In this document: positions 1-64,000 of the stretch, in pieces
Layout: the number at the start of each line of letters is the position of its first letter
Position numbering within the stretch: position 1 is the stretch's first letter
Assembly (NCBI GenBank): GCA_900095875.1
Contig: LT608311.1
Location: 1,426,001 to 1,490,000, forward strand
DNA: 64,000 bases
Reading direction: 5' to 3'
Source: Caecibacter massiliensis
Lineage (GTDB): Bacteria; Bacillota; Negativicutes; Veillonellales; Megasphaeraceae
Position numbers and translations under genes: made by a program
The notes under the pieces: generated by a model
Seen by the model: the letters and a program-made list of their open reading frames with translations, nothing else
Told to the model about the DNA's origin: nothing
Database searches by the model: none

Positions 1-156
1 ACGAATGGCGTCCAGGGTATACGTCCCATCTATGTCAGATTGCATTGTGGCTGGAATAGCCGGGTATCCACCGGCAGTAGCGTCGCGGGCCGTGCCGTTT
101 TCGTCCATGACGCCGAGATGGATTTCGGTGCCTTTGTAGAAATTAAATAGTTTCAT
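1..156 (-). CDS. Fumarylacetoacetate hydrolase-family protein, N-terminal fragment
   Basis: The first 52 codons of a minus-strand gene that runs off the left edge. The start ATG (complement of 154-156) follows a GGAGGGG ribosome binding site. The N-terminus reads MKLFNFYKGTEIHLGV, then a stretch with DENG, and resembles the small N-terminal domain of FAH-family hydrolases and hydratases, which cleave or hydrate diketo-acids from sugar-acid or aromatic breakdown. The catalytic C-terminal domain is outside the window, so the family call rests on a short similarity from memory. A role in the sugar-acid pathways further along the window is possible but unproven. Confidence 0.5.
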   Translation of the reverse strand, partial: MKLFNFYKGTEIHLGVMDENGTARDATAGGYPAIPATMQSDIDGTYTLDAIR

Positions 157-244
157 AAATGAATCCCCTCCTCTGGCTTTCTAGAATACTAGTTCATTCC
201 ATTATAGCATATTAAACATAAGAAATATAGAAATAAATACTTTG

Positions 245-712
245 TCAGAAAGAAATGGGTGAGAATTCTGTAATTTCTTCCAGTGTCCGGACAAATGATT
301 CGAGTTCCTTCTGATCATTTTCTGAAAAGCGGTTGTAGATGGGACTGTCCATATCGAGAAGAGCTACGACTTTGCCGTCATGGTGGATAGGGATGACGAG
401 TTCTGAATTGGAAGCGCTATCACAGGCGATATGACCTGGAAAAAGATGAACATTGTCAATCCGCTGGGTAGCATCTTCCAATACGGCCGTACCACAAACG
501 CCCTTGCCGATAGGGATGCGGATGCAGGCGACTTTTCCCTGAAACGGCCCCAGAAGCAGACTGCCCTGATTGACGATATAGAAACCTGCCCAGTTGATGG
601 AAGGAAAGCAGTCCCAGAGCAGGGCAGACGCGTTGGCAAAAACAGGAAGCCAGGAGGTATCGGCTTCTGCCAGCGCCCGCAGCTGTTTATTCATCAATTC
701 GAAATTTATCAT
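245..712 (-). CDS. msrC: Free methionine-(R)-sulfoxide reductase (GAF domain)
   Basis: A 155-residue single GAF-domain protein, the usual length of the fRMsr (MsrC, YebR/YtsP) family, which reduces free L-methionine-R-sulfoxide in the cytoplasm using thioredoxin-type electrons. All three family cysteines are present: Cys63 in GKVACIRIP, Cys73 in GKGVCGTA and Cys97 in GHIACDSASNSE. The segment ending SELVIPI and the WAGFY signature near residue 41 are also typical. A GGGAGT ribosome site precedes the ATG. The gene stands alone and points left toward the FAH-family gene. In an anaerobe it is a plausible defence during oxygen exposure. Confidence 0.9.
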   Translation of the reverse strand: MINFELMNKQLRALAEADTSWLPVFANASALLWDCFPSINWAGFYIVNQGSLLLGPFQGKVACIRIPIGKGVCGTAVLEDATQRIDNVHLFPGHIACDSASNSELVIPIHHDGKVVALLDMDSPIYNRFSENDQKELESFVRTLEEITEFSPISF

Positions 713-867
713 GGTATTGTACTCCCTTATTATAAAAAATTGAGTGAATCAGTTCAGACCTTATTATACTACAGGTAGCGCTGATTCTGCATCCCTTTCT
801 GTGTAAAGAAACACTGCATTTCATACTAAGTACATGGATATGTTGTCAGTAGACTGCAGGATACCCC

Positions 868-895
868 TTGCCAGTCCTTCTATTCGTGTTAGAAT
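868..895 (+). promoter_or_regulatory. Sigma-70 promoter of the exported phosphatase
   Basis: TTGCCA at 868-873 and TAGAAT at 890-895 with a 16-bp spacer, 37 bp before the start codon at 932. Confidence 0.55.
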
Positions 896-931
896 AGGTC
901 ATGCAGTATAAGATAAGAAAGGAACATTGTG

Positions 932-2329
932 ATGAAATATAATCATATCATAGCAGGGATACTATCTGTCTTCTGGTGCGCTTCTCTGATGCCGGTTCTG
1001 GCGGATACGATTCCTGTCAATAATCTGGTGCAGATAGTGGCCTCCGATTCGGCGACGGCCAAGACTGTGGCCTGGCAGGATGACAGCGGACGCCGTGACT
1101 ATACCGTTACGTATCGTCAGAAAGGCAGCAGGGAAACAGAAAGGGCCTTTGTCACCAGCCCTAAACGCCCGCCTGTATACGATGCGGACTGGGTCCCGCC
1201 GTATACGTATGGTGCCTATATGCAGGGACTCCGGCCCGATACGGATTATGAATATGAAATTGCCGATGGGGACGGGGAAAGCGGCTGGTTTCCCTTCCAT
1301 ACGACGACGGAACAGCTCAACCGGTATGAGGTACTCGTCTTCAGTGATACCCAGTCATCAGATTACAGCGTCTGGGGACAGACGGCGCAGTCTGCCTATG
1401 AAGCCCATCCCGGAGCCGCTTTTTTTACGGTCGTAGGAGATTTGAGCGATAATGGCCAGTCCTGGTATCAGTGGAAAGAGTGGTACGAAAATACTGATAT
1501 CCTTACGTCCTATATGCCGATAGCACCGGTCCTGGGGAACCATGAAGCCTATTCTCTGGACTGGAAATTCTGTGAACCCTATACCTATAAGGCGCTGTTT
1601 CCCGTACCGTACGGGGCCCCGGAAGGACAGAGCCGCCTGGCCTACTCTTTTGATTATGGCGACGTTCATTACGCAGCTCTTAATACGGATTATGAAGAAT
1701 TGCACGAGTTATATCCGGACATGATGGAACATGAAGTGACTTGGCTGGATCGGGATCTGGCAGATGCACAGAAACGGGGGAAAAGGCTGGTTGTGCTCAT
1801 GCACCGGCCGGCAGTAACGGCTACATATCGGGCACTTCCTGATATCAACGGGACATATTTCATGCCCCTTTTTGATAAGTACCATGTGCCACTGGTTTTT
1901 ACGGCCCATGAACACTGCTATGCCCGTACGGAACCGCTGATAGATGGCAGGCCCGGCACAGGAGGCACGACGTATATTTCAACAGGCCGTGCTGGGACGG
2001 AATCGTATACGGATACGGTAAAACGATACTGTGATGCGGCTTATTATAATCCTACGGATCAGCCCATGTATCTGGTATTAGATGTAACCCCGGATTCCTT
2101 TGTCGTGACGGCGTATAAGATGGATGGCGCGGTTATCGATACGGCTTCTATCGCGGCTCCATCTCCTTCAGGAAATACGGTGACTGCATCTGCCGGAACA
2201 TCCAGTGAGAAAAAGGAAGTCCGCAAAGTAGTCAAGAAACCGGCGGAAAATCGGTCGTTACAGAAGAAAAATTCAACTAAAGACCCCGGCTCTTTACAGA
2301 AAGAAAAACCGGAGCGCATACAGAAATAA
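932..2329 (+). CDS. Exported purple-acid-phosphatase-like metallophosphoesterase
   Basis: A 465-residue protein with a signal peptide (residues 1-24, ending near VLADT), a fibronectin-like N-terminal domain (about 30-125) and a calcineurin-type phosphoesterase domain (about 130-400). Metal-ligand motifs appear in family order: FSDTQ, VGDLSDNG, LGNHEA, MHRPA and TAHEHCYAR. It should act outside the cytoplasmic membrane and release phosphate from organic phosphomonoesters. The last 50 residues are Lys/Ser-rich and low in complexity, perhaps a wall- or membrane-interacting tail. The ATG at 932 is preferred over GTG at 929 because AAAGGA lies 8 bases upstream of it. The exact substrate cannot be read from the sequence. 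Confidence 0.85.
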   Translation: MKYNHIIAGILSVFWCASLMPVLADTIPVNNLVQIVASDSATAKTVAWQDDSGRRDYTVTYRQKGSRETERAFVTSPKRPPVYDADWVPPYTYGAYMQGLRPDTDYEYEIADGDGESGWFPFHTTTEQLNRYEVLVFSDTQSSDYSVWGQTAQSAYEAHPGAAFFTVVGDLSDNGQSWYQWKEWYENTDILTSYMPIAPVLGNHEAYSLDWKFCEPYTYKALFPVPYGAPEGQSRLAYSFDYGDVHYAALNTDYEELHELYPDMMEHEVTWLDRDLADAQKRGKRLVVLMHRPAVTATYRALPDINGTYFMPLFDKYHVPLVFTAHEHCYARTEPLIDGRPGTGGTTYISTGRAGTESYTDTVKRYCDAAYYNPTDQPMYLVLDVTPDSFVVTAYKMDGAVIDTASIAAPSPSGNTVTASAGTSSEKKEVRKVVKKPAENRSLQKKNSTKDPGSLQKEKPERIQK

Positions 2330-2342
2330 AGAATGAACGTAT

Positions 2343-2406
2343 CCGGCAACAGGAACGGGAATGCCTGCCATCGTGTGGCGTAAAGTCTATATCCCGTTCC
2401 AGCCGG
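2343..2406 (+). repeat. Large stem-loop between two exported-protein genes
   Basis: CCGGC (2343-2347) plus GGAACGGGA (2352-2360) pair with TCCCGTTCC (2392-2400) plus GCCGG (2402-2406), giving 14 paired bases with an AACA bulge. A small inner GCCA/TGGC hairpin sits in the loop. No U-run follows, so it is not a classical intrinsic terminator. It may stabilise the upstream mRNA end or be a processing site. Confidence 0.6.
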
Positions 2407-2464
2407 GCTGTCATGTAATCGTGACAATGGTGTAGTATAATTAGGGAATAGGAGGTAGATAATA

Positions 2465-3295
2465 ATGAAAAATAAAACATGTAAATTCTTGGCTGCCGCT
2501 GCGGTACTGGCACTGGGATTTGCCAATACTGCCTTCGTTTCCCAGGCCGCCGGTACAGTTTCCGGTAATTGGGACGACCAGCTGGTACGCCAGATGGATC
2601 AATTAGAACAACGTATGGATGCAATGGAACGGCGCATGGACCGCGATATGACAGTGCAGCGTCAGTTCTTCAATGACTGGATGGATCATTCTATGGTTAT
2701 GCCGGATCCCTTTGCCCGTATCTGGCAGGATAAGTTTCAAAGTCTGGAAAATATGCAGACCATGCTTTCCCAGGATGGGAAAGGCAACGGCTCTTCTTCC
2801 GGGCTGCAGCTTACCGGGACGGATGGCAGTCTGATGCAGTTCAGTACCTGGGGCAATGGGATTCCGGCCGACACCGATATCAGTTATGCCGTATCCAATC
2901 AGACGATTGCCGGCGATGTGACGGCCGATGGAAACAGTTCATTAAAACTGGTGCTGCGGGACAAGACCTATTTTAAAGGAGCACTTAATAAAGACAAAAC
3001 GGCGCGGGCCGTATCGGTCTCCCTCGATAAAGAAGCTGTGTGGGACGTAACGGGTACATCTTATGTGACAGCTTTTACGGATGAAGATACGACGCTGGCG
3101 AACGTTCACAGTAACGGATATGACATTTATTACAATGGTGATATTCCTGATAATGCCTGGCTGAAAAAAGCTGTGCGGGATCTGCCCGGAGGGGGACGGC
3201 TTCTTCCGGAAGGACAGAAACTGGGAGGACAGCCGGCAGCTTCTGATGGTAAACCGGAAAAAGCGCCAAAGGCAGATACCGGACATACGATGTAA
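2465..3295 (+). CDS. Secreted protein with beta-helix-like C-terminal part
   Basis: A 276-residue protein with a signal peptide (cleavage near SQAAG, residue 28). A Met/Asp/Arg/Gln-rich helical, possibly coiled-coil stretch follows (residues 38-75). The rest resembles secreted beta-helix proteins of anaerobes: the run around DKTYFKGALNKDKTARAVSV, DKEAVWDVTGTSYVTAFTDE and SNGYDIYYNG matches, from memory, the terminal rungs of such repeat proteins. The tail is Gly/Pro/Lys-rich. Function is unknown; a cell-surface or periplasmic role is likely. An RBS GGAGG precedes ATG 2465, and a terminator follows at 3349. Confidence 0.7.
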   Translation: MKNKTCKFLAAAAVLALGFANTAFVSQAAGTVSGNWDDQLVRQMDQLEQRMDAMERRMDRDMTVQRQFFNDWMDHSMVMPDPFARIWQDKFQSLENMQTMLSQDGKGNGSSSGLQLTGTDGSLMQFSTWGNGIPADTDISYAVSNQTIAGDVTADGNSSLKLVLRDKTYFKGALNKDKTARAVSVSLDKEAVWDVTGTSYVTAFTDEDTTLANVHSNGYDIYYNGDIPDNAWLKKAVRDLPGGGRLLPEGQKLGGQPAASDGKPEKAPKADTGHTM

Positions 3296-3331
3296 CAGGG
3301 CGCGTGCAGGCTCCCAGGCTTGTCATAAAAA

Positions 3332-3347
3332 ACACTATATATTGTAT
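3332..3347. promoter_or_regulatory. Distal NrdR-box-like palindrome
   Basis: ACACTATATATTGTAT matches 15 of 16 positions of the NrdR consensus ACACWATATATWGTGT. It sits directly before a terminator and 214 bp upstream of the proximal box at 3546. No second box lies about one 31-bp step away. Confidence 0.55.
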
Positions 3348-3348
3348 A

Positions 3349-3387
3349 ACCGGAAGGTATTCACTTTCTATACGCCTTCCGGTTTTT
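3349..3387 (+). terminator. Terminator of the secreted-protein gene
   Basis: ACCGGAAGG (3349-3357) pairs with CCTTCCGGT (3375-3383), followed by a T-run. It insulates nrdD from upstream transcription. Confidence 0.8.
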
Positions 3388-3545
3388 CTGTGCGCCCGTA
3401 TAGCGAGGGAATGGCCCGATATAACAGATGATAAATTGATACTGGACAAGGCTTCCTTATATTGTTTTCACAAAAACCTGTGAAATACCAATTCTTCTAT
3501 TGGCTTTTCCCTTATTTTGTAGTATTATAATACACGGCATTAACG

Positions 3546-3592
3546 ACACTATATATAGTATTTTTAAAACATTAATTGACAATATTTTGTAT
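3546..3592. promoter_or_regulatory. Tandem NrdR boxes upstream of nrdD
   Basis: Box 1 at 3546-3561 (ACACTATATATAGTAT, 15/16 to consensus) and box 2 at 3577-3592 (12/16) start 31 bp apart, three helical turns, the standard spacing for NrdR tetramer binding. They lie 47-93 bp before the nrdD start, downstream of a possible -10 (TATAAT, 3526-3531). Repression by NrdR when dATP is high is the expected function. The nrdR gene is not in this window. Confidence 0.8.
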
Positions 3593-3638
3593 ATAAAAGA
3601 GGAATACCTCGTATGTTTGAGACACAAGGAGATGTAGT

Positions 3639-5849
3639 ATGGAACAGGTACAGCAGACAGAAACCATCAATGTAAGGACCCATGTCATCAAGCGCAATGG
3701 TCAGGAAGTGGGCTTTGATATTTCCAAAATCATCAATGCAATCAGTAAGGCCAATCAGGAAGTCAGCGGGATTCACCAGATGAACAGCTACCAGATCCGG
3801 GCTGTAGCCGACACCATTGCTAAGAATATTGCCAGACAGCCCCATGCTGTCAATGTCGAAGATATACAAGATATGGTAGAAAAGGGCATCATGGAAATGC
3901 GCGGCTATGAAGTGGCCCAGAAGTATGTGCGGTACCGGTATAAGCGTGAAATATCCCGGAAAACGAATACGACAGATGACAGTATCCTGTCACTCATCGA
4001 ACAGATGAATGAAGAAGTCAAACAGGAAAACTCCAATAAGAATCCGGTCATCAATTCGACACAGCGGGACTACATGGCGGGAGAAGTCAGCAAGGATTTG
4101 ACGCGGCGCGTCCTATTGCCGGAAGATATTGTCCGGGCTCACGAACAGGGAATCATTCATTTCCATGATATGGATTATTATGCCCAGAAAGAACATAATT
4201 GCGACCTCATCAATCTGGAAGATATGTTGCAGAATGGCACTGTCATCAGTGAAACGCTGATTGAAAAACCGCACAGTTTCTTTACAGCCTGTAACGTCAC
4301 GACCCAGATTGTCGCCCAGGTAGCCAGCAATCAATATGGTGGCCAGTCATTCACACTGGCTCATCTGGCTCCGTTCGTCGATATCAGCCGCCGCAAAATC
4401 CGTCGTCAGGTCGAAGAAGAACGGAAGGTATGCGGAGAAAGTCTCGATCCGGCCATTATAGATAAAATCGTTGCCTGCCGGCTGCGGGAGGAAGTAAAGA
4501 GCGGTATCCAGACGATACAGTATCAGCTTATTACACTCATGACCTGCAATGGACAGGCACCGTTTGTGACGATGTTCATGTATCTCGATGAAGTGCCGGA
4601 AGGTCAGACCCGGGACGATCTGGCCATGATTATTGAAGAAGTGCTGCACCAGCGTATGCAGGGCGTCAAAAATGAAAAGGGAGTCTGGATTACACCGGCT
4701 TTCCCGAAATTGATTTACGTCCTCGATGAAGATAATATCAGTGAAGACGCTCCCTATTGGTACCTGACGGAACTCGCTGCGCAATGTACAGCCAAACGGA
4801 TGGTGCCGGACTACATTTCTGCAAAAATCATGAAACAGCTGAAACAGGGCAATGTCTATACCTGCATGGGCTGCCGGTCCTTCCTTACCGTCGAAGATTC
4901 CCAGCGCAATCCCGATGGCAGCCACAAATTTTATGGCCGTTTCAATCAGGGTGTCGTAACCATCAATCTCGTTGACGTGGCCTGTTCGTCTAATGGCGAT
5001 ATGGATAAATTCTGGAACATCCTCGATGAACGGCTGGAACTCTGTCACAGGGCCCTGCGCTGCCGTCATGAACGGCTTTGCGGTACCGTATCGGACGTAG
5101 CTCCCATTCTCTGGCAGTATGGCGCTCTGGCACGACTGAAGAAAGGGGAAACGATTGATAAGCTTCTGTATAATGGCTATTCGACGATTTCTCTCGGATA
5201 TGCGGGCATCTATGAAATGTGCATGCGCATGCTCGGTAAATCCCATACGACACCGGAAGGCCGGGATTTTGCCCTGTCTGTCATGCAGCGTCTTAATGAT
5301 AAATGCAAAGAATGGCGGCAGGCAGAAAACATCAGTTATTCCGTATATGGCACGCCCATGGAATCGACGACATACCGCTTTGCCAAATGCCTTCAGAAAC
5401 GGTTTGGCATTATTAAAGGTGTAACGGATAAAAATTATATCACCAATAGTTACCACGTTCATGTGACGGAACCGATTGATGCGTTCCATAAATTGAAATT
5501 CGAAGCCGATTTCCAGCGCCTTTCGCCCGGTGGCGCCATCAGCTATGTTGAAGTGCCGAATATGCAGAATAATATTCCGGCCGTCCTGACAGTTATGAAA
5601 TACATATATAACAATATTATGTATGCAGAACTCAATACGAAGAGCGATTACTGTGAAGTCTGTGGATATGACGGTGAAATCAAAATCGTAGAAGATGACA
5701 GCGGAAAATTGGTCTGGGAATGCCCGAACTGTGGCAACCGGGATCAGAGCAAGATGTCCGTTGCACGCCGGACCTGCGGATACATCGGTACCCAGTTCTG
5801 GAACCAGGGACGTACCCAGGAAATCAAAGACCGGGTGCTTCATTTATAA
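3639..5849 (+). CDS. nrdD: Anaerobic ribonucleoside-triphosphate reductase (class III)
   Basis: 736 residues, normal for NrdD. It converts NTPs to dNTPs without oxygen using a glycyl radical. An N-terminal ATP-cone (about 14-105, beginning VIKRNGQEVGFD) is the dATP/ATP allosteric site. The central glycyl-radical-enzyme barrel contains the segment MGCRSFL. A zinc ribbon near the C-terminus has CEVCG and CPNCG pairs, and the radical loop reads RRTCGYIGTQFWNQGRT. The RBS AAGGAG precedes ATG 3639. nrdG lies 74 bp downstream, so both are probably co-transcribed and controlled by the NrdR boxes just upstream. Confidence 0.97.
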   Translation: MEQVQQTETINVRTHVIKRNGQEVGFDISKIINAISKANQEVSGIHQMNSYQIRAVADTIAKNIARQPHAVNVEDIQDMVEKGIMEMRGYEVAQKYVRYRYKREISRKTNTTDDSILSLIEQMNEEVKQENSNKNPVINSTQRDYMAGEVSKDLTRRVLLPEDIVRAHEQGIIHFHDMDYYAQKEHNCDLINLEDMLQNGTVISETLIEKPHSFFTACNVTTQIVAQVASNQYGGQSFTLAHLAPFVDISRRKIRRQVEEERKVCGESLDPAIIDKIVACRLREEVKSGIQTIQYQLITLMTCNGQAPFVTMFMYLDEVPEGQTRDDLAMIIEEVLHQRMQGVKNEKGVWITPAFPKLIYVLDEDNISEDAPYWYLTELAAQCTAKRMVPDYISAKIMKQLKQGNVYTCMGCRSFLTVEDSQRNPDGSHKFYGRFNQGVVTINLVDVACSSNGDMDKFWNILDERLELCHRALRCRHERLCGTVSDVAPILWQYGALARLKKGETIDKLLYNGYSTISLGYAGIYEMCMRMLGKSHTTPEGRDFALSVMQRLNDKCKEWRQAENISYSVYGTPMESTTYRFAKCLQKRFGIIKGVTDKNYITNSYHVHVTEPIDAFHKLKFEADFQRLSPGGAISYVEVPNMQNNIPAVLTVMKYIYNNIMYAELNTKSDYCEVCGYDGEIKIVEDDSGKLVWECPNCGNRDQSKMSVARRTCGYIGTQFWNQGRTQEIKDRVLHL

Positions 5850-5923
5850 GAACAGCAAAATGTCTGACCATAGAGGAGTTGTCTGCCTAAGACAGCTCCT
5901 CCTTTCATCGCGGAGGCAGAATC

Positions 5924-6478
5924 ATGAATTATGCAGAAATAAAAGAATACGATATTGCCAATGGTCCGGGCGTGCGGCTGAGTGTATTCGTATCCGGTTG
6001 TACACACCATTGCAAAGGATGTTTTAATCCCATGACCTGGGACTTTTCTTATGGAAAACCATATACACAGGAAACAGAAGACAAGATTATAACCTTACTG
6101 GGGGAAGAATGCTATCAGGGACTGACTCTTCTTGGAGGAGAGCCCATGGAACCAGTCAATCAGAAAGGCCTGCTGCCTCTGTTGCGGCGGGTCCGGCAGA
6201 CCTATCCTCATAAGGATGTATGGTGCTTTACGGGATACCTTTTTGACCGGGATCTTCTGGGGCGCATGGTATCCAGTGTACCGGAAACGAAAGAGCTGCT
6301 GTCCTATATTGACGTTCTCGTCGATGGAGAATTTGTCCTGGAGAAAAAAGACGTTACCCTTCTCTTCAAAGGATCCAGTAACCAGCGTACGATCAACGTT
6401 TCTGAGTCACTCCGGACGGGGGATATTATTTTCTGGGACCCGGGACATGTATCCATGTCTAAGATGGCAAAAGTATAA
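5924..6478 (+). CDS. nrdG: Anaerobic ribonucleotide reductase activating protein (radical SAM)
   Basis: 184 residues. It uses a [4Fe-4S] cluster and S-adenosylmethionine to form the glycyl radical on NrdD. The cluster motif CTHHCKGC (CX3CX2C) is near residue 26, followed by the SAM-binding GGEP motif in LLGGEPMEP near residue 66. It sits directly downstream of nrdD, and a strong bidirectional terminator closes the unit. The usual small size for NrdG (150-190 residues) fits. Confidence 0.95.
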   Translation: MNYAEIKEYDIANGPGVRLSVFVSGCTHHCKGCFNPMTWDFSYGKPYTQETEDKIITLLGEECYQGLTLLGGEPMEPVNQKGLLPLLRRVRQTYPHKDVWCFTGYLFDRDLLGRMVSSVPETKELLSYIDVLVDGEFVLEKKDVTLLFKGSSNQRTINVSESLRTGDIIFWDPGHVSMSKMAKV

Positions 6479-6496
6479 TGATAATTTGAACGTAAT

Positions 6497-6530
6497 AAAA
6501 AGACCTGCTGCATGTGCGGCAGGTCTTTTT
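6497..6530. terminator. Bidirectional terminator between nrdG and the M20 gene
   Basis: A perfect 12-bp stem: 6497-6508 pairs with 6519-6530. It has A-rich and T-rich flanks on both sides and lies between convergent genes. Confidence 0.9.
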
Positions 6531-6546
6531 ATGAGACGTGGACAGA

Positions 6547-7716
6547 TTATTTTTCAGCATTGAAATCCAGTGCTGTCTGGGCATAGAGCATAGCACCGCC
6601 CAGGAGGGCACTTTCATCTACGGTGTAGTAGCAGGAATGCTGTGGATAAACGGCTTTGCAAGCTTCATTGCGGATACCAAGCTGGCAGACGCAGCCAGGA
6701 ACTTTATCCATGAAGAAAGCGAAATCTTCACCGCCCATGGTGGCTGGAACTGCTACGGGAGCATCAGGAGCAATGACTTTGCGGGATGCACCCTGGACAA
6801 CGGCAGCCATGTGTTCATCGTTGATGACCGGCGGGCAGAGTACTGTATTTTTTGTAACAGCCGTAGCCCGATAGGCGGCAGCTGTTTCGCTGGCGATGCG
6901 ATCGATGACTTTCGGGAGAGCCGTAAAGATTTCTTTGCTGAAGCAGCGGGATGTGCCACCGAGATGAGCACTTTCGGCAATGACATTCCAGCGGTAGCCG
7001 GCTTTGACTTCGCCGACCGTAACGACGACCGGTTCCATCGGCGAGAATTCACGGCTGACCATAGACTGCAGGTTGTTGATGATTGCAGCCTGGACGACAA
7101 CGGCATCGACGCAGCTGTGCGGAGTAGCACCGTGGCCGCCTTTGCCGGTGACATCAATGGTGAACATGTTAGCAGCACCCATACGCGGACCGGCATCGCA
7201 GGAGATATGACCGGCATCGACGTCGAACCAGACGTGAATAGCGAAGCAGCCGTCGACGCCTTCCAATGCCCCGTCTTTGATCATGGCAGGAGCCCCTGTG
7301 GCTACTTCTTCAGCCGGCTGGAAAGCCAGTTTAACTGTACCGCAGAGGTCTTCCTTCATATCATTCAGGATATGAGCGGCGGTCAGCATCATGGAAATAT
7401 GGCAGTCATGGCCGCAGGCATGCATGACGCCTTCGTTCTTGCTGGCAAACGGAAGCCCTGTTTTTTCCGTTACTGTCAAGGCATCCATATCACCGCGGAG
7501 GAGAATGGTTTTGCCCGGTTTGCTGCCTTTAATGGTAGCGAGCACGCCTGTTTCCAGACCGCAGGGAACCCAGGGTACGCCGATTTTATCGAGTTCTTCT
7601 TTGACGACTTTACTCGTATTGAATTCTTTTTCACTGAGTTCCGGATTTTCATGGAAATACCGTCTCATGTTAATCTGATAGTCAGCATATTTCTTTGCAA
7701 CTTCTTTGATATCCAT
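6547..7716 (-). CDS. M20-family amidohydrolase (N-acyl-amino-acid / hippurate hydrolase type)
   Basis: A 389-residue metallopeptidase-fold amidohydrolase that would release amino acids from N-acyl or small peptide-like amides in the cytoplasm. Signatures are LLRGDMDALTV, HACGHDCH (metal ligands), FQPAEE, GHGATPH in the lid domain, and GGEDFAFF. A longer frame reaches 7791, but a promoter at 7763-7791 (TTGACA, 17 bp, TAATAT) overlaps it and a GAGGGG ribosome site precedes ATG 7716, so the shorter start is correct. The neighbouring GltS-like carriers point the same way and may supply or remove a related substrate; this is inference. Confidence 0.9.
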   Translation of the reverse strand: MDIKEVAKKYADYQINMRRYFHENPELSEKEFNTSKVVKEELDKIGVPWVPCGLETGVLATIKGSKPGKTILLRGDMDALTVTEKTGLPFASKNEGVMHACGHDCHISMMLTAAHILNDMKEDLCGTVKLAFQPAEEVATGAPAMIKDGALEGVDGCFAIHVWFDVDAGHISCDAGPRMGAANMFTIDVTGKGGHGATPHSCVDAVVVQAAIINNLQSMVSREFSPMEPVVVTVGEVKAGYRWNVIAESAHLGGTSRCFSKEIFTALPKVIDRIASETAAAYRATAVTKNTVLCPPVINDEHMAAVVQGASRKVIAPDAPVAVPATMGGEDFAFFMDKVPGCVCQLGIRNEACKAVYPQHSCYYTVDESALLGGAMLYAQTALDFNAEK

Positions 7717-7762
7717 GTTAAAAGACCCCTCTTCTTTTAAATAAAAATAAACTTCATTTAGA

Positions 7763-7791
7763 ATATTAAACCTATGAAACATTGCTGTCAA
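7763..7791 (-). promoter_or_regulatory. Sigma-70 promoter of the M20 amidohydrolase
   Basis: On the minus strand TTGACA (7786-7791) and TAATAT (7763-7768) with a 17-bp spacer. Confidence 0.75.
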
Positions 7792-7802
7792 ATAAACAGA
7801 AA

Positions 7803-7831
7803 GAAAAAAAGATAAATCAGATTGCTGATTT
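7803..7831 (-). terminator. Terminator of the first GltS-like gene
   Basis: AAATCAG (7814-7820) pairs with CTGATTT (7825-7831). On the minus strand the hairpin is followed by ATC and a long T-run. Confidence 0.7.
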
Positions 7832-7866
7832 TGCTATAGTAAAATACGTTATAGTCATTATAGCAT

Positions 7867-9075
7867 TTAGAGCAATGTAGCAAAATATCCGGCAATCAGT
7901 ACGGATGTAATAGTAACGGAGGTAAAACCGCCGACAATCATACTCGGGAAGATATGACTCATGAGATAACCCCGTTCTACCATATTATCAGCCAGAGAAT
8001 CACACGTCATTTCAGTAATCAGAGCGTCTGCCGGGAATCCGTAGAGTGCAGTCAGGCCATTGGCAAATGCCAGTGGGAAGGAAATGCGCATGATTTTGGA
8101 AATGATGAAGGCAAATACACCCATACCAGCGGTACCGACGAGAATCAGTATGACCATGGGGCCGATAAGAGACATCAGCATGTCCGGCGTGCAGTTCTTC
8201 AGGCCGTCAAAGACGAACATCATCAGAGCGAACATGATGATCCAGAACGAACCGGCACGGGTCAGAGAGTTTTGGTCGAGGAAACCGATATAGGTGAAGA
8301 ATACGCCTAAGACCAGAGCCCAGATAGCACCGTTGACCGGTGTGGCCTGACCGAGGAGAATAGCAAACCAGGCAACGAGACCAAGTTTGGTCATCATGAA
8401 GACAGGCGTATTGAATTTGTCCGGCATTTTAGGAATCAGGGTTTTACGCTGAGTGTCATTGGACACAGCTGTCAGTCCGACGTGGGAATTACGTTCGATT
8501 TCTTCCGGTGTAAGAACGACTTCACCTGTACGGAGTTGTTTTAAAAGGCGTCTGCCTTCCGCCTGCAGGCAGACCGCTGTGAGCGGATATCCGGCAAAAC
8601 CTTGGATACAATACATGGCAATGGCAAAGACGGAAGCGCTCATCAGACCTGCTTTGGTAGCTGCCTGTTGCATAATCGTCGTGGCAACGATACCGCCGGT
8701 AAGTGGAGGCAGACCGACGATGACCAGTGCACGGTCCATGAGAAGAGATCCAAGATAATAGCCAATAATGCACATGCCCAGGAGACCGCACAGGCAGATG
8801 ACGACAGTACGCCATTGACGGATGAGCTGCTGTACACTGATAATCGTACCGATGTGCACAATCAGAAGGAAGATAGCAATTGTATTGCCAAAAGGCATGA
8901 GGCCTGAATTAGTCACCATTTCTTTTGGAAAAATCGTCCAGTAGCCAAGCAACATGAGGCAGGCGGTGACGAAAACTGATGGAATCCAGGCTTTAGATAA
9001 TTTGGAAACGTATTCGCCGATGACGAATACGACGCCACAGGCAAAAAAGGCCAGGGCAAAGTTATACAGTACCAT
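7867..9075 (-). CDS. GltS-like sodium:glutamate symporter family carrier, copy 1
   Basis: A 402-residue very hydrophobic membrane protein with about 10-12 predicted transmembrane helices and a short cytoplasmic loop near residues 175-210. Helix-breaking motifs such as LPPLTGGIVATT and GGFTSVTITS, in the two halves, recall the inverted repeat fold of the GltS (ESS) family. The substrate may be glutamate or another small carboxylate. It has its own promoter (9132-9160) and terminator. Copy 2 (9373-10581) is about 80 percent identical by eye and adjacent in the same orientation, so the pair arose by tandem duplication. Confidence 0.7.
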   Translation of the reverse strand: MVLYNFALAFFACGVVFVIGEYVSKLSKAWIPSVFVTACLMLLGYWTIFPKEMVTNSGLMPFGNTIAIFLLIVHIGTIISVQQLIRQWRTVVICLCGLLGMCIIGYYLGSLLMDRALVIVGLPPLTGGIVATTIMQQAATKAGLMSASVFAIAMYCIQGFAGYPLTAVCLQAEGRRLLKQLRTGEVVLTPEEIERNSHVGLTAVSNDTQRKTLIPKMPDKFNTPVFMMTKLGLVAWFAILLGQATPVNGAIWALVLGVFFTYIGFLDQNSLTRAGSFWIIMFALMMFVFDGLKNCTPDMLMSLIGPMVILILVGTAGMGVFAFIISKIMRISFPLAFANGLTALYGFPADALITEMTCDSLADNMVERGYLMSHIFPSMIVGGFTSVTITSVLIAGYFATLL

Positions 9076-9131
9076 AATACCAAAACCCCTCTCATATAAC
9101 TAAATCCCCTCGTTCTGAGGTGGTGACTCAT

Positions 9132-9160
9132 ATACTAGTACTGTCAAAATGGTTTGTCAA
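9132..9160 (-). promoter_or_regulatory. Sigma-70 promoter of GltS-like copy 1
   Basis: On the minus strand TTGACA (9155-9160) and TAGTAT (9132-9137) with a 17-bp spacer. The leader to the start codon is short (about 50 nt), unlike that of copy 2. Confidence 0.75.
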
Positions 9161-9300
9161 TAAAAAATTAGCTATAATAGATTAAAATATTAAATTAAAC
9201 GTTTTACTGATATACACAAGATAAGAATATAATAAATGCGATGTAATATATTAATATTTAGTTTGTATAATCAGTATAGAGAAGAAGACTTTTTCGATAT

Positions 9301-9337
9301 AAAAAAACAGGCGTTATCCATAAAGAATAACGCCTGT
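9301..9337 (-). terminator. Terminator of GltS-like copy 2
   Basis: A perfect 11-bp stem (9307-9317 with 9327-9337) followed on the minus strand by a T-run at 9306-9301. Confidence 0.9.
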
Positions 9338-9372
9338 ATGGTTTGTACCGATATGTGCAGACCGCTGTCTGA

Positions 9373-10581
9373 TCAGAGCAGGGTAGCAAAGTAACCAGCA
9401 ATCAGTACGGATGTAATTGTAACGGAAGTAAAGCCGCCAACAATCATGCTCGGGAACATGTGGCTCATGAGATAGCCCCGTTCGACCATATCATCAGCCA
9501 GAGAATCGCAGGTCATTTCCGTAATGATGGCATCGCAGGGGAATCCGTAGAGTGCCGTCAGGCCGTTGGCAAAAGCCAGCGGGAAGGAAATCTTGAGGAT
9601 TTTGGAAATGACAAAGGAGAAAATGCACATGCCCAGCGTCCCGGTAACGATGAGGATGATCATAGGCCCGATGATGGAAATCAGCATATCGGGGGTGCAG
9701 TTCTTCAGGCCGTCGAATACGAACATCATCAGGGCAAACATGACAATCCAGTAAGAACCGGCACGGCTCAGCGTGTTCTGTTCGAGGAAGCCGAGGTAGG
9801 TGAAGACGACGCCCAGAACAAGTGCCCAGATAGCGCCATTAACGGGTGTTGCCTGACCGAGCAGGATGGCAAACCAGGCGACGAGACCGAGTTTAGTCAG
9901 CATGAAGACCGGTGTATTGAATTTCTGCGGCATTTTCGGAATCAGTGTCTTCCGGTTGCTGTCATCGGCAATAGCCGTCATGCCGACATGGGAATTACGT
10001 TCGATTTCTTCCGGCGTAAGGACGACTTCTCCCGTGCGGAGCTGTTTCAGAAGACGACGGCCTTCAGCCTGCAGACAGATAGCCGTAAGCGGATAGCCGG
10101 CAAAACCCTGGATGCAGTACATAGTGATAGCAAAGACCGATGCCGTCATAAGGCCGGCTTTGGAAGCGGCCATCTGCATGATCGTGGCAGCGACGATACC
10201 ACCTGTAAGAGGCGGCAGGCCAGCGATGATAAGGGTGCGGTCCATAAAGAGTGAGCCGACGTAATAGCCGATGACGCACATCCCTAAGAGGCCGAACAGA
10301 CAAATGACGACCGTTTTCCACTGGCGGATGAGTTGCTGGATACTGATAATAGTGCCGATATGAACGATTAGAAGAAAAATAGCGATAGTGTTGGCAAACG
10401 GCATGAGACCAGCATTAGTAATCATTTCCTTCGGAAAGATTGTCCAGTAGCCGACCAGCATGATGCAGGCCGTAACGAAAACGGATGGAATCCACGCTTT
10501 GGTAATGGTGGATACATATTCACCGATTACGTATGCGCAGCCGCAGGCAAAAAATGCTAAAGCAAAATTGTAAAGGACCAT
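9373..10581 (-). CDS. GltS-like sodium:glutamate symporter family carrier, copy 2
   Basis: A 402-residue paralogue of the 7867-9075 carrier, with the same start (MVLYNFALAFFACG) and the same end (IAGYFATLL). Differences are scattered and mostly conservative, which argues that both copies are under selection. The longer frame starting at 10620 is rejected because the ATG at 10581 aligns exactly with copy 1 and follows a GAGGGGAG site. It is transcribed from its own promoter (10751-10779) through an unusual 160-nt structured leader, so the two copies are probably regulated differently. The substrate is unknown; GltS-type carboxylate transport is inferred. Confidence 0.7.
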   Translation of the reverse strand: MVLYNFALAFFACGCAYVIGEYVSTITKAWIPSVFVTACIMLVGYWTIFPKEMITNAGLMPFANTIAIFLLIVHIGTIISIQQLIRQWKTVVICLFGLLGMCVIGYYVGSLFMDRTLIIAGLPPLTGGIVAATIMQMAASKAGLMTASVFAITMYCIQGFAGYPLTAICLQAEGRRLLKQLRTGEVVLTPEEIERNSHVGMTAIADDSNRKTLIPKMPQKFNTPVFMLTKLGLVAWFAILLGQATPVNGAIWALVLGVVFTYLGFLEQNTLSRAGSYWIVMFALMMFVFDGLKNCTPDMLISIIGPMIILIVTGTLGMCIFSFVISKILKISFPLAFANGLTALYGFPCDAIITEMTCDSLADDMVERGYLMSHMFPSMIVGGFTSVTITSVLIAGYFATLL

Positions 10582-10618
10582 AATACCTGATACTCCCCTC
10601 TTAAAACGTAATATATAC

Positions 10619-10743
10619 ATGCGTCAGGTATAACGCACGCATATTCTTTACTCCGCCAGTATAGGTTCCTGACGGACTGTCATCTTGTCTCCCCAGACAG
10701 CTTGGACAGTAGAACGTTTTTCTATCCCCCTTTTATTCAATTT
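10619..10743 (-). promoter_or_regulatory. Structured leader of GltS-like copy 2 (possible cis-regulatory RNA)
   Basis: Between the predicted transcription start (about 10744) and the gene, two hairpins abut on the minus strand. The first (10676-10710) has outer ACTGTC/GACAGT arms and an inner TGTCT/AGACA stem with a GGGG loop. The second (10653-10675) has CCGTCAG paired to CTGGCGG. A third weaker dyad (ATGCGT/ACGCAT) lies near 10619-10644. It matches no riboswitch class I recognise. Confidence 0.5.
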
Positions 10744-10750
10744 TGTTCTC

Positions 10751-10779
10751 ATCCTAGCACAAAATATTCACTCCGTCAA
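10751..10779 (-). promoter_or_regulatory. Sigma-70 promoter of GltS-like copy 2
   Basis: On the minus strand TTGACG (10774-10779) and TAGGAT (10751-10756) with a 17-bp spacer. Confidence 0.65.
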
Positions 10780-10874
10780 TAAAAAATAAACAAAATACCA
10801 GAAAATATTAAAGTTAAGAAGAAACTTAAAAATATTAAGAAAAGTATTTAATGCATTGCATGCAAAATTGAGAA

Positions 10875-11438
10875 CTATAGTATACCAAGCCCCTGCAGGA
10901 GAATTTTCAGACCGATGAGGATGAGTACGATACCGCCGAGGCGTTCAGAACTTTTCTGATACCGCAGGCCAAAGAGACTGCCGGCTTTTACGCCGATGGC
11001 AGAACAGATGAAAGTCGTACAGCCGATACAGAGCGCGGAGTAGAGAATAGATACGCCCATGAAAGCAAAGGTAACACCTACTGCCAGGGCATCGATGCTG
11101 GTGGCGATGGCCAGTATGAGCATGGTCCGGACATCGAGAGCGGCGTCACCGTTATTTTCCTGTTCACTGCTGCCTGATTCGCGGATCATATTGCCACCGA
11201 TGAGGACGAGCAGGAGGCAGGAAATCCAGTAGTTGTACTGCACGATATAGGTGGAAAAGAAACTGCCCAGAAGATAGCCCAGCGTTGGCATCAGGGCCTG
11301 AAAGCCGCCGAACCAGGCACCGGCAATCAGCATATGGCGCAGGCGGATATGTCCAAGGGAAAGGCCTTTACAGACCGATACGGCAAAGGCATCCATGGAA
11401 AGACCCAGGGCCAGTAAAAATAATTCGATGGTATTCAT
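10875..11438 (-). CDS. mntP: Manganese efflux pump MntP
   Basis: 187 residues, matching the MntP (YebN) family length, with six predicted transmembrane helices. It exports Mn2+ from the cytoplasm. Both family signatures are present: LGLSMDAFAVSV near residue 10 and IATSIDALAVGV near residue 110, whose Asp residues lie in the transport path. A longer frame to 11627 is an artefact because it crosses the promoter and riboswitch; ATG 11438 with GGAGCC upstream is the real start. Control is by the yybP-ykoY manganese riboswitch at 11521-11597. Confidence 0.95.
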   Translation of the reverse strand: MNTIELFLLALGLSMDAFAVSVCKGLSLGHIRLRHMLIAGAWFGGFQALMPTLGYLLGSFFSTYIVQYNYWISCLLLVLIGGNMIRESGSSEQENNGDAALDVRTMLILAIATSIDALAVGVTFAFMGVSILYSALCIGCTTFICSAIGVKAGSLFGLRYQKSSERLGGIVLILIGLKILLQGLGIL

Positions 11439-11471
11439 GAGGGATGGCTCCTTTTCTGTATAAAAAATCAT

Positions 11472-11514
11472 AAAAAAAAGAGACGTAAAGACAGAAAAAC
11501 TGTCTTCAAGTCTC
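11472..11514 (-). terminator. Expression-platform terminator of the mntP riboswitch
   Basis: On the minus strand GAGAC and GACAG arms (ending at 11514) pair with CTGTC and GTCTC, then a run of seven or more T at 11479-11473. It lies between the aptamer and the mntP start, as expected for transcriptional control. Confidence 0.85.
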
Positions 11515-11520
11515 ATCATT

Positions 11521-11597
11521 TCAAATAGTACCGGGTGCGGGCACCAGTATGTCGATACTACTATACATATTTCTATGTACCGATTACTCCCTTGAGG
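11521..11597 (-). promoter_or_regulatory. yybP-ykoY manganese riboswitch
   Basis: The minus-strand leader of mntP carries the conserved pieces in order: CTCAAGGGAGTAATC at its 5' end, then ATCGACATACTGG, then GCCCGCACCCGGTACTA closing the 3' side. This is the manganese-sensing aptamer of the yybP-ykoY class. Mn2+ binding is expected to prevent the downstream terminator (11472-11514) and so switch on export. Confidence 0.88.
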
Positions 11598-11607
11598 TAA
11601 TGTACAC

Positions 11608-11636
11608 ATTATATAGTATCTATACATTCATGTCAA
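11608..11636 (-). promoter_or_regulatory. Consensus sigma-70 promoter of the mntP riboswitch transcript
   Basis: On the minus strand a perfect TTGACA (11631-11636) and a perfect TATAAT (11608-11613) with a 17-bp spacer. The riboswitch begins about 10 bp downstream. Confidence 0.9.
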
Positions 11637-11660
11637 TAAAATTGAGAAAATAGTTGAGAA

Positions 11661-12557
11661 TCAGGTCTGGCTTTTCATGGTAATCAGATAGACAGTGGCG
11701 ATGATGCAGGCAAATCCAATGAAATCGGTGAACGAAAAGGGTGTGCCCAGGAAGAACAGAGAGGAGAGCGTAGCCGAAACCGGCTCAAGGGTGCCGATAA
11801 AAGTTGCTTTGACCGGACCGATATCACCGACGCCGCGCAGAAACAAGGTGAAGGAGGCTACCGTGCCAATCAGGACAATAAAGGCGATTGCCAGGATTCC
11901 GGCCGTATCGAGGTTCATGGCGCTCTGCCAAGGGCGCAGGCAGAGCGTCAGCACGATGCCTCCGATGAGCATACCCAGGGCATTGACGGGAAGCGTTCCC
12001 CATTTGCGGATTTGTTTATGGGGAATAACCGTGTACAGGATAGAGCCGATAGCGGCGCCGATGCCCCAGAACAGTCCCTGGGGAGAGATGACCATAGTTT
12101 GTATCTGGCCGCCTGTGGCAATGAGGAAAACTCCGGCTAATGCCAGAAAGATGGCTATTATCTGCCAGCGGTCGGGCCAGCGCCGGAAGCGGATGGCCGC
12201 TACGCAGGACATAAGGGCTACATTAAGGGATTGCAGGACCGTGGCTGTTCCTGAATTGGCGTATTGGATAGCTGATAGATACGTAAGCTGACAGGTAACG
12301 AGTCCGAATACAGAAAAGGCCGCCAGTTGTACCATATCGTGCCGGTTGTGCAAAAGGGCTGTCAATGTTTGCCGCTGCAGGGAAATGACCAGAATCATGA
12401 GGACGATACCGGCACCGAACATGCGGATATTCGTCAGGAGCAGGGCATCTATGGTATAGTGCATGAATAAATACTGGCCGCATGTGCCGGAGAGCCCCCA
12501 GCTGAGTGCGCCGATGGTGGCACAGACCATCCCTCGTTTTACATTTTCATCTGCCAT
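11661..12557 (-). CDS. EamA/DMT-superfamily exporter
   Basis: A 298-residue inner-membrane protein with ten predicted helices arranged as two EamA repeats; the second begins near residue 150 (GLFWGIGAAIGSILYTV). The ending with a conserved glycine/proline-rich helix and LGTPFSFTDFIG is typical. Family members export amino acids or other small metabolites; the substrate cannot be told. ATG 12557 is chosen over 12587 because the promoter at 12586-12614 would place the RNA start between them, and AAGGGACG precedes ATG 12557. Confidence 0.85.
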   Translation of the reverse strand: MADENVKRGMVCATIGALSWGLSGTCGQYLFMHYTIDALLLTNIRMFGAGIVLMILVISLQRQTLTALLHNRHDMVQLAAFSVFGLVTCQLTYLSAIQYANSGTATVLQSLNVALMSCVAAIRFRRWPDRWQIIAIFLALAGVFLIATGGQIQTMVISPQGLFWGIGAAIGSILYTVIPHKQIRKWGTLPVNALGMLIGGIVLTLCLRPWQSAMNLDTAGILAIAFIVLIGTVASFTLFLRGVGDIGPVKATFIGTLEPVSATLSSLFFLGTPFSFTDFIGFACIIATVYLITMKSQT

Positions 12558-12585
12558 ACTATCGTCCCTTCTGTGTATTTTCTTC

Positions 12586-12614
12586 ATTATAAGAAATGAA
12601 AAAGGGATTGTAAA
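12586..12614 (-). promoter_or_regulatory. Sigma-70 promoter of the DMT exporter
   Basis: On the minus strand TTTACA (12609-12614) and TATAAT (12586-12591) with a 17-bp spacer. Confidence 0.75.
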
Positions 12615-12661
12615 GGCATGGGAAATGAGAAAATAGTGCCATATCAGAAAGAAATAATCAT

Positions 12662-12690
12662 TTGTTCATTCAGGCCGGGCATGATACAAT
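12662..12690 (+). promoter_or_regulatory. Sigma-70 promoter of the LOR/SDH-type gene
   Basis: TTGTTC (12662-12667) and TACAAT (12685-12690) with a 17-bp spacer. No convincing sigma-54 element (GG-N10-GC) was found here, although the next gene encodes a sigma-54 activator. Confidence 0.55.
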
Positions 12691-12759
12691 ATAAAATAAG
12701 GTACTATATATATGTAATATAGAATATAAAGAATATTATGTGAGTGAGGAGGAATTATC

Positions 12760-13848
12760 ATGAGTTGGTCTATGCCAGTTTATACTGCACCGGATTTTAC
12801 GAAAGAACCGTTTGTCCATGCTCCGGACGTTACATTAGTGCCGGCACCGACAGATGGAGGAGCTCCAGATCAGTACCATTCCATGTCGATTTTCCCGGAA
12901 TACTTTAAAATAAACGGACATTGGCTTCTGGCCGAAGAAAGCCGGATGGACTGCGTGCCTGTATATGATGGTCAGAAAATCCGCATCGTGGAATTCCGTA
13001 ACCTGAAAAAAGGGGACCTTGTCGTCATAGGGCGGAAAGAATGCGGTGAAGAAGGGATTTATGTACACGTCGATGGCTTTTTGACGGAAGAAGAGAAACA
13101 TAAAGATACGTTCGTATTCCGCACAGGCCGCTCGCGGGAAACGTCGTATTCCAAAGATTACGATTCTATCTATGAACTCCTGCGGCATGAAAAAGCCCAT
13201 GGCAAAGTGGTCTGGATTCTGGGACCGGCTTGCGCTTTTGATGCCGATTCGCGAAAGGCCTTTTCGGATCTTGTACGCAATGGCTATGTCAATGGCCTTA
13301 TGGCGGGAAATGCGCTGGCTACCCATGATCTGGAAGCGGCGTATCTGGGGACGGCTCTGGGGCAGGATATCTATACCCAAAAGCTGGCACCGCTGGGACA
13401 TTATAACCATCTCGATACGATTAACAAAGTACGTCAGTATGGTTCCATTCATTCTTTTATTGAACAGGAACATATAGACAATGGGATTATCGCGGCATGT
13501 GACCAGTGTCACGTCCCGTTCGTACTGGCCGGTTCTATCCGCGATGACGGTCCTCTTCCGGAAGTCATTGGAAATGTCTATCAGGCACAGGATGCGATGA
13601 GGGCCATGATCAGCGATGCCACGACGATTATCTGTATGGCCACCATGCTTCATTCCATAGCGACCGGCAATATGTTCCCGTCGTATCGCGTGGTGGATGG
13701 TGTCGTACGTCCGACTTATTTTTATTGTGTCGATATTTCAGAATTTGCTGTCAACAAATTGCGTGACCGGGGCAGTCTGAGTGTCGATTCTATCGTAACC
13801 AATGTGCAGGATTTCATCGTCAATGTGCGCAACAATCTCTGCTGTTGA
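12760..13848 (+). CDS. LOR/SDH-domain protein (TIGR00300-like), possible ornithine cyclodeaminase-type enzyme
   Basis: A 362-residue soluble protein. The C-terminal part has the segments WILGPACAFDADSR, MAGNALATHDLEAAYLGT and LPEVIGNVYQAQDAMR, which I associate with the TIGR00300 LOR/SDH bifunctional-enzyme conserved domain. Archaeal and cyanobacterial relatives were shown to act as ornithine cyclodeaminases (ornithine to proline plus ammonia). The N-terminal 120 residues form a separate small domain. The gene lies 22 bp upstream of a PrpR-like sigma-54 activator, so expression may respond to a small metabolite. Proline or ornithine metabolism is a family-based inference. Confidence 0.7.
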   Translation: MSWSMPVYTAPDFTKEPFVHAPDVTLVPAPTDGGAPDQYHSMSIFPEYFKINGHWLLAEESRMDCVPVYDGQKIRIVEFRNLKKGDLVVIGRKECGEEGIYVHVDGFLTEEEKHKDTFVFRTGRSRETSYSKDYDSIYELLRHEKAHGKVVWILGPACAFDADSRKAFSDLVRNGYVNGLMAGNALATHDLEAAYLGTALGQDIYTQKLAPLGHYNHLDTINKVRQYGSIHSFIEQEHIDNGIIAACDQCHVPFVLAGSIRDDGPLPEVIGNVYQAQDAMRAMISDATTIICMATMLHSIATGNMFPSYRVVDGVVRPTYFYCVDISEFAVNKLRDRGSLSVDSIVTNVQDFIVNVRNNLCC

Positions 13849-13869
13849 TAAGGAGACAGGCTGAAAGCT

Positions 13870-15798
13870 ATGAAAATTACGTTCTTTTTGCCATATATGG
13901 AAATGAAAGACGTCGTCTGCCATACGTTTCTTGAGCAACAGGAGCAGAGCGGGGAAGAGTGGCAGCTGGAAACGATACTCCGGCTGGGAACTCAGATCCT
14001 GGATGATGTGGCTATTGGCGGCGACGTAGTTGTGGCCAGAGGGGCTACTTATCGTAAACTGAAACAATTGCTGAAGCATGTGCCGGTTACGGAACTGAAA
14101 ATCAGTGGATACGATATCATGCGGGCGGCGCTGGCCTGTAAAAAAGAATCGGGCGAAGAACGTATCGGGTTCATTGGAACGACGGAAATGATTTACGGCG
14201 CCCAGCATATTTCTGAATTGATACCCGTAGAGCTGGTAACTGCTGCGGCATTTGAAGAAGATGGCATACGGGAACGACTTCTGGAAATGAAAGAAAAAGG
14301 AGTCAGAGCGGTCATCGGCGGTGTGACGGCTACGATTATTGCCCGCAAACTGGGCTTTTCTGCTGTTCGCATCAGCTCCGGCCGGGAAGCTGTGTATCAG
14401 GCGCTGGTAGAGGCAAAAAGGGTTTATCAGCTTTCCCTGCAGGAACGGCGCCGGGCCGAACTGTTCCGGGCTATCCTGAACTATACGAACGATGGCATCA
14501 TTGCCGTGGATAAGAACGATGAGATTCTGCTCATAAACCGGGAAGCCGCAAATATTACAGGACTTTCGCCACAGAGCACGGGCAAGCGGCTGGCATCTCT
14601 TTTGCCTCATATCCCCCTGCGCCAGGTGGTGGAAACGGCCCAGCCGGTACTCAACCGCATTACCCGTTTCAACGACCAGGATGTCACTCTGACCTGTATT
14701 CCCATGCAGACGGGAAATCAGACAATTGGTGCCGTTGCGGCATTTCAGCCCGTATTGAAGGTGCAGAACCTGGGAAATGAAATCCGGCGCAAAAAAAATC
14801 AGAAAGGGCATATAGCCAAAGCTCACTTTGATGATATTTTGGGCGAGAGCCCGGCTCTTCTGGAAACGATTCATCTGGCTAAACAGTACAGCAAGGCCGA
14901 TGCCAATGTGCTGATCAATGGCGAGACGGGTACAGGGAAGGAACTCTTTGCCCAGAGTATCCATAATGCCAGCAGCCGCAGCCGGGAACCATTTGTCGCC
15001 GTAAACTGTGCCGTCCTTTCGGAAAATCTTCTGGAAAGTGAACTCTTCGGCTATGTGGAAGGCGCCTTTACCGATGCACGGAAGGGCGGTAAGAGCGGCC
15101 TCTTTGAAGCGGCCCACCACGGTACGCTCTTTCTGGATGAAATAGCGGAAATTTCTCCACGTATGCAGGGACTGCTTTTGCGGGTATTGCAGGAACATGA
15201 AATCATGCGCGTCGGCGATGACCGGATTATTCCCGTCGATGTCCGCGTCATCGCGGCGACCAACCGGGATCTGGCGGCTATGAGCCGGGAAGGGAAATTT
15301 CGGTTAGACCTATATTATCGCCTTAATACGCTGCATCTGGTGCTGCCACCGCTGCGGGACCGGGGGCAGGATGTGTTATTCCTGTTCCGCCGCTTTTTGT
15401 CGGGGATTTACAGCCGTGATGGCATTATCTGGGAAGGCATGACAAAGGCGGCAGAGCAGTGTCTGCTGCAGCAGCACTGGGTTGGAAACATCCGCGAACT
15501 GTATAATGTGGCGGAACGCGTCGCTGTATTTACCGAAGGGGCGGAACTGGACGAAAACGACTTGCGTATTGCCCTGAGCGGAGGCGTACAGACTGGAACT
15601 ACCCAGCAGGCCCTGCCAGAAGAATCGCCAATGCCTGCAGAGCAGAAAACCGTGGCAGCGCCGGCAGCCGGAGAGATGGATGAATACCAGCGTATCCGGC
15701 AAGTGCTGGAAGAAACTCACTATCATTATGGACACGCAGCAGAACGACTGGGAATCAGCCGTACGACACTGTGGCGGAAAATGAAGCAGATGAAGTGA
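13870..15798 (+). CDS. Sigma-54-dependent transcriptional activator, PrpR-like
   Basis: 642 residues. The N-terminal 190 residues resemble the PrpR_N ligand-sensing domain (sequence around GDVVVARGATYRKLK and IGGVTATIIARKLG). A PAS domain follows (about 200-300), then an AAA+ domain with Walker A GETGTGKE, the sigma-54 contact loop GAFTDA, a Walker B segment (GTLFLDEI) and the sensor motif AATNRDL. A Fis-type helix-turn-helix closes the protein (about 610-640, HYGHAAERLGISRTTLWRK). It should open sigma-54 promoters when a small acid or amide binds. Its target is not obvious: no clear -24/-12 element was seen nearby. A terminator follows at 15856. Confidence 0.9.
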   Translation: MKITFFLPYMEMKDVVCHTFLEQQEQSGEEWQLETILRLGTQILDDVAIGGDVVVARGATYRKLKQLLKHVPVTELKISGYDIMRAALACKKESGEERIGFIGTTEMIYGAQHISELIPVELVTAAAFEEDGIRERLLEMKEKGVRAVIGGVTATIIARKLGFSAVRISSGREAVYQALVEAKRVYQLSLQERRRAELFRAILNYTNDGIIAVDKNDEILLINREAANITGLSPQSTGKRLASLLPHIPLRQVVETAQPVLNRITRFNDQDVTLTCIPMQTGNQTIGAVAAFQPVLKVQNLGNEIRRKKNQKGHIAKAHFDDILGESPALLETIHLAKQYSKADANVLINGETGTGKELFAQSIHNASSRSREPFVAVNCAVLSENLLESELFGYVEGAFTDARKGGKSGLFEAAHHGTLFLDEIAEISPRMQGLLLRVLQEHEIMRVGDDRIIPVDVRVIAATNRDLAAMSREGKFRLDLYYRLNTLHLVLPPLRDRGQDVLFLFRRFLSGIYSRDGIIWEGMTKAAEQCLLQQHWVGNIRELYNVAERVAVFTEGAELDENDLRIALSGGVQTGTTQQALPEESPMPAEQKTVAAPAAGEMDEYQRIRQVLEETHYHYGHAAERLGISRTTLWRKMKQMK

Positions 15799-15855
15799 CA
15801 GGATAGAATCGGTGGCTGCACATCGGCTCTCCTCTTAGAATGTTGATTGAAGAAG

Positions 15856-15887
15856 ACCGTGTACCGCGAGGTATGCGGTTTTTTTCT
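15856..15887 (+). terminator. Terminator of the LOR/SDH-sigma-54 regulator unit
   Basis: ACCGTGTACC (15856-15865) pairs with GGTATGCGGT (15870-15879) with two G-U pairs and a GCGA loop, then a T-run. Confidence 0.75.
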
Positions 15888-16247
15888 TATATTGAAGTTT
15901 GTTCCTTTCATAAAATGAAAAATATGAAACGGTAAATATGAAAAACAGAAAAGATATGTTCCATTGAACGATGCCTTAATCGAAATAGAAGGCTTTTTTG
16001 TGTGTAAATTATGTGAAAATTTTATCTTTTTAAATCATGTTGAAATAAAAAGAGCATATCTTATGTTATTACATCATAGGTGGCAGTTTGTAAATACGCA
16101 TTGGCATAAATATTTCATATAGACATGCGAAACGTGAGAATAAACGAAATGGCCATTTGATTTAATACTCGAACGTTGACCGTAATATGTTTCAATCTTG
16201 TTTTTATTCTATTATAATGAACTAATACGGACGTAAAGGAGAAAAAA
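15888..16247. other. AT-rich intergenic region with possible promoter
   Basis: About 360 bp without a gene. The only promoter-like signal is TTTCAA, 17 bp, TATAAT ending near 16219, shortly before the MFS start. No open reading frame or strong dyad was recognised. This is where a binding site for the upstream sigma-54 activator might be expected, but I found no GG-N10-GC match. Confidence 0.4.
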
Positions 16248-17534
16248 ATGAATACGGTTCCAAAGAAAAGATGGTTTAGAATTTTACCGGCAGTATTTCT
16301 TATGTACTGCATCAACATGATTGACAGAAATAATATCGGTTTTGCCTTCCCGGGCATGGAATCAGACCTGGGGATTGGTGCTACCTATGCCGGTCTTGCC
16401 GGTGGTATTTTTGCTATTGGTTACTTATTCCTTCAGGTTCCCGGCGGCTTATGGGCAGAACGCTGGAGTGCTAAGAAACTGATTGGCGTAGCTCTCATTG
16501 CGTGGGGAATCTTTGCTGCTGCTACCGGCTTTATCCAGAACGTGACACAGCTTCTGATTGTCCGCTTTATGATCGGTTTCGTCGAAGGCTGTATCCTGCC
16601 AGCCATTGTATTGCTCCTGAAACGGTGGTTCCCGCTGGATGAACGGGCCCGGGCCAATGGCATCTGGATGCTTTCCATTCCATTTGCAGCCATGATTATG
16701 TCGCCTATCTGCGGTTTCATCCTTACCTATGCTACCTGGCGTGAAATGTTCTGGATTGAAGGCGCATTCCCGATTATATTCTGCATTATCTGGATGCTCT
16801 GCATTACGGATCATCCGAAAGATGCCAAATGGCTTTCTGAAGAAGAACGGAATTACCTTGTCAATGCTGCTGCAAAAGAAGAATCGAAAATTGCCACTAA
16901 AGGTATGTCGGTCATGGAAGCCCTTAAGACCCGTAATGTAATCATTCTCATTGCTATCTGGTTCCTGACACAGACCGGATTTGCCGGTTATTCTATCTGG
17001 CTTCCGACCATGATGAAAGATTTGACGGGCAGCAGCCAGATGCTGGTTGGCCTGCTGACTTCTGTTCCCTGGTTCTTTGCCATGATTATGCTGACTTTGA
17101 ACTCCCGCCATTCCGATAAGACGGGCGAACGCCGTTTCCACATGATTGTACCGGCTGTTACATCGGCTCTGTGCCTGCTGGCTTCTACACTTCTGGCAAG
17201 TTCTGGTAATGTTACGGCAGCCGTCATCGCCCTGATTTGCTGTGGCGGCCTGATCCAGTGCTACTATGGTATCTGGTGGGCTATTCCGACAACATTCCTT
17301 ACGGCAGATGTACTGGCTGTTACCCTGGGTGTCATCAACGCAGTCGGCAACCTGGGCGGTTTCTTCGGACCATGGCTCTTTGGTTATTTCACAACCGTTA
17401 CGGGAAGCTCCCTGGGTGGCATGGTATTCCTGGTCGCTGCTTCCATCGTAGCGCCGCTTCTTCTGTTATTCCTGAAAAAAGATGCAACGAAAGCGCCGTC
17501 TGCTACGGCTGCCCCGGTAAGTAAAGAAGCTTAA
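16248..17534 (+). CDS. MFS transporter, anion:cation symporter-like
   Basis: A 428-residue 12-helix carrier. The sequence MYCINMIDRNNIGFAFPGM near the N-terminus and GIGATYAGLAGGIFAIGYLFLQVPGG match the anion:cation symporter (hexuronate, glucarate, tartrate, phthalate) branch of the major facilitator superfamily. It should import an organic or sugar acid using the proton gradient. The cyclase-family gene begins 17 bp downstream and a PdxA-like gene follows, so the three form one catabolic unit. The substrate is unknown. Confidence 0.85.
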   Translation: MNTVPKKRWFRILPAVFLMYCINMIDRNNIGFAFPGMESDLGIGATYAGLAGGIFAIGYLFLQVPGGLWAERWSAKKLIGVALIAWGIFAAATGFIQNVTQLLIVRFMIGFVEGCILPAIVLLLKRWFPLDERARANGIWMLSIPFAAMIMSPICGFILTYATWREMFWIEGAFPIIFCIIWMLCITDHPKDAKWLSEEERNYLVNAAAKEESKIATKGMSVMEALKTRNVIILIAIWFLTQTGFAGYSIWLPTMMKDLTGSSQMLVGLLTSVPWFFAMIMLTLNSRHSDKTGERRFHMIVPAVTSALCLLASTLLASSGNVTAAVIALICCGGLIQCYYGIWWAIPTTFLTADVLAVTLGVINAVGNLGGFFGPWLFGYFTTVTGSSLGGMVFLVAASIVAPLLLLFLKKDATKAPSATAAPVSKEA

Positions 17535-17551
17535 AAGGAGATGCAAATATC

Positions 17552-18223
17552 ATGAAGTTGATTGATTTATCTTTTCCTATCCGTGATCATTGGCGTTGGG
17601 GATATAAACAAAGTTTGAAACATACATTAGAAGCCGGCGATGATTTCCGCGCTTCTGTCATGACGCTTCCGGCACATGCCTTTACTCATGTTGATACACT
17701 GCTGCACTGCAAACCAGGTGGTGCGCCGGCTTTGGACGAACTGCCTGTCGATACCTATAGCGGGGCTGCAGCCGTCATCGACCTTTCTCATATCGGTGCC
17801 GATCATGAAATCACGGCAGATGATTTAAAAGAACATGCCAAGGATATCCGTGAAGGGGACATTATTATCTTAAAGACCTGCTGGGATAAGAAACGTGATA
17901 TCCAGTCTAAAGAATATTGGACGGATGCTCCTTTTGTCAGTGAAGAAGCAGCTGACTGGCTCTATGCCCAAAAGCCTAAGGCTGTCGCCTTTGATTTTCC
18001 GCAGGATCAGATTCTTAAACAGGCGGCTACGTATAAAGGATGCCTGCCTATGAGTGAATCGACGACACATTACGCATTACTCCTGAAAGGTGTATTCCTT
18101 ATTGAATATCTGGCGGGTCTGGATCAGATTACAGAAGACAGAATTACCTTTATGGCTCTGCCGCTGCGCCTTGTAGGTGTGGAAGGCTGCCCCGTACGGG
18201 CTGTGGCCGTCAAATCTTTATAA
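17552..18223 (+). CDS. Cyclase-family metal hydrolase (kynurenine formamidase-like)
   Basis: A 223-residue protein of the Cyclase family (PF04199), whose members hydrolyse amide, lactone or ester bonds using a metal bound by an HxxxHxD motif. Here the motif is HAFTHVDTLLH (residues about 45-55). The second half has CLPMSESTTHYALL, equivalent to the usual His/Glu region. Placement between an organic-acid carrier and a PdxA-like dehydrogenase suggests opening of a lactone or cyclic intermediate. It is not necessarily a formamidase: no tryptophan-degradation gene is nearby. Confidence 0.8.
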   Translation: MKLIDLSFPIRDHWRWGYKQSLKHTLEAGDDFRASVMTLPAHAFTHVDTLLHCKPGGAPALDELPVDTYSGAAAVIDLSHIGADHEITADDLKEHAKDIREGDIIILKTCWDKKRDIQSKEYWTDAPFVSEEAADWLYAQKPKAVAFDFPQDQILKQAATYKGCLPMSESTTHYALLLKGVFLIEYLAGLDQITEDRITFMALPLRLVGVEGCPVRAVAVKSL

Positions 18224-18247
18224 TAACGTAAGGAGAAATATATAACT

Positions 18248-19252
18248 ATGAAACCAATTATCGGTATATTTTTAGGAGAAGCAGCCGGTGTAGGCCCGGA
18301 ACTGATTGCCAAACTGGTAGCAGAAAAAATGCCGGATACGTGCTGCCGCCCTGTACTCATCGGCGATGCCCGTGTATTGCGCCGGGGGATGGAAATTTCT
18401 CACGTTGATTTTCCATTCACCTGCGTAGATAGGGTAGATCAGATTGACTGGGATGGTCCTGTTTCCATCATTGATTTGAAAAATCTGGACCCTGATACGG
18501 TCAAAATCGGAGAAGTCGATCCTAAATCCGGCAAAGTGACCGGTGATACCCTCGTGTATTCAATGGACCTTTTGAAGGAGCATCAGATTGATGGCTTCGT
18601 CTTTGGCCCTCTCAACAAACAGGCTTTCAAACGGGGCGGGTATCATGTAGAAGACGAACATGAACTCTTTGCCCAGTGCCTCGACTGGATGGATAAGCCC
18701 CGCGGTATCCTCAATGTCATGAATAAATTGTGGACATTCCGCGTGACGACGCACATCCCCTTCAAAGAAGTACCTAAATATATTACTAAAGAAAACGTCC
18801 TGAAGACCATCAATCTGACCTATCAGACGATGAAACGGGCTGGTTATGATAATCCCCGTATTGCTCTGGCAGCACTCAATCCGCATTGCGGGGAAGGGGG
18901 CCTGTGCGGTACCGAAGAAATCGATATCCTCAAGCCCGTCGTAGAAAGCCTGCAGGCCCAGGGCAAAGATATTGTCGGTCCCGTATCGGCAGATACCATT
19001 TTCATGCATGCCTTCCGTGGCGAATACGATGCCGTCGTGACGTTGTATCATGACCAGGGGCAGATTGCTACGAAACTCCTGGCTTTTGATGAAGGAGTTA
19101 CCGTAGCCGGTGGCCTGCCGTATGCTATTACGACACCGGAACATGGAACGGCATTTGATATTGCCGGCAAAGGTATTGCCAAAACGAGCTCGTTTGCCCA
19201 TGCAATCCGTCTGGCAGCCCAGATGTCCGGCTGGAGGGGAGAAGAAGCATGA
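18248..19252 (+). CDS. PdxA-family 4-phospho-hydroxyacid dehydrogenase (PdxA2-like)
   Basis: 334 residues. The PdxA family oxidises and decarboxylates 4-phosphorylated hydroxy acids with NAD and a divalent metal. Metal-ligand histidines sit in RVTTHIPFKEV, ALNPHCGEGG and VTLYHDQGQIA. Because it is clustered with a sugar-acid-like carrier rather than vitamin B6 genes, it is more likely a PdxA2-type enzyme acting on a threonate- or erythronate-type 4-phosphate. The kinase such a pathway needs (DUF1537 type) is not in the window. The start follows AAGGAG. Confidence 0.85.
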   Translation: MKPIIGIFLGEAAGVGPELIAKLVAEKMPDTCCRPVLIGDARVLRRGMEISHVDFPFTCVDRVDQIDWDGPVSIIDLKNLDPDTVKIGEVDPKSGKVTGDTLVYSMDLLKEHQIDGFVFGPLNKQAFKRGGYHVEDEHELFAQCLDWMDKPRGILNVMNKLWTFRVTTHIPFKEVPKYITKENVLKTINLTYQTMKRAGYDNPRIALAALNPHCGEGGLCGTEEIDILKPVVESLQAQGKDIVGPVSADTIFMHAFRGEYDAVVTLYHDQGQIATKLLAFDEGVTVAGGLPYAITTPEHGTAFDIAGKGIAKTSSFAHAIRLAAQMSGWRGEEA

Positions 19253-19324
19253 TCATCTGCTTTTTGCAGATGCGTAAAAAAGGCTCCGGTGGCAGCACAC
19301 CGGAACCTCTTATAAGACGTTAAT

Positions 19325-19362
19325 GAAAAGAACCGCATACCTCTGGGTATGCGGTTCTTTTC
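19325..19362. terminator. Bidirectional terminator between pdxA-like and MATE genes
   Basis: A perfect 17-bp stem (19325-19341 with 19346-19362) and TCTG loop, lying between convergent genes with A- and T-rich ends. Confidence 0.9.
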
Positions 19363-19374
19363 ATTTGGACACAG

Positions 19375-20742
19375 TCATTTTTGCCGGACCCGGGATTTTT
19401 TCCAGGCGCCGCTCAGGTAAAAGAGGATACCTACCCAGAATGGCGTGAAGTTGGCCAGGGCATCCCCGAGCCAGAAGCCCATATAGCGCATATTCAGATA
19501 GACGCCGAACAGGACGGACAGACCCAGCCGCAGGATGAGGCCGTCAAAGAGGGCTGTTGCAAAGTTTACTTTGGTATTGCCGCTGCCATTAATGAGGGAA
19601 TTCATGGCAGACCGGCCGGCACAGCTGAAAAAGCAGAGGATGCCAATGGGGACATATTCTATGCCGATACGGGCTACTTCAGGGTCATCGGTAAATATCT
19701 GAAAAATTTCTACCGGCCAGGTGTACAGCAGGATAGAAAAAAGGATAGCCAGAGTAACGGTGATGCGGAAGATGGACCAGATAATCTGATTGACCCGTTC
19801 GTACCGGGCAGCTCCGATGTTCTGCCCTATCATGGACGATCCGGCTGTATTGATGGCATTGGAAATAAGATTGGATGTTACATAGAGACGGTTGGCCACT
19901 CCGGAAAATGCGGAAACGGCTACGCCATAGGAATTAATCCATGAATTGACGAATAATTTGGAAAATTGGACAGAGGCGTTTTTGATGGCCATGGGAACGC
20001 CTAGTTTGAGAAGATCACCGGCAATCTGAAAATCAGGATGAAAGAATTATCCCAGGGAAGCAGGCAGGTAGTACCGGCTGCGATGGCGCCAGACAAAACA
20101 GGATGCGGCCAGAAAACTGACTCCCTGACTGAATACGGTAGCCAGGGCAGCGCCGGCGGCTCCCAGATTCCAGAAGCAGACGAAAACGAGATCCAGAATG
20201 ACGTTGAGGACTGTAGCGCAGGCAATGAAATAAAAGGGATGCCGGGCATCCCCCATGCCACGGAGAATAGCACTGGCAGCATTGTATCCGTAGATAAACA
20301 GAATGCCTGTCATGCTTACGACGGCATATCCCATCGTTTCGCCATATGCTTCAGGCGGTGTATTCATGAGAGCCATAATGGCGTGCCGTTCATACAGGCA
20401 ACCTGCGGTCATAAGCAGAGCAAAAAAGAGCAGCAACAGGAGCAGGGTACTTACCAGAGCAGCCAGCTGATCATGACGCCGGGCCCCGATATACTGGGAT
20501 ATGAGAATCTGGCCGGCGCTGGAAAATCCCATAGCGATAAAAGTCAGGCAATTCGTCAGGTCCCCGCCGATAGAAACTGCCGACAGGCCAGCCTTTCCCA
20601 GTACCTGGCCGACAATAATCATATCTGCCATATTATATGTAATTTGTAATAACTGGGACAAAAGCATAGGCAGGGCGAACCAGAGAAGCTGCCGGGTGAC
20701 GCTGCCTGTCGTAAAGTCCGTGACATAAGTTGATTTATTCAT
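19375..20742 (-). pseudogene. MATE-family multidrug exporter interrupted by an in-frame stop
   Basis: Two pieces in the same reading frame together make a full-length MATE exporter of about 455 residues. The N-terminal part (20742 down to 20047) has TGSVTRQLLWFALPMLLSQLLQ, the second repeat and a segment near AAGAALATVFSQG. The C-terminal part continues with PMAIKNASVQFSKLFVNSW and ends at 19375. They are separated only by a TAA at 20047-20049 (codon after LPASLG); the codons between read FFHPDFQIAGDLLKLGV, as expected for the linker between halves. There is no frameshift. Either the gene is a recent pseudogene, or the base is an error, or two half-proteins are made. An ATG at 20772 is an alternative start. 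Confidence 0.85.
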
Positions 20743-20759
20743 TGCAGCTGAAACACAGA

Positions 20760-20790
20760 GAGCCTGTAGCATAGAATTCGCTGCAGGCTC
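20760..20790 (-). repeat. Hairpin in the leader of the MATE gene
   Basis: An 11-bp stem (20760-20770 with 20780-20790, one G-U) with loop ATAGAATTC, just before the MATE start. It has no T-run, so attenuation is only a possibility. Confidence 0.5.
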
Positions 20791-20874
20791 TTATCCTTTA
20801 TGTTTTATTATTGTTGTATCAGCAGAAAACTGCTATACCGACATTATACCAGACCTGTCCCGGGTGGAAAAGTG

Positions 20875-21741
20875 CTATTTCCGGTTGACCTGACGGAATT
20901 TACCAGGGGAAATCCCTTTTTGTCTGCGGAACGTTTTGATGAAATAACTGAGGTTATTGAATCCGCAGGAATAGGCAATATCCGTGATGGATTTGTCTGT
21001 GTAGGCCAGTTTCAGGCAGGCCTGGTCGATACGATACTGGTTCAGATATTCAATCGGTGTATAATGCGTCATTTTCTGGAAAAATTTACAGAAATAATTA
21101 GGTGACAATCCGGCAGCACTGGAAAGCTCGGAGAGCGTAAGGGGTGCAGCGTATTTGTCATCAATGAGCTGAAATGCCTTTTTTAGTTTTTGCATCTGAA
21201 GATGACTCGTTTCTACAGGCTGCTTTGTCACAGGAGTATATTGCTTTTCCTGAATGATAAGTCCGAACACTGTATACAGCATGCCTGTGACAATCAGTTC
21301 ATAACCGGGATTTTCCCGTTGCATTTCTTCAAAGAGTATACGGACGATGAGAGCTATTTTCTTATCATCCTGGTTGAAGTGGTTGCAGACATTGAAGGTA
21401 TGATTGAGCAGATTATTGAGATCACTGGATTGATAATTGGCCGAATGAAGCAGTTTGGGAGGCTCAAATACGAGACATTCATACGCCGTATCATCGGAAT
21501 CGACAACACCTCCGTGGACGATTCCGTCGCGGATAAAGACGATATCTCCCGGAACGAGATGGAGTGTTTCTTCGTTGAGCGAGATAGTAAAACCGCCGCG
21601 GAGCATACGGATGAGTTCATATTCCATGTGCCAGTGATAGGGCATGTTAAAGCGGGGATGATATTTTTCAACATGATAAAAGCCTATGGGAAAATCGAAG
21701 CGGCCGCGCTTCATCATTTCATGATAACTTTCGTGTTCCAA
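20875..21741 (-). CDS. AraC-family transcriptional regulator with cupin sensor
   Basis: A 288-residue regulator. The N-terminal AraC-type cupin (about 10-110) contains YHWHMEYELIRMLRGG and VPGDIVFIRDGIVHGG. The C-terminal double helix-turn-helix (about 185-285) has LSELSSAAGLSPNYFCKFFQ and ITDIAYSCGFNNLSYFIKTFRR. The start is a TTG at 21739-21741 because AAGGAGG lies 12 bases upstream; the frame's earlier ATG at 21810 has no such site. It is divergent from the fucose-type sugar oxidation genes and probably activates them when the sugar binds the cupin. Confidence 0.9.
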   Translation of the reverse strand: MEHESYHEMMKRGRFDFPIGFYHVEKYHPRFNMPYHWHMEYELIRMLRGGFTISLNEETLHLVPGDIVFIRDGIVHGGVVDSDDTAYECLVFEPPKLLHSANYQSSDLNNLLNHTFNVCNHFNQDDKKIALIVRILFEEMQRENPGYELIVTGMLYTVFGLIIQEKQYTPVTKQPVETSHLQMQKLKKAFQLIDDKYAAPLTLSELSSAAGLSPNYFCKFFQKMTHYTPIEYLNQYRIDQACLKLAYTDKSITDIAYSCGFNNLSYFIKTFRRQKGISPGKFRQVNRK

Positions 21742-22018
21742 TGGACCAGATACCTCCTTCTGATGCGTAATATTGCACAAACAAACAATAAAATTATTAT
21801 ATTTTAACATTGTTAACTAACAAAAATAAATAAAATAACCGAAATTGACATAAAATTATTATACTAATAGGTAGTATAACACAAGTAAAGAACTTTGCCT
21901 AATGCTATACTATAAGCATGAACAAAAGGAATAACAAAAATTAAAATCATGCATGATGCGCAACAAAGTTAAACAGTTAATGACTTTATGGTATGGTTAG
22001 AAAGGATGGTATTATATC

Positions 22019-22795
22019 ATGGATTTACAGTTAAAAGGAAAAGTCGTATTGGTTTCTGGCGGTGGTGCCGGTATTGGCAGCGGTATCGTAGTCTCTCTCG
22101 TAAAAGAAGGCGCTGTTCCCATTATTCTGACCCGTTCGGATAAACCGGAATTCAAAAAAGAATTGGATGCGATGGGCGCCGATTATGAATTTCACCTCAT
22201 CGACCTCAACAACACCGACCAGATCAAACCGATTGTTGATGATGTGGCAAAACGCCGCGGTGGTATTTATGGCGTCGTAAATAATGCCGGTTGCAACGAT
22301 AATAAAGCTATTGAAGAAACGTCGTGGCAGGATTTTGAAAAGAGTCTACATGGTAATCTGACCCATTATTATGAACTTGTCCGGGCGGCTCTTCCCTACC
22401 TGATTAAGAGCAAAGGATCGGTCCTCAATATTACGTCTAAAACGGCTCTTACCGGCCAGGGAAAGACGAGTGCTTATGCAGCTGCCAAAGGGGCTATCCT
22501 GGGCCTGACCCGTGAGTGGGCCGCTGCGTTCCTTCAATATGAAATCCGCGTCAATGCCATCGTAGTCAGCGAATGCTGGACTCCGCTGTATGCAAAATGG
22601 ATCAAGACCTTTGATGATCCGGAAGCCCGTAAGAAAGTCATTACCGATAAGATTCCGTTCCAGCACCGCTTTACGACAATTGAAGAAATTGGAGACAATA
22701 CGGTATTCCTCCTCTCACCGGTATCATCCCATACGACGGGCCAGTGGGTATTCGTCGATGGCGGCTATGTACATCTCGACCGTGCGTTAACCTAA
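22019..22795 (+). CDS. Short-chain dehydrogenase, L-fucose dehydrogenase-like
   Basis: A 258-residue classical SDR. It has a Rossmann motif GGGAGIGSG (residues 15-23), NNAG (about 88-91), and a catalytic Ser with YAAAK (about residues 152-156). Together with the next two genes (FucP-like permease, lactonase) it suggests oxidation of L-fucose or a similar aldose to its lactone, the first step of the non-phosphorylating sugar route. Substrate identity is inferred from neighbours; the SDR fold alone would not tell. The RBS is AAGGATGG. Confidence 0.8.
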   Translation: MDLQLKGKVVLVSGGGAGIGSGIVVSLVKEGAVPIILTRSDKPEFKKELDAMGADYEFHLIDLNNTDQIKPIVDDVAKRRGGIYGVVNNAGCNDNKAIEETSWQDFEKSLHGNLTHYYELVRAALPYLIKSKGSVLNITSKTALTGQGKTSAYAAAKGAILGLTREWAAAFLQYEIRVNAIVVSECWTPLYAKWIKTFDDPEARKKVITDKIPFQHRFTTIEEIGDNTVFLLSPVSSHTTGQWVFVDGGYVHLDRALT

Positions 22796-22815
22796 CAGCA
22801 GGGAGGTAAGGACGT

Positions 22816-24060
22816 ATGCCAAGTGCAAGCAATAAAAGTATAAAGATTGCGTTTATCCTGGTTACGACGCTGTTTTTGCTCTGGGGGCTCAGCTATGGCC
22901 TGATCGATGTCATGAATAAGAATTTCCAGAACCAGCTGGGGATTACAAAAGCTACTTCCGGCCTGTTGCAGGCAGCTTATTTCGGCGGGTATTTCGTTTT
23001 CGCCACGCCGGCTTCTCTCGTAGCCCGCAAATACGGTTATAAAGGCGGCATCATGATGGGCCTGGCACTGTATGCTATCGGTGCCCTCCTGATTGTCCCG
23101 GCCAGCAATGCCCACAGCTTCCAGATTTTCCTCGTAGCCTTCTTCATCATCGCCTGTGGTCTGGCCAGCCTGGAAACGAATGCCAATCCGTATATCACTA
23201 AGTTAGGCAGTGATAAGGATGCTGCATTCCGGCTGAATGTCGCTCAGTGCGCCAACGGTATCGGCCAGTTCTTAGGGCCTATCATCGGGGGCATGCTCTT
23301 CCTGTCCATCGCCAGCGGCACAGATATTTCACAGAACATGCACAACGTACAGATGGTTTATGTCGGTATTGCTGCTATCGTCGTCGTTATGCTTATCCTT
23401 TTCGTGGTCAACAAACTGCCGGAAGGGGCAGAAGTTTCCGGGGATGAAGATGCCGCCGAAGGAGATGGATCGTATAGCCAGCTGTTCAGCTACAAACACT
23501 TCCGCCTCGGTGCTCTCGCCCAGTTCCTCTACATTGCAGCCCAGGTCGGCGCCGGTGCCTTCTTCATCAACTACAGTGTTGAACACTGGCAGGGACTTTC
23601 CGACAGCCGTGCCGCTTATTTCTTCAGTATCGCGCTCGTAGCCTTTCTGATTGGCCGTGTCGTAACGACACCGCTTATGAAAAAATTCAGTGCTGGTAAA
23701 ATCCTCGGTGCGTATTCAGCTATTAACGTCGTCCTCGTCGTACTGCTGAATGTCGTTTCCGGCAGCACAGCCGTATTCCTTCTCATTGCCGTATTTTTCT
23801 TCATGTCCATCAGTTTCCCGACCATCTTTGCCCTGAGCATTGTCAATCTGCCACAGAATCTGGTCAAGACGGCATCCAGTATCATCATCATGAGCATCGT
23901 CGGTGGAGCTATCATGCCGTACTTCATGGGTCATGTCGCCGATATGGTCAATACAGCTGCCGGGTATCTGCTGCTCATCCCATGCTTCCTCTATGTTGCC
24001 TGGTACGGCTTCAAAGGCTGCCATGCTGATGACAGTGCCAAGAAAGCTGTTCAGCAGTAA
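22816..24060 (+). CDS. FucP-like sugar:proton symporter (MFS)
   Basis: 414 residues, 12 predicted helices. The N-terminal region (FLLWGLSYGLIDVMNKNFQ, then GYFVFATPASLVARKYGYKGG) is close to the L-fucose:H+ symporter FucP and its relatives. SLETNANPYITKLG is the matching acidic/Asn motif of helix 4. It is placed between a sugar dehydrogenase and a lactonase, only 20 bp after the SDR, so sugar uptake for that pathway is the natural reading. L-fucose is likely but related 6-deoxy sugars are possible. Confidence 0.87.
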   Translation: MPSASNKSIKIAFILVTTLFLLWGLSYGLIDVMNKNFQNQLGITKATSGLLQAAYFGGYFVFATPASLVARKYGYKGGIMMGLALYAIGALLIVPASNAHSFQIFLVAFFIIACGLASLETNANPYITKLGSDKDAAFRLNVAQCANGIGQFLGPIIGGMLFLSIASGTDISQNMHNVQMVYVGIAAIVVVMLILFVVNKLPEGAEVSGDEDAAEGDGSYSQLFSYKHFRLGALAQFLYIAAQVGAGAFFINYSVEHWQGLSDSRAAYFFSIALVAFLIGRVVTTPLMKKFSAGKILGAYSAINVVLVVLLNVVSGSTAVFLLIAVFFFMSISFPTIFALSIVNLPQNLVKTASSIIIMSIVGGAIMPYFMGHVADMVNTAAGYLLLIPCFLYVAWYGFKGCHADDSAKKAVQQ

Positions 24061-24071
24061 GGAGAATTGTT

Positions 24072-24854
24072 ATGTTAGATATTATTGACAGCCATTTCCA
24101 TATATGGAATCTCGATGTACTTCGTCTTCCCTGGCTCAAAGACTGTCCGGCCATTGCTCATAGCTACGCCGTGTCAGATCTTCTGAAAGCCTATAGTCGC
24201 CACTCCGATGTCAACTTCCTCGGCGGCGTCTATATCGAAGTCGATTGCGACGACCGTTTTAAAGAAGACGAATACATTTATGGCCTTCACGAACCGAAGA
24301 TGCTGGCCAAAGTCATGCGGGCCCCCCTTTCGGCACACATGCGCGTACCCCTTGGCATTGCCGGTGTCCGCGAACCGCTCCATGTGCCGGGATCGCCTAA
24401 AGGCCGCTGCCTGCAGAAGAGCTTTATCGAAGGCCTGGAAACACTGGCTGATGCGGGACTTCTCTTTGAAAGCTGCAATCGTACGGAAGAACTGGACGAT
24501 ATGTATCAGGCGGCAAAGACCGTTCCGCAGGCCAAAATCGTCATCAATCACTGTGGGAATGCTACGGAAGTGACTCCAGCATATAAAGAAGTGATGACTA
24601 AATTTGCCTCTCTTCCCAATGTGTACTGCAAGGTTTCGGGCTTTCCGACCCAGGATAAGAAGTTTGTCAAAGAACTCCTCGATTTTCTGAGCGGGACCTT
24701 TGCTCCGGACCGTCTCATATACGCATCTAATTTCCCCGTTGTATCGTTGTACTCAACCTTTGATGAACACCTCAATATCGTCCGCGATTATTTCCACGAC
24801 GATCCTGATTTCTTTGCTAATACGACAAAAGCGTTATATCGGATTACAGACTAA
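24072..24854 (+). CDS. Amidohydrolase-2 family sugar lactonase (L-fuconolactonase-like)
   Basis: A 260-residue TIM-barrel hydrolase of COG3618. It begins with DSHFHIWNLDVLRLPWL, the DxHxHxW start typical of lactonases of L-fuconate, L-rhamnonate and 2-pyrone-dicarboxylate type. Further conserved pieces are VINHCGN (residues about 157-163), VYCKVSG and LIYASNFPV. It would hydrolyse the lactone formed by the SDR 1.2 kb upstream. The next enzyme of such a route, a sugar-acid dehydratase, is not adjacent; the DgoD-like gene 13 kb away belongs to the galactonate branch. A terminator follows at 24891. Confidence 0.85.
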   Translation: MLDIIDSHFHIWNLDVLRLPWLKDCPAIAHSYAVSDLLKAYSRHSDVNFLGGVYIEVDCDDRFKEDEYIYGLHEPKMLAKVMRAPLSAHMRVPLGIAGVREPLHVPGSPKGRCLQKSFIEGLETLADAGLLFESCNRTEELDDMYQAAKTVPQAKIVINHCGNATEVTPAYKEVMTKFASLPNVYCKVSGFPTQDKKFVKELLDFLSGTFAPDRLIYASNFPVVSLYSTFDEHLNIVRDYFHDDPDFFANTTKALYRITD

Positions 24855-24890
24855 TACGCTTATGCCTGTTAGATAGCCACTTCTCTGAGG

Positions 24891-24923
24891 AAAAGCACTG
24901 CTTCTGCCGGCAGTGCTTTTTTC
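24891..24923 (+). terminator. Terminator of the fucose-type cluster
   Basis: AAAAGCACTGC (24891-24901) pairs with GCAGTGCTTTT (24910-24920), then more T. It separates the cluster from ftsH. Confidence 0.9.
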
Positions 24924-24995
24924 CGTATCATTTTTCCCTGTTTGGGGTTATAATAATACCACATAGTACAGTTTGCACAGTAAGGGAGTGACACC

Positions 24996-26846
24996 ATGAA
25001 AGAAGTCAAAGAAAAAAAGAAGCCCATGCTGTTTTATTATATCGTGGCGCTGGCGATAATATTTGTGTTTAATGCCATTGCCAAACCTTATTATGATCAG
25101 CAGAGCGTCAAAAATGTCGATTATGGCACCTTCATGAATATGACCGATGACAAATCGGTGGCCAGTGTGGAAATTGAAGAAAATCAGATTCTCTTCAAAG
25201 ACAAAGACGGCAATCAATATCGGACCGGTGTCGTCAATGATCCTCAGCTGACAGAACGGCTGCATAAAGCCGACGTTTCTTTCAATCAGGTCATCAAAGA
25301 AAAGGATTCGCCTTTTACAGATTTCCTCATTGCCTGGATTCTGCCTATTCTGATTTTCTTTGGTATCGGCTATTATTTCAACCGCAAACTGATGAGCCGC
25401 GGTGGCGGAAATTCGCTCATGTTCGGCTCGAAAAATCAGGTCAAAGTCTATGTTCCCTCTGCTAATGGCATTCATTTCTCCGATGTAGCCGGGGAAGATG
25501 AAGCCAAGGAAAATCTGTCTGAAATCGTCGATTTCCTTCATCATCCCGATAAATATGCCAAAGTAGGGGCTAAGATGCCCAAAGGGGTACTCCTCGTAGG
25601 CCCTCCGGGCACAGGAAAGACTATGCTGGCCAAGGCTGTAGCCGGCGAAGCCGGTGTTCCCTTTTTCCCAATTGCGGGGTCGGAATTTGTAGAAATGTTC
25701 GTCGGCATGGGCGCTTCCAAAGTGCGGGACCTTTTCAATCAGGCCAAACAGAAAGCGCCGTGCATTATTTTCATCGATGAAATAGATGCTATCGGTCAGA
25801 AGCGGACGGGCAGTGCTATGGGCAATAGTGAACGGGAACAGACGCTGAATCAGCTCCTTACGGAAATGGACGGCTTTGATGCCGATGACAGTGTCGTCAT
25901 TCTAGCGGCTACCAACCGTCCGGAATCACTGGACCCGGCACTATTGCGCCCGGGCCGGTTTGACCGCCGCGTTCCTGTCGAATTGCCAGATCTTCAGGGG
26001 CGTGAAGCCATCCTCAAGGCTCATGCACGCAAGGTTAGTCTGGGTCCGGATGTCGATTTCCACACCATTGCCCGTATGGCTGCCGGCGCTTCCGGGGCAG
26101 AACTGGCTAATATTGTCAATGAAGCAGCTCTGCGTGCTGTCCGGGACCACCGGGATGCCGTTTGCCAGGCTGATCTGGAAGAAAGTATCGAAGTCGTCAT
26201 CGCCGGCTATCAGAAGAAGAATGCTATTTTGTCGGATGAAGAAAAGCGGACTGTGGCCTATCATGAAATCGGACATGCCCTGGTAGCTGCTCTTCAGAGC
26301 CATTCGGCACCGGTACAGAAAATCACCATCATTCCCCGTACGTCCGGGGCTCTGGGCTATACCATGCAGGTGGATCAGCAGGATAAATATATTCTTTCCA
26401 AAGAAGAACTGGAAAATAAGATAGCTACCTTTACCGGTGGCCGCGCTGCGGAAGAAGTCGTATTCGGCCGGGTGACGACCGGTGCTTCCAATGACATCGA
26501 ACAGGCGACGAAGCTGGCCCGGGCCATGATTACCCGATATGGTATGAGTGATGAGTTTGATATGGTCGCTATGGAAACGGTGACTAATAAGTATCTGGGC
26601 GGCGATACGTCTCTGGCCTGCGCACCGGAAACGCAGAAGTACATCGATGCCAAAGTCGTGTCACTCGTCAAGGAACAGCATAACAAAGCCAGAAAAATTC
26701 TTTCCGATAACCGCCCCCTTCTGGATGAGCTGGCAAAGTTCCTGTATGAAAAAGAAACGATTACAGGGAAGGAATTTATGGCTATTTTGCGTAAATACTA
26801 TAAACAGGATGAAGTCAAAGATGTTCCGGAACTGCCGGAAGATTAA
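24996..26846 (+). CDS. ftsH: ATP-dependent zinc metalloprotease FtsH
   Basis: 616 residues. Two transmembrane helices flank a periplasmic segment (about 10-28 and 104-125). The AAA+ domain has GPPGTGKT (about residues 200-207), Walker B with [11 protein letters not shown], and the second region of homology [19 protein letters not shown]. The protease active site is HEIGH near residue 424. It degrades misfolded and short-lived membrane proteins and some regulators from the cytoplasmic side. Its leader has a TATAAT near 24949. A cotranscribed exported protein follows after 19 bp. Confidence 0.97.
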
Positions 26847-26865
26847 TAAGAGAGGCGGAGATAGG

Positions 26866-27402
26866 ATGAAGAACGGCAAGTATGGCAGACGAAACGGAAA
26901 CATATGGAAAAAGGCAGCCGTCCTGATGAGCCTGGCCTTGTGTCTGGGTGCTGGAAGTGTGCTGCCGGTACAAGCGTATTTCAAGAGCCCGCTGGCCGCC
27001 GATTCCCGTTACCGGCCTGTAAATTTCGGCATGGGATACGAAGTATATGTTGATTTGTCGCGTCTGGAAACGATACCGGGACAAGGAGGAGACTGGGTAT
27101 TTAAAGTCCCTATGTTCAATTCTAAAGAAGATTCTGGACAAATAGAAGGGACGTATACGATTACCTATAAGATAGACCGGAGCAGAGAGGCCTGGGTCTA
27201 TGATGAAGGGACGCATTCCTGGCAGGCTGTTCCCATGAGCAAACGGATACAGCACAGCCAGATGGCAGATTATGTGGCGGTTAATCTCTGCTATAAAGCA
27301 AAAAACGGCAAGTATCTCTATGATGCCGGCCAGTACGCACAAGCCATGGAACGGTATTATCGCGGACCGGCGGTGATGCCGGCTGTGGGAGATGTACCGT
27401 GA
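26866..27402 (+). CDS. Small exported protein of unknown function
   Basis: 178 residues. A basic N-terminus and hydrophobic helix (residues about 15-38, ending VLPVQAYF) give a signal peptide. The mature part has short beta-rich segments (YEVYVDLSRLETIPGQGG, GTYTITYKIDRSREAWVYDE) and no known motif. The RBS is GGCGGAG before ATG 26866. It overlaps the downstream S66 peptidase by four bases (GTGA), so the two are translationally coupled and probably work in the same compartment, perhaps on the cell wall. Function unknown. Confidence 0.75.
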   Translation: MKNGKYGRRNGNIWKKAAVLMSLALCLGAGSVLPVQAYFKSPLAADSRYRPVNFGMGYEVYVDLSRLETIPGQGGDWVFKVPMFNSKEDSGQIEGTYTITYKIDRSREAWVYDEGTHSWQAVPMSKRIQHSQMADYVAVNLCYKAKNGKYLYDAGQYAQAMERYYRGPAVMPAVGDVP

Positions 27403-28436
27403 GGCGTCTTCGTATTTATGGTCTGCTGGCCGTGGTACTGATATCCCTGCTGACAAGTGTCATTGTGGTGCCAGTCTGTGCATACGGTTTGCCTGTCGTC
27501 AAAGGACGCCCTCTTCAGCCCGGTGATACGATAGGCATCGTTGCGCCGGCGACACATAGCGAAGATATCGCACTGGCTCCCCATCTGGAAGCACTCCATG
27601 CCATGGGGTATAAAACGTGCCTGGCTCCGTCGGCACTGCACCGGTATGGCTATTTTGCCGGTACCGATTCGGAGCGGGCCTTTGATATCAATGAATTTTT
27701 CCGCGACGATCGCATCGATGCCATTCTCTGCCTCAATGGCGGATATGGTAGTTCCCGTATTCTGGACCAGCTTGATTATGCCATGATTGCGGCCCATCCC
27801 AAGTTGCTGATCGGATTTAGTGATATTACGGCCCTTGAGGCAGCGCTTTATGAGAAAAGCCGTCTCGTGACGCTCAATGGCCCGCTACTCATCACTCTTC
27901 CGGGCAGTCCCTATTCCTCTCAGCAGTTTGAAAAGGCCGTGACCACCTCGGTGCCGCTGGGAGCTGTGACCATGCCGGCCGGCAGAGCCTTACAGACCGT
28001 GCTGCCGGGGAAAGCCTCCGGCAGGCTTATCGGTGGCAACCTTTCCGTCGTTGCCTCCCTTGCCGGTACACCGTATGAATTAAAGGGGAAAGGCGGTATT
28101 CTGGTCCTGGAAGATGTGGGAGAAGAATCATACCGCATCGACCGGATGCTGAACCAGCTCTGGCAAAATGGGCTGCTACAGCAGGTGGAAGGAATTGTCT
28201 ATGGCGATTTTACAGACTGTGGCCACGATTCCGGTGATTTTACGACCGATGAAGTGCTGGACTATTATGCAAAGAAAGCCGGAAAGCCTGCTGCCCGGGG
28301 ATTACCCTTTGGTCACGGGGCGGATAAGGCCTGCATTCCTATAGGCGCAGACAGCGAACTGGATGCCCGGTCCGATGGAACGGCTCAGCTGATTATCAAA
28401 GAAGCTCATACGACACAAAAAAACGCATCGAAATGA
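27399..28436 (+). CDS. Exported S66-family LD-carboxypeptidase
   Basis: 345 residues, GTG start overlapping the previous stop by four bases. The S66 peptidases cleave the LD bond between meso-diaminopimelate and the terminal D-alanine of murein tetrapeptides. The catalytic Ser is in NGGYGSSRI, the Glu in LEDVGEESYR and the His in PFGHGADKA, in family order. Unlike E. coli LdcA, which is cytoplasmic, this one begins with a hydrophobic signal (residues 5-28), so it should act outside the inner membrane on intact wall. A terminator hairpin overlaps the 3' end. Confidence 0.88.
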   Translation: MRRLRIYGLLAVVLISLLTSVIVVPVCAYGLPVVKGRPLQPGDTIGIVAPATHSEDIALAPHLEALHAMGYKTCLAPSALHRYGYFAGTDSERAFDINEFFRDDRIDAILCLNGGYGSSRILDQLDYAMIAAHPKLLIGFSDITALEAALYEKSRLVTLNGPLLITLPGSPYSSQQFEKAVTTSVPLGAVTMPAGRALQTVLPGKASGRLIGGNLSVVASLAGTPYELKGKGGILVLEDVGEESYRIDRMLNQLWQNGLLQQVEGIVYGDFTDCGHDSGDFTTDEVLDYYAKKAGKPAARGLPFGHGADKACIPIGADSELDARSDGTAQLIIKEAHTTQKNASK

Positions 28437-28456
28437 CGAGATGCGTTTTTTTGTGT
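28413..28456 (+). terminator. Terminator enclosing the S66 stop codon
   Basis: A perfect 17-bp stem (28413-28429 with 28440-28456) with an internal run of T in the right arm. The TGA stop of the S66 gene (28434-28436) lies in the 10-base loop, so the last codons form the left arm. Confidence 0.9.
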
Positions 28457-28559
28457 GTCCGGTCCCGGTTATGGCCGAATCAGGGCTTTTTTTGTTGTCC
28501 CGTATTTGTTAAAATAATCTATTATAGTTGTATATGAAAGATGCAGAAAGGAGTGCGCT

Positions 28560-29033
28560 ATGGCACAGGAAGAACGGGTGCATATGGGACTGAGCGTAAA
28601 GGCAATGATTTTTCATGCCGGCCGCCTGCTCGTGCTGCAGAAAAATGATTCGGAAGGGTTGCATCACTGGGAATTTCCCGGCGGAGGACTGAGGCGCGAT
28701 GAGGACTTTGCTATGGCTGTACGCCGGGAGGTCATGGAAGAAACCGGGCTTTCTATTCAGATTCTGGCGACAGCAGGAACATGGAGTTATCAGAAAAAAG
28801 ACGGCCAGTTTCTGAACGGCGTTATTTTTACAGCTGTGACAGATAAGGAGGACGTACGCCTTTCTCACGAACACTGTGATTACCGCTGGGTGACGCCGGA
28901 AGAATTCCGTACGTGTGAACTTCACGGATCACTGAGACGGTCGCTGGACCGGATGCAGGAGGCAGACTATGAGCGGCAGGATTTCCTGCTCCAGCCGTTC
29001 CTGCGTCTTCATGGAGTGATTGGACATGAATAA
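28560..29033 (+). CDS. Nudix hydrolase
   Basis: A 157-residue single Nudix domain. The Nudix box is complete (pattern GX5EX7REUXEEXGU) from GGGLRRDEDF to VMEETGLSI, residues about 41-66. Enzymes of this size hydrolyse nucleoside diphosphate derivatives such as 8-oxo-dGTP, CTP or ADP-ribose. Specificity is not readable. It overlaps the next gene by eight bases and starts a housekeeping operon. Confidence 0.88.
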   Translation: MAQEERVHMGLSVKAMIFHAGRLLVLQKNDSEGLHHWEFPGGGLRRDEDFAMAVRREVMEETGLSIQILATAGTWSYQKKDGQFLNGVIFTAVTDKEDVRLSHEHCDYRWVTPEEFRTCELHGSLRRSLDRMQEADYERQDFLLQPFLRLHGVIGHE

Positions 29034-30483
29034 AGAAGCGCAGAAGAGAACTCCTTTTGCCGATGCGTTAGAGGAATATTGCCAGCAGCAGATGGTGCCA
29101 TTTCATACGCCGGGGCATAAATTGGGGACTGGAGCCCCTTGCAGGGAACAGGCCCTTTTTGGAACAGCGCTGCGGCAGGATTTGGGCCTTATGTACGCTC
29201 TGGATGACTTATTTCAGCCGGAAGGCCCGCTCCGGGAGGCGATGGAACTGGCGGCAGATGCCTATGGTGCCGGACGGACTTTCTTTTCCGTCAATGGGAC
29301 GACGGCCTGTATTGAAGCGATGATTCTGGCTGTCTGCGGGCCCGGCGATACTGTGCTTATTCCAAGAGAAGCCCACCGCAGCGTCCTGAGCGGCCTGATT
29401 CTGAGCGGGGCCATGCCAGCGTATATGGAAAGCCGCTATGCCGGCAGGGAAGAAGTTTCACTCGGCCCTGACCCGGCCAGTCTGCAGGCGGCCATTGCGG
29501 CTCATGGGGAGGCAAAAGCTGTACTTTTCACCTATCCGACCTACGACGGTCTGGCCGGACGGTTGGCAGAGATGGTACAGATTGCCCACCAGCACGGACT
29601 AATTGTACTGGTTGATGAGGCTCACGGGGCGCATCTGGCCTTTCATGAAGACCTGCCGGCAGATGCCCTGGCCTGTGGTGCCGATTGTGTGGCTCAGAGC
29701 ACGCATAAACTGACGGGATCGCTGACACAGACGTCTATGCTTCACTGCCGCAAGGGGTTCCCGTATACAGAACGGGTAGCGGCAGCTATGGCGCTTGTCC
29801 AGTCTACGAGTCCCCATTACTGGTTTCTGGCATCGCTGGATCTGGCGCGGCAGCAAATGGCACTGGAAGGAAGAGCACTGGAAGAGAAGGCACTTTTTCT
29901 GGCCCGACAGGCCCGCAAGCAGCTCAATGCCCTGTCCGGAATCAGCTGCTTTGGCGGGGAGATGACGCGTTATGAAGCCGTTGAGTCCTTGGATGAAACG
30001 AAACTGACGATTGATTTTTCAGGCCTGGGGCTTACCGGGCGGGAAGCGGAACGTCTGCTGCGGGCTGCCCATATCGAAGTAGAACTTACCGCCGGCCATC
30101 ACGTGTTGGCACTTGTTACCTTTGGTGATACAGAAAAAAGCATACAGACTTTACTGGAGGGCTGCCGTACGATTGTCTGTACGCATGAGACCGTGGAGCG
30201 GAAAGATACCGCTGAACCGCCACTGCCACAGCCCCGCGTCGTCATGGCGCCACGGGAAGCCTGGTATGCTGAAAAAGAAGCGATGGCCCGTCCTCTTTGT
30301 GCAGGACAAATATGTGCAGAAACGATTACCTTTTATCCGCCGGGAATCCCTGTTGTGGCGGCAGGGGAAGTATTGACCGGGGAGGTACTGGCATATATTG
30401 ACCAGAAATTAAATGAGGGATATGTAACTAATGGTGCGGCAGACAGCAGTCTGGACACGATACAGGTCGTACGGAAAGGATGA
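29026..30483 (+). CDS. Orn/Lys/Arg decarboxylase-family PLP enzyme (YaaO-like)
   Basis: 485 residues, fold type I decarboxylase. Motifs are FHTPGHK (near residue 24), the cofactor-binding Asp in VDEAHGAH and the PLP lysine in STHKLTGSLTQTS. The C-terminal domain has TFYPPGIPVV. It would decarboxylate arginine, lysine or ornithine to a polyamine; in Bacillus the homologue YaaO also sits directly before tmk, as here. ATG 29026 is preferred over TTG 29020 because GGAG is 9 bases upstream. It is followed by tmk after 4 bp. Substrate not determined. Confidence 0.88.
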   Translation: MNKEAQKRTPFADALEEYCQQQMVPFHTPGHKLGTGAPCREQALFGTALRQDLGLMYALDDLFQPEGPLREAMELAADAYGAGRTFFSVNGTTACIEAMILAVCGPGDTVLIPREAHRSVLSGLILSGAMPAYMESRYAGREEVSLGPDPASLQAAIAAHGEAKAVLFTYPTYDGLAGRLAEMVQIAHQHGLIVLVDEAHGAHLAFHEDLPADALACGADCVAQSTHKLTGSLTQTSMLHCRKGFPYTERVAAAMALVQSTSPHYWFLASLDLARQQMALEGRALEEKALFLARQARKQLNALSGISCFGGEMTRYEAVESLDETKLTIDFSGLGLTGREAERLLRAAHIEVELTAGHHVLALVTFGDTEKSIQTLLEGCRTIVCTHETVERKDTAEPPLPQPRVVMAPREAWYAEKEAMARPLCAGQICAETITFYPPGIPVVAAGEVLTGEVLAYIDQKLNEGYVTNGAADSSLDTIQVVRKG

Positions 30484-30487
30484 TATC

Positions 30488-31165
30488 ATGCAAGGCAGGT
30501 TGATTATCATAGAAGGCGGAGACGGCAGCGGCAAGGCGACACAGACGAAATTGCTGCAGGAGCATCTCCAAAGAGAAGGACAATCGGTACGGGCCGTAAG
30601 TTTTCCCGATTATGACAGCGATTCCAGTGCCCTCGTACGCATGTACCTGCGAGGCGATTTCGGCGCTGATGCCGACGCGGTCAATCCCTATGCAGCGTCT
30701 GCCTTTTACGCTGTAGACCGCTTCGCGTCCTATCAGATGCACTGGAAATCATTTTTAGAACAGGGCGGGATTGTTCTGGCTGACCGGTATACGACGAGTA
30801 ACATGCTCTATCAGATGATTAAATTCAATGATCCGGCAGATCGCCGTGCCTATCTGGATTGGCTGGAAGATTTTGAATTTGGAAAGATGGGGCTTCCCCG
30901 CCCGGACCTGGTATGTCTTCTCGATGTGCCACTCGATGTGACAGAACAGCTGATGGCGGGCAGACAAGGGAAAACCGGCGGCACTACGGGTGACATTCAT
31001 GAAAAAAACGGGTCTTTTTTACATAAATGCCATGATGCCTATGATGAACTGACAGACCGATATGGCTGGCAGCGTATTGCCTGTACGGAAGACGGGCGTA
31101 TGCGAAGCATAGACGATATACACGTTGACGTATACCAGGCAGTCGCGGCAGTCCTGATACCGTAA
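30488..31165 (+). CDS. tmk: Thymidylate kinase
   Basis: 225 residues. It phosphorylates dTMP to dTDP. The P-loop is EGGDGSGKATQTK near residue 9, and the DRY motif is in LADRYTTSN (about 96-104). A lid segment contains GRQGKTGG. The true start is ATG 30488 (AAGGATGATATC upstream); the frame extends to 30431 inside the previous gene. Genes holB, ricT and trmN6-like follow as in Bacillus, except that the yaaQ/darA gene usually found between tmk and holB is missing here. Confidence 0.93.
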   Translation: MQGRLIIIEGGDGSGKATQTKLLQEHLQREGQSVRAVSFPDYDSDSSALVRMYLRGDFGADADAVNPYAASAFYAVDRFASYQMHWKSFLEQGGIVLADRYTTSNMLYQMIKFNDPADRRAYLDWLEDFEFGKMGLPRPDLVCLLDVPLDVTEQLMAGRQGKTGGTTGDIHEKNGSFLHKCHDAYDELTDRYGWQRIACTEDGRMRSIDDIHVDVYQAVAAVLIP

Positions 31166-31263
31166 GCGGTATTTTTCTCATGGAAGGCATAGTATAGACT
31201 TTATGCTTTATTTTCCTTATAATAGAAAGGATTAGTATAGATTTTTCAACAGGAGGGCGCGGC

Positions 31264-32256
31264 ATGAGTCAGGATTATTTTGATGCTGTTATCGGTCATG
31301 AGACGGTCAAGGCACGTCTACGTCGTCTGATTGCCGAAGAGCGGCTGCCCCACGCCATGATTTTTGCCGGACCGGAAGGCCTTGGCAAAGCGCTGATGGC
31401 ACGGGCCGTTGCAGAAACGATCAGTGACCGTCCGCTCCTGGCTGATTTTACCCACCTGTCCTGCGATGCCGATACGCCATTCATTGAAGATGGAGGAACC
31501 GTTTTTTATCTGGATGTCATCGGTACGATGCTCCGGGTAGATCAGTTCCGGCAGCTTCAGGAAAAGCTGATGTTACGCGCTTCCGGGAGCCGGGTCTGCA
31601 TTATTAATCACGTAGAAACGATGAACAAGGAATTTGCCAACCGCATGCTCAAGACATTGGAAGAGCCGCCAGAAGGCGTGCATTTCATTCTTGTGACCAG
31701 TCAGCCCGACTTATTACTGCCGACGATTGTGTCACGCTGTGCCATCATATCCTTTGAACCGGTCGGTGATGAGGAAATGTTAGACGGGCTGGTGCGGCAA
31801 TATGGAGGAACGGCAGAATCCTATCGTCAGGCTGTGTTGTGGGGCGGTGGCAATGTCGCCCGCGTCCTTGCCCTGAAAGAGGGAAAAGGCCTTGAAGCGC
31901 TGCAGCAGGCACTGTCCTTCCTGCAGGTTATGGCCCGTCACGCATGCCCTTATGCCAAGTGGCACAGTATCTCGGCGGGGTGGACGGATCAGGAATCGCA
32001 GGAGGTTTTCCGCTGGATCCAGATGCTTCTTCGCGACATGGTAGTCATGCGTTCGGGTGTACCGGCAGGACGACTCCGCCTGGGCCAGTATGCCCATGAA
32101 GTTTCAGAATTGCTGCCGGCCTGGCCGGATTCCTGTATTTTTTCACTCCAGCATGTTCTCGATGAAGCGGGAGAAGCAATCCTCCGTCACGTCAACGTGC
32201 GGCTGGTGTGGGATGCGGTGTGTATCCGGTTTATCCGGGCAAAAGGAGGAATATAG
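31264..32256 (+). CDS. holB: DNA polymerase III subunit delta-prime
   Basis: 330 residues. Clamp-loader ATPase-like subunit. It begins with the delta-prime segment VIGHETVKARLRRLIAEERLPHAMIF, has a P-loop region GPEGLGKALMA, and the sensor segment LEEPPEGVHFILVTSQPDLLLPTIVSRC. The usual zinc-binding Cys cluster is absent, as in several Firmicutes. A possible promoter with TATAAT lies near 31219. It is followed without gap by ricT. Confidence 0.92.
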   Translation: MSQDYFDAVIGHETVKARLRRLIAEERLPHAMIFAGPEGLGKALMARAVAETISDRPLLADFTHLSCDADTPFIEDGGTVFYLDVIGTMLRVDQFRQLQEKLMLRASGSRVCIINHVETMNKEFANRMLKTLEEPPEGVHFILVTSQPDLLLPTIVSRCAIISFEPVGDEEMLDGLVRQYGGTAESYRQAVLWGGGNVARVLALKEGKGLEALQQALSFLQVMARHACPYAKWHSISAGWTDQESQEVFRWIQMLLRDMVVMRSGVPAGRLRLGQYAHEVSELLPAWPDSCIFSLQHVLDEAGEAILRHVNVRLVWDAVCIRFIRAKGGI

Positions 32257-33099
32257 TTGATAGTTGTTGGCATTCGTTTTAAACCAGCCGGCAAGATATA
32301 TTATTTTGACCCGACAGAGATCGTTCTCGCTGAAGGGGACGGGGTCATTGTCGAAACGGCCCGCGGTATGGAATACGGAACGGTGGTCATTGCCCCGCGC
32401 AGTGTCGCCGCTTCGGAAGTGGTACAGCCACTAAAACCTATTATCCGCAAAGCGACGGCGAAAGATATGCGGCAGGTGGAACGCAATAAGGAAAGAGAAA
32501 AGAAAGCGTTTACCATCTGCCTGGAAAAAATCGCCAAACATAAACTTCCCATGAAGCTTATCGATGTGGATTACACCTTCGATATGGGAAAAATCATATT
32601 CTTTTTTACCGCTGACGGGCGGATTGATTTCCGGGAACTGGTGCGCGACCTGGCATCCGTATTCCGTACGCGTATCGAGCTGCGGCAGATCGGCCTCCGC
32701 GATGAAGCCAAGATGATTGGCGGTATCGGGTATTGCGGCCGGCCGTTATGCTGTGCTTCCTTCCTGGGCGATTTCAAGCCCGTATCAATCCGTATGGCTA
32801 AAGGACAGGGCATGTCCCTCAATCCGACGAAGATATCCGGTATCTGCGGCCGCCTCATGTGCTGCCTGCGCTACGAAAATGATTTGTATACGTCAGGGGA
32901 ACTCAAATGCCAGAACTGCCAGAAAAATTGTGAACAACAGAAACCACCGCAGGTCGGACAGCGGGTCATTACCGATGAAGGCCTGGGTACGGTCCTGCGC
33001 GTCCATATGAAAGACCATACGGTCAAGGTACAGCTCGAATCAGGGCACAATGTCAACGTTCCCTGGTCGGATGTAGCCGAACCAGATCATGAAAGTTAG
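32257..33099 (+). CDS. ricT: PSP1-domain protein RicT (YaaT)
   Basis: 280 residues. PSP1 family; in Bacillus RicT joins RicA and RicF in a [4Fe-4S] complex that assists RNase Y in mRNA processing. Cysteine groups are present: CGRPLCCASFL, CGRLMCCLRYE and CQNCQKNC. The start is TTG at 32257, directly after the holB stop codon, with AAGGAGGA at 32242-32249 placed correctly; no better ATG exists. It overlaps the next gene by 11 bases. Confidence 0.93.
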   Translation: MIVVGIRFKPAGKIYYFDPTEIVLAEGDGVIVETARGMEYGTVVIAPRSVAASEVVQPLKPIIRKATAKDMRQVERNKEREKKAFTICLEKIAKHKLPMKLIDVDYTFDMGKIIFFFTADGRIDFRELVRDLASVFRTRIELRQIGLRDEAKMIGGIGYCGRPLCCASFLGDFKPVSIRMAKGQGMSLNPTKISGICGRLMCCLRYENDLYTSGELKCQNCQKNCEQQKPPQVGQRVITDEGLGTVLRVHMKDHTVKVQLESGHNVNVPWSDVAEPDHES

Positions 33100-33823
33100 T
33101 CTGGGACCTCACGAACGGCTCGATGACCTGGTCCTGGACGGGATGAAAATTATCCAGCGCGATGATCAGTTCTGCTTTTCTCTCGATACGGTGCTGCTGG
33201 CTCATTTTGGTACGGTACCCCGGGGGAAAGTCCTGGACCTGGGTACAGGGACGGCGGCAATCCCGCTTATTCTGAGCGCCCGCGGTGCTGTTTCCGTGAC
33301 CGGTGCCGAACTCAATCCGGTCATGGCGGATATTGCCCGGCGGAATGTGATACTCAATGGCCGTGAGCCGGTCATTACCATAGTGGAAGGAGATTACCGT
33401 ACTATCCGGCAGTGGTCGGACAGCGGAGCGTTTGCAGCAGTATATGCTAATCCGCCGTATCGGGAAAAAAGCCGTGGCGCGTACAGTGATGCCGAAGGAA
33501 TCCGGCGGGCGCGTCACGAAGAAACGGCTACACTGGATGATGTGCTCGATGCGGCCTCCTTTGCGCTCAAGTTCCATGGACGCTTCCGTATGGTGCATAT
33601 AACGGAACGGCTGACAGATATCCTGACGGCGATGCGCATCCATGCCATTGAACCCAAAGTGGTACAGATGGTCCATGGAAGGGCAGATAAGAAGGCCAAA
33701 CTGTTCCTCGTAGAAGGAATACGGGGTGGCAGCAAGGGTGTAGATGTCCTGCCGCCGCTTATCGTACATCATGCCGATGGGACCTATACGGAAGACGTTT
33801 TGAAATTATATGGAAAATTGTAA
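33089..33823 (+). CDS. trmN6: tRNA1(Val) (adenine37-N6)-methyltransferase-like
   Basis: 244 residues. A class I SAM-dependent methyltransferase with VLDLGTGTAAIPLILS (SAM motif, about residues 46-61) and the N6-adenine motif YANPPYREK. It matches TrmN6/YfiC-type enzymes that methylate A37 of a tRNA; in Bacillus the homologue YabB occupies the same place before rsmI. Translationally coupled to ricT. Confidence 0.85.
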   Translation: MKVSLGPHERLDDLVLDGMKIIQRDDQFCFSLDTVLLAHFGTVPRGKVLDLGTGTAAIPLILSARGAVSVTGAELNPVMADIARRNVILNGREPVITIVEGDYRTIRQWSDSGAFAAVYANPPYREKSRGAYSDAEGIRRARHEETATLDDVLDAASFALKFHGRFRMVHITERLTDILTAMRIHAIEPKVVQMVHGRADKKAKLFLVEGIRGGSKGVDVLPPLIVHHADGTYTEDVLKLYGKL

Positions 33824-33873
33824 TATTTGGTATATTATCGTATATAATACGAACAGGGCTGAAGGAGGTCATG

Positions 33874-34731
33874 ATGGCTGAACAATTTCAAAAAGGCACA
33901 TTGTATCTGTGTGCTACGCCCATTGGCAATATGGAAGATATCACCTACCGGGCCGTGCGATGCCTCAGGGAAGCCGATTTGATCGCCGCAGAAGATACAC
34001 GCCATACGAGACTTCTCCTTTCGGCCTACGATATCGGGACGCCGACGACGAGTTACCATGAACATAACAAGGCGGAAAAAGGGCCGCAGCTTATTGAAAA
34101 ACTCAAAGAAGGCTGTATGCTTGCATTGGTGAGCGATGCAGGCATGCCGGCTATCTGTGATCCCGGCAGTGACCTCGTACAGATGGCCATTGCCGAGCAT
34201 ATCCCCGTCGTACCGCTTCCCGGAGCCAATGCGGGTCTTACGGGGCTCATTGCATCGGGCATGGATACGACGCGGTTTACGTTTGTAGGGTTTCTTCCAA
34301 AGACAAAGAAACACCGCCGTCCCGTACTGGAAAGTATCAAAGACTATACGGGCACATTGATTTTTTATGAAGCGCCGCACCGCATCCTTGCTGTGCTGGC
34401 AGAAATAGAAGAAGCGTTGGGAGACCGCAAAGCAGTGCTTTGCCGGGAACTGACCAAACGCTATGAGGAATATCTGCGGGGACCGTTGTCCCAGCTCCGG
34501 ACGGAACTGGAACAGGAAGGGGTCCGCGGTGAATTTGTAATCCTCGTCGCCGGTGCCGTTCCGCAAGAAGACGGCCCTTCCGACGATGATTATGCATCCC
34601 TTGTCCGGGAACTGATGGATAAGGGAACAGATAAAAAGCAGGCTATCCGGACCGTAGCCCAGCGCTGTGGTGTCAGCCGCCGTGTGGTATATCAGGCGGT
34701 GCTTGCTTCAGAGGGCAGCTCAGCCCCTTAA
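33874..34731 (+). CDS. rsmI: 16S rRNA (cytidine1402-2'-O)-methyltransferase
   Basis: 285 residues. SAM-dependent tetrapyrrole-methylase-fold enzyme modifying C1402 of 16S rRNA. It starts with LYLCATPIGNMEDITYRA, has EDTRHTRLLL, LVSDAGMPAICDPG and FYEAPHR. Two ATGs (33871 and 33874) follow AAGGAGG; the second has the better spacing. It belongs to the ricT-trmN6-rsmI-metG order of Firmicutes. Confidence 0.93.
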   Translation: MAEQFQKGTLYLCATPIGNMEDITYRAVRCLREADLIAAEDTRHTRLLLSAYDIGTPTTSYHEHNKAEKGPQLIEKLKEGCMLALVSDAGMPAICDPGSDLVQMAIAEHIPVVPLPGANAGLTGLIASGMDTTRFTFVGFLPKTKKHRRPVLESIKDYTGTLIFYEAPHRILAVLAEIEEALGDRKAVLCRELTKRYEEYLRGPLSQLRTELEQEGVRGEFVILVAGAVPQEDGPSDDDYASLVRELMDKGTDKKQAIRTVAQRCGVSRRVVYQAVLASEGSSAP

Positions 34732-34802
34732 GAAACGCTGGTTCATCAGCCGCGTTTCCCGTACAAAAGGCCGGCTCATTTGCCGGCAGAGGAGGAATTT
34801 CC

Positions 34803-36740
34803 ATGACAGACAAGAAGAAGTATTTTATTACCACCCCGATTTATTATCCGAGTGCCAAACTGCATATCGGCCACACGTACTGCACGACTATTGCCGACAC
34901 CCTGGCCCGGTTCCACCGTCTCTGCGGCGACGATGTCTTTTTTACTACCGGATCCGATGAACATGGTCAGAAAATCCAGCGTGCCGCTGAAAGCAAGGGA
35001 ATGCAGCCTAAGGAATATGTTGACGGCATCGTGGCTCTTTTCAAAGAACTCTGGAAGGAACTGAACATTTCCCATGACCGCTTTATCCGTACGACTGATG
35101 CCGATCATGTCAAAGTGACGCAGGCCCTGATGCAGAAATCCTATGACAAGGGAGATATTTATAAAGGAGAATACAAAGGCTGGTACTGCACTCCCTGTGA
35201 ATCGTTCTGGCCGGAAAACAAACTGCCCGAAGGTAAACACATCTGCCCGGATTGCGGCCGCCCGCTGGAACTCGTTTCGGAAGAAGCTTATTTCCTCAAG
35301 ATGAGCAATTATACGGACCGCTGGTTGAAGTTCATCGATGAAAACCCTGATTTCATTCAGCCGGAAGCCCGCCGCAACGAAATGATTGCCTTTGTCAAAA
35401 GCGGTCTGGAAGATTTGTGTGTGTCCCGTACGTCCTTTAACTGGGGGATTCCTGTACCCTGGGACCCGAAACATGTCGTATATGTCTGGTATGATGCCTT
35501 GGCTAACTACCTGACTTCGGCCGGCTATGTATTTGATGAAAAACGCTTCAAAAAATGGTGGCCGGCAGATCTTCATCTGGTCGGTAAGGAAATTGTACGG
35601 TTCCATTCAATTATATGGCCCATTATGCTGATGAGTGCCGGTCTGCCACTGCCTAAAAAAGTATTCGGTCACGGCTGGCTGATTGTCGATGGGACGAAGA
35701 TGAGTAAATCCCTGGGCAATGTCGTCGATCCGATTCCACTGATTAAACGCTATGGCGCCGATTCACTCCGGTATTATCTGATGCGTGAAATCCGTCTCGG
35801 CCAGGATGGCAACTTCTCTCTGCCGACCTTTATCGACCGGATCAATGCCGATCTGGCCAATGACCTGGGCAATCTTCTCCATCGTACGCTGGCTATGGTT
35901 GAACAGTATGAAAATGGAGTGGCAGCCGGTCCTTCGGCTGCAGAACCGGTGGACAGCGAATTGTCCCAGATGGCTGTAGAAACTGCTAAAAAATACGAAC
36001 AGCAGATGGATGACATGAAGATTAATGACGCCCTTAACGATACATGGGCCCTGATTCATCGCAGCAATAAATATATCGATGAAACAACACCGTGGATTCT
36101 TGCCAAAGACCCGGCTAAGAAAGAACGCCTCCAGACTGTTCTGTACAATCTTCTGGAAGTACAGCGTATCATTGCCATGCTGGTAAGCCCGGTTATCCCG
36201 TCGGCTGCCGCTGAAATATGGAAACAGCTGGGACTGGGTGATTTCTCCCAGGCAATTTTAGCAGATGGTCAGGTGTGGGGCCTGTATCCGGCCGGTACGA
36301 AAGTTTGCAAGGGAGCACCTTTGTTCCCTCGGTATGATCCGAAAGAAGAAATTGCTGAAGCGGAAGAAGAAAAGAAAGCGGCCGCTGCCTGCCCTGCAGC
36401 AAAAGAACCGTTCAAAGATGAAATCAACATTGATGATTTCGGCAAAAATGATCTCCGCGTCGGCAAAATTGTAGCCTGTGAAAAAGTACCGAAAGCCAAA
36501 AAACTTCTCAAAATCCAGGTTGATCTGGGTACAGAAACCCGTCAGATTGTCAGTGGTATTTCTCTGTATTATAAGCCGGAAGACCTGATTGGTCATAATG
36601 TTATTGTCGTGACGAATCTGAAACCGGTTAAGCTGTGTGGTGTAGAATCGAAAGGAATGCTGCTGGCAGCATCGGATGGCAACGATCATCTGCAGGTCGT
36701 CTTTGTCGATGGCATGGCACCGGGAAGCCGCGTCCGCTGA
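34803..36740 (+). CDS. metG: Methionyl-tRNA synthetase with C-terminal tRNA-binding domain
   Basis: 645 residues. Class I synthetase: HIGH-type motif LHIGHTY near residue 19, zinc-site cysteines CTPCESFW and CPDCG near residues 126-148, KMSKS in GTKMSKSLGN near residue 300. The last 105 residues are a Trbp111-like OB-fold (from IDDFGKNDLRVGKIVAC to GMAPGSRVR) that helps to bind tRNA. A Lys/Glu/Ala-rich linker joins the parts. The stop codon overlaps the ATG of tatD by one base. No T-box leader was seen. Confidence 0.96.
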   Translation: MTDKKKYFITTPIYYPSAKLHIGHTYCTTIADTLARFHRLCGDDVFFTTGSDEHGQKIQRAAESKGMQPKEYVDGIVALFKELWKELNISHDRFIRTTDADHVKVTQALMQKSYDKGDIYKGEYKGWYCTPCESFWPENKLPEGKHICPDCGRPLELVSEEAYFLKMSNYTDRWLKFIDENPDFIQPEARRNEMIAFVKSGLEDLCVSRTSFNWGIPVPWDPKHVVYVWYDALANYLTSAGYVFDEKRFKKWWPADLHLVGKEIVRFHSIIWPIMLMSAGLPLPKKVFGHGWLIVDGTKMSKSLGNVVDPIPLIKRYGADSLRYYLMREIRLGQDGNFSLPTFIDRINADLANDLGNLLHRTLAMVEQYENGVAAGPSAAEPVDSELSQMAVETAKKYEQQMDDMKINDALNDTWALIHRSNKYIDETTPWILAKDPAKKERLQTVLYNLLEVQRIIAMLVSPVIPSAAAEIWKQLGLGDFSQAILADGQVWGLYPAGTKVCKGAPLFPRYDPKEEIAEAEEEKKAAAACPAAKEPFKDEINIDDFGKNDLRVGKIVACEKVPKAKKLLKIQVDLGTETRQIVSGISLYYKPEDLIGHNVIVVTNLKPVKLCGVESKGMLLAASDGNDHLQVVFVDGMAPGSRVR

Positions 36741-37516
36741 TGTTGTTTGATACACACTGTCATCTTTACGATGCAGCGTATGATGCGGACCGCCCGGCCG
36801 TGTTGGAGCGTGCCCGCGCTTCTGGCGTAGGAAGGATGCTCTGCCCGGCGACGGACCGGCAGTCTTCTGAAGCCTGCGTAGAACTGGCACGGCACTATGA
36901 CGGGATATATGCAGCGGTAGGAATCCATCCGCAGGAAGCGGGCCGCGTACAGCCTGGTGATATAGAAGCAATCCGCCGTATGGCGGAACAGGAGCCGTCT
37001 GTCGTGGCCATCGGCGAAGTGGGTCTCGATTATCATTACGACACGCCGGCACGGGACATGCAAAAAGAAATCTTCATTGAGATGATAGGTCTGGCCCGTG
37101 ATTTGGACCTTCCTATCGACATTCATGACCGGGAGGCCCACGGCGATACGATGGAAATCCTCCGTCAGTATGGAAAGGGCTTGCGCGGTGTCTTCCATTG
37201 TTATTCCGGGAGCCTGGAAATGACAACAGAACTGATCCGCATGGGGTTTTATTTTGGCTTTACCGGTACAGTCGTATTTCCTAATTCCAAGCGGGCAAAA
37301 CAGGTGGCCTCCCGGATTCCGATGGAACGCATTCTCATCGAAACGGATAGTCCCTACCTGACACCGCCGCCGTACCGGGGCAGGCGCAATGAGCCGGCCT
37401 ATGTGCGGTATGTGGCAGAGGAAATAGCCCGGCTGCGCGGCCTCGATGTAGAATACGTCATCAGTCAGACTACGGCTAATGGGTTGCAAGTATTCGGAAT
37501 AGCAGAAGATGTCTGA
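36740..37516 (+). CDS. tatD: TatD-family deoxyribonuclease
   Basis: 258 residues. Metal-dependent TIM-barrel nuclease. Motifs include FDTHCHLYD (first metal site), GIHPQEA, IGEVGLDYHYD, IDIHDREAH, FHCYSGS and ETDSPYLTPPPYRG. The ATG at 36740 shares its A with the metG stop (TGATG), so translation is coupled. Confidence 0.93.
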   Translation: MLFDTHCHLYDAAYDADRPAVLERARASGVGRMLCPATDRQSSEACVELARHYDGIYAAVGIHPQEAGRVQPGDIEAIRRMAEQEPSVVAIGEVGLDYHYDTPARDMQKEIFIEMIGLARDLDLPIDIHDREAHGDTMEILRQYGKGLRGVFHCYSGSLEMTTELIRMGFYFGFTGTVVFPNSKRAKQVASRIPMERILIETDSPYLTPPPYRGRRNEPAYVRYVAEEIARLRGLDVEYVISQTTANGLQVFGIAEDV

Positions 37517-37559
37517 ATCTCATCGGACGCCATTGGTCCGCTCAGAAAAGGAGAGTAGT

Positions 37560-37838
37560 ATGACACGAGGAAAACGGCCGGACATACGGCTGACTATTAC
37601 GGGAAAGTTAGGGAAAATAGGCTGTCACCGTGGTCATCATGTCGGTGAAACGTTTGATTATGATACCGAGCGGGGCAGGATTTGCCCTATGGCACTTCAT
37701 TGCGCCTTTCCCTATATTGACATCCTGCGCTACGGAGGCACATTGCCGGGACAGCCGGAAGGAACGGCAGAATTTTGTTGTTCCGATGCGGATGTGGCCA
37801 TGGTATTTAAAGCAGAAGTCATAAAAGAAGAGGAATAA
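37560..37838 (+). CDS. TIGR04076-family small protein
   Basis: A 92-residue protein. The order of short motifs, with CHRGHHVGETFDYD, then CPMALHCAFPYIDILRYGG and a Cys-Cys pair in TAEFCCSDADV, fits the TIGR04076 family of small Cys-containing proteins from anaerobes, whose function is unknown. Start 37560 is chosen because of the AAAGGAGAG upstream. It ends the housekeeping operon, with a terminator directly after. Confidence 0.7.
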   Translation: MTRGKRPDIRLTITGKLGKIGCHRGHHVGETFDYDTERGRICPMALHCAFPYIDILRYGGTLPGQPEGTAEFCCSDADVAMVFKAEVIKEEE

Positions 37839-37848
37839 GTCCGGATAG

Positions 37849-37890
37849 GCGGGCATACGAAACAACCCTGTTTCGTGTGCCCGCTTTTTT
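37849..37890 (+). terminator. Terminator after the tatD operon
   Basis: A 15-bp stem (37849-37863 with 37870-37884, one G-U) followed by TTTTTT. Confidence 0.92.
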
Positions 37891-37905
37891 GTTCCAGGGC
37901 AGGAT

Positions 37906-37986
37906 TTGTCTGCCATGAATCGCCGATACATCGTCCAGAGGGACCGCTTCAGGCCCACCTGGCACCGGGATGTTGCGGTTGGACAA
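37906..37986. other. Long imperfect dyad upstream of dgoD
   Basis: An 81-bp region folds on itself: TTGTC/GACAA outer arms; a 10-bp helix (37923-37932 with 37969-37978, two mismatches); CCAG/CTGG (37935-37938 with 37959-37962); and a GGACC/GGCCC tip (37941-37945 with 37952-37956, one mismatch). The loops between helices are small. Its right arm covers the -35 of the dgoD promoter. It may be an operator or an RNA element from a divergent transcript, and it also contains a 26-codon frame (from 37914) of doubtful value. Confidence 0.5.
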
Positions 37987-38001
37987 GGCAATTGATATAA
38001 T
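37973..38001 (+). promoter_or_regulatory. Sigma-70 promoter of dgoD
   Basis: TTGCGG (37973-37978) and a perfect TATAAT (37996-38001) with a 17-bp spacer. Confidence 0.7.
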
Positions 38002-38059
38002 TGGAAATGTATAAGATAATCTTATGAGTCATCTGCCAAAGGTGTGAGGAGGCGTAAAC

Positions 38060-39208
38060 ATGAAAATTCAATCGATAGAATTATTTAAGGTACCACCCCG
38101 CTGGCTCTTTTTAAAGATTACGACTGACACAGGGCTATCAGGATGGGGGGAACCTGTTATTGAAGGACGAGCTGATACGGTAGCGGCTGCTGTTACGGAA
38201 TTGGAAGAGTACCTTATCGGCAAAGAGGCAGGGCGGATTGAAGACTTGTGGAATGTATTGTACCGCGCTGGCTTTTATCGTGGCGGTCCTGTCCTGATGA
38301 GTGCCATTTCCGGTATTGAACAAGCGTTGTGGGATATTAAGGGCAAAGCCCTGGGCGTGCCCGTATACGAGCTCCTGGGCGGCGTATGCCACGATAAAAT
38401 GAAAGTATACTGCTGGATTGGCGGCGATCAGCCCGACGAAGTGCTGCAGGCGGCAAAAGAAAAATACGAACAGGGATACCGGGCTGTTAAGATGAACGGT
38501 GTTCCCAAGGTAGGTTGGATCCAGAACAACCGACAGATTGATGAAGCCGTAGCCCGTGTGGCATCTATCCGGGAAGCATTCGGGTACGATATGGATATTG
38601 CCGTCGATTTCCATGGCCGTGTCCATAAACCACTGGCTTTTACGCTCATGAAAGAACTGGAACCGTACCGTCTCCTTTTCGTCGAAGAACCGGTCCTTTG
38701 TGAAAATGAAGAAATCTTCCCCATGCTGCGGCAGCAGTTCTCTACGCCCATTGCTACAGGGGAACGGAATTATACCCGCTGGGGATTCAAGCAGATGCTG
38801 GCCCGGGGCGGTGTCGATTATATCCAGCCCGATCCCTGCCATTGCGGGGGAATCCTGGAAACGAAGAAGATTGCGGCTATGGCAGAAGCCTACGATGTAG
38901 CACTGGCTCCTCACTGCCCGCTGGGGCCGATTGCCCTTGCGGTGGCACTGCAGATTGATTTCTGCACATATAATGCGGTCATTCAGGAACAAAGCCTGGG
39001 AATCCATTATAATCAGGGATCTGACCTGCTTGATTATCTGAAAGATCCGTCCGTATTTATCTATCATCAGGGATATGTCAATCTTCTGACAAAACCAGGG
39101 CTGGGAATCGAAATAGACGAAGCAAAGGTACGGGCTGCTGCAGCCGTGGGACATCATTGGAAGAATCCCGTATGGCGCGATGAGACGGGTACCGTATTGG
39201 AATGGTAG
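38060..39208 (+). CDS. dgoD: D-galactonate dehydratase
   Basis: 382 residues, the exact length of E. coli DgoD and similar along its whole length. An enolase-superfamily enzyme that converts D-galactonate to 2-keto-3-deoxygalactonate. Conserved pieces: PPRWLFLKI at the start, WGEPVIEGRA, FYRGGPVLMSAISG, VDFHGRVHKPLA with metal ligand Asp, FVEEPV and TGERN with the other ligands, and LAPHCPLGPIALA with the catalytic His. No DgoA, DgoK or DgoT homologue is adjacent, so its partners must lie elsewhere. Confidence 0.93.
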   Translation: MKIQSIELFKVPPRWLFLKITTDTGLSGWGEPVIEGRADTVAAAVTELEEYLIGKEAGRIEDLWNVLYRAGFYRGGPVLMSAISGIEQALWDIKGKALGVPVYELLGGVCHDKMKVYCWIGGDQPDEVLQAAKEKYEQGYRAVKMNGVPKVGWIQNNRQIDEAVARVASIREAFGYDMDIAVDFHGRVHKPLAFTLMKELEPYRLLFVEEPVLCENEEIFPMLRQQFSTPIATGERNYTRWGFKQMLARGGVDYIQPDPCHCGGILETKKIAAMAEAYDVALAPHCPLGPIALAVALQIDFCTYNAVIQEQSLGIHYNQGSDLLDYLKDPSVFIYHQGYVNLLTKPGLGIEIDEAKVRAAAAVGHHWKNPVWRDETGTVLEW

Positions 39209-39323
39209 TACACGTAAAATGAGAATGGTGTATCCTGAACCAAAGATGGACCGATATATATTGTTAACAAGTAGAAAAATAGTATAACCGTGCATAGTAC
39301 AGCTGTTTCCACCGTATTACACC

Positions 39324-39352
39324 TTGATTAAATTTCAGAAATACCGTAGAAT
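39324..39352 (+). promoter_or_regulatory. Possible sigma-70 promoter of the LysR gene
   Basis: TTGATT (39324-39329) and TAGAAT (39347-39352), spacer 17 bp, 67 bp before the start codon. No other clear signal was seen in 39209-39418. Confidence 0.45.
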
Positions 39353-39418
39353 GTTCATGAGGATTACGCTTAAATTATTGATACGTATTATATTTCTAAT
39401 TGAGAGAGGAGCCGCCTC

Positions 39419-40294
39419 ATGCTAGATTTTCGTATTCATACGTTTTTGTGTGTCTGCCGCCATATGAACTATACCAAGGCTGCAGCAGAGCTGCATATCA
39501 CACAGCCGGCTGTCTCACAGCACATCCGCTACCTGGAAAATGAGTACCATGCCAAATTATTCGATTATACGGGCAAGCACCTCATTCTGACACAGGCCGG
39601 ACATATCCTTCTGGATGCAGCAGCCACTATCCGGCATGATGATCTCATCCTGAAGGAAAAACTGCAGGAACTCAGGCGCAGTACGAAAATCGTTTCCTTT
39701 GGTGCGACCCATACAATAGGCGAGTTTATGATTGTGGATAAACTGGCACAGTATCTGAGGGAAAATCAGGAAGTCCTTTTGCGGTTGGAAATCGCTGATA
39801 CGGAGCAGTTATTGCAGGAAATTAATGATGGTAAAATCGACTTTGCCATCGTCGAAGGATTTTTTGAACAGAAACAATACGAAACTATGCTGTTTTCTAA
39901 AGAACCACTCATTGCCGTATGCGGTCCGGAATTCGATGTTCCCGATGAAGTAGAGCTGACCGATCTCTTGCTAAAACGCCTTTGCGTCCGAGAACGAGGA
40001 TCCGGCTCACGGGATCTTTTGGAACGGACTTTGGCCGAATACAGCCTGTCGCTGGAAGATTTTCCATACCGGGCGGAAATTGGCAGTCCTCAGACCATCA
40101 AGGCGTTGGTACACTGCAATGCGGGATTCTCGTTTTCCTATGAGAAATCGGTGCGTGATGAATTAGCCGCAGGTACGCTTCGTAAGATTCATATCCGCAA
40201 TTTTACAGCCGAACATTCCTTTACGTTCTTATGGCGTAAGGGAAGTATGTATGGCAATACGTTCCGCGGCATGTTTGAAGCACTGAAAGATTAG
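39419..40294 (+). CDS. LysR-family transcriptional regulator
   Basis: 291 residues. The N-terminal winged helix-turn-helix reads FLCVCRHMNYTKAAAELHITQPAVSQHI; the rest is a periplasmic-binding-protein-like sensor (from about residue 90). It lies in the same direction as, and only 14 bp before, the Fe-S scaffold-like gene, so it is probably part of that operon rather than divergently placed as most LysR genes are. It presumably controls the operon in response to a small molecule. Confidence 0.9.
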   Translation: MLDFRIHTFLCVCRHMNYTKAAAELHITQPAVSQHIRYLENEYHAKLFDYTGKHLILTQAGHILLDAAATIRHDDLILKEKLQELRRSTKIVSFGATHTIGEFMIVDKLAQYLRENQEVLLRLEIADTEQLLQEINDGKIDFAIVEGFFEQKQYETMLFSKEPLIAVCGPEFDVPDEVELTDLLLKRLCVRERGSGSRDLLERTLAEYSLSLEDFPYRAEIGSPQTIKALVHCNAGFSFSYEKSVRDELAAGTLRKIHIRNFTAEHSFTFLWRKGSMYGNTFRGMFEALKD

Positions 40295-40308
40295 AAAGGA
40301 TGAATAAC

Positions 40309-41001
40309 ATGATATATTCAACAGAAGTCAAGAATATGTGCCCCGTTACTAAAGGTGCATATCATGGACCGGCCCCGATTCCCGAAGAAGGCGAATGGGT
40401 ACAGGTCAAAGAAATTAAGGATATCAGCGGTCTTACTCATGGTGTAGGCTGGTGCGCTCCCCAACAGGGAGCCTGCAAGCTGACCCTCAATGTCAAAGAC
40501 GGTATCATTGAAGAAGCTCTCGTAGAAACGATTGGTTGTTCCGGTATGACCCATTCTGCCGCCATGGCATCGGAAATACTGCCGGGAAAGACTCTTTTGG
40601 AAGCGCTCAATACGGATCTGGTCTGCGATGCTATCAACGTTGCCATGCGCCAGTTGTTCCTCCAGATCGTGTATGGCCGCAGCCAGACGGCTTTTTCTGA
40701 AGGCGGATTGCCTATCGGCGCCAGCCTGGATGATCTGGGAAAAGGTATGCGCAGCCAGACCGGGACTATGTTTGGCACAAAAGCAAAAGGGACACGTTAT
40801 CTGGAAATGACCGAAGGATATGTTACCCGTATGGCCCTGGATGAAGAAAATCAGGTCATTGGATACGAATTTATCCACCTTGGCAAAATGATGGACGCCA
40901 TTAAAAAGGGCGTAGAACCAGCTAAAGCCATGGAAGATGCTAAAGGTCATTATGGCCGTTTTGAAGAAGCTGCTTCGTATATTGATCCGAGACAGCAATA
41001 G
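40309..41001 (+). CDS. IscU/NifU-like iron-sulfur cluster scaffold-family protein
   Basis: 230 residues. The middle region aligns with IscU: VGWCAPQQGACKLTLNVKDG, then LVETIGCSGMTHSA and LPGKTLLEAL correspond to the parts around IscU Cys37 and Cys63, and Cys106 in TDLVCDAIN may be the third ligand. Five cysteines are at 11, 49, 56, 77 and 106. Compared with IscU it has about 40 extra N-terminal residues and a long C-terminal part. No iscS or sufS is adjacent, so it may be a specialised carrier for its neighbour rather than a general scaffold. Start 40309 is chosen because the AAAGGA at 40295-40300 fits it and not ATG 40300. Confidence 0.8.
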   Translation: MIYSTEVKNMCPVTKGAYHGPAPIPEEGEWVQVKEIKDISGLTHGVGWCAPQQGACKLTLNVKDGIIEEALVETIGCSGMTHSAAMASEILPGKTLLEALNTDLVCDAINVAMRQLFLQIVYGRSQTAFSEGGLPIGASLDDLGKGMRSQTGTMFGTKAKGTRYLEMTEGYVTRMALDEENQVIGYEFIHLGKMMDAIKKGVEPAKAMEDAKGHYGRFEEAASYIDPRQQ

Positions 41002-41014
41002 GAGGAACCTACAG

Positions 41015-42025
41015 ATGGAATTATTCGAAAGTTATGACAGAAGAATAGATAAAATCCTCGGCGTGCTGAAAGAATACGGCATTAAAAGCGTAGAAGAATG
41101 CCGTGATATCTGCCAGAATGCCGGCATTGATCCGTATCAGACCGTCAAGGAAATCCAGCCCATCGCCTTTGAAAATGCCGGCTGGGCATATACCGTAGGG
41201 GCGGCCATCGCCATCAGGAAGAATTGCCGTACGGCTGTTGATGCGGCTAAAGCCATCGGCATCGGCCTGCAGGCTTTCTGCATTCCCGGATCCGTCGCCG
41301 AAGACCGCAAAGTAGGGCGGGGCCATGGTAATCTGGCATCTATGCTGCTTCAGGACAGCACACAGTGCTTCTGCTTCCTGGCCGGCCATGAATCTTTTGC
41401 CGCCGCTGAAGGAGCTATCGGTATTGTCCGCAATGCCAATAAAGCGCGCAAAGTGCCACTTCGCGTTATCCTGAACGGCCTGGGTAAAGACGCGGCCCAG
41501 ATTATTTCCCGTATCAACGGCTTTACTTATGTACAGACCCAGTTTGACTATAAAACGGGAGAACTGCACATTGTCCGGGAAATTTCCTATTCCAAAGGCG
41601 AACGTTCTGCTGTCCGCTGCTTCGGTGCCGATGACGTACGTGAAGGCGTGGCTATCATGCATCATGAAGGCGTTGATGTTTCTATCACGGGGAACTCGAC
41701 GAACCCGACCCGCTTCCAGCATCCCGTTGCAGGTACGTATAAGAAAGAATGCATCGAAATGGGTAAGAAATACTTCTCCGTTGCATCTGGTGGTGGCACA
41801 GGCCGTACACTCCATCCAGATAACATGGCTGCCGGCCCAGCTTCTTACGGCATGACCGATACGATGGGCCGTATGCACAGCGATGCCCAGTTCGCTGGCT
41901 CTTCGTCCGTACCGGCTCACGTAGAAATGATGGGCTTCCTTGGCATGGGCAACAACCCCATGGTTGGCGCATCCGTAGCCGTAGCTGTCGCCGTAGAAGG
42001 TGCTGCCAAAGCAGGAAAATTCTGA
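41015..42025 (+). CDS. GGGtGRT-family protein of unknown function
   Basis: 336 residues, soluble, without signal peptide. The family is named after the motif GGGTGRT, here residues 259-265 within VASGGGTGRTLHPDN. Other conserved-looking pieces are GRGHGNLASMLLQDSTQCFCFLAGHESFAAAEGA, INGFTYVQTQFDYKTGE, TGNSTNPTRFQHPVAGTYKKEC and a Gly/Ala-rich end (MGFLGMGNNPMVGASVAVAVAVEGAAKAG). It starts 13 bp after the scaffold-like gene with GGAGGAA upstream, and a terminator follows; I recall the two genes being adjacent in other anaerobic Firmicutes. Whether it binds a cluster, nucleotide or cofactor is unknown. Confidence 0.8.
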   Translation: MELFESYDRRIDKILGVLKEYGIKSVEECRDICQNAGIDPYQTVKEIQPIAFENAGWAYTVGAAIAIRKNCRTAVDAAKAIGIGLQAFCIPGSVAEDRKVGRGHGNLASMLLQDSTQCFCFLAGHESFAAAEGAIGIVRNANKARKVPLRVILNGLGKDAAQIISRINGFTYVQTQFDYKTGELHIVREISYSKGERSAVRCFGADDVREGVAIMHHEGVDVSITGNSTNPTRFQHPVAGTYKKECIEMGKKYFSVASGGGTGRTLHPDNMAAGPASYGMTDTMGRMHSDAQFAGSSSVPAHVEMMGFLGMGNNPMVGASVAVAVAVEGAAKAGKF

Positions 42026-42051
42026 TTTATCGTAAATGATGACTCAAATGA

Positions 42052-42100
42052 ACAGGACTACCGACGAAGTCAGGTACACTTCGTTAGTAGTCCTGTTTTT
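42052..42100 (+). terminator. Terminator of the LysR/scaffold/GGGtGRT operon
   Basis: A 19-base arm (42052-42070) pairs with 42077-42095 with two non-Watson-Crick positions, then TTTTT. Confidence 0.85.
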
Positions 42101-42128
42101 GACACATAGTCTCATATTATGCTATAAT
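42099..42128 (+). promoter_or_regulatory. Sigma-70 promoter of the NlpC/P60 gene
   Basis: TTGACA (42099-42104) and TATAAT (42123-42128) with an 18-bp spacer, beginning inside the T-run of the preceding terminator. Confidence 0.8.
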
Positions 42129-42134
42129 ATATAG

Positions 42135-42285
42135 CGGATTTATAATCAATGCACAAATTCAAGCTATCCAACGAGCAGGCCTTGGCGGATAGCTTGTTTC
42201 ATACGCCATAAAGATTAGCAGTACGTCTTAAGAGCTGGAAATACGAGCTGCAGATGATTGGCAGAAATACCAGAAAGGGGATACA
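42135..42285 (+). promoter_or_regulatory. 150-nt leader of the NlpC/P60 gene with a stable hairpin
   Basis: From the predicted RNA start (about 42135) to ATG 42286. It contains AAGCTATCC (42161-42169) paired with GGATAGCTT (42187-42195), and further short repeats of AGCTG/CAGCT type near 42225-42260. The length and structure suggest an RNA-based control element, but it fits no class I can name. Confidence 0.4.
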
Positions 42286-43515
42286 ATGGCAGACATAAAA
42301 AAAATTGCAGGTCTTGCCTGCTGCATGATTTTCGTTTCTACATCTTTTGCCGGAGCCACGTTCCATCCTGGCGACAGGGGCAGCCAGGTTCTGGCAGTAC
42401 AACAGCAACTGGCCGCTGACGGCTATTCACTGACCGTTGATGGGGACTACGGGGCTGGAACGACGGAGGCAATCCGGGAGTTTCAACGGGATCATGGCCT
42501 GACGGCTGATGGCATTCTCGGCGCAGCGACCTATGCAGCCCTGATGGGATCGGCTATGCCGGATAATATGAGCAGTCATTTTGTGCAGAAAGACGCACCG
42601 GACCCAGAAGCAGCACCGGTGCAGCCTTCCCAGCTGCAGGATATCCAGCAGGCGCTGGCTGATCGGGGCTACAGTGTTGATGTGGATGGCGTATTCGGCA
42701 AAGGAACCGATGCGGCTGTCCGGTCTTTTCAAAGCAGTAATGGTCTGAATGCCGACGGTGTCATTGGCCCGGCTACTTACGAAGCACTGATGGGCCAGCC
42801 TATGCCTGCCGGACAGACAACCTTTTCCATGGCAGACCGGTTCCGGACTGATACGGCTCCAGCAGCACCGGCAGATAATAAGCCTGCTGCCTCTTTAGAA
42901 CCGGCAACGGCGTCCAACGCTATTGTGTTACTGCAGCAGGCGCTGGCCAATAATGGATATGATGTCGATGTAGACGGCGTGTTTGGCGTCGGAACGGAAA
43001 ATGCCGTCCGCAATTTCCAGGCCAGTCATGGATTGGAAGTAGATGGCGTAGCTGGCCAGGCTACGTTTTATGAACTGACTGGGAAATTCCTTCCTTCCGG
43101 TCCGCTGCGCCGCTTTGGTAACGGGGGATATGGCGGATCTACTATGGTGGCAGATAGGGCTCAGCGCCTTATGGGCATTGCCAACCAGTATATTGGCGTA
43201 CCCTATGTGTTTGGCGGAAATGATCCGTCCGGATTTGACTGCTCCGGTTTTACCCGGTATGTCTATTCGGCCGTAGGAATCGATCTGCCCCGCATGGCTG
43301 ACGAACAATACAACGTTGGGTACGATGTATCCCGTTCGTATTTGCAGCCGGGGGACCTCGTATTTTTCACGACTTATCTGCCCGGTGTTTCCCATGTAGG
43401 GATTTATATCGGAAATAACCAGTTTATCAACGCCTCCAATTCCGGGGTCAGTATTGACAGCCTGGACAGCCGCTATTGGTCCAGCCGCTATGTAGGGGCA
43501 AAACGGGTTATGTAA
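42286..43515 (+). CDS. Exported NlpC/P60 endopeptidase with three peptidoglycan-binding repeats
   Basis: 409 residues. Signal peptide (1-23, ending SFAGA). Three PG_binding_1 domains follow at about 27-88, 113-168 and 210-267, each with the pattern GxxxxVDGxxGxxTxxAxxxFQ. A C-terminal NlpC/P60 (C40) peptidase occupies about 295-405: the Cys is in FDCSGFTRYV, the His in SHVGIYIG and the third residue in FINAS. It should bind and cut murein stem peptides outside the inner membrane. Pro/Ala-rich linkers separate the domains. Confidence 0.93.
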   Translation: MADIKKIAGLACCMIFVSTSFAGATFHPGDRGSQVLAVQQQLAADGYSLTVDGDYGAGTTEAIREFQRDHGLTADGILGAATYAALMGSAMPDNMSSHFVQKDAPDPEAAPVQPSQLQDIQQALADRGYSVDVDGVFGKGTDAAVRSFQSSNGLNADGVIGPATYEALMGQPMPAGQTTFSMADRFRTDTAPAAPADNKPAASLEPATASNAIVLLQQALANNGYDVDVDGVFGVGTENAVRNFQASHGLEVDGVAGQATFYELTGKFLPSGPLRRFGNGGYGGSTMVADRAQRLMGIANQYIGVPYVFGGNDPSGFDCSGFTRYVYSAVGIDLPRMADEQYNVGYDVSRSYLQPGDLVFFTTYLPGVSHVGIYIGNNQFINASNSGVSIDSLDSRYWSSRYVGAKRVM

Positions 43516-43560
43516 AAATAAGGTTTGCAGGAAATATCACCATGGGGCGAGTTGCCAATT

Positions 43561-43615
43561 AAACAGAGGCTGCACTAAAATGTCTTTAGCAATCATTTTA
43601 GTGCAGCCTCTGTTT
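43561..43615. terminator. Very stable bidirectional terminator
   Basis: A perfect 22-bp stem (43561-43582 with 43594-43615) with an 11-base loop, between the convergent NlpC/P60 gene and the minus-strand hypothetical gene. Confidence 0.92.
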
Positions 43616-43671
43616 GTTTATCGTGGGAAAAACCACTTCTTTAACGAAAGCATACTACAATCCTATTTTCT

Positions 43672-44457
43672 TTATATATTGCAGTAGACCTGTTCCAGTT
43701 CATGCAGTATAGCATCAGTTATTTCAGGATTATCACCACTGTCATAGGATTTTTCAATGGCTGTTTCATCGACAATCCAGTGATTCCGCCGCAGATTTTG
43801 GCGGTGTTCATACAGCCATTGGGCACAGCATCGGGCCATGCGGCTTTCCGACAGGCTGCGCTTCAGGTAACGGAACCGTGTCCGGGGAATGGCCTGGTGA
43901 GGTTCTTTCATAATATCTTCGATTTCCAGTGTGAAATCGCATTCATGATATCCATTCGATACGGCTTCCCTGCCGACGAAACGGGTATTTTCCAGCCCCA
44001 TGTCATACAGCAGATACTCATGGAATAATTGTTTTTCCAGTTCATTGGCCATGATATCCCTTGTGGGCAGGCACTGGCAGATATCGTTATGACACAGGCG
44101 CAGCAGGTCCATCAGCATGACGTGACGATGGCGCATGAACGTGCAATCTGCAGCATCGAGCCAGATGGTGCGGAGACGGATATACGCTTTCATTTCTTCT
44201 TTATATCCGGCATCGTAAATGCTCAGCGGCGTGTTCTGGCAGGTGTACCAGTACAGACGGGGTTCCAGCGTGAGCCAGTCATGAGCGGCCTTCTGCCGGC
44301 ATGGCTGGTCCAGCTGGCTATCGGCGAAGGTACGCTTCAATGCCTGCAGATAGTTCAGGCCGCTGCAGGAAACGGCAAGTACACGGAAGGTTCCAGAAAC
44401 TGGCTGCTGGAAAAAAATCTGCTTGAAATCATTTTCTGTCAAATCGGATGTATCCAT
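43672..44457 (-). CDS. Hypothetical 261-residue protein
   Basis: No family recognised. It is a soluble protein without signal peptide or membrane helix. It is rich in Cys, Arg, His and Tyr, with cysteines spread through the chain, and with pieces such as LEPRLYWYTCQNTPLSIYD and FRYLKRSLSESRMARCCAQW. ATG 44457 has AAAGGA nine bases upstream. It lies 39 bp downstream of a LysR gene on the same strand, so the two may be co-transcribed. A minor resemblance to replication-associated or regulatory proteins is not sufficient to assign any function. Confidence 0.6.
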   Translation of the reverse strand: MDTSDLTENDFKQIFFQQPVSGTFRVLAVSCSGLNYLQALKRTFADSQLDQPCRQKAAHDWLTLEPRLYWYTCQNTPLSIYDAGYKEEMKAYIRLRTIWLDAADCTFMRHRHVMLMDLLRLCHNDICQCLPTRDIMANELEKQLFHEYLLYDMGLENTRFVGREAVSNGYHECDFTLEIEDIMKEPHQAIPRTRFRYLKRSLSESRMARCCAQWLYEHRQNLRRNHWIVDETAIEKSYDSGDNPEITDAILHELEQVYCNI

Positions 44458-44496
44458 TTCTATCGGTCCTTTGTGGTGATGTATCTGTCCGGAACG

Positions 44497-45420
44497 TTAT
44501 TGGGCAGATGCATTTTTTTCTGCTGCTTTGTGGGAATCGCTGTAAAAATTTTTGAATGATTGTACCCATGTACGAGCTGGATGAGGCAGGAAGCCCTTGC
44601 TTTTCCATACCATGGCCAGTGTCCAGGGAATCTGTGGCTCTACGAGGGGAATATGGACGAGTTTTTCGTCATCCAGGCGCTGACAGATCGTGTGAGGCAG
44701 GAGTGCAATGCCCAGCTGGGTGCGTACGATTTCGGCCTGGAAATCCCAGTTGCTGCTCTGGCAGACAATCCGGGGATGGGCCATGATTTTCTGATAAAAT
44801 GTCTTGATGAACGGATTGAGAGAGAATGATTTGGGATAATATACCAGCGGTTCGTCTTTTATCTCTTCCAGGGTAATGACTTTATTTTTGGCAAGGGGAT
44901 GTTCCGGCCAGAGGACAACTTCCAGGTGCTCTTCGTTGAAGATAAAGAAATCGTAGGTCATTTCCGTTGCCACGGGTAGCGCAACAAACCCGACCTGGAT
45001 AAGTCCTTCGTCAATCGATGAAATAATGTCATTGGAGCCGACTTCCAGCAGTTCTAATTCAATTTGGGGATAATCGGAGATGAAATGCCGGATAAATGAC
45101 GTGATGAAAGACGAGCCGATCATGGGGGGAATCCCGACCGTCAGTTGTCCGGAATTGAGGAGCTGGGGCGATTCCATCTGTTCGTTCAATTGGGAAAAGT
45201 CTTTTATGAGCGACTCAATACGCGGTAACAGCCAGGCGCCCGTTTCCGTCAGTTCGACGCGTTTGCCGTTCCGGTTAAACAACTTGACATTCCAATGGTC
45301 TTCCAGTGCCTTGATGCCTTTACTGATGGAAGGTTGGCTGATATGCAGTGATTTTGAAGCTTTGGTAAAACTTTTTTTCTGGGCTACTTCGACAAAGTAG
45401 GTTAATTGAAATAGATCCAT
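44497..45420 (-). CDS. LysR-family transcriptional regulator
   Basis: 307 residues. The helix-turn-helix is in FVEVAQKKSFTKASKSLHISQPSISKGIKALE, and the sensor domain covers the rest. It is divergent from brnQ across a 276-bp gap, the standard arrangement for a LysR activator and its target. It may therefore respond to branched-chain amino acids or a related acid, but it might instead control the downstream orphan gene. Confidence 0.9.
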   Translation of the reverse strand: MDLFQLTYFVEVAQKKSFTKASKSLHISQPSISKGIKALEDHWNVKLFNRNGKRVELTETGAWLLPRIESLIKDFSQLNEQMESPQLLNSGQLTVGIPPMIGSSFITSFIRHFISDYPQIELELLEVGSNDIISSIDEGLIQVGFVALPVATEMTYDFFIFNEEHLEVVLWPEHPLAKNKVITLEEIKDEPLVYYPKSFSLNPFIKTFYQKIMAHPRIVCQSSNWDFQAEIVRTQLGIALLPHTICQRLDDEKLVHIPLVEPQIPWTLAMVWKSKGFLPHPARTWVQSFKNFYSDSHKAAEKNASAQ

Positions 45421-45611
45421 AGCCTTACGTCACCTCTCTTATGACACTATATTACCATATTTCTTAGCATAATAGAACCATGCACAAATGGAATGTTACT
45501 GATATGTCAAGTTTATTTATTTTTCATCATGTGTGTAAGGCAGAGGGGACTTTTTATCTATAAGCTGAAATTTTAATAATATTTTAATCTATAAGACATG
45601 AAAGTGGTGTA

Positions 45612-45640
45612 TTGTCATATGTCTCATAACGAGATATAAT
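45612..45640 (+). promoter_or_regulatory. Sigma-70 promoter of brnQ
   Basis: TTGTCA (45612-45617) and TATAAT (45635-45640) with a 17-bp spacer. Confidence 0.8.
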
Positions 45641-45648
45641 GAAAGACA

Positions 45649-45671
45649 AATGTATATTGTGAATATACATT
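45649..45671 (+). promoter_or_regulatory. Perfect palindrome at the start of the brnQ transcript
   Basis: AATGTATATT (45649-45658) and AATATACATT (45662-45671) are exact inverse repeats around GTG, starting about +2 of the brnQ promoter. It could be an operator or a 5' stabilising hairpin. Confidence 0.6.
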
Positions 45672-45696
45672 CACCTATTTTAAGGAGATGTTACCT

Positions 45697-47043
45697 ATGT
45701 CAAAAAATGCAAACGCAAATGCCCTGATTATTGGCTTTGCCATGTTTGCCGTATTCTTCGGTGCGGGCAATCTGGTATTTCCGCCTCTTATCGGGCTCAT
45801 GTCAGGGAGTTCCTGGGAAATCGCTATTATCGGCCTTGCTATTTCAGCTATTTTATTTCCTATTGCTACGATTATTGCTGTCGATAATATGGGCGGTAAC
45901 GTCCAGGCTATTTGTGCACCTGTAGCCAAATGGTTTACGAAAAGCTACATGGTCATGTGGATTATCTTTATCCTCACCTGTGGCGTGCCCCGGCAGGCAG
46001 GCGTTGGCATTGAAAGCGGCCTGCTCAGCGTATTGCCGGGACTGCAGGGAAATGACGCCGTCCGTATTGCTCTTCTGGCAGGATATTTTGTCATCGTCCT
46101 GGCGCTTACCTTCCGTCCATCCAAAATCGTCGATATCGTCGGAAAATATCTGACACCGTTCCTGCTCATCTGCCTGGTCGTCATGATTGCCCTGGCTGTT
46201 TTCGAACCGCTGGGAACACCGATTGCGCCGCAGGTAGATAACGTATTCTCCTATTCTTTCCTGCAGGGCTATCAGACTGGTGACGTTGCCGTCGGCATTG
46301 CCATTGCCGGCATGTTCGTCGCTTCCATCAAAGCCAAAGGATATACCGACCCGTCAGCACGGCATAAAATGACACTGAAAGCTGCCGTTGTCGCCTTCCT
46401 GGGACTTCTCATCGTCTATGGCGGCCTGTTGTACCTCGGTGCTACCGGATCCAGTATGTTTGATGGCAAAATGGATCAGACAGCTCTTCTCAATGGCCTC
46501 GTCCATGCGCTGACCGGTGCTACCGGTAATGTTGTGCTCGGCATTGGTATTTTCCTGGCCTGCCTGACGACGACCATTGGCGTCGGTTCGACTATTGCCA
46601 ATCTGACCGTTGACTTATCAGATGGTAAGATTCCTTTCAAATACATGATGGTATTTGTGTGCCTCTTCGGCCTTGCTGAAGCCTGCATTGGCGTACAGGG
46701 AATCATCCGTTATACATTCTGGATTTTTATTGCTATTTATCCCGTTTCTATCGCCCTTATGCTTCTTGGCGTATTCTGCAAATACGTTCCTAATCATGGT
46801 GCCTGGAAAGGGACCATCGCCATGGCAACCATTATCGGTTTGTTTGAAGGGCTGATGCAGCTCAATAAGAGTGGTATTACCAATCTTCCCCTCGACTCAC
46901 TCATCCAGCTGTATAATCACATTCCCTTTGCAGCGGAAGGGTTTGCCTGGGTTCTGCCGGCTGTTATTGGTTTCATCGTTGGCACCGTCATTGTAAAATC
47001 CAAAGGCGGCGATCCCTATCCTATGATTTCGAAAAATCAGTAA
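45697..47043 (+). CDS. brnQ: Branched-chain amino acid transporter BrnQ
   Basis: 448 residues, 12 predicted helices, LIVCS family. It imports leucine, isoleucine and valine with Na+ or H+. Signature pieces: IIGFAMFAVFFGAGNLVFPPLIGL at the start and GCLTTTIG-like CLTTTIGVGSTIANLTVDLS in the middle. ATG 45697 is chosen, since the AAGGAG at 45682-45687 is too close to the earlier ATG 45688. The hydrolase gene follows after 22 bp. Confidence 0.93.
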   Translation: MSKNANANALIIGFAMFAVFFGAGNLVFPPLIGLMSGSSWEIAIIGLAISAILFPIATIIAVDNMGGNVQAICAPVAKWFTKSYMVMWIIFILTCGVPRQAGVGIESGLLSVLPGLQGNDAVRIALLAGYFVIVLALTFRPSKIVDIVGKYLTPFLLICLVVMIALAVFEPLGTPIAPQVDNVFSYSFLQGYQTGDVAVGIAIAGMFVASIKAKGYTDPSARHKMTLKAAVVAFLGLLIVYGGLLYLGATGSSMFDGKMDQTALLNGLVHALTGATGNVVLGIGIFLACLTTTIGVGSTIANLTVDLSDGKIPFKYMMVFVCLFGLAEACIGVQGIIRYTFWIFIAIYPVSIALMLLGVFCKYVPNHGAWKGTIAMATIIGLFEGLMQLNKSGITNLPLDSLIQLYNHIPFAAEGFAWVLPAVIGFIVGTVIVKSKGGDPYPMISKNQ

Positions 47044-47065
47044 AACGGACGAAGGAGCGATTGAT

Positions 47066-47917
47066 ATGGCGTTACAGATTGAAAATATAGAAAAAGACCC
47101 TCTTTGTTGTCCTCAGGAATGGCCGGCATCACTGGAATCGCTGACTTTTTCCAGTCATGGCTGCCAGGTATATGGCACGGCTCTGATTCCCGGTGGAGCC
47201 AGGGACCAGACCTATCCCTGTGTCATTATCTGCCATGGCTTTCCCGGTTTTGCTTCAACTTTTGACATTGCCCAGAACCTGCGCCGTACCGGTCTGGTAG
47301 TCATCAGTTTTTCCTACCGTGGCAACTGGGGGAGTCAGGGGAATTATACCTTTTCTGGTGCTATCGACGATGCCGTTTGCGTGGCCGAATGGGCTCATGA
47401 CGAAAAAAACGCAGCTCAATACCACATCGATAAAGACAACATCTTCTTCATTGGTCACAGTATGGGCGGTTTTGTCTCCATTAATGTCACACGGCGCCTT
47501 CCCTGGCTGAAAGGGACGGCCGTCATGTCACCGTATGACCTGCCGTACTGGCCTGCTCATGGTCTGGACGCGGCTATGCACGAACTCATCGACTCCAGCC
47601 TTTACGTTCTTCATATTGAATCACCGGAAGCCTTGTACCGGAACGTCGTATACTGCTGCCAGCAGGGATACGGCATCTCCCAGGCTTTTGAAGATATCAA
47701 AGACCGGAACCTCTATTTTATCGGAGCCAGTCAGGATGATGTAGCACCGGCCAAAACGATGATTGAACCTCTTTGGAATCAGCTCAGCCAGCATCAGACA
47801 ACGGCTATCCAGGATTATGATACACTGCCGACAGAACATGCCTATAATGACGTGCGCCTTACCGTAAGTCGCATGTTTGCCCAGTGGATTGACAAAGTCC
47901 TGGAAGCAGAAACGTAA
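47066..47917 (+). CDS. Alpha/beta-hydrolase family protein
   Basis: 283 residues. Nucleophile elbow GHSMGG (about residues 131-136), oxyanion region CHGFPGF near residue 54, probable Asp in SQDDVAPA and His in PTEHAYND. It cleaves an ester, amide or similar bond; substrate unknown. It is probably co-transcribed with brnQ. A terminator lies at 47946. Confidence 0.87.
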   Translation: MALQIENIEKDPLCCPQEWPASLESLTFSSHGCQVYGTALIPGGARDQTYPCVIICHGFPGFASTFDIAQNLRRTGLVVISFSYRGNWGSQGNYTFSGAIDDAVCVAEWAHDEKNAAQYHIDKDNIFFIGHSMGGFVSINVTRRLPWLKGTAVMSPYDLPYWPAHGLDAAMHELIDSSLYVLHIESPEALYRNVVYCCQQGYGISQAFEDIKDRNLYFIGASQDDVAPAKTMIEPLWNQLSQHQTTAIQDYDTLPTEHAYNDVRLTVSRMFAQWIDKVLEAET

Positions 47918-47945
47918 ATAAAAGATAGCCTATTTGATTACATTG

Positions 47946-47985
47946 GACCTCCTGATATGGATAAAAACTCGTCAGGAGGTCTGTC
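47946..47985 (+). terminator. Terminator of the brnQ unit
   Basis: GACCTCCTGA (47946-47955) pairs with TCAGGAGGTC (47972-47981), followed by a T-rich run. Confidence 0.75.
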
Positions 47986-47989
47986 TTTA

Positions 47990-48305
47990 TAAATTACGAA
48001 GAATGATTTATAAAAACGATAGTTATTTTATAAAAAATAAGTGAAATGTTGATTGAAATTTCATTTAAATCAGTAAATAAATGAAATAAAATGGAAATTA
48101 AGTGAAATTTATCGAGAATTTTATAAAAGATTTGATAAAACTCACCTGGGTTTATCAAATGATTTGAAAAAACTGATGGGATTTAGCATATACCTGCAGG
48201 GCTATTTTCCGATATCTTCTATGCCTTTTAATGACGAGATACATAGGGATGAAGATGGTATATTAATGTTTTGCAAGATTCTTCGAATGAATCCGGATGC
48301 GTATA
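47990..48305. other. AT-rich gene-free region with inverted repeat
   Basis: No open reading frame. It is strongly AT-rich with many TGAAAT and TTTATAAA words. TTTGATAAAAC (48131-48141) and GGTTTATCAAA (48149-48159) form a dyad with one mismatch, and related GATTTGATAAAA words are nearby. It marks the left edge of the AT-rich island. Confidence 0.55.
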
Positions 48306-48308
48306 GGT

Positions 48309-48355
48309 AAAAAGACAGTGGAATGAGAGGCATACTCTCTTTTCACTGTCTTTTT
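48309..48355. terminator. Terminator of the SorC-type regulator
   Basis: AAAAAGACAGTG (48309-48320) pairs with CACTGTCTTTTT (48344-48355), with an inner GAGAG/CTCTC stem. It works on the minus strand and may also act on the plus strand. Confidence 0.88.
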
Positions 48356-48398
48356 GTTCGGACGATATGGAACATTATCCATGAGATTTGTAAAAGAG

Positions 48399-49340
48399 TC
48401 AAGTATTTTCTAAGAGACGTTTTGCAGTAAATTGATCGGTAATTAACACATTGGTGTACCCACCCTTTATAGCTGCCAGAATGGAACGAACTTTGGCAGC
48501 ACCACCGGCAATCAGAATGCTGTATTCTTTATTGTGGAGATACTCTAAATCAATGCCGACTGTCCGGTCATTAAATTCAGGACAAGCGATGTTTCCATTT
48601 TCATCAATAAAACGAGAACAAATATCGCCGACAGAGTGCTTCTTTAGAAAAGCCTGTTCATCTGTATTAGCATATCCTAAACGGAAAAAGAGCGCTTTAT
48701 CACGAGTGGTACCAACACTGAAAAGGGCAATATTAGCATGATTTCCTAAATTTAAGACCCGGTTGATATGACGATCCTTGTAAACCATCTCTTTTACTTT
48801 TTTAGAATCAAAAATAACAGGTAAAGGTAAGTATTGGGCAATTGTTTCATAGTTTTTAGAAAAATTGTTTAAAATTTCATTGGCATATGTTTCACACACT
48901 GAAAGTGTAATGGCGCCTTCTAATTGAACTATTTGGGCACCTAATAGTGGTTTAGGTTTCAAATAGTGAGATACGCTGCGCATCGTAGTACCCCAACCGA
49001 CGCCAATTATGTCACCATCATGAATGATTTTATTTAAATATTCAGCGGCTTCTTTACCAATGTAATTTTTAATTTCTTCTTCATCGTCAATGGGGGAATT
49101 GGCAATACATACGTGCTTTAAATTAAATTTTGCTGCTATTTTTTGAGATAGTTCGCCCCTGTCTTCGATGGGGTCGTAGATTTCTATTCGAACAAAACCA
49201 TGAGTTTTAGCATAATGCAGCAATCGGGATACCGAAGGGCGGGATAAATTTAATTCTTTGGCAATATCAGTTTGACTATAGTCAGATTGATAATATAATT
49301 TAGCAGCAGTAATTGCCAAGCGGTCTTTTTTCATTATCAT
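48399..49340 (-). CDS. SorC/DeoR-type sugar-binding transcriptional regulator
   Basis: 313 residues. N-terminal helix-turn-helix (AAKLYYQSDYSQTDIAKELNLSRPSVSRLL) followed by the SorC sugar-phosphate-binding domain (DIIGVGWGTTMRSV, GTTRDKALFF, and AGGAAKVRSILAAIKGGYTNVLITD at the end). It is divergent from the phosphodiesterase/GlpA-like operon and likely represses it until a phosphorylated inducer binds. Base composition is much richer in A+T than neighbouring genes. Start 49340 follows AAGGTGAAGG; the frame extends to 49376. Confidence 0.9.
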   Translation of the reverse strand: MIMKKDRLAITAAKLYYQSDYSQTDIAKELNLSRPSVSRLLHYAKTHGFVRIEIYDPIEDRGELSQKIAAKFNLKHVCIANSPIDDEEEIKNYIGKEAAEYLNKIIHDGDIIGVGWGTTMRSVSHYLKPKPLLGAQIVQLEGAITLSVCETYANEILNNFSKNYETIAQYLPLPVIFDSKKVKEMVYKDRHINRVLNLGNHANIALFSVGTTRDKALFFRLGYANTDEQAFLKKHSVGDICSRFIDENGNIACPEFNDRTVGIDLEYLHNKEYSILIAGGAAKVRSILAAIKGGYTNVLITDQFTAKRLLENT

Positions 49341-49395
49341 AGCCTTCACCTTATCCTTTTTGATGAAACAATGCAAATTATGCTACTTTATTTTA

Positions 49396-49465
49396 TTATC
49401 GCTAATGAAATGATAAAAAGCAAGATAAATTAGAAATTTTGTTCAAAACATGCAAGATAATTAGG
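49396..49465. promoter_or_regulatory. Repeated candidate operators next to the SorC-type gene
   Basis: GCAAGATAAATTAG (49420) and GCAAGATAATTAGG (49452) are direct repeats starting 32 bp apart, three helical turns. Close by, TTATC and GATAA arms form a dyad (about 49396-49416). They are candidate sites for the SorC-type regulator. Confidence 0.5.
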
Positions 49466-49543
49466 AAAATTTTTTCATAAAAATACATAAATGAATGATT
49501 AGATAGATTCTTATATCAAAAATGAAAAAATGTAAATAAAGTA

Positions 49544-49572
49544 TTGAAATAAATTTCTAGCGAACTTATAAT
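49544..49572 (+). promoter_or_regulatory. Sigma-70 promoter of the phosphodiesterase/GlpA-like operon
   Basis: TTGAAA (49544-49549) and TATAAT (49567-49572) with a 17-bp spacer, about 85 bp before the first gene. Confidence 0.75.
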
Positions 49573-49657
49573 GAGACTATGAACAGCGTATGAACTACTT
49601 TTTTCATTGTATTGCAGTGTAAGATTTGTAAAAAAAACCAAGGAGTGTGACAGTAGT

Positions 49658-50530
49658 ATGAAAATTTTCCAGATATCGGACTTTCATTTACGGGGAGATG
49701 GCAAACTTTCCTTTTATAAGGCTGATACCAATAAGGCAATGAAGCAGACGATTGATTATTTTGACAGTCTTAAAGAATACGAACTTCCTGACTTTTTCGT
49801 TGCAACGGGAGACTTATCGGAGGGAGGAACTAGAAAAGGATACGAAATAATGAGAGAAGGACTTAGAAGTCTTCCACGGCCTTGTTATATTGTTCCTGGT
49901 AATCATGACAAGCGGGCTTATTATTTAGATATGTTTGATAAAGAAGTACCCGTAAAAGAAGATATCCGTCCATTCATTTGTTATACCATTGATGACAGGC
50001 CCATACGTGTCATTGTTATTGATACGACGAAACCCGATTGTCATTCGGGAGGATTAAGTAAAGAAGTTGCAGATTGGCTGGAAAAGAAAATTGTAGAATA
50101 TCCAGATAAACCTACCTTAGTTTTCACGCATCATGTTCCATTTAAAACAGGACTACCGGCTATGGATGAAGGATTTGAAGGAGCAGACAAACTTTCTGAA
50201 ATTTTACATCTCCATTCTAATGTCCGTCTTTGTTGTGGCCATATGCATGTAGGTATTGTCACTGTATGGCGTGGTATTACATGTGTTACTTGTCCTTCTA
50301 TTTCTATGCCAATTGAAGTAGATTTCCGGACGAAATCAGACCCATATGTGACACAACAAGAGAAAGAAAATGATTTCAAAGGTGGAGGAGACCGGTTCTT
50401 TCTTGGAAATCCGGGATATTTGATTCATAATCTTCAAGGCAGCCGGATAAATACGTATGTCATGACGATTCCTGCCGGAGCTGATTATTCTGGACCGTAT
50501 CCGTTCAAATACTATAAGGGAGAAATATAA
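49658..50530 (+). CDS. Calcineurin-like phosphodiesterase (GpdQ/CpdA type)
   Basis: 290 residues, cytoplasmic. Class III cyclic-nucleotide/glycerophosphodiesterase motifs in order: ISDFHL, ATGDLSEGG, VPGNHDKR, VFTHHVPF and CCGHMHVG. Members such as GpdQ hydrolyse glycerophosphodiesters to glycerol-3-phosphate. Being first in an operon with a carrier and a GlpA-like dehydrogenase, a GpdQ-type role is more likely than cAMP hydrolysis; this is inference. ATG 49658 follows AAGGAGTG. Confidence 0.85.
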   Translation: MKIFQISDFHLRGDGKLSFYKADTNKAMKQTIDYFDSLKEYELPDFFVATGDLSEGGTRKGYEIMREGLRSLPRPCYIVPGNHDKRAYYLDMFDKEVPVKEDIRPFICYTIDDRPIRVIVIDTTKPDCHSGGLSKEVADWLEKKIVEYPDKPTLVFTHHVPFKTGLPAMDEGFEGADKLSEILHLHSNVRLCCGHMHVGIVTVWRGITCVTCPSISMPIEVDFRTKSDPYVTQQEKENDFKGGGDRFFLGNPGYLIHNLQGSRINTYVMTIPAGADYSGPYPFKYYKGEI

Positions 50531-50543
50531 GGGGAGTGGCGTT

Positions 50544-51866
50544 ATGGGTGAGCAGATCAAGGCACAGAGAAGTTTACGAAAAATTGCTGGCGTTACATTG
50601 TATGAAAGTGCTGTACAATGGTATTGTTTCCTTCTTTATGGTACGGCGGCAGGTACGGTATTTAATAAAGTATTCTTTTCCGTTACGGGTGATGAAATTA
50701 CAGCACTCATTATGTCCTATATGTCATTTGCTATCGGGTACATAGCAGGACCTTTTGGGGCCGTGTTTTTCGGACAAGTCGGTGATAAAAGAGGACGTAA
50801 GTTTACCATGTACGTTTCTTTGATGATGATGGGGATTTCAACGTCTATCATAGGCTTTTTACCACCGGCGGCAACGGCTGGTGTTTGGATTGTCATCGTT
50901 TTGCAAATCATGCGCCTGGCGCAATGTTTTGGTCGCGGCGGAACCTGGGGTGGTGCGATCCTTTTAGCATATGAAAATGTTCCGGAAAACAGGCGTAATT
51001 TTTATGCCTGCATTCCTCAGATAGGACTGCCTATCGGATTAGGACTGTCCTCTATTTTTTTATTAGTGCCGACCTGGTTTTTAGATGAATCAGCCTTTTT
51101 CAGTTGGGGTTGGAGAATTTCTTTCCTGGCAGCGATTATCCTTACTATTATTGCCGTTTTGTTAAAAGGGCATATGATGGAAACAGAGGATTTTAAAAAG
51201 GCTCAGGCTAAATTAGAAGAACAGGAAAGAGAAGGGAAAAAACAAAAAGTGGGATTTATTCCAATGGTTAAAGGATATTGGAAAACCTTATTGCTTGGCT
51301 GTGGTACCCGCTGGGTAGATGGAACTTTTTATAATATATTTATTGTCTGGATTTTGTCTTATTGTATTGGCTGGCTGGGTATGCCCTTGTATGAAACGTA
51401 TTTGATTACTATTATAGCCTGTATTTTTAAAATACCATTTACGCTGTTTGGTGGTTGGTGTGCACAACGGTTTGGTACTACCACTACATTTGTCATTGGT
51501 GGACTGGCATCGGCATTTCTCAGTATTCCTACTCTGAAAGTTATTGAATGGAGTCATGGCGATCTCCTCATTACTATGATTGGAATCGTGATTGGCTGGA
51601 GTATTGCCTATAATCTTATCTGGGCTGTATTAGGATCGCTTTGGTCCTCCTATTTTGAAACAGAAGTACGGTATTCAGGTATTTCCTTTGTATACCATGT
51701 TCCCAGCTTTATCGTTGCGGGTATTGTGCCTGCTGTTTGTACGTATCTCATTAGTTATGGTAATGGTGATACCATTTATGTAGGGATTTATTCTACCGTT
51801 GTTGCTCTTATCAGTGTGGCTTGTGCCCTCATCTTAAAACGGCGCTATATGGCTGGAAAACGGTAG
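50544..51866 (+). CDS. MFS transporter, metabolite:H+ symporter family
   Basis: 440 residues, 12 predicted helices with a basic/acidic central loop (about 215-235). The early segments GYIAGPFGAVFFGQVGDKRGRK and MRLAQCFGRGGTWGGAIL correspond to the metabolite:H+ symporter branch (ProP, ShiA, KgtP relatives). It starts 13 bp after the phosphodiesterase. It may carry the glycerophosphodiester, glycerol-3-phosphate or another organic acid. Substrate not determined. Confidence 0.85.
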   Translation: MGEQIKAQRSLRKIAGVTLYESAVQWYCFLLYGTAAGTVFNKVFFSVTGDEITALIMSYMSFAIGYIAGPFGAVFFGQVGDKRGRKFTMYVSLMMMGISTSIIGFLPPAATAGVWIVIVLQIMRLAQCFGRGGTWGGAILLAYENVPENRRNFYACIPQIGLPIGLGLSSIFLLVPTWFLDESAFFSWGWRISFLAAIILTIIAVLLKGHMMETEDFKKAQAKLEEQEREGKKQKVGFIPMVKGYWKTLLLGCGTRWVDGTFYNIFIVWILSYCIGWLGMPLYETYLITIIACIFKIPFTLFGGWCAQRFGTTTTFVIGGLASAFLSIPTLKVIEWSHGDLLITMIGIVIGWSIAYNLIWAVLGSLWSSYFETEVRYSGISFVYHVPSFIVAGIVPAVCTYLISYGNGDTIYVGIYSTVVALISVACALILKRRYMAGKR

Positions 51867-52027
51867 AGACAGCGGATACGTATGGCTTTCTTCATGAATC
51901 GTGCGTACCTGATGGGTCTTTGTCATAATATAGGGTATCACCGACTCATAATAAGAAATTTTGAAAAAAATAATAATGAAATTATTTTCCGAAGATAAGA
52001 GCGATTAAAATTAGCGAGGTCATGAGT

Positions 52028-53494
52028 ATGACAAAAAAAGCAGATGTAGTCATTATTGGCGGGGGTATTACTGGTGCGGCAGTATTATATGAGTTAGCAA
52101 AGTATAAACTACGTATAATTCTTGTTGAACAGGAACCTGATCTGGCAACTGGCACGACAAAAGCAAATAGTGCGATTTTACATGCTGGATATGATGCGTT
52201 GCCAGGTTCCTTAAAAGCACAGATGAATGTAGCTGGTAATGCTTTGTATCATAAACTCAAAGAAGAACTGCATTTGGAAATCAAGTGGACCGGATCATTG
52301 GTAGTTGCTACCAATGATGAGCAATTGAAGATTCTTTATGATTTAAAACGGAGAGGGGAGCGTAATGGCGTTCCCAGCTTAGATATTTGGGATGGGAAAG
52401 CTGTTCATCAATCACAACCCAATTTAAGCTCTGAGGTACTGGGAGCCCTTTGGGCACCGACGGCAGGTATATGTTGGCCCTTTGATCTCTGTCTTGCTTT
52501 CGCAGAAAATGCTGTTTTAAACGGAGCAGAAATTATACGGGAGTGCAGAGTTACAGGTTTTGATGTAGATAGCGGTACGATACGGATGGTACATACTAAT
52601 AAAGGGAATATTGAAACGACATGCGTTGTGAATGCAGCTGGTGTTCATGCGGATGATATTAGTTCATTGGCTGGTGACGATACCTTTAGAATTTTTCCAC
52701 GTAAAGGTGAATATATTTTATTTGATCAAAAGGTGCAAAATGCTCTTGTTTCAATTCCCGTATTTCCTACGCCTGACAAAATGGGAAAAGGCATTATGGT
52801 GGCTCCTACTATTCATGGGAACGTATTTATAGGGCCTAATGCACAAAATATGGATGATAAGGATAATACGGCGTTCACCAATGAAGGTATGAATGAAATT
52901 ATTGAGAAGGCCCAGACTATAGTACCCTGCATTCCTCTTACTCAAGCTATAACGGAGTTTGCTGGTATACGTGCTGTTTCCGATACAAATGATTTTATTT
53001 TGGGGCCATCATTGAAAGTTAACGGACTGTTTCATGCAGCGGGAATTCAGTCGCCGGGACTTACAGCAGCACCAGCTATTGCGCAGTTTTTGGTTAAAAA
53101 AATTATTGATAAATTAAAGCCAGAATATAATACTACATGGAAAGCTGGAAGACCACGGCATATCTATTTTAAAAATCTGGATTATGATGAGCAACAGAAT
53201 TTAATTAAAGAAAATCCGTCATTTGGGCGGGTCATATGCCGTTGCGAAACCGTTACGGAAGGTGAAATTATCGATGCTATACATCGACCGGTAGGAGCCC
53301 GGACTGTTGATGGCGTAAAACGAAGAACTCGAGCCGGCATGGGCCGGTGTCAGGGAGGTTTTTGTGGTCCCAGGATTATACAAATATTATCCCGTGAGCT
53401 GCATATTCCCATTCCGGAAGTTCGTAAAGAAATGTGCCATTCATATATGTACTTTGAAAAGAAAAGTACAAAGAAGGTGATATGTGATGATTAA
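52028..53494 (+). CDS. FAD-dependent glycerol-3-phosphate dehydrogenase-like protein with BFD domain
   Basis: 488 residues. N-terminal FAD motif IIGGGITGAAVLYELAKY, a DAO-type catalytic domain (to about residue 370), and a C-terminal BFD-like [2Fe-2S] domain with CRCETVTEGEI and GMGRCQGGFCGPR, as in GlpA of the anaerobic GlpABC enzyme. It would oxidise glycerol-3-phosphate to dihydroxyacetone phosphate, or a related 2-hydroxy acid. The next two genes are the usual partners. ATG 52028 is preferred over 52022 because of the distance to GAGGT. It overlaps the next gene by eight bases. Confidence 0.88.
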   Translation: MTKKADVVIIGGGITGAAVLYELAKYKLRIILVEQEPDLATGTTKANSAILHAGYDALPGSLKAQMNVAGNALYHKLKEELHLEIKWTGSLVVATNDEQLKILYDLKRRGERNGVPSLDIWDGKAVHQSQPNLSSEVLGALWAPTAGICWPFDLCLAFAENAVLNGAEIIRECRVTGFDVDSGTIRMVHTNKGNIETTCVVNAAGVHADDISSLAGDDTFRIFPRKGEYILFDQKVQNALVSIPVFPTPDKMGKGIMVAPTIHGNVFIGPNAQNMDDKDNTAFTNEGMNEIIEKAQTIVPCIPLTQAITEFAGIRAVSDTNDFILGPSLKVNGLFHAAGIQSPGLTAAPAIAQFLVKKIIDKLKPEYNTTWKAGRPRHIYFKNLDYDEQQNLIKENPSFGRVICRCETVTEGEIIDAIHRPVGARTVDGVKRRTRAGMGRCQGGFCGPRIIQILSRELHIPIPEVRKEMCHSYMYFEKKSTKKVICDD

Positions 53495-54755
53495 ACAAAT
53501 ATATGATGTTGTCATTATTGGCGGTGGACCGGCAGGATTAACCGCTGCCTATAGTGCCTGGAAAAACGGAGCAAAAGAAATATTAATTCTGGAACGTGAT
53601 TGGGAAGTTGGTGGAATTTTACAACAATGTATCCATAATGGATTTGGAATCCACCATTTTCATGAAGAACTGACTGGTCCGGGATATGCACAGCGATGTT
53701 ATGAGCTAATTAAAGAAAAAAAGGAAATAGAGATTTCGTGTGATACGATGGTATTAAAAATTAATGCCGATAAAATTGTGACTGCAGTCAATCCACACAA
53801 TGGAATATTCCATATGCAAGGAAGGACTATTGTTTTGGCTATGGGATGCCGTGAAAGAACCCGGGGGGCAATCCAGACACCTGGTTATCGACCAGCTGGA
53901 ATTTATACTGCTGGAGCGGCACAACGTATGGTCAATATGGAGGGATACATACCGGGGAAAAATATAGTTATTCTTGGAAGTGGTGATATTGGACTGATTA
54001 TGGCACGGCGTATGACTTTGGAAGGCTGTCGTGTTCAGGCAGTAGTGGAGATATGTCCGTATTCTAATGGATTGACTAGAAATATGGTTCAATGCCTATA
54101 TGATTATAATATCCCGCTATATCTATCCCATACCATCGTTGCGATTCACGGAAAAGACCGTGTTAAGGGTATTACGTGTGCAAAAGTAGATGCATATAAG
54201 AAACCGATTCCAGGAACAGAATTTGACATAGCATGTGATACGGTGTTGTTATCGGTCGGATTAATCCCTGAAAATGAATTATCGAGTGAGGCCGGGATTA
54301 CATTAGACCCTATAACACATGGACCTATTGTCAATCAACACCGGGAAACGGATATTCCTGGAATATTTGCGGCGGGCAATGTCGTTCATGTACACGACAT
54401 GGTAGATTTTGTTTCTGAAGAAGCTGAAATTGCCGGTAAATATGCTGCGCTAAAAGCTCAGGGTAGGGTAACAGGTGGACTGGCTGATTTAAAAATAAGA
54501 ACAGATAATGACATTGGTACTTGTGTGCCACAGCATATTTGCATACAAAAGAATAATGAAATTATTACATTATTTATACGTGTACGCAGACCGATGAAAC
54601 ATGTACAGATTACCGTGAGAAATTCTGAAGAGGTATTATCAGAAAAACATATGTCTGCAGTCCGGCCAAGTGAGATGATATCTGTCAGTGTCAATTCCGG
54701 GAACATGAAGAGTCGTTATGAGGACTGGACTGTTTCCATCAGGGAGGGACTATGA
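53487..54755 (+). CDS. NAD(P)/FAD-dependent oxidoreductase, GlpA partner
   Basis: 422 residues. Pyridine nucleotide-disulphide-type fold: FAD motif VIIGGGPAGLTAAYSAW, NAD(P) motif VILGSGDIGLIMARRM near residue 150, and a second FAD segment GIFAAGNVVHVHDMVDFV. The last part is a separate small domain. In Clostridia, Treponema and Fusobacteria, proteins like this stand between a GlpA-like subunit and a DUF1667 protein and are thought to pass electrons. It overlaps both neighbours (8 and 4 bases). Confidence 0.88.
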   Translation: MIKQIYDVVIIGGGPAGLTAAYSAWKNGAKEILILERDWEVGGILQQCIHNGFGIHHFHEELTGPGYAQRCYELIKEKKEIEISCDTMVLKINADKIVTAVNPHNGIFHMQGRTIVLAMGCRERTRGAIQTPGYRPAGIYTAGAAQRMVNMEGYIPGKNIVILGSGDIGLIMARRMTLEGCRVQAVVEICPYSNGLTRNMVQCLYDYNIPLYLSHTIVAIHGKDRVKGITCAKVDAYKKPIPGTEFDIACDTVLLSVGLIPENELSSEAGITLDPITHGPIVNQHRETDIPGIFAAGNVVHVHDMVDFVSEEAEIAGKYAALKAQGRVTGGLADLKIRTDNDIGTCVPQHICIQKNNEIITLFIRVRRPMKHVQITVRNSEEVLSEKHMSAVRPSEMISVSVNSGNMKSRYEDWTVSIREGL

Positions 54756-55132
54756 TGAGTACAGAGGAAAAATATCTTAATTGCATTAACTGTCCCATGG
54801 GGTGCAAAATTCACGTTACATTGAATGCAGATACTATTATAACCATATCAGGAAATACATGCCCCCGTGGAGAAGTATATGCCCGCCAGGAAATCATAAA
54901 CCCGCAGCGTATGTTAACAACTACGGTTCGGATTCAAGGAGGCATGTTGCAATTGCTTCCCGTTGTATCACAGTCCACTCTTCCTAAAAGGCTGATTTTT
55001 GATTGTGTAAAGGTCCTTCAGGGGGTGCAGATTAAAGCCCCAGTGAAAATGGGAGATGTTATTGTTCATAATATTTTAAATTCAGGAGTAGATATTATTG
55101 CCAGTCGGGATGTGAAAGAAAAAAGTACCTGA
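54752..55132 (+). CDS. DUF1667 protein, cysteine-rich small subunit
   Basis: 126 residues. Two metal-binding pieces, CINCPMGC (residues about 11-18) and NTCPRGEVYARQE (about 35-48), typical of DUF1667, which always accompanies the two oxidoreductases upstream. It may bind a metal or Fe-S cluster and anchor or couple the complex. Overlap by ATGA with the previous gene shows coupling. The region downstream lacks a gene for 500 bp. Confidence 0.85.
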   Translation: MMSTEEKYLNCINCPMGCKIHVTLNADTIITISGNTCPRGEVYARQEIINPQRMLTTTVRIQGGMLQLLPVVSQSTLPKRLIFDCVKVLQGVQIKAPVKMGDVIVHNILNSGVDIIASRDVKEKST

Positions 55133-55139
55133 TAATTTT

Positions 55140-55517
55140 TTTGTAGTCATGTATGAACATCCCTAAGGTTTTCATTTCAATTTTTATGTAATAATACATA
55201 TAGGCACTATCTAAACATGGAAAGTAGCAGAGGGAAAACAGATATGAGAATGATACATTCTGTTACGACTCCGTATTTAAGCAAGCTTACGAGCCATTTC
55301 GGAAAAGACCCGTATTGTGTGGTGAAATAGGATAGGAAGATGGCCAGAAGGTCCACGAAGCACTGCAAAAGCTATTGCGTACTATATGGCTCTGTTCCTG
55401 GGCTGCCTTAGTTATTTATCAGAAAAACGACGGCTTTCTTTGAAGAAGGGCATCCAGAAAGCATGGCAAGGATTGACGAGTACGAGGAAGTAGGATTGTT
55501 CTGAGTCGGAATATAGA
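55140..55517. pseudogene. Decayed coding region, identity unknown
   Basis: The plus strand shows protein-like pieces in changing frames: a 28-codon frame from ATG 55244 to the TAG ending near 55330, then one containing EDGQKVHEALQKLL, then FEEGHPESMARIDEYEEVGLF to about 55503. No piece alone is a gene and none resembles a family I know. It may be the remains of one or more genes at the right end of the AT-rich island. Confidence 0.35.
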
Positions 55518-55550
55518 TAATGTATAAATAATGTATAGGTAATGTATAAA
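55518..55550 (+). repeat. Three tandem 11-bp repeats
   Basis: TAATGTATAAA, TAATGTATAGG and TAATGTATAAA in a row (55518-55528, 55529-55539, 55540-55550), directly before a terminator. Confidence 0.85.
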
Positions 55551-55602
55551 CAGAAGCCGCAACAAATTGAGCGTTAGAGCTATTTTGCTGCGGCTTCTGT
55601 TT
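55548..55602. terminator. Terminator of the MBL-fold/PLP-enzyme unit
   Basis: AAACAGAAGCCGCA (55548-55561) pairs with TGCGGCTTCTGTTT (55589-55602). It ends the minus-strand genes to its right, and the T-run on the plus strand allows action there too. Confidence 0.85.
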
Positions 55603-55634
55603 TATTTTCCCGATGATTTTTCACGATTCCCTGG

Positions 55635-56513
55635 TTATACGGCCTGCCAGAGCAGGCGGTTTGCTTTGATGAGAATGGTCACTCTGTCCGTATCGCGGAG
55701 CCAGGAAAGAAAGGAACGGATGGTGTTTCCGATGAGGACGTATTGTTCCACTGTGAGTGTGAGATGATAATAGTCAAATACGGACTGCAATATGTCATCC
55801 CAGCTCAGGGGGGCCTGGCAGAGTTGGAGAATCAGATCGGCGATTTCCTGCACCTTCTGCCGGTTGTACTGCACGAGCGGGCGGATATCCTGCACGGCTT
55901 CAGCATGAGCCGGTACAAACCAGTCTGCTTCCATCGATTCTACCTTGGCCAGCGTGTCGAGATAGGCCTGGACGTCGTAGATATATCCCAGGGCATACTT
56001 ATCGAGAATCGCCCGGCTGTTCAGGCAGTCTGCGAGAAATACGACATTATCGGGTGTACGGAATCCAACCATATGGAAGAAATGGCCGGGCAGGGGAATG
56101 ATTTCTATATCCTGAGGAAAGGACGGGTCGGAAAAATCGGTGACATGACTTTCTTTTGCCATGAGAAATTTGTGTCTCAGATCTTTCATGGGATAGCCGC
56201 CATATAAAAAGGATGGTTCCAGAATGGGATACGATGTAAATGCCTTTTCCAGTCCGCCGGCATAGACGCGGCATCCCGTCTGACGCTGCAGATATTGATT
56301 GCCTCCGATGTGGTCCGCATTGGAGTGGGTATTGAGGATTCCCTGCAGCTGCCAGCCCTGTTGTTCCAAGATTTGACGCAGTTTTCGCCCCGCATCTTTG
56401 TCATTCCCGCTGTCGATAAACCAGGCGTGGGCACCGTCGGGGCACCAGACGCCGATTTTAGCGGGGCTTTCGATATAATAGGTTTTGCTGGTAAGGGCCG
56501 TAAGTTCAAACAT
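55635..56513 (-). CDS. MBL-fold metallohydrolase
   Basis: 292 residues. Metallo-beta-lactamase fold with THSNADHIGGNQYL (near residue 62), PLPGHFFHMVGF and VVFLADCL. The usual HxHxDH reads HSNADH, so the second His is Asn. The C-terminal 80 residues are helical (winged-helix-like). It lies 13 bp downstream of a LysA-like decarboxylase on the same strand, so the two act together, but the substrate is unknown. Confidence 0.85.
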   Translation of the reverse strand: MFELTALTSKTYYIESPAKIGVWCPDGAHAWFIDSGNDKDAGRKLRQILEQQGWQLQGILNTHSNADHIGGNQYLQRQTGCRVYAGGLEKAFTSYPILEPSFLYGGYPMKDLRHKFLMAKESHVTDFSDPSFPQDIEIIPLPGHFFHMVGFRTPDNVVFLADCLNSRAILDKYALGYIYDVQAYLDTLAKVESMEADWFVPAHAEAVQDIRPLVQYNRQKVQEIADLILQLCQAPLSWDDILQSVFDYYHLTLTVEQYVLIGNTIRSFLSWLRDTDRVTILIKANRLLWQAV

Positions 56514-56526
56514 TCAGGACACCTCT

Positions 56527-57738
56527 TTACGGTTTGGACGCTGTGAGAAACAGGATTTCCGGGGGAACTTGTGAGGAAAACTGGAATGGTGTGAGTACGG
56601 CACTGTATGCTCCGGCGTGAGGGAAAGCTAATACGTCCCCAGGCGATAGTTTTGGCAGGAGCACGTCCGAGGCGATGATGTCTGCTGCCGTGCATAAATT
56701 GCCGTAGATGGTGACTTTTTCCATTTCCTGCGTGTCGTTCAGCACGTAGAAGGGAGTCGAACCGGTGCGGTAAAATAAGGGTTCCCGTGCTGGTGCTGTT
56801 TCACTGATGCTGGTTACGAGGTGTTCCAGACAGGGACGGAGAAAACCATTTAATGTATTGGCTGCTATGGCGATATGGCTGCCGTGAGATTCTTTCGTAT
56901 CGATGATATGGGTGACATACCAGCCACAGGGGCCCGCCAGATAGCGGCCGCTTTCAATCAGGATACGGGCCTGTGAAAACGTATCTTCATAAATGACGCG
57001 TAGTTTTTCCAGTTCCTGTCCCAGAGATTCTATGTCGCAATCTGCTTCGTCCTGACAATAGGGGATACCGATGCCACTACCGAGATTGAGGAAGCATAAC
57101 GGGCTGTCCAGTTTTTCCTGAATGAGTGAAGCCAGGGAGAAGACATTTTTATAATAGCTGCAAAGTGTGTTCCAGTTCAGCTCCTGGCTGCGCAGGTGGG
57201 TGTGTACCCCGATAATGAGGATATGAGATAATTTTTTTAATTCCGGCAGAGCAGAGAAAAACGCATCTTCATCGATGCCGAATTTTGAGCTGTGTCCCTT
57301 CTTGTCAGTATAGGAGAAATTGGGGTTGATGCGGGCGCCGATGGGGACTTTCATATTCTTTGTGGCGGCCAGTGCGTTGATACGGCGTATTTCATTCAGA
57401 CTGTCGGCGATGAGGATACACTGGCCCAGCGCTTTTTCCAGACAATAATCGCTCTTGCCCGGGGCAGAGTAATAGATGTGGTCGGATGGTACGCCACAGT
57501 CACTTGCAGCATACACTTCTCCCAGACTGGCAGCATCAGCATCGATGTCACTGGAGAATATGGTCTTTAAGATTGCCCGATGGGGATTGCATTTGATGGA
57601 ATACAAAATCTGTTCATGAGGAAAGGCCTGCTGCAGATGATGAATGGATTCCACGAGGGTCTGTTCATCATAGAAATAGAAACTTTCGTGCTTTTTTGCT
57701 TCGGCCAGTAATAGGGTACGCAGACGCTGGGTTAACAT
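56527..57738 (-). CDS. Fold-type III PLP decarboxylase (LysA/ornithine decarboxylase family)
   Basis: 403 residues. An alanine-racemase-type barrel with PLP lysine in YSIKCNPH (near residue 48), GVHTHLRSQ, LNLGSGIGIP for phosphate binding and ESGRYLAGP. The C-terminal domain has YGNLCTAADII, with the Cys that joins the active site in the dimer, and FPHAGAYS. It may decarboxylate diaminopimelate, ornithine or a carboxylated siderophore- or polyamine-like intermediate. Pairing with an MBL-fold protein rather than dapF or dapB suggests that it is not the general LysA. ATG 57738 is chosen for its distance from GAGGTG. Confidence 0.85.
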   Translation of the reverse strand: MLTQRLRTLLLAEAKKHESFYFYDEQTLVESIHHLQQAFPHEQILYSIKCNPHRAILKTIFSSDIDADAASLGEVYAASDCGVPSDHIYYSAPGKSDYCLEKALGQCILIADSLNEIRRINALAATKNMKVPIGARINPNFSYTDKKGHSSKFGIDEDAFFSALPELKKLSHILIIGVHTHLRSQELNWNTLCSYYKNVFSLASLIQEKLDSPLCFLNLGSGIGIPYCQDEADCDIESLGQELEKLRVIYEDTFSQARILIESGRYLAGPCGWYVTHIIDTKESHGSHIAIAANTLNGFLRPCLEHLVTSISETAPAREPLFYRTGSTPFYVLNDTQEMEKVTIYGNLCTAADIIASDVLLPKLSPGDVLAFPHAGAYSAVLTPFQFSSQVPPEILFLTASKP

Positions 57739-57869
57739 AGACATGCACCTCTTTTTCGGGATGGAATACAGATACGATTCGCTATAGACGTGGTATAATG
57801 CTACTATAAGCGTACCATATTGTTAACAGAAATTCCAGACGTATATCTTGCGTCGGAGGAGGAAACGAA

Positions 57870-59207
57870 ATGCGTGAAGAATCGCTTTTTTCACAGGATG
57901 TGCCGCAACCGCTGGCCAGCCGCATGCGGCCGGAAACACTGGATGAATTTGTCGGTCAGCAGCACCTCATAGGAAAGGGGAAGGTACTGTATAATCTGAT
58001 TGAAAAAGATTGTATTTCTTCTATGATTTTCTGGGGACCGCCCGGTATAGGCAAAACGACGCTGGCACGGATCATAGCTCACCATACCAAGTCGGTATTT
58101 ATTGATTTTTCTGCCGTTACCAGCGGGATACGGGAAATCCGCAAAGTCATGGAAGAAGCGGAGAAAAACAGGATGTACGGACAACGGACCATCGTTTTTG
58201 TCGATGAAATCCACCGTTTTAATAAGGCACAGCAGGATGCGTTCCTTCCTTTTGTAGAAAAAGGAAGTATTATCCTGATTGGGGCGACGACGGAAAACCC
58301 CTCTTTTGAAATCAACAGTGCTCTCCTTTCACGGTGCAAGGTATTTGTCCTGAAAGCGTTGACAACGGATGATCTGGTACAGCTCCTCCGGCGGGCTGTT
58401 CAGAGTCCCCGCGGATTGGGAAGGGAACGCGTATCTGTAGGTGAAGACGTATTGACGCGGATTGCCGTCTTTGCCAACGGGGATGCCCGTACGGCCTTAT
58501 CGACACTGGAAATGGTTGTCCTGAACAGTGAATGCAAGGAGGACGGTACGCTGGTAGTGAGCCCCGATATACTGGAGCAGTGTACGTCACAGAAATCTCT
58601 TCTATATGATAAAAATGGGGAAGAGCATTATAATATCATTTCGGCGCTGCATAAGTCTATGCGGAATTCCGATCCCGATGCGGCTGTTTACTGGCTGGCC
58701 CGCATGCTGGAAGCCGGCGAGGATCCACTATATGTGGCCCGCCGGGTCACACGTTTTGCCAGTGAAGATATTGGTCTGGCAGACCCGCGGGCGCTGACTA
58801 TTGCCATCGCCGCATATCAGGCCTGTCACTTTATCGGCATGCCGGAATGTACGGTTCATCTGACCGAAGCCGTCGTGTACATGTCACTGGCTCCCAAATC
58901 CAATGCGCTGTATACGGCCTATGGCCAGGCTCGTCATGATGCACTGCGGACATTATCCGAACCGGTGCCGCTGGTGATACGAAACGGGGTAACGAAGCTT
59001 ATGAAAGACCTGGGATATGGGAAGGGATATCAGTATGCCCATGAAACAAAAGAAAAGCTGACGGACATGCAGTGCCTTCCCGATACACTGGCAGGAAGGG
59101 AATACTACCGGCCGGGACAAAAGGGAGAGGAAGCGGAATTTTCTACCCGCCTGCAGCGCATCAAACAATGGAAGAAAGCGCACAGGCAGGGGGAAAAGCA
59201 GGAATGA
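57870..59207 (+). CDS. rarA: Replication-associated recombination protein A (RarA/MgsA)
   Basis: 445 residues. Clamp-loader-like AAA+ ATPase acting at stalled forks. It starts with PLASRMRPETLDEFVGQQHL, has Walker A GPPGIGKTT near residue 54, Walker B FVDEIHRFNKAQQDAF and sensor ATTENPSFE. The C-terminal part contains YDKNGEEHYNIISALHKSMRNSDPDAA, typical of the family. A TGGTATAAT extended -10 lies about 75 bp upstream. Confidence 0.95.
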   Translation: MREESLFSQDVPQPLASRMRPETLDEFVGQQHLIGKGKVLYNLIEKDCISSMIFWGPPGIGKTTLARIIAHHTKSVFIDFSAVTSGIREIRKVMEEAEKNRMYGQRTIVFVDEIHRFNKAQQDAFLPFVEKGSIILIGATTENPSFEINSALLSRCKVFVLKALTTDDLVQLLRRAVQSPRGLGRERVSVGEDVLTRIAVFANGDARTALSTLEMVVLNSECKEDGTLVVSPDILEQCTSQKSLLYDKNGEEHYNIISALHKSMRNSDPDAAVYWLARMLEAGEDPLYVARRVTRFASEDIGLADPRALTIAIAAYQACHFIGMPECTVHLTEAVVYMSLAPKSNALYTAYGQARHDALRTLSEPVPLVIRNGVTKLMKDLGYGKGYQYAHETKEKLTDMQCLPDTLAGREYYRPGQKGEEAEFSTRLQRIKQWKKAHRQGEKQE

Positions 59208-59345
59208 AAGAATATCTTTTAACTTTTTTTTTGATTTCGTTTACATATAGTTTACATTTGGCTTCTATACTAAAAACACAATTCCGCCCGGTATGGCTCT
59301 GGTAATCCGGACCTGCCAGACTCAGAATAAATTAGGAGATATATA

Positions 59346-60587
59346 ATGAACCGTTATTGCAATCCATTCCGGGGACCTCACGGCAGTGCATATAAATTGA
59401 CGGCTATGGGAATGGTCCTGCTATTAGCCTGCATCATCATATACGGCGTCAGCCATTCACAGAAAATAACAAAAGAAAAAGGAAGCAGCGGACCGATTCC
59501 CGTGGCGTCGTATACATTGGCCAGGCAGGACATGAATCGTACCATATCCCTGTCGGGGAAGACCGTACCTGTATCCCAGGTGGATATCACGACGAAATAT
59601 GCTGGCAAAATAGCGGCAGTCAGGGTGAATCTGGGTGATACGGTAGAGCCCGGCCAGGTACTGCTGCTGCAGGACGTCGTCGATGCGACTCTTTCCCTGC
59701 AGCAGGGAAAGGCGGCACTGTTGCAGGCGATGGCTGATTCACGGGCGGCAGAATCCCAGTTTTATGCCGATCTGAAAAAAGCCGAAGTCGATTATGATAT
59801 GGCCAAAATCAATTATAACCGGTATCAGGTCCTGCGCGATGAAGGCGCTGTATCCCAGCGCGAGCTGGACACGATATATCAGGCCTTTATCGATGCCCAG
59901 GCCGTATTGGACAATCTCAATTCCCAGAATGTAGGATCTGTCCCGGCCAGTATTGCCGGAAAATATGCGGCACAGGATAAAGCCGATTATGCCGTACACA
60001 GCCTGTCACAGCAGATCGATGACATGACGCTGCGCGCCCCACGTAGGGGTGTCATAACGTACCGGAATGCAGAAGCAGGTACGATTGTACCGGCCAATAC
60101 GAAAGTGCTGACCATCACCGATACGAGTGGCATGTATGTCGATTGTGCCCTGTCAGAAGAAGATGTCGCCTTTATGCAGATGGGAACTCCTGTTACGGTG
60201 TCCATTGATTCGTTGGCAAAGACGTACGATGGAATCGTTACGTATGTCAGTCCGGCTATGAATGATGCCGATAAGACTTATGCCATACGTATTACGCTGC
60301 AAAATCCTGACGCCCTGCTCCGTGGAGGGATGCTGGCTGAAATGAATATAAGTGTGTTGCAGAGGAAAGATACATTGTTTGTCCCCAAGGAAGCTCTGGA
60401 TGTACAAAACGGGACGTCCCGTGCATACGTTATCAGACCGGACCAGACCGTTGAAATCCGCACGGTTCAGACGGGACTGATGAATGATTCCTATATAGAA
60501 GTGACAGACGGACTTTCCGAAGGAGACGTCATTGCGACGACTAATCTGGCACGTCTGAAAGATGGTACTGCCGTTACAGTTGATTAA
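59346..60587 (+). CDS. RND efflux periplasmic adaptor subunit (membrane fusion protein)
   Basis: 413 residues. An N-terminal membrane anchor (about 20-38), a barrel-sandwich/lipoyl half ([31 protein letters not shown]), a coiled-coil hairpin (about 110-190), the second lipoyl half with [24 protein letters not shown], and beta-barrel plus membrane-proximal domains. It bridges the pump to an outer-membrane channel. The pump gene begins 15 bp downstream. No TolC-type gene is visible within the window. Confidence 0.92.
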
Positions 60588-60602
60588 TATGAGGTGTTAC
60601 CC

Positions 60603-63600
60603 ATGAATCTGACTAAATTTTCTATACAGCGGCCCATCGGTATTGCCATGATTGTAGCATTTTTTGTCGTTCTCGGCCTGTTCAGTTTTTATAAAATCGG
60701 CGTAGAATTACTGCCGGCGCTGAATACGCCCTATGTAACCGTTTCCATCGCCTATCCGGGGGCCAATGCGGACTCGGTGGAACAGCAGGTTGTCAAGCCG
60801 GCGGAAAATGCCCTGTCTTCCGTTGCCAATCTCAAACACATGACTTCCCAGGCTTCATACGGGCAGGCGCGGATTACACTGGAACTGGATTTTTCTGCCA
60901 ATGCTGATGCGGCGGCCATTGATGCGACGAAGAAAATCAATGCCATACGGGGTAGTTTCCCGACAGGAATTGAAGAGCCGGTCGTCATTAAGCGGGATAT
61001 CAATGCCACTCCTGTCATGTATATTGCCGTGCAGTCGTCCCGGCCACTGGATGACATATATACCAAGGCATATAATGATTTTCAGGATGTACTCCAGCAG
61101 GCGGACGGTGTATCGGAAATCAATCTCAATGGCGGACGGGATAAAGAAATCGCCGTTGAAATCGACAAAAACAAGCTGGTTCATTTTGACATGACCCTGG
61201 CAGAAGTGATTTCTGCGTTAAAGTCAGAAAATCTACTCATGCCGTCCGGGACGGTCTATTCATCCGGCACAGCGACGGACGTCCGGGTGAAGGCGCAGTA
61301 TGCCAATGAGGCTGAATTATCGCAGATTGAAATCACCAATGCCAAAGGCGCCCGGATCCCACTGACAGCCGTCGCTTCCATTAAGCGGCAGGATCAGCGG
61401 GTCAGCCGCTATGCCCGTGTAAATGGTGAAGACGCCATTGTCATGGAAGTATATAAAAACAGTGATGCCAACGTCGTATCGACAGTAGATAATGTCAATA
61501 AAAAATTGGAAACGCTGAGGCAGGACAATCCGGAATATACCTTTACTGTAACCAGTGAATCAGCATCTTATATCCGCAATTCCCTGCATAACACATTGCA
61601 GACACTCATTGAAGGACTCTGTACGACCGGCCTGGTCCTGTTCTTTTTCCTGCGGGGCTGGCGGTCTTCCCTGGCCGTTATGGTAGCCATACCGACATCT
61701 CTTATTTCTACGTTCTTTGCCATGTATATGGCCGGTTTTACCTTTAATATGATGTCTCTCATGGGGATGACCCTTTGCATTGGCATCCTCGTAGATGACT
61801 CCATCGTTATTCTGGAAAATATACACCGCCATATCAGAAACGGAGAGCCGCCGGAGACGGCAGCCCTCAACGGCCGTATGGAAATCGGCATGGCCGCCAT
61901 TGCCATTACGCTGTGCGACGTAGTCGTTTTTCTGCCTATCGCTTTTATGACGGATATGGTAGGACAGTACTTCAAACAATTCGGCCTGACTATCGTATTT
62001 GCTACCTTGTTTTCCCTCTTTGTTTCCTTCACCCTGACTCCTATGCTGGCATCCCGGCTGTTTAAAAAAGGGGCAGAAGTAAAGAAGCGGCCTTTGTGGC
62101 AATTTATGGACCGCATGGAGGAACGGGCCCGCCAGGAATATACGAAGATACTTACATGGAGTATTGATCATCCGCGGAAACTGGTCCTGCCCATCCTGTT
62201 TTTGTTTGCAGTGGCACTGGGACTCCTGGTCAGCGGTACCGTGGGGTCGGAATTTATGCCGCAGACGGATGAAAGCGGGTTCCGCGTATCCATCCAGCTG
62301 CCGGCAAATGCCAGCCTGGATAGAACAAATGGCGTCGCCCGGCAGATAGAAGATTATCTGAAGACTGTACCGGAAGTCACTTATTATACGGCTATGGTAG
62401 GAGGAAAGCGGCAGAATGAAGCGACTATCAAAGTGACGCTGGACGACCGACGCAACCGTTCCCGGTCTATCTGGGATGTGACCAATGAGGTACGTAAATT
62501 CGCCGCAGCCCATGTGTGGGATGGTACGGTACGGGTCCGGGAAGACCAGGCTTCCGTAGCCGGTACATCCGGCGGCTATGGCGGCGGATCCGGGAATCTC
62601 CGGCTGGAACTCCGTGGCAAGGATAATGAACGGCTGCTCCAGAAATCGAAAGAAATCGAAACATGGATGCAGACGGATATTGCCGGCCTCAACGGGGTCA
62701 GCAGTTCGTATGAAGATGGTATGCCTGAATACCGGCTTGTGGTGGACCGGGTGAAATTAAAACAGTACGGAGCATCACTGGATGATCTCAATAAAAATTT
62801 CTCCAATGCTATCAGTGGGCAGAAAGCGGGAGTATTGCCAAACGATGCTAAAAACGATAATAACGATACAGATATTTACGTGCGGCTGAAAGGCGCCGAT
62901 TCTTTCGGCGTATCCGATCTCAGACGAATCCCGCTCAATGCCAATGGTCATATCATCTTTGTCAGTGACGTGGCGCAGATTGTATCGGCTACAGGGCCGG
63001 TCACGATCCGCCGTACGGACAAAGAGCGGAGTATTACCCTGGGAGCCGTGCCGCAGGGCAGACCGCTCAGCGATATCATTCAGGACATAACGGCCCATTT
63101 GCAGACGATGGACTTGCAGGGCATCACCTACCGGTTTACCGGACAGGCAGATCAGATGACGATGGCATTCAGGAGTCTGGGCGAAGCCCTGGGATTATCG
63201 CTCATCCTGATATTCATGATTCTGGCGATTCTCTATGAATCCATCAAAACACCGTTTATCCGCATGTTTTCTCTCCCTCTGGGCCTGATTGGTTCTGTGT
63301 TCCTTCTGTTCCTCACGAATAATACGCTCAATCTTTATTCATTGATTGGCATTCTGGTCATGGACGGCATGGTGGCGAAAAACGGGACTCTGCTCCTGGA
63401 TTACACACTGACGCTGATTCATGAGCAGCATATGGATGTACGCAGCGCCGTCATCGAAGCCGGACGGGTCCGGCTTCGTCCTATTTTCATGACGACTCTT
63501 ACGATGATTGTGGGGATGCTGCCGACGGCATTATCTATGTCAGCCGGCTCAGAGACACGGTCCAGCATGGCCGTTGTCGTTATTGGCGGCCTGATTACAT

Positions 63601-63707
63601 CGACCGTATTTACCCTTGTGATTATTCCTATCCTGTTCCTTTTTATTGAAAACCACAGACCGGGCAGGAAAGGGGCTGATTCAGAGAAACGGCGCGTTAC
63701 CGGATAA
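60603..63707 (+). CDS. RND multidrug efflux pump, HAE1 family
   Basis: 1034 residues, the full AcrB-type length. N-terminal helix FSIQRPIGIAMIVAFFVVLG; porter domain; the central membrane region contains GMTLCIGILVDDSIVILENIHRHI, with the two Asp residues needed for proton coupling. The second half begins near residue 530. A Gly-rich loop (TSGGYGGGSGN) lies near residue 660. Secondary motifs such as GILVMDGMVAKNGTLLLDYT support the HAE1 branch. ATG 60603 is preferred over GTG 60594 because of the GAGGTG at 60591. Export of drugs or metabolites through the outer membrane is expected. Confidence 0.95.
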   Translation: MNLTKFSIQRPIGIAMIVAFFVVLGLFSFYKIGVELLPALNTPYVTVSIAYPGANADSVEQQVVKPAENALSSVANLKHMTSQASYGQARITLELDFSANADAAAIDATKKINAIRGSFPTGIEEPVVIKRDINATPVMYIAVQSSRPLDDIYTKAYNDFQDVLQQADGVSEINLNGGRDKEIAVEIDKNKLVHFDMTLAEVISALKSENLLMPSGTVYSSGTATDVRVKAQYANEAELSQIEITNAKGARIPLTAVASIKRQDQRVSRYARVNGEDAIVMEVYKNSDANVVSTVDNVNKKLETLRQDNPEYTFTVTSESASYIRNSLHNTLQTLIEGLCTTGLVLFFFLRGWRSSLAVMVAIPTSLISTFFAMYMAGFTFNMMSLMGMTLCIGILVDDSIVILENIHRHIRNGEPPETAALNGRMEIGMAAIAITLCDVVVFLPIAFMTDMVGQYFKQFGLTIVFATLFSLFVSFTLTPMLASRLFKKGAEVKKRPLWQFMDRMEERARQEYTKILTWSIDHPRKLVLPILFLFAVALGLLVSGTVGSEFMPQTDESGFRVSIQLPANASLDRTNGVARQIEDYLKTVPEVTYYTAMVGGKRQNEATIKVTLDDRRNRSRSIWDVTNEVRKFAAAHVWDGTVRVREDQASVAGTSGGYGGGSGNLRLELRGKDNERLLQKSKEIETWMQTDIAGLNGVSSSYEDGMPEYRLVVDRVKLKQYGASLDDLNKNFSNAISGQKAGVLPNDAKNDNNDTDIYVRLKGADSFGVSDLRRIPLNANGHIIFVSDVAQIVSATGPVTIRRTDKERSITLGAVPQGRPLSDIIQDITAHLQTMDLQGITYRFTGQADQMTMAFRSLGEALGLSLILIFMILAILYESIKTPFIRMFSLPLGLIGSVFLLFLTNNTLNLYSLIGILVMDGMVAKNGTLLLDYTLTLIHEQHMDVRSAVIEAGRVRLRPIFMTTLTMIVGMLPTALSMSAGSETRSSMAVVVIGGLITSTVFTLVIIPILFLFIENHRPGRKGADSEKRRVTG

Positions 63708-63863
63708 CGGGTACGCAACGAGGGGCAGAATCAGCAACAATATAACTTTTTTTACAACGCAGTTTATATTTTCTTAAAGAAATATTCTTATACTATGGGC
63801 ACAGGAAAAAGAATTCTCTGATTTCAGATAGCTTCATTCCCTGAAATGATGAAAGGTGATTCT

Positions 63864-64000
63864 ATGATATCGATCATTACCCCTGTGTACAATGAAGAAG
63901 AAAATATAAACTGCTTTTATGATGCCGTCACGGCCGTTATGAAACAAGTGGGAATGGATTATGAACTGATATATGTCAACGATGGATCCCGCGATGGGAC
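63864..64000 (+). CDS. Family 2 glycosyltransferase, N-terminal fragment
   Basis: The first 45 codons of a gene cut by the right edge. MISIITPVYNEEENI and then YELIYVNDGSRDG are the nucleotide-sugar-binding start and the Asp-containing motif of GT2 enzymes of the GtrB/DPM1 type, which charge polyprenyl phosphate with a sugar. AAAGG precedes the ATG. The C-terminal membrane part cannot be seen. Confidence 0.85.
   Translation, partial: MISIITPVYNEEENINCFYDAVTAVMKQVGMDYELIYVNDGSRDG

What the first reader, a model, noticed from the sequence alone, without database searches (positions are those of the whole stretch)
40309..42025. Scaffold-like Fe-S protein paired with a GGGtGRT-family protein under a same-strand LysR gene
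The sequence shows two tightly linked genes (13 bp apart) after a LysR gene (14 bp before the first), ending in a terminator. The first aligns with IscU around its cluster cysteines but has extra N- and C-terminal parts. The second carries the GGGTGRT motif with a Gly/Ala-rich C-terminus, and I know of no function for it. No cysteine desulfurase, suf or isc gene is near. Inference: a dedicated cluster or cofactor delivery system in which the scaffold-like protein serves its partner. This is the best candidate here for an undescribed system.
Basis: partly seen in the sequence, partly recalled or inferred. Interest (0 to 1): 0.75.

Follow-up and report, generated by a model that had tools for sequence, protein, structure and literature searches.

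The report
Likely iron-sulfur enolase of gut anaerobes
Two neighbouring genes of unknown function, shared by anaerobic bacteria of many kinds, look like the two halves of an unrecognised iron-dependent version of enolase, a core sugar-burning enzyme that puzzlingly appeared to be missing from some gut and rumen bacteria.

Summary
Observation confirmed: LysR (39419-40294), NifU/IscU-like (40309-41001) and GGGtGRT/PF14057 (41015-42025) genes, then a hairpin. The last two are an obligate pair: 10 of 10 PF14057 genomes among 199, 87 of 87 testable loci. LysR precedes the pair in 2 of 90.

"Delivery system" is probably wrong. I propose a two-subunit, Fe-S, fluoride-insensitive ALTERNATIVE ENOLASE. 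Evidence: (1) fluoride riboswitch upstream and crcB downstream in 3 of 10 pair genomes; (2) gpmI - pair - pyruvate kinase in one genome; (3) no canonical enolase in 20 of 49 pair-bearing genomes, against 7 of 189 pair-less; (4) published data: with low iron the pair falls and enolase rises in Clostridium pasteurianum and, less firmly, Bacteroides thetaiotaomicron; (5) three invariant cysteines. "Missing enolase" in rumen and gut bacteria is a published open problem.

Against: no biochemistry; the 49 genomes were not a random draw, and three random samples combined show no significant association (p 0.085, or 0.18 by cut-off); the window's genome also keeps enolase.

The parts
40309..41001 (+). 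NifU/IscU-like subunit (proposed Fe-S subunit). Invariant cysteines C52, C80, C109 and near-invariant C59 (numbered from the ATG at 40300; subtract 3 for the 40309 start)
   Evidence: ORF; IscU fold; invariant Cys in 105/105, 105/105, 107/107 loci, C59 104/105
41015..42025 (+). GGGtGRT (PF14057) subunit, 336 aa (proposed substrate-binding/catalytic subunit)
   Evidence: PF14057 E 3e-193; 136 of 336 columns invariant in 104 loci
41789..41809 (+). GGGTGRT motif (residues 259-265), at the edge of the low-confidence stretch 260-297 of the monomer model and in the most conserved part of the protein
   Evidence: sequence
40453..40455 (+). codon of invariant C52 of the NifU-like subunit (proposed cluster ligand)
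40537..40539 (+). codon of invariant C80 (proposed cluster ligand; aligns with the second cluster Cys of IscU)
40624..40626 (+). codon of invariant C109 (proposed cluster ligand)
42050..42100 (+). terminator-like hairpin (42050-42098) with a run of five T (42096-42100)
   Evidence: -28.5 kcal/mol, z -7.0; not listed by the pattern scan
39419..40294 (+). LysR-type regulator, probably co-transcribed; seen before the pair only in this genus, not part of the general system
   Evidence: directly before the pair in L001 and L003 only, of 90 loci

Best explanation
The NifU-like and GGGtGRT proteins are the two subunits of an oxygen-labile, iron-dependent enolase that is not homologous to the known Mg-dependent enolase. 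Proposed mechanism (inferred): C52, C80 and C109 of the NifU-like subunit hold a [4Fe-4S] cluster with one iron left free, as in aconitase and the Fe-S L-serine dehydratases (recalled); 2-phosphoglycerate binds with its 3-hydroxyl (and carboxylate) on that iron and its phosphate in the Gly/Arg-rich loop around the GGGTGRT motif of the partner; an invariant base of the partner (K158, K243, K244 or a His) takes the C2 proton, and the iron draws off the hydroxyl, giving phosphoenolpyruvate. Without the Mg-fluoride-phosphate trap the enzyme would resist fluoride; because it needs iron it would be used when iron is plentiful, and the Mg enolase when it is scarce. Where the pair is present the classical enolase gene can be lost. 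Shown here: pairing, three invariant Cys, fluoride and glycolysis gene contexts, many pair genomes without enolase. The iron switch is published data reread. Inferred: the reaction, the cluster type, oxygen lability and the residues.
For: Pairing: 10 of 10 pair genomes, no full-length partner in the other 189; 87 of 87 testable loci. Fluoride riboswitch RF01734 on the same strand 60 and 63 bp upstream of the pair in two genomes and 823 bp upstream (one permease gene between) in a third, 3 of 10 pair genomes, with two crcB genes and a DUF190 gene just downstream in all three (L007 also by NCBIfam); crcB and DUF190 also near the pair in two deltaproteobacterial loci, one with a riboswitch-like hit upstream (45.3 bits). 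In the same sample a fluoride riboswitch lies 70 bp before a classical enolase match (G120). gpmI - pair - pyruvate kinase on one strand in L002, gpmI directly before the pair in L004 and L005 (one family). No canonical enolase (TIGR01060) in 20 of 49 pair genomes and in 3 of 10, one of them 100% complete, against 7 of 189 pair-less genomes. PGK is present in 47 of 48 enolase-less pair genomes and in 12 of 18 enolase-less pair-less ones, p 0.0012. Reciprocal iron response: C. pasteurianum GGGtGRT 7.1-fold higher with iron, enolase spots 4.1- and 4.8-fold higher without (early phase; PMC5395762); B. thetaiotaomicron pair -11 to -12.8, eno operon +2.0 to +7.7 (PMC10434189). Chicken-gut Bacteroidetes: low or no enolase in vivo while GGGtGRT is expressed (PMC11204068). 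Three invariant Cys.
Against: No activity has been measured. 101 of 122 pair genomes in one family, and the window's own genome, also have enolase. In that family enolase loss is not commoner with the pair (21 of 122 against 6 of 28, p 0.59); in Bacteroidales 4 of 36 against 5 of 162, p 0.06; the three random samples together give p 0.085. If genomes with only sub-cut-off eno matches also count as lacking it, the figures are 3 of 10 against 10 of 189, 4 of 36 against 8 of 162, and p 0.18 together. The 49 genomes were among the closest sequence relatives, not a random draw, and are related to each other. Some genomes with PGK have neither enolase nor pair (G083, G113, G254, G323 and five Bacteroidales), perhaps assembly gaps. 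The B. thetaiotaomicron eno entry is for a three-gene operon with q 0.144. One of two NifU-related spots of C. pasteurianum has an unclear row. The chicken-gut paper finds phosphoglycerate mutase low too and reads this as flux to serine. B. proteoclasticus extracts had only very low enolase activity (PMC2914790); whether that strain holds the pair was not tested. Riboswitch and gpmI contexts are found in few loci: of 87 loci searched with my model only L038 adds a strong riboswitch hit, and the window has none.
Confidence: 0.72

Rival explanations
1. One reading: the NifU-like protein is a scaffold that assembles an Fe-S cluster or related cofactor and delivers it to the GGGtGRT protein, which does something unknown.
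For: IscU fold, pairing, iron-replete expression in two published data sets.
Against: IscU Cys37/Asp39 positions not conserved in register; no invariant Cys in the partner; does not explain the fluoride operons, the gpmI-pyk context or the many pair genomes without enolase.
Confidence: 0.11
2. A two-subunit Fe-S enzyme of lower glycolysis other than enolase, for example one converting 2- or 3-phosphoglycerate by another route to pyruvate, so that enolase is bypassed rather than replaced.
For: Same contextual evidence; enolase loss would follow as well.
Against: gpmI and pyruvate kinase flank the pair in L002, leaving exactly the enolase step; pyruvate kinase needs PEP. One locus only.
Confidence: 0.1
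3. A fluoride- or iron-stress protein pair (for example iron or Fe-S storage) that happens to be frequent in anaerobes, some of which also lost enolase.
For: Fluoride riboswitch/crcB operons, iron-replete expression, no significant association of pair and enolase loss in the random samples taken together.
Against: Enzyme-like conservation (136 of 336 columns invariant) and glycolytic gene context; would not let a cell do without enolase.
Confidence: 0.07

Closest known systems
Classical enolase (phosphopyruvate hydratase, TIGR01060/PF00113)
   Same: Proposed reaction 2-phosphoglycerate to PEP; a classical enolase gene is also found behind a fluoride riboswitch (G120)
   Different: No match of either protein to enolase models at E 1; Fe-S instead of Mg (inferred); two subunits
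IscU/NifU/SufU scaffold proteins
   Same: Fold of residues 41-127 and a set of three cysteines
   Different: First Cys shifted and Asp39 without equivalent, extra N- and C-terminal parts, tied to PF14057, below the family cut-offs
[4Fe-4S] hydro-lyases such as aconitase and Fe-S L-serine dehydratase (recalled, not searched for)
   Same: Three-Cys pattern; elimination of an alpha proton and beta hydroxyl as in L-serine dehydratase (inferred)
   Different: No match to such models at E 1; the cluster would sit on a separate IscU-like subunit
Fluoride-resistance operons (crcB, DUF190, RF01734)
   Same: The pair sits inside such gene rows in three genomes and near crcB in two more loci
   Different: The other loci examined, including the window, show no such context

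Membership tests
GGGtGRT family PF14057 | Pfam model over its gathering score | tested here: met
   641.5 bits against 27
IscU/NifU scaffold family | PF01592 or TIGR03419/TIGR01999 over curated cut-off | tested here: not met
   20.7 against 22; 27 against 187.9; 21.9 against 192.4
IscU/NifU scaffold family | IscU fold | tested here: met
   best Z 8.8, 87 residues aligned, rmsd 3.0; model pLDDT only 67
IscU/NifU scaffold family | Cys37-Gly-Asp39 motif in register (residue roles recalled) | tested here: not met
   in the HMMER alignments IscU Cys37 falls on Gln56 and Asp39 on a gap; Cys52 and Cys59 flank it
Classical enolase | match to TIGR01060/PF00113 | tested here: not met
   no such match for either protein at E 1
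Enolase activity (EC 4.2.1.11) | dehydrates 2-phosphoglycerate to PEP | not testable with these tools
   contextual evidence only
[4Fe-4S] hydro-lyase type enzyme | three protein Cys ligands, one iron free | tested here: inconclusive
   three Cys invariant in 105-107 loci; cluster itself not observable
Fluoride-riboswitch regulon | RF01734 upstream of the operon | tested here: not met
   window: none at gathering score, none in G000; relatives: 3 of 10 pair genomes

The most novel reading that the evidence does not exclude
A second, non-homologous enolase exists: an oxygen-labile two-subunit Fe-S hydro-lyase (IscU-derived cluster subunit plus GGGtGRT subunit) spread over anaerobes of many phyla, switched against the Mg enolase by iron and used for fluoride tolerance, and it is the enzyme long missing from the glycolysis of Butyrivibrio, Oscillibacter and other enolase-negative gut bacteria.
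Probability: 0.7. Interest if true: 0.96.

Novelty: categorically new. Interest (0 to 1): 0.92.

Why it matters
[quoted passage not shown] its absence from a rumen bacterium was reported in 2010 (PMC2914790) and the gap was still called open in 2024 (PMC11187502). A named gene pair makes that question testable at once. If true, lower glycolysis in many gut and rumen bacteria can run on an iron-sulfur enzyme, which would link it to iron supply, oxygen and fluoride, and would give a function to a strongly conserved protein family, called highly expressed in chicken-gut anaerobes (PMC11204068), that has none.

Tried and rejected
Rejected or led nowhere: (a) function by fold: the GGGtGRT model (pLDDT 82.6) has no PDB match at E 0.001 or below and only Rossmann-like or other common arrangements up to Z 7.6; no enolase was among the rows shown, which excludes nothing. 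Sequence searches of the PDB gave no credible match. (b) A conserved third gene: none. Of 82 immediate same-strand neighbours of 100-650 aa I scanned 80 (left out: L001:1-771, the LysR, and L051:3450-4304); the commonest Pfam families occur 4 times. The widest neighbour cluster anywhere in the loci is a generic ABC ATPase, 15 of 90 loci at scattered places. (c) A riboswitch in the window: none. (d) LysR as a general partner: no. (e) Selenium link of the LysR: best NCBIfam match below cut-off (158.7 against 250). (f) Ideas of hydrogenase-cofactor maturation, selenium and iron storage were only thought about. (g) Published low enolase activity in B. proteoclasticus is explained only by inference (oxygen lability).

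Absence from print: searches in open-licence PMC papers (no bioRxiv, few subscription journals). One search listed 17 papers with the letters GGGtGRT, some of them plainly other uses of these letters; I saw passages of six and nothing of the other eleven beyond title and abstract start. Searches listed 20 of 2,549 and 20 of 26 papers, judged from the listing. Of 14 papers opened I saw found passages, none in full. "NifU" in the metaproteome papers may be another NifU.

Limits of counts: one search covered 50 of my 80 genome-contig loci (L041 not held); 30 were not examined. Genomes reached through loci carry no completeness value. In the 49, G244 (33-residue remnant), G237 (partial, below cut-off) and G199 (fragment at a contig end) count as having a match; by cut-off 22 of 49 lack enolase against 10 of 189. 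In one search G244 and G336 (contig-end fragment) count as enolase-less. PGK was checked only in genomes without enolase (57, 9) and in five Bacteroidales with weaker eno matches, which are not in the 12 of 18. In two of the 87 pairs (L036, L084) the NifU-like match is in two pieces, and in some it is cut by the contig end. The chance figure for riboswitch placement (about 1e-9) uses a rough site count and genome size and ignores relatedness.

Full report
What is there. The window holds a LysR gene (39419-40294), a NifU/IscU-like gene (40309-41001) and a GGGtGRT gene (41015-42025), all on the + strand with gaps of 14 and 13 bp, followed by a stable hairpin with a short T run. The second protein of the pair is a full PF14057 member (E 3e-193); the first reaches NifU_N only below its cut-off. 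The family consensus starts MIYS, so the true start is probably 40309; residue numbers below count from the ATG at 40300.

The pair is obligate as far as tested. Among 199 genomes of the phylum PF14057 occurs in 10, the window's own included. The full-length partner (334 to 526 bits) occurs in the same 10, directly upstream on the same strand in each, and in none of the other 189, whose best matches reach 29 bits and are short. Among 90 loci, 87 hold the partner; it is the immediate same-strand upstream gene in 86 and one ORF away in one (L083); in the other three the contig begins within 130 bp of the GGGtGRT gene. Record titles cover Clostridia, Bacteroidales, Spirochaetes, Succinivibrio relatives, deltaproteobacteria, Fibrobacteria, Victivallis, Akkermansia and Myxococcales. 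I found no third conserved gene, and a LysR gene directly precedes the pair in 2 of 90, both in the own genus. The sequence distances of the two proteins correlate (Pearson 0.76, Spearman 0.57, 104 loci).

What the proteins look like. 136 of 336 columns of GGGtGRT and 67 of 233 of the partner are invariant in 104 loci. The partner has the IscU fold over residues 41-127 (best Z 8.8, 87 residues, rmsd 3.0; model pLDDT 67). In the alignments IscU Cys37 falls on Gln56 and Asp39 on a gap, so it is not an ordinary scaffold. Its cysteines 52, 80 and 109 are invariant (105/105, 105/105, 107/107), C59 in 104/105. GGGtGRT has no invariant cysteine (C89, C118 and C202: 110 of 113 or 114) but invariant His, Lys, Arg, Asp and Asn. 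Its monomer model is confident except mainly for residues 228-232 and 260-297 and matches no solved fold well. Three invariant Cys on one subunit and a Gly/Arg-rich motif on the other is the pattern I would expect for a [4Fe-4S] enzyme with an open iron (inference; hydro-lyase chemistry recalled).

The fluoride clue. Rfam finds a fluoride riboswitch just upstream of the pair in L007 and L009 (20 loci). In the 199-genome sample, where 82 genomes have such a riboswitch, one lies 63, 60 and 823 bp upstream of the pair in G186, G125 and G089 (3 of 10 pair genomes; in G089 a TauE-like permease gene lies between), and two crcB genes plus a DUF190 gene follow in all three. L038 and L051 have crcB and DUF190 near the pair, L038 also a riboswitch-like hit upstream of that gene row (45.3 bits); it is the only strong hit that a model built from three of the riboswitches adds in 87 loci. 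By a rough estimate three such placements by chance have a probability near 1e-9. Fluoride poisons classical enolase (recalled). In the same sample G120 has a fluoride riboswitch 70 bp before a classical enolase match.

The glycolysis clue. In L002 the order on one strand is gpmI (phosphoglycerate mutase), NifU-like, GGGtGRT, pyruvate kinase; gpmI also directly precedes the pair in L004 and L005 (same family of genomes) and lies one ORF further upstream in L076 (the gpmI genes are cut by the locus ends, so L004 and L005 stay just below the model's cut-off). The pair sits where enolase would be expected.

The test. If the pair is an enolase, genomes with it can lose the classical gene. In the 199-genome sample 10 have no TIGR01060 match: 3 of the 10 pair genomes (G109 81%, G125 83%, G142 100% complete) and 7 of 189 others, p 0.009; three more pair-less genomes have only sub-cut-off matches (3 of 10 against 10 of 189, p 0.02). 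Of 49 further pair-bearing genomes 20 have none (50 of 80 loci asked, one not held). These include Oscillibacter valericigenes An890 and Oscillibacter sp. 1-3 and, among metagenome-assembled ones, Treponema and Anaerobiospirillum. Butyrivibrio fibrisolvens 16/4 keeps only a 33-residue remnant (not counted in the 20), in line with the truncated gene reported in PMC2914790. Control: phosphoglycerate kinase is present in 47 of 48 enolase-less pair genomes (B. fibrisolvens 16/4 included) and in 12 of 18 enolase-less pair-less ones, p 0.0012, so in pair genomes the loss is seldom explained by missing sequence or missing glycolysis.

Results that go the other way. In the family of B. fibrisolvens (150 genomes) the pair is frequent (122) and enolase loss is as common without it (6 of 28) as with it (21 of 122, p 0.59); in Bacteroidales (198) it is 4 of 36 with and 5 of 162 without (p 0.06), or 8 of 162 by cut-off (p 0.24). 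The three random samples together give an odds ratio of 1.8, p 0.085, or 1.6, p 0.18 by cut-off. So enrichment rests mainly on the phylum sample and on the 49 close relatives. Several pair-less, enolase-less genomes look fragmentary (G267 without PGK, G270 and G376 with PGK in pieces, G336 with eno at a contig end), but G083, G113, G254, G323 and the five Bacteroidales ones are not explained. Most pair genomes in the samples, and the window's, also have classical enolase.

Published data that fit. In Clostridium pasteurianum GGGtGRT is 7.1-fold (early) and 2.2-fold (late) higher with iron and one NifU-related spot 3.7- and 2.9-fold (a second spot has an unclear row), while the two enolase spots are 4.1/4.8-fold (early) and 4.0/1.8-fold (late) higher without iron (PMC5395762, table passages). 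In Bacteroides thetaiotaomicron BT0173-74 is listed at -12.8 to -11 at low iron, and a three-gene operon with eno at +2.0 to +7.7 but q 0.144 (PMC10434189, passages). In chicken-caecum Bacteroidetes phosphoglycerate mutase and enolase are low or absent while GGGtGRT and a NifU are expressed; the authors infer flux to serine, and the low mutase is not explained by my reading (PMC11204068, passages). In a rumen metaproteome GGGtGRT and NifU are named in one group with GAPDH, PEP carboxykinase and pyruvate phosphate dikinase (PMC7035244). None of the passages seen connects the pair with enolase.

The open question it would answer. B. proteoclasticus lacks enolase and showed very low activity (PMC2914790); O. 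[quoted passage not shown] enolase-negative strains are under 0.5% of isolates, a high proportion of them rumen Butyrivibrio, Prevotella and Lachnospiraceae, and a search for complementing functions gave no substantial insight (PMC6118326); the gap was still open in 2024 (PMC11187502) and extends to Endomicrobia, Treponematales and Bacteroidales symbionts, Saccharibacteria and others (PMC11257099). A complementing gene could not be found by comparing enolase-positive with enolase-negative Butyrivibrio if both carry it, which fits the frequency of the pair in that family. The pair was not looked up in B. proteoclasticus itself.

Verdict. Observation confirmed; delivery-system reading replaced by an iron-sulfur alternative enolase, confidence 0.72. 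Pairing, cysteines, gene contexts and the enolase-less pair genomes are shown by computation; reaction, cluster type, oxygen lability and catalytic residues are inferred.

Noticed in passing
L070 (G241); L022, L063, L078; L096/L104 and L100-L103: The 3' end of the GGGtGRT gene seems to be an attachment site for mobile elements: in G241 a full gene and a 3' fragment (residues 272-327) lie 24 kb apart on one strand, a tyrosine integrase is the next same-strand gene in four loci, and viral contigs L100-L104 match only at about residues 276-330.
   Followed up: partly
window 48399-54755: GC is 0.34-0.43 in this stretch, against about 0.44-0.55 elsewhere; it holds what look like a SorC-type regulator, a phosphoesterase, a transporter and two FAD-type oxidoreductases, perhaps an acquired glycerol-3-phosphate system (names by eye).
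   Followed up: no
window 38060-39208: What looks like an enolase-superfamily (mandelate racemase/galactonate dehydratase-like) gene lies before the LysR gene; by eye only, probably unrelated to the pair.
   Followed up: no
L008 3205-3978: A TauE/SafE-type permease lies between the fluoride riboswitch and the pair, so it may belong to the fluoride response.
   Followed up: partly
G332:C1:1347696-1348673: A second, lower-scoring full-length PF14057 copy (534 bits; the first has 634) in one genome.
   Followed up: no
loci L030, L040, L044, L080: The C_GCAxxG_C_C redox family (PF09719) is among the commonest immediate neighbours, 4 of 80 scanned (these four loci inferred from the cluster).
   Followed up: no
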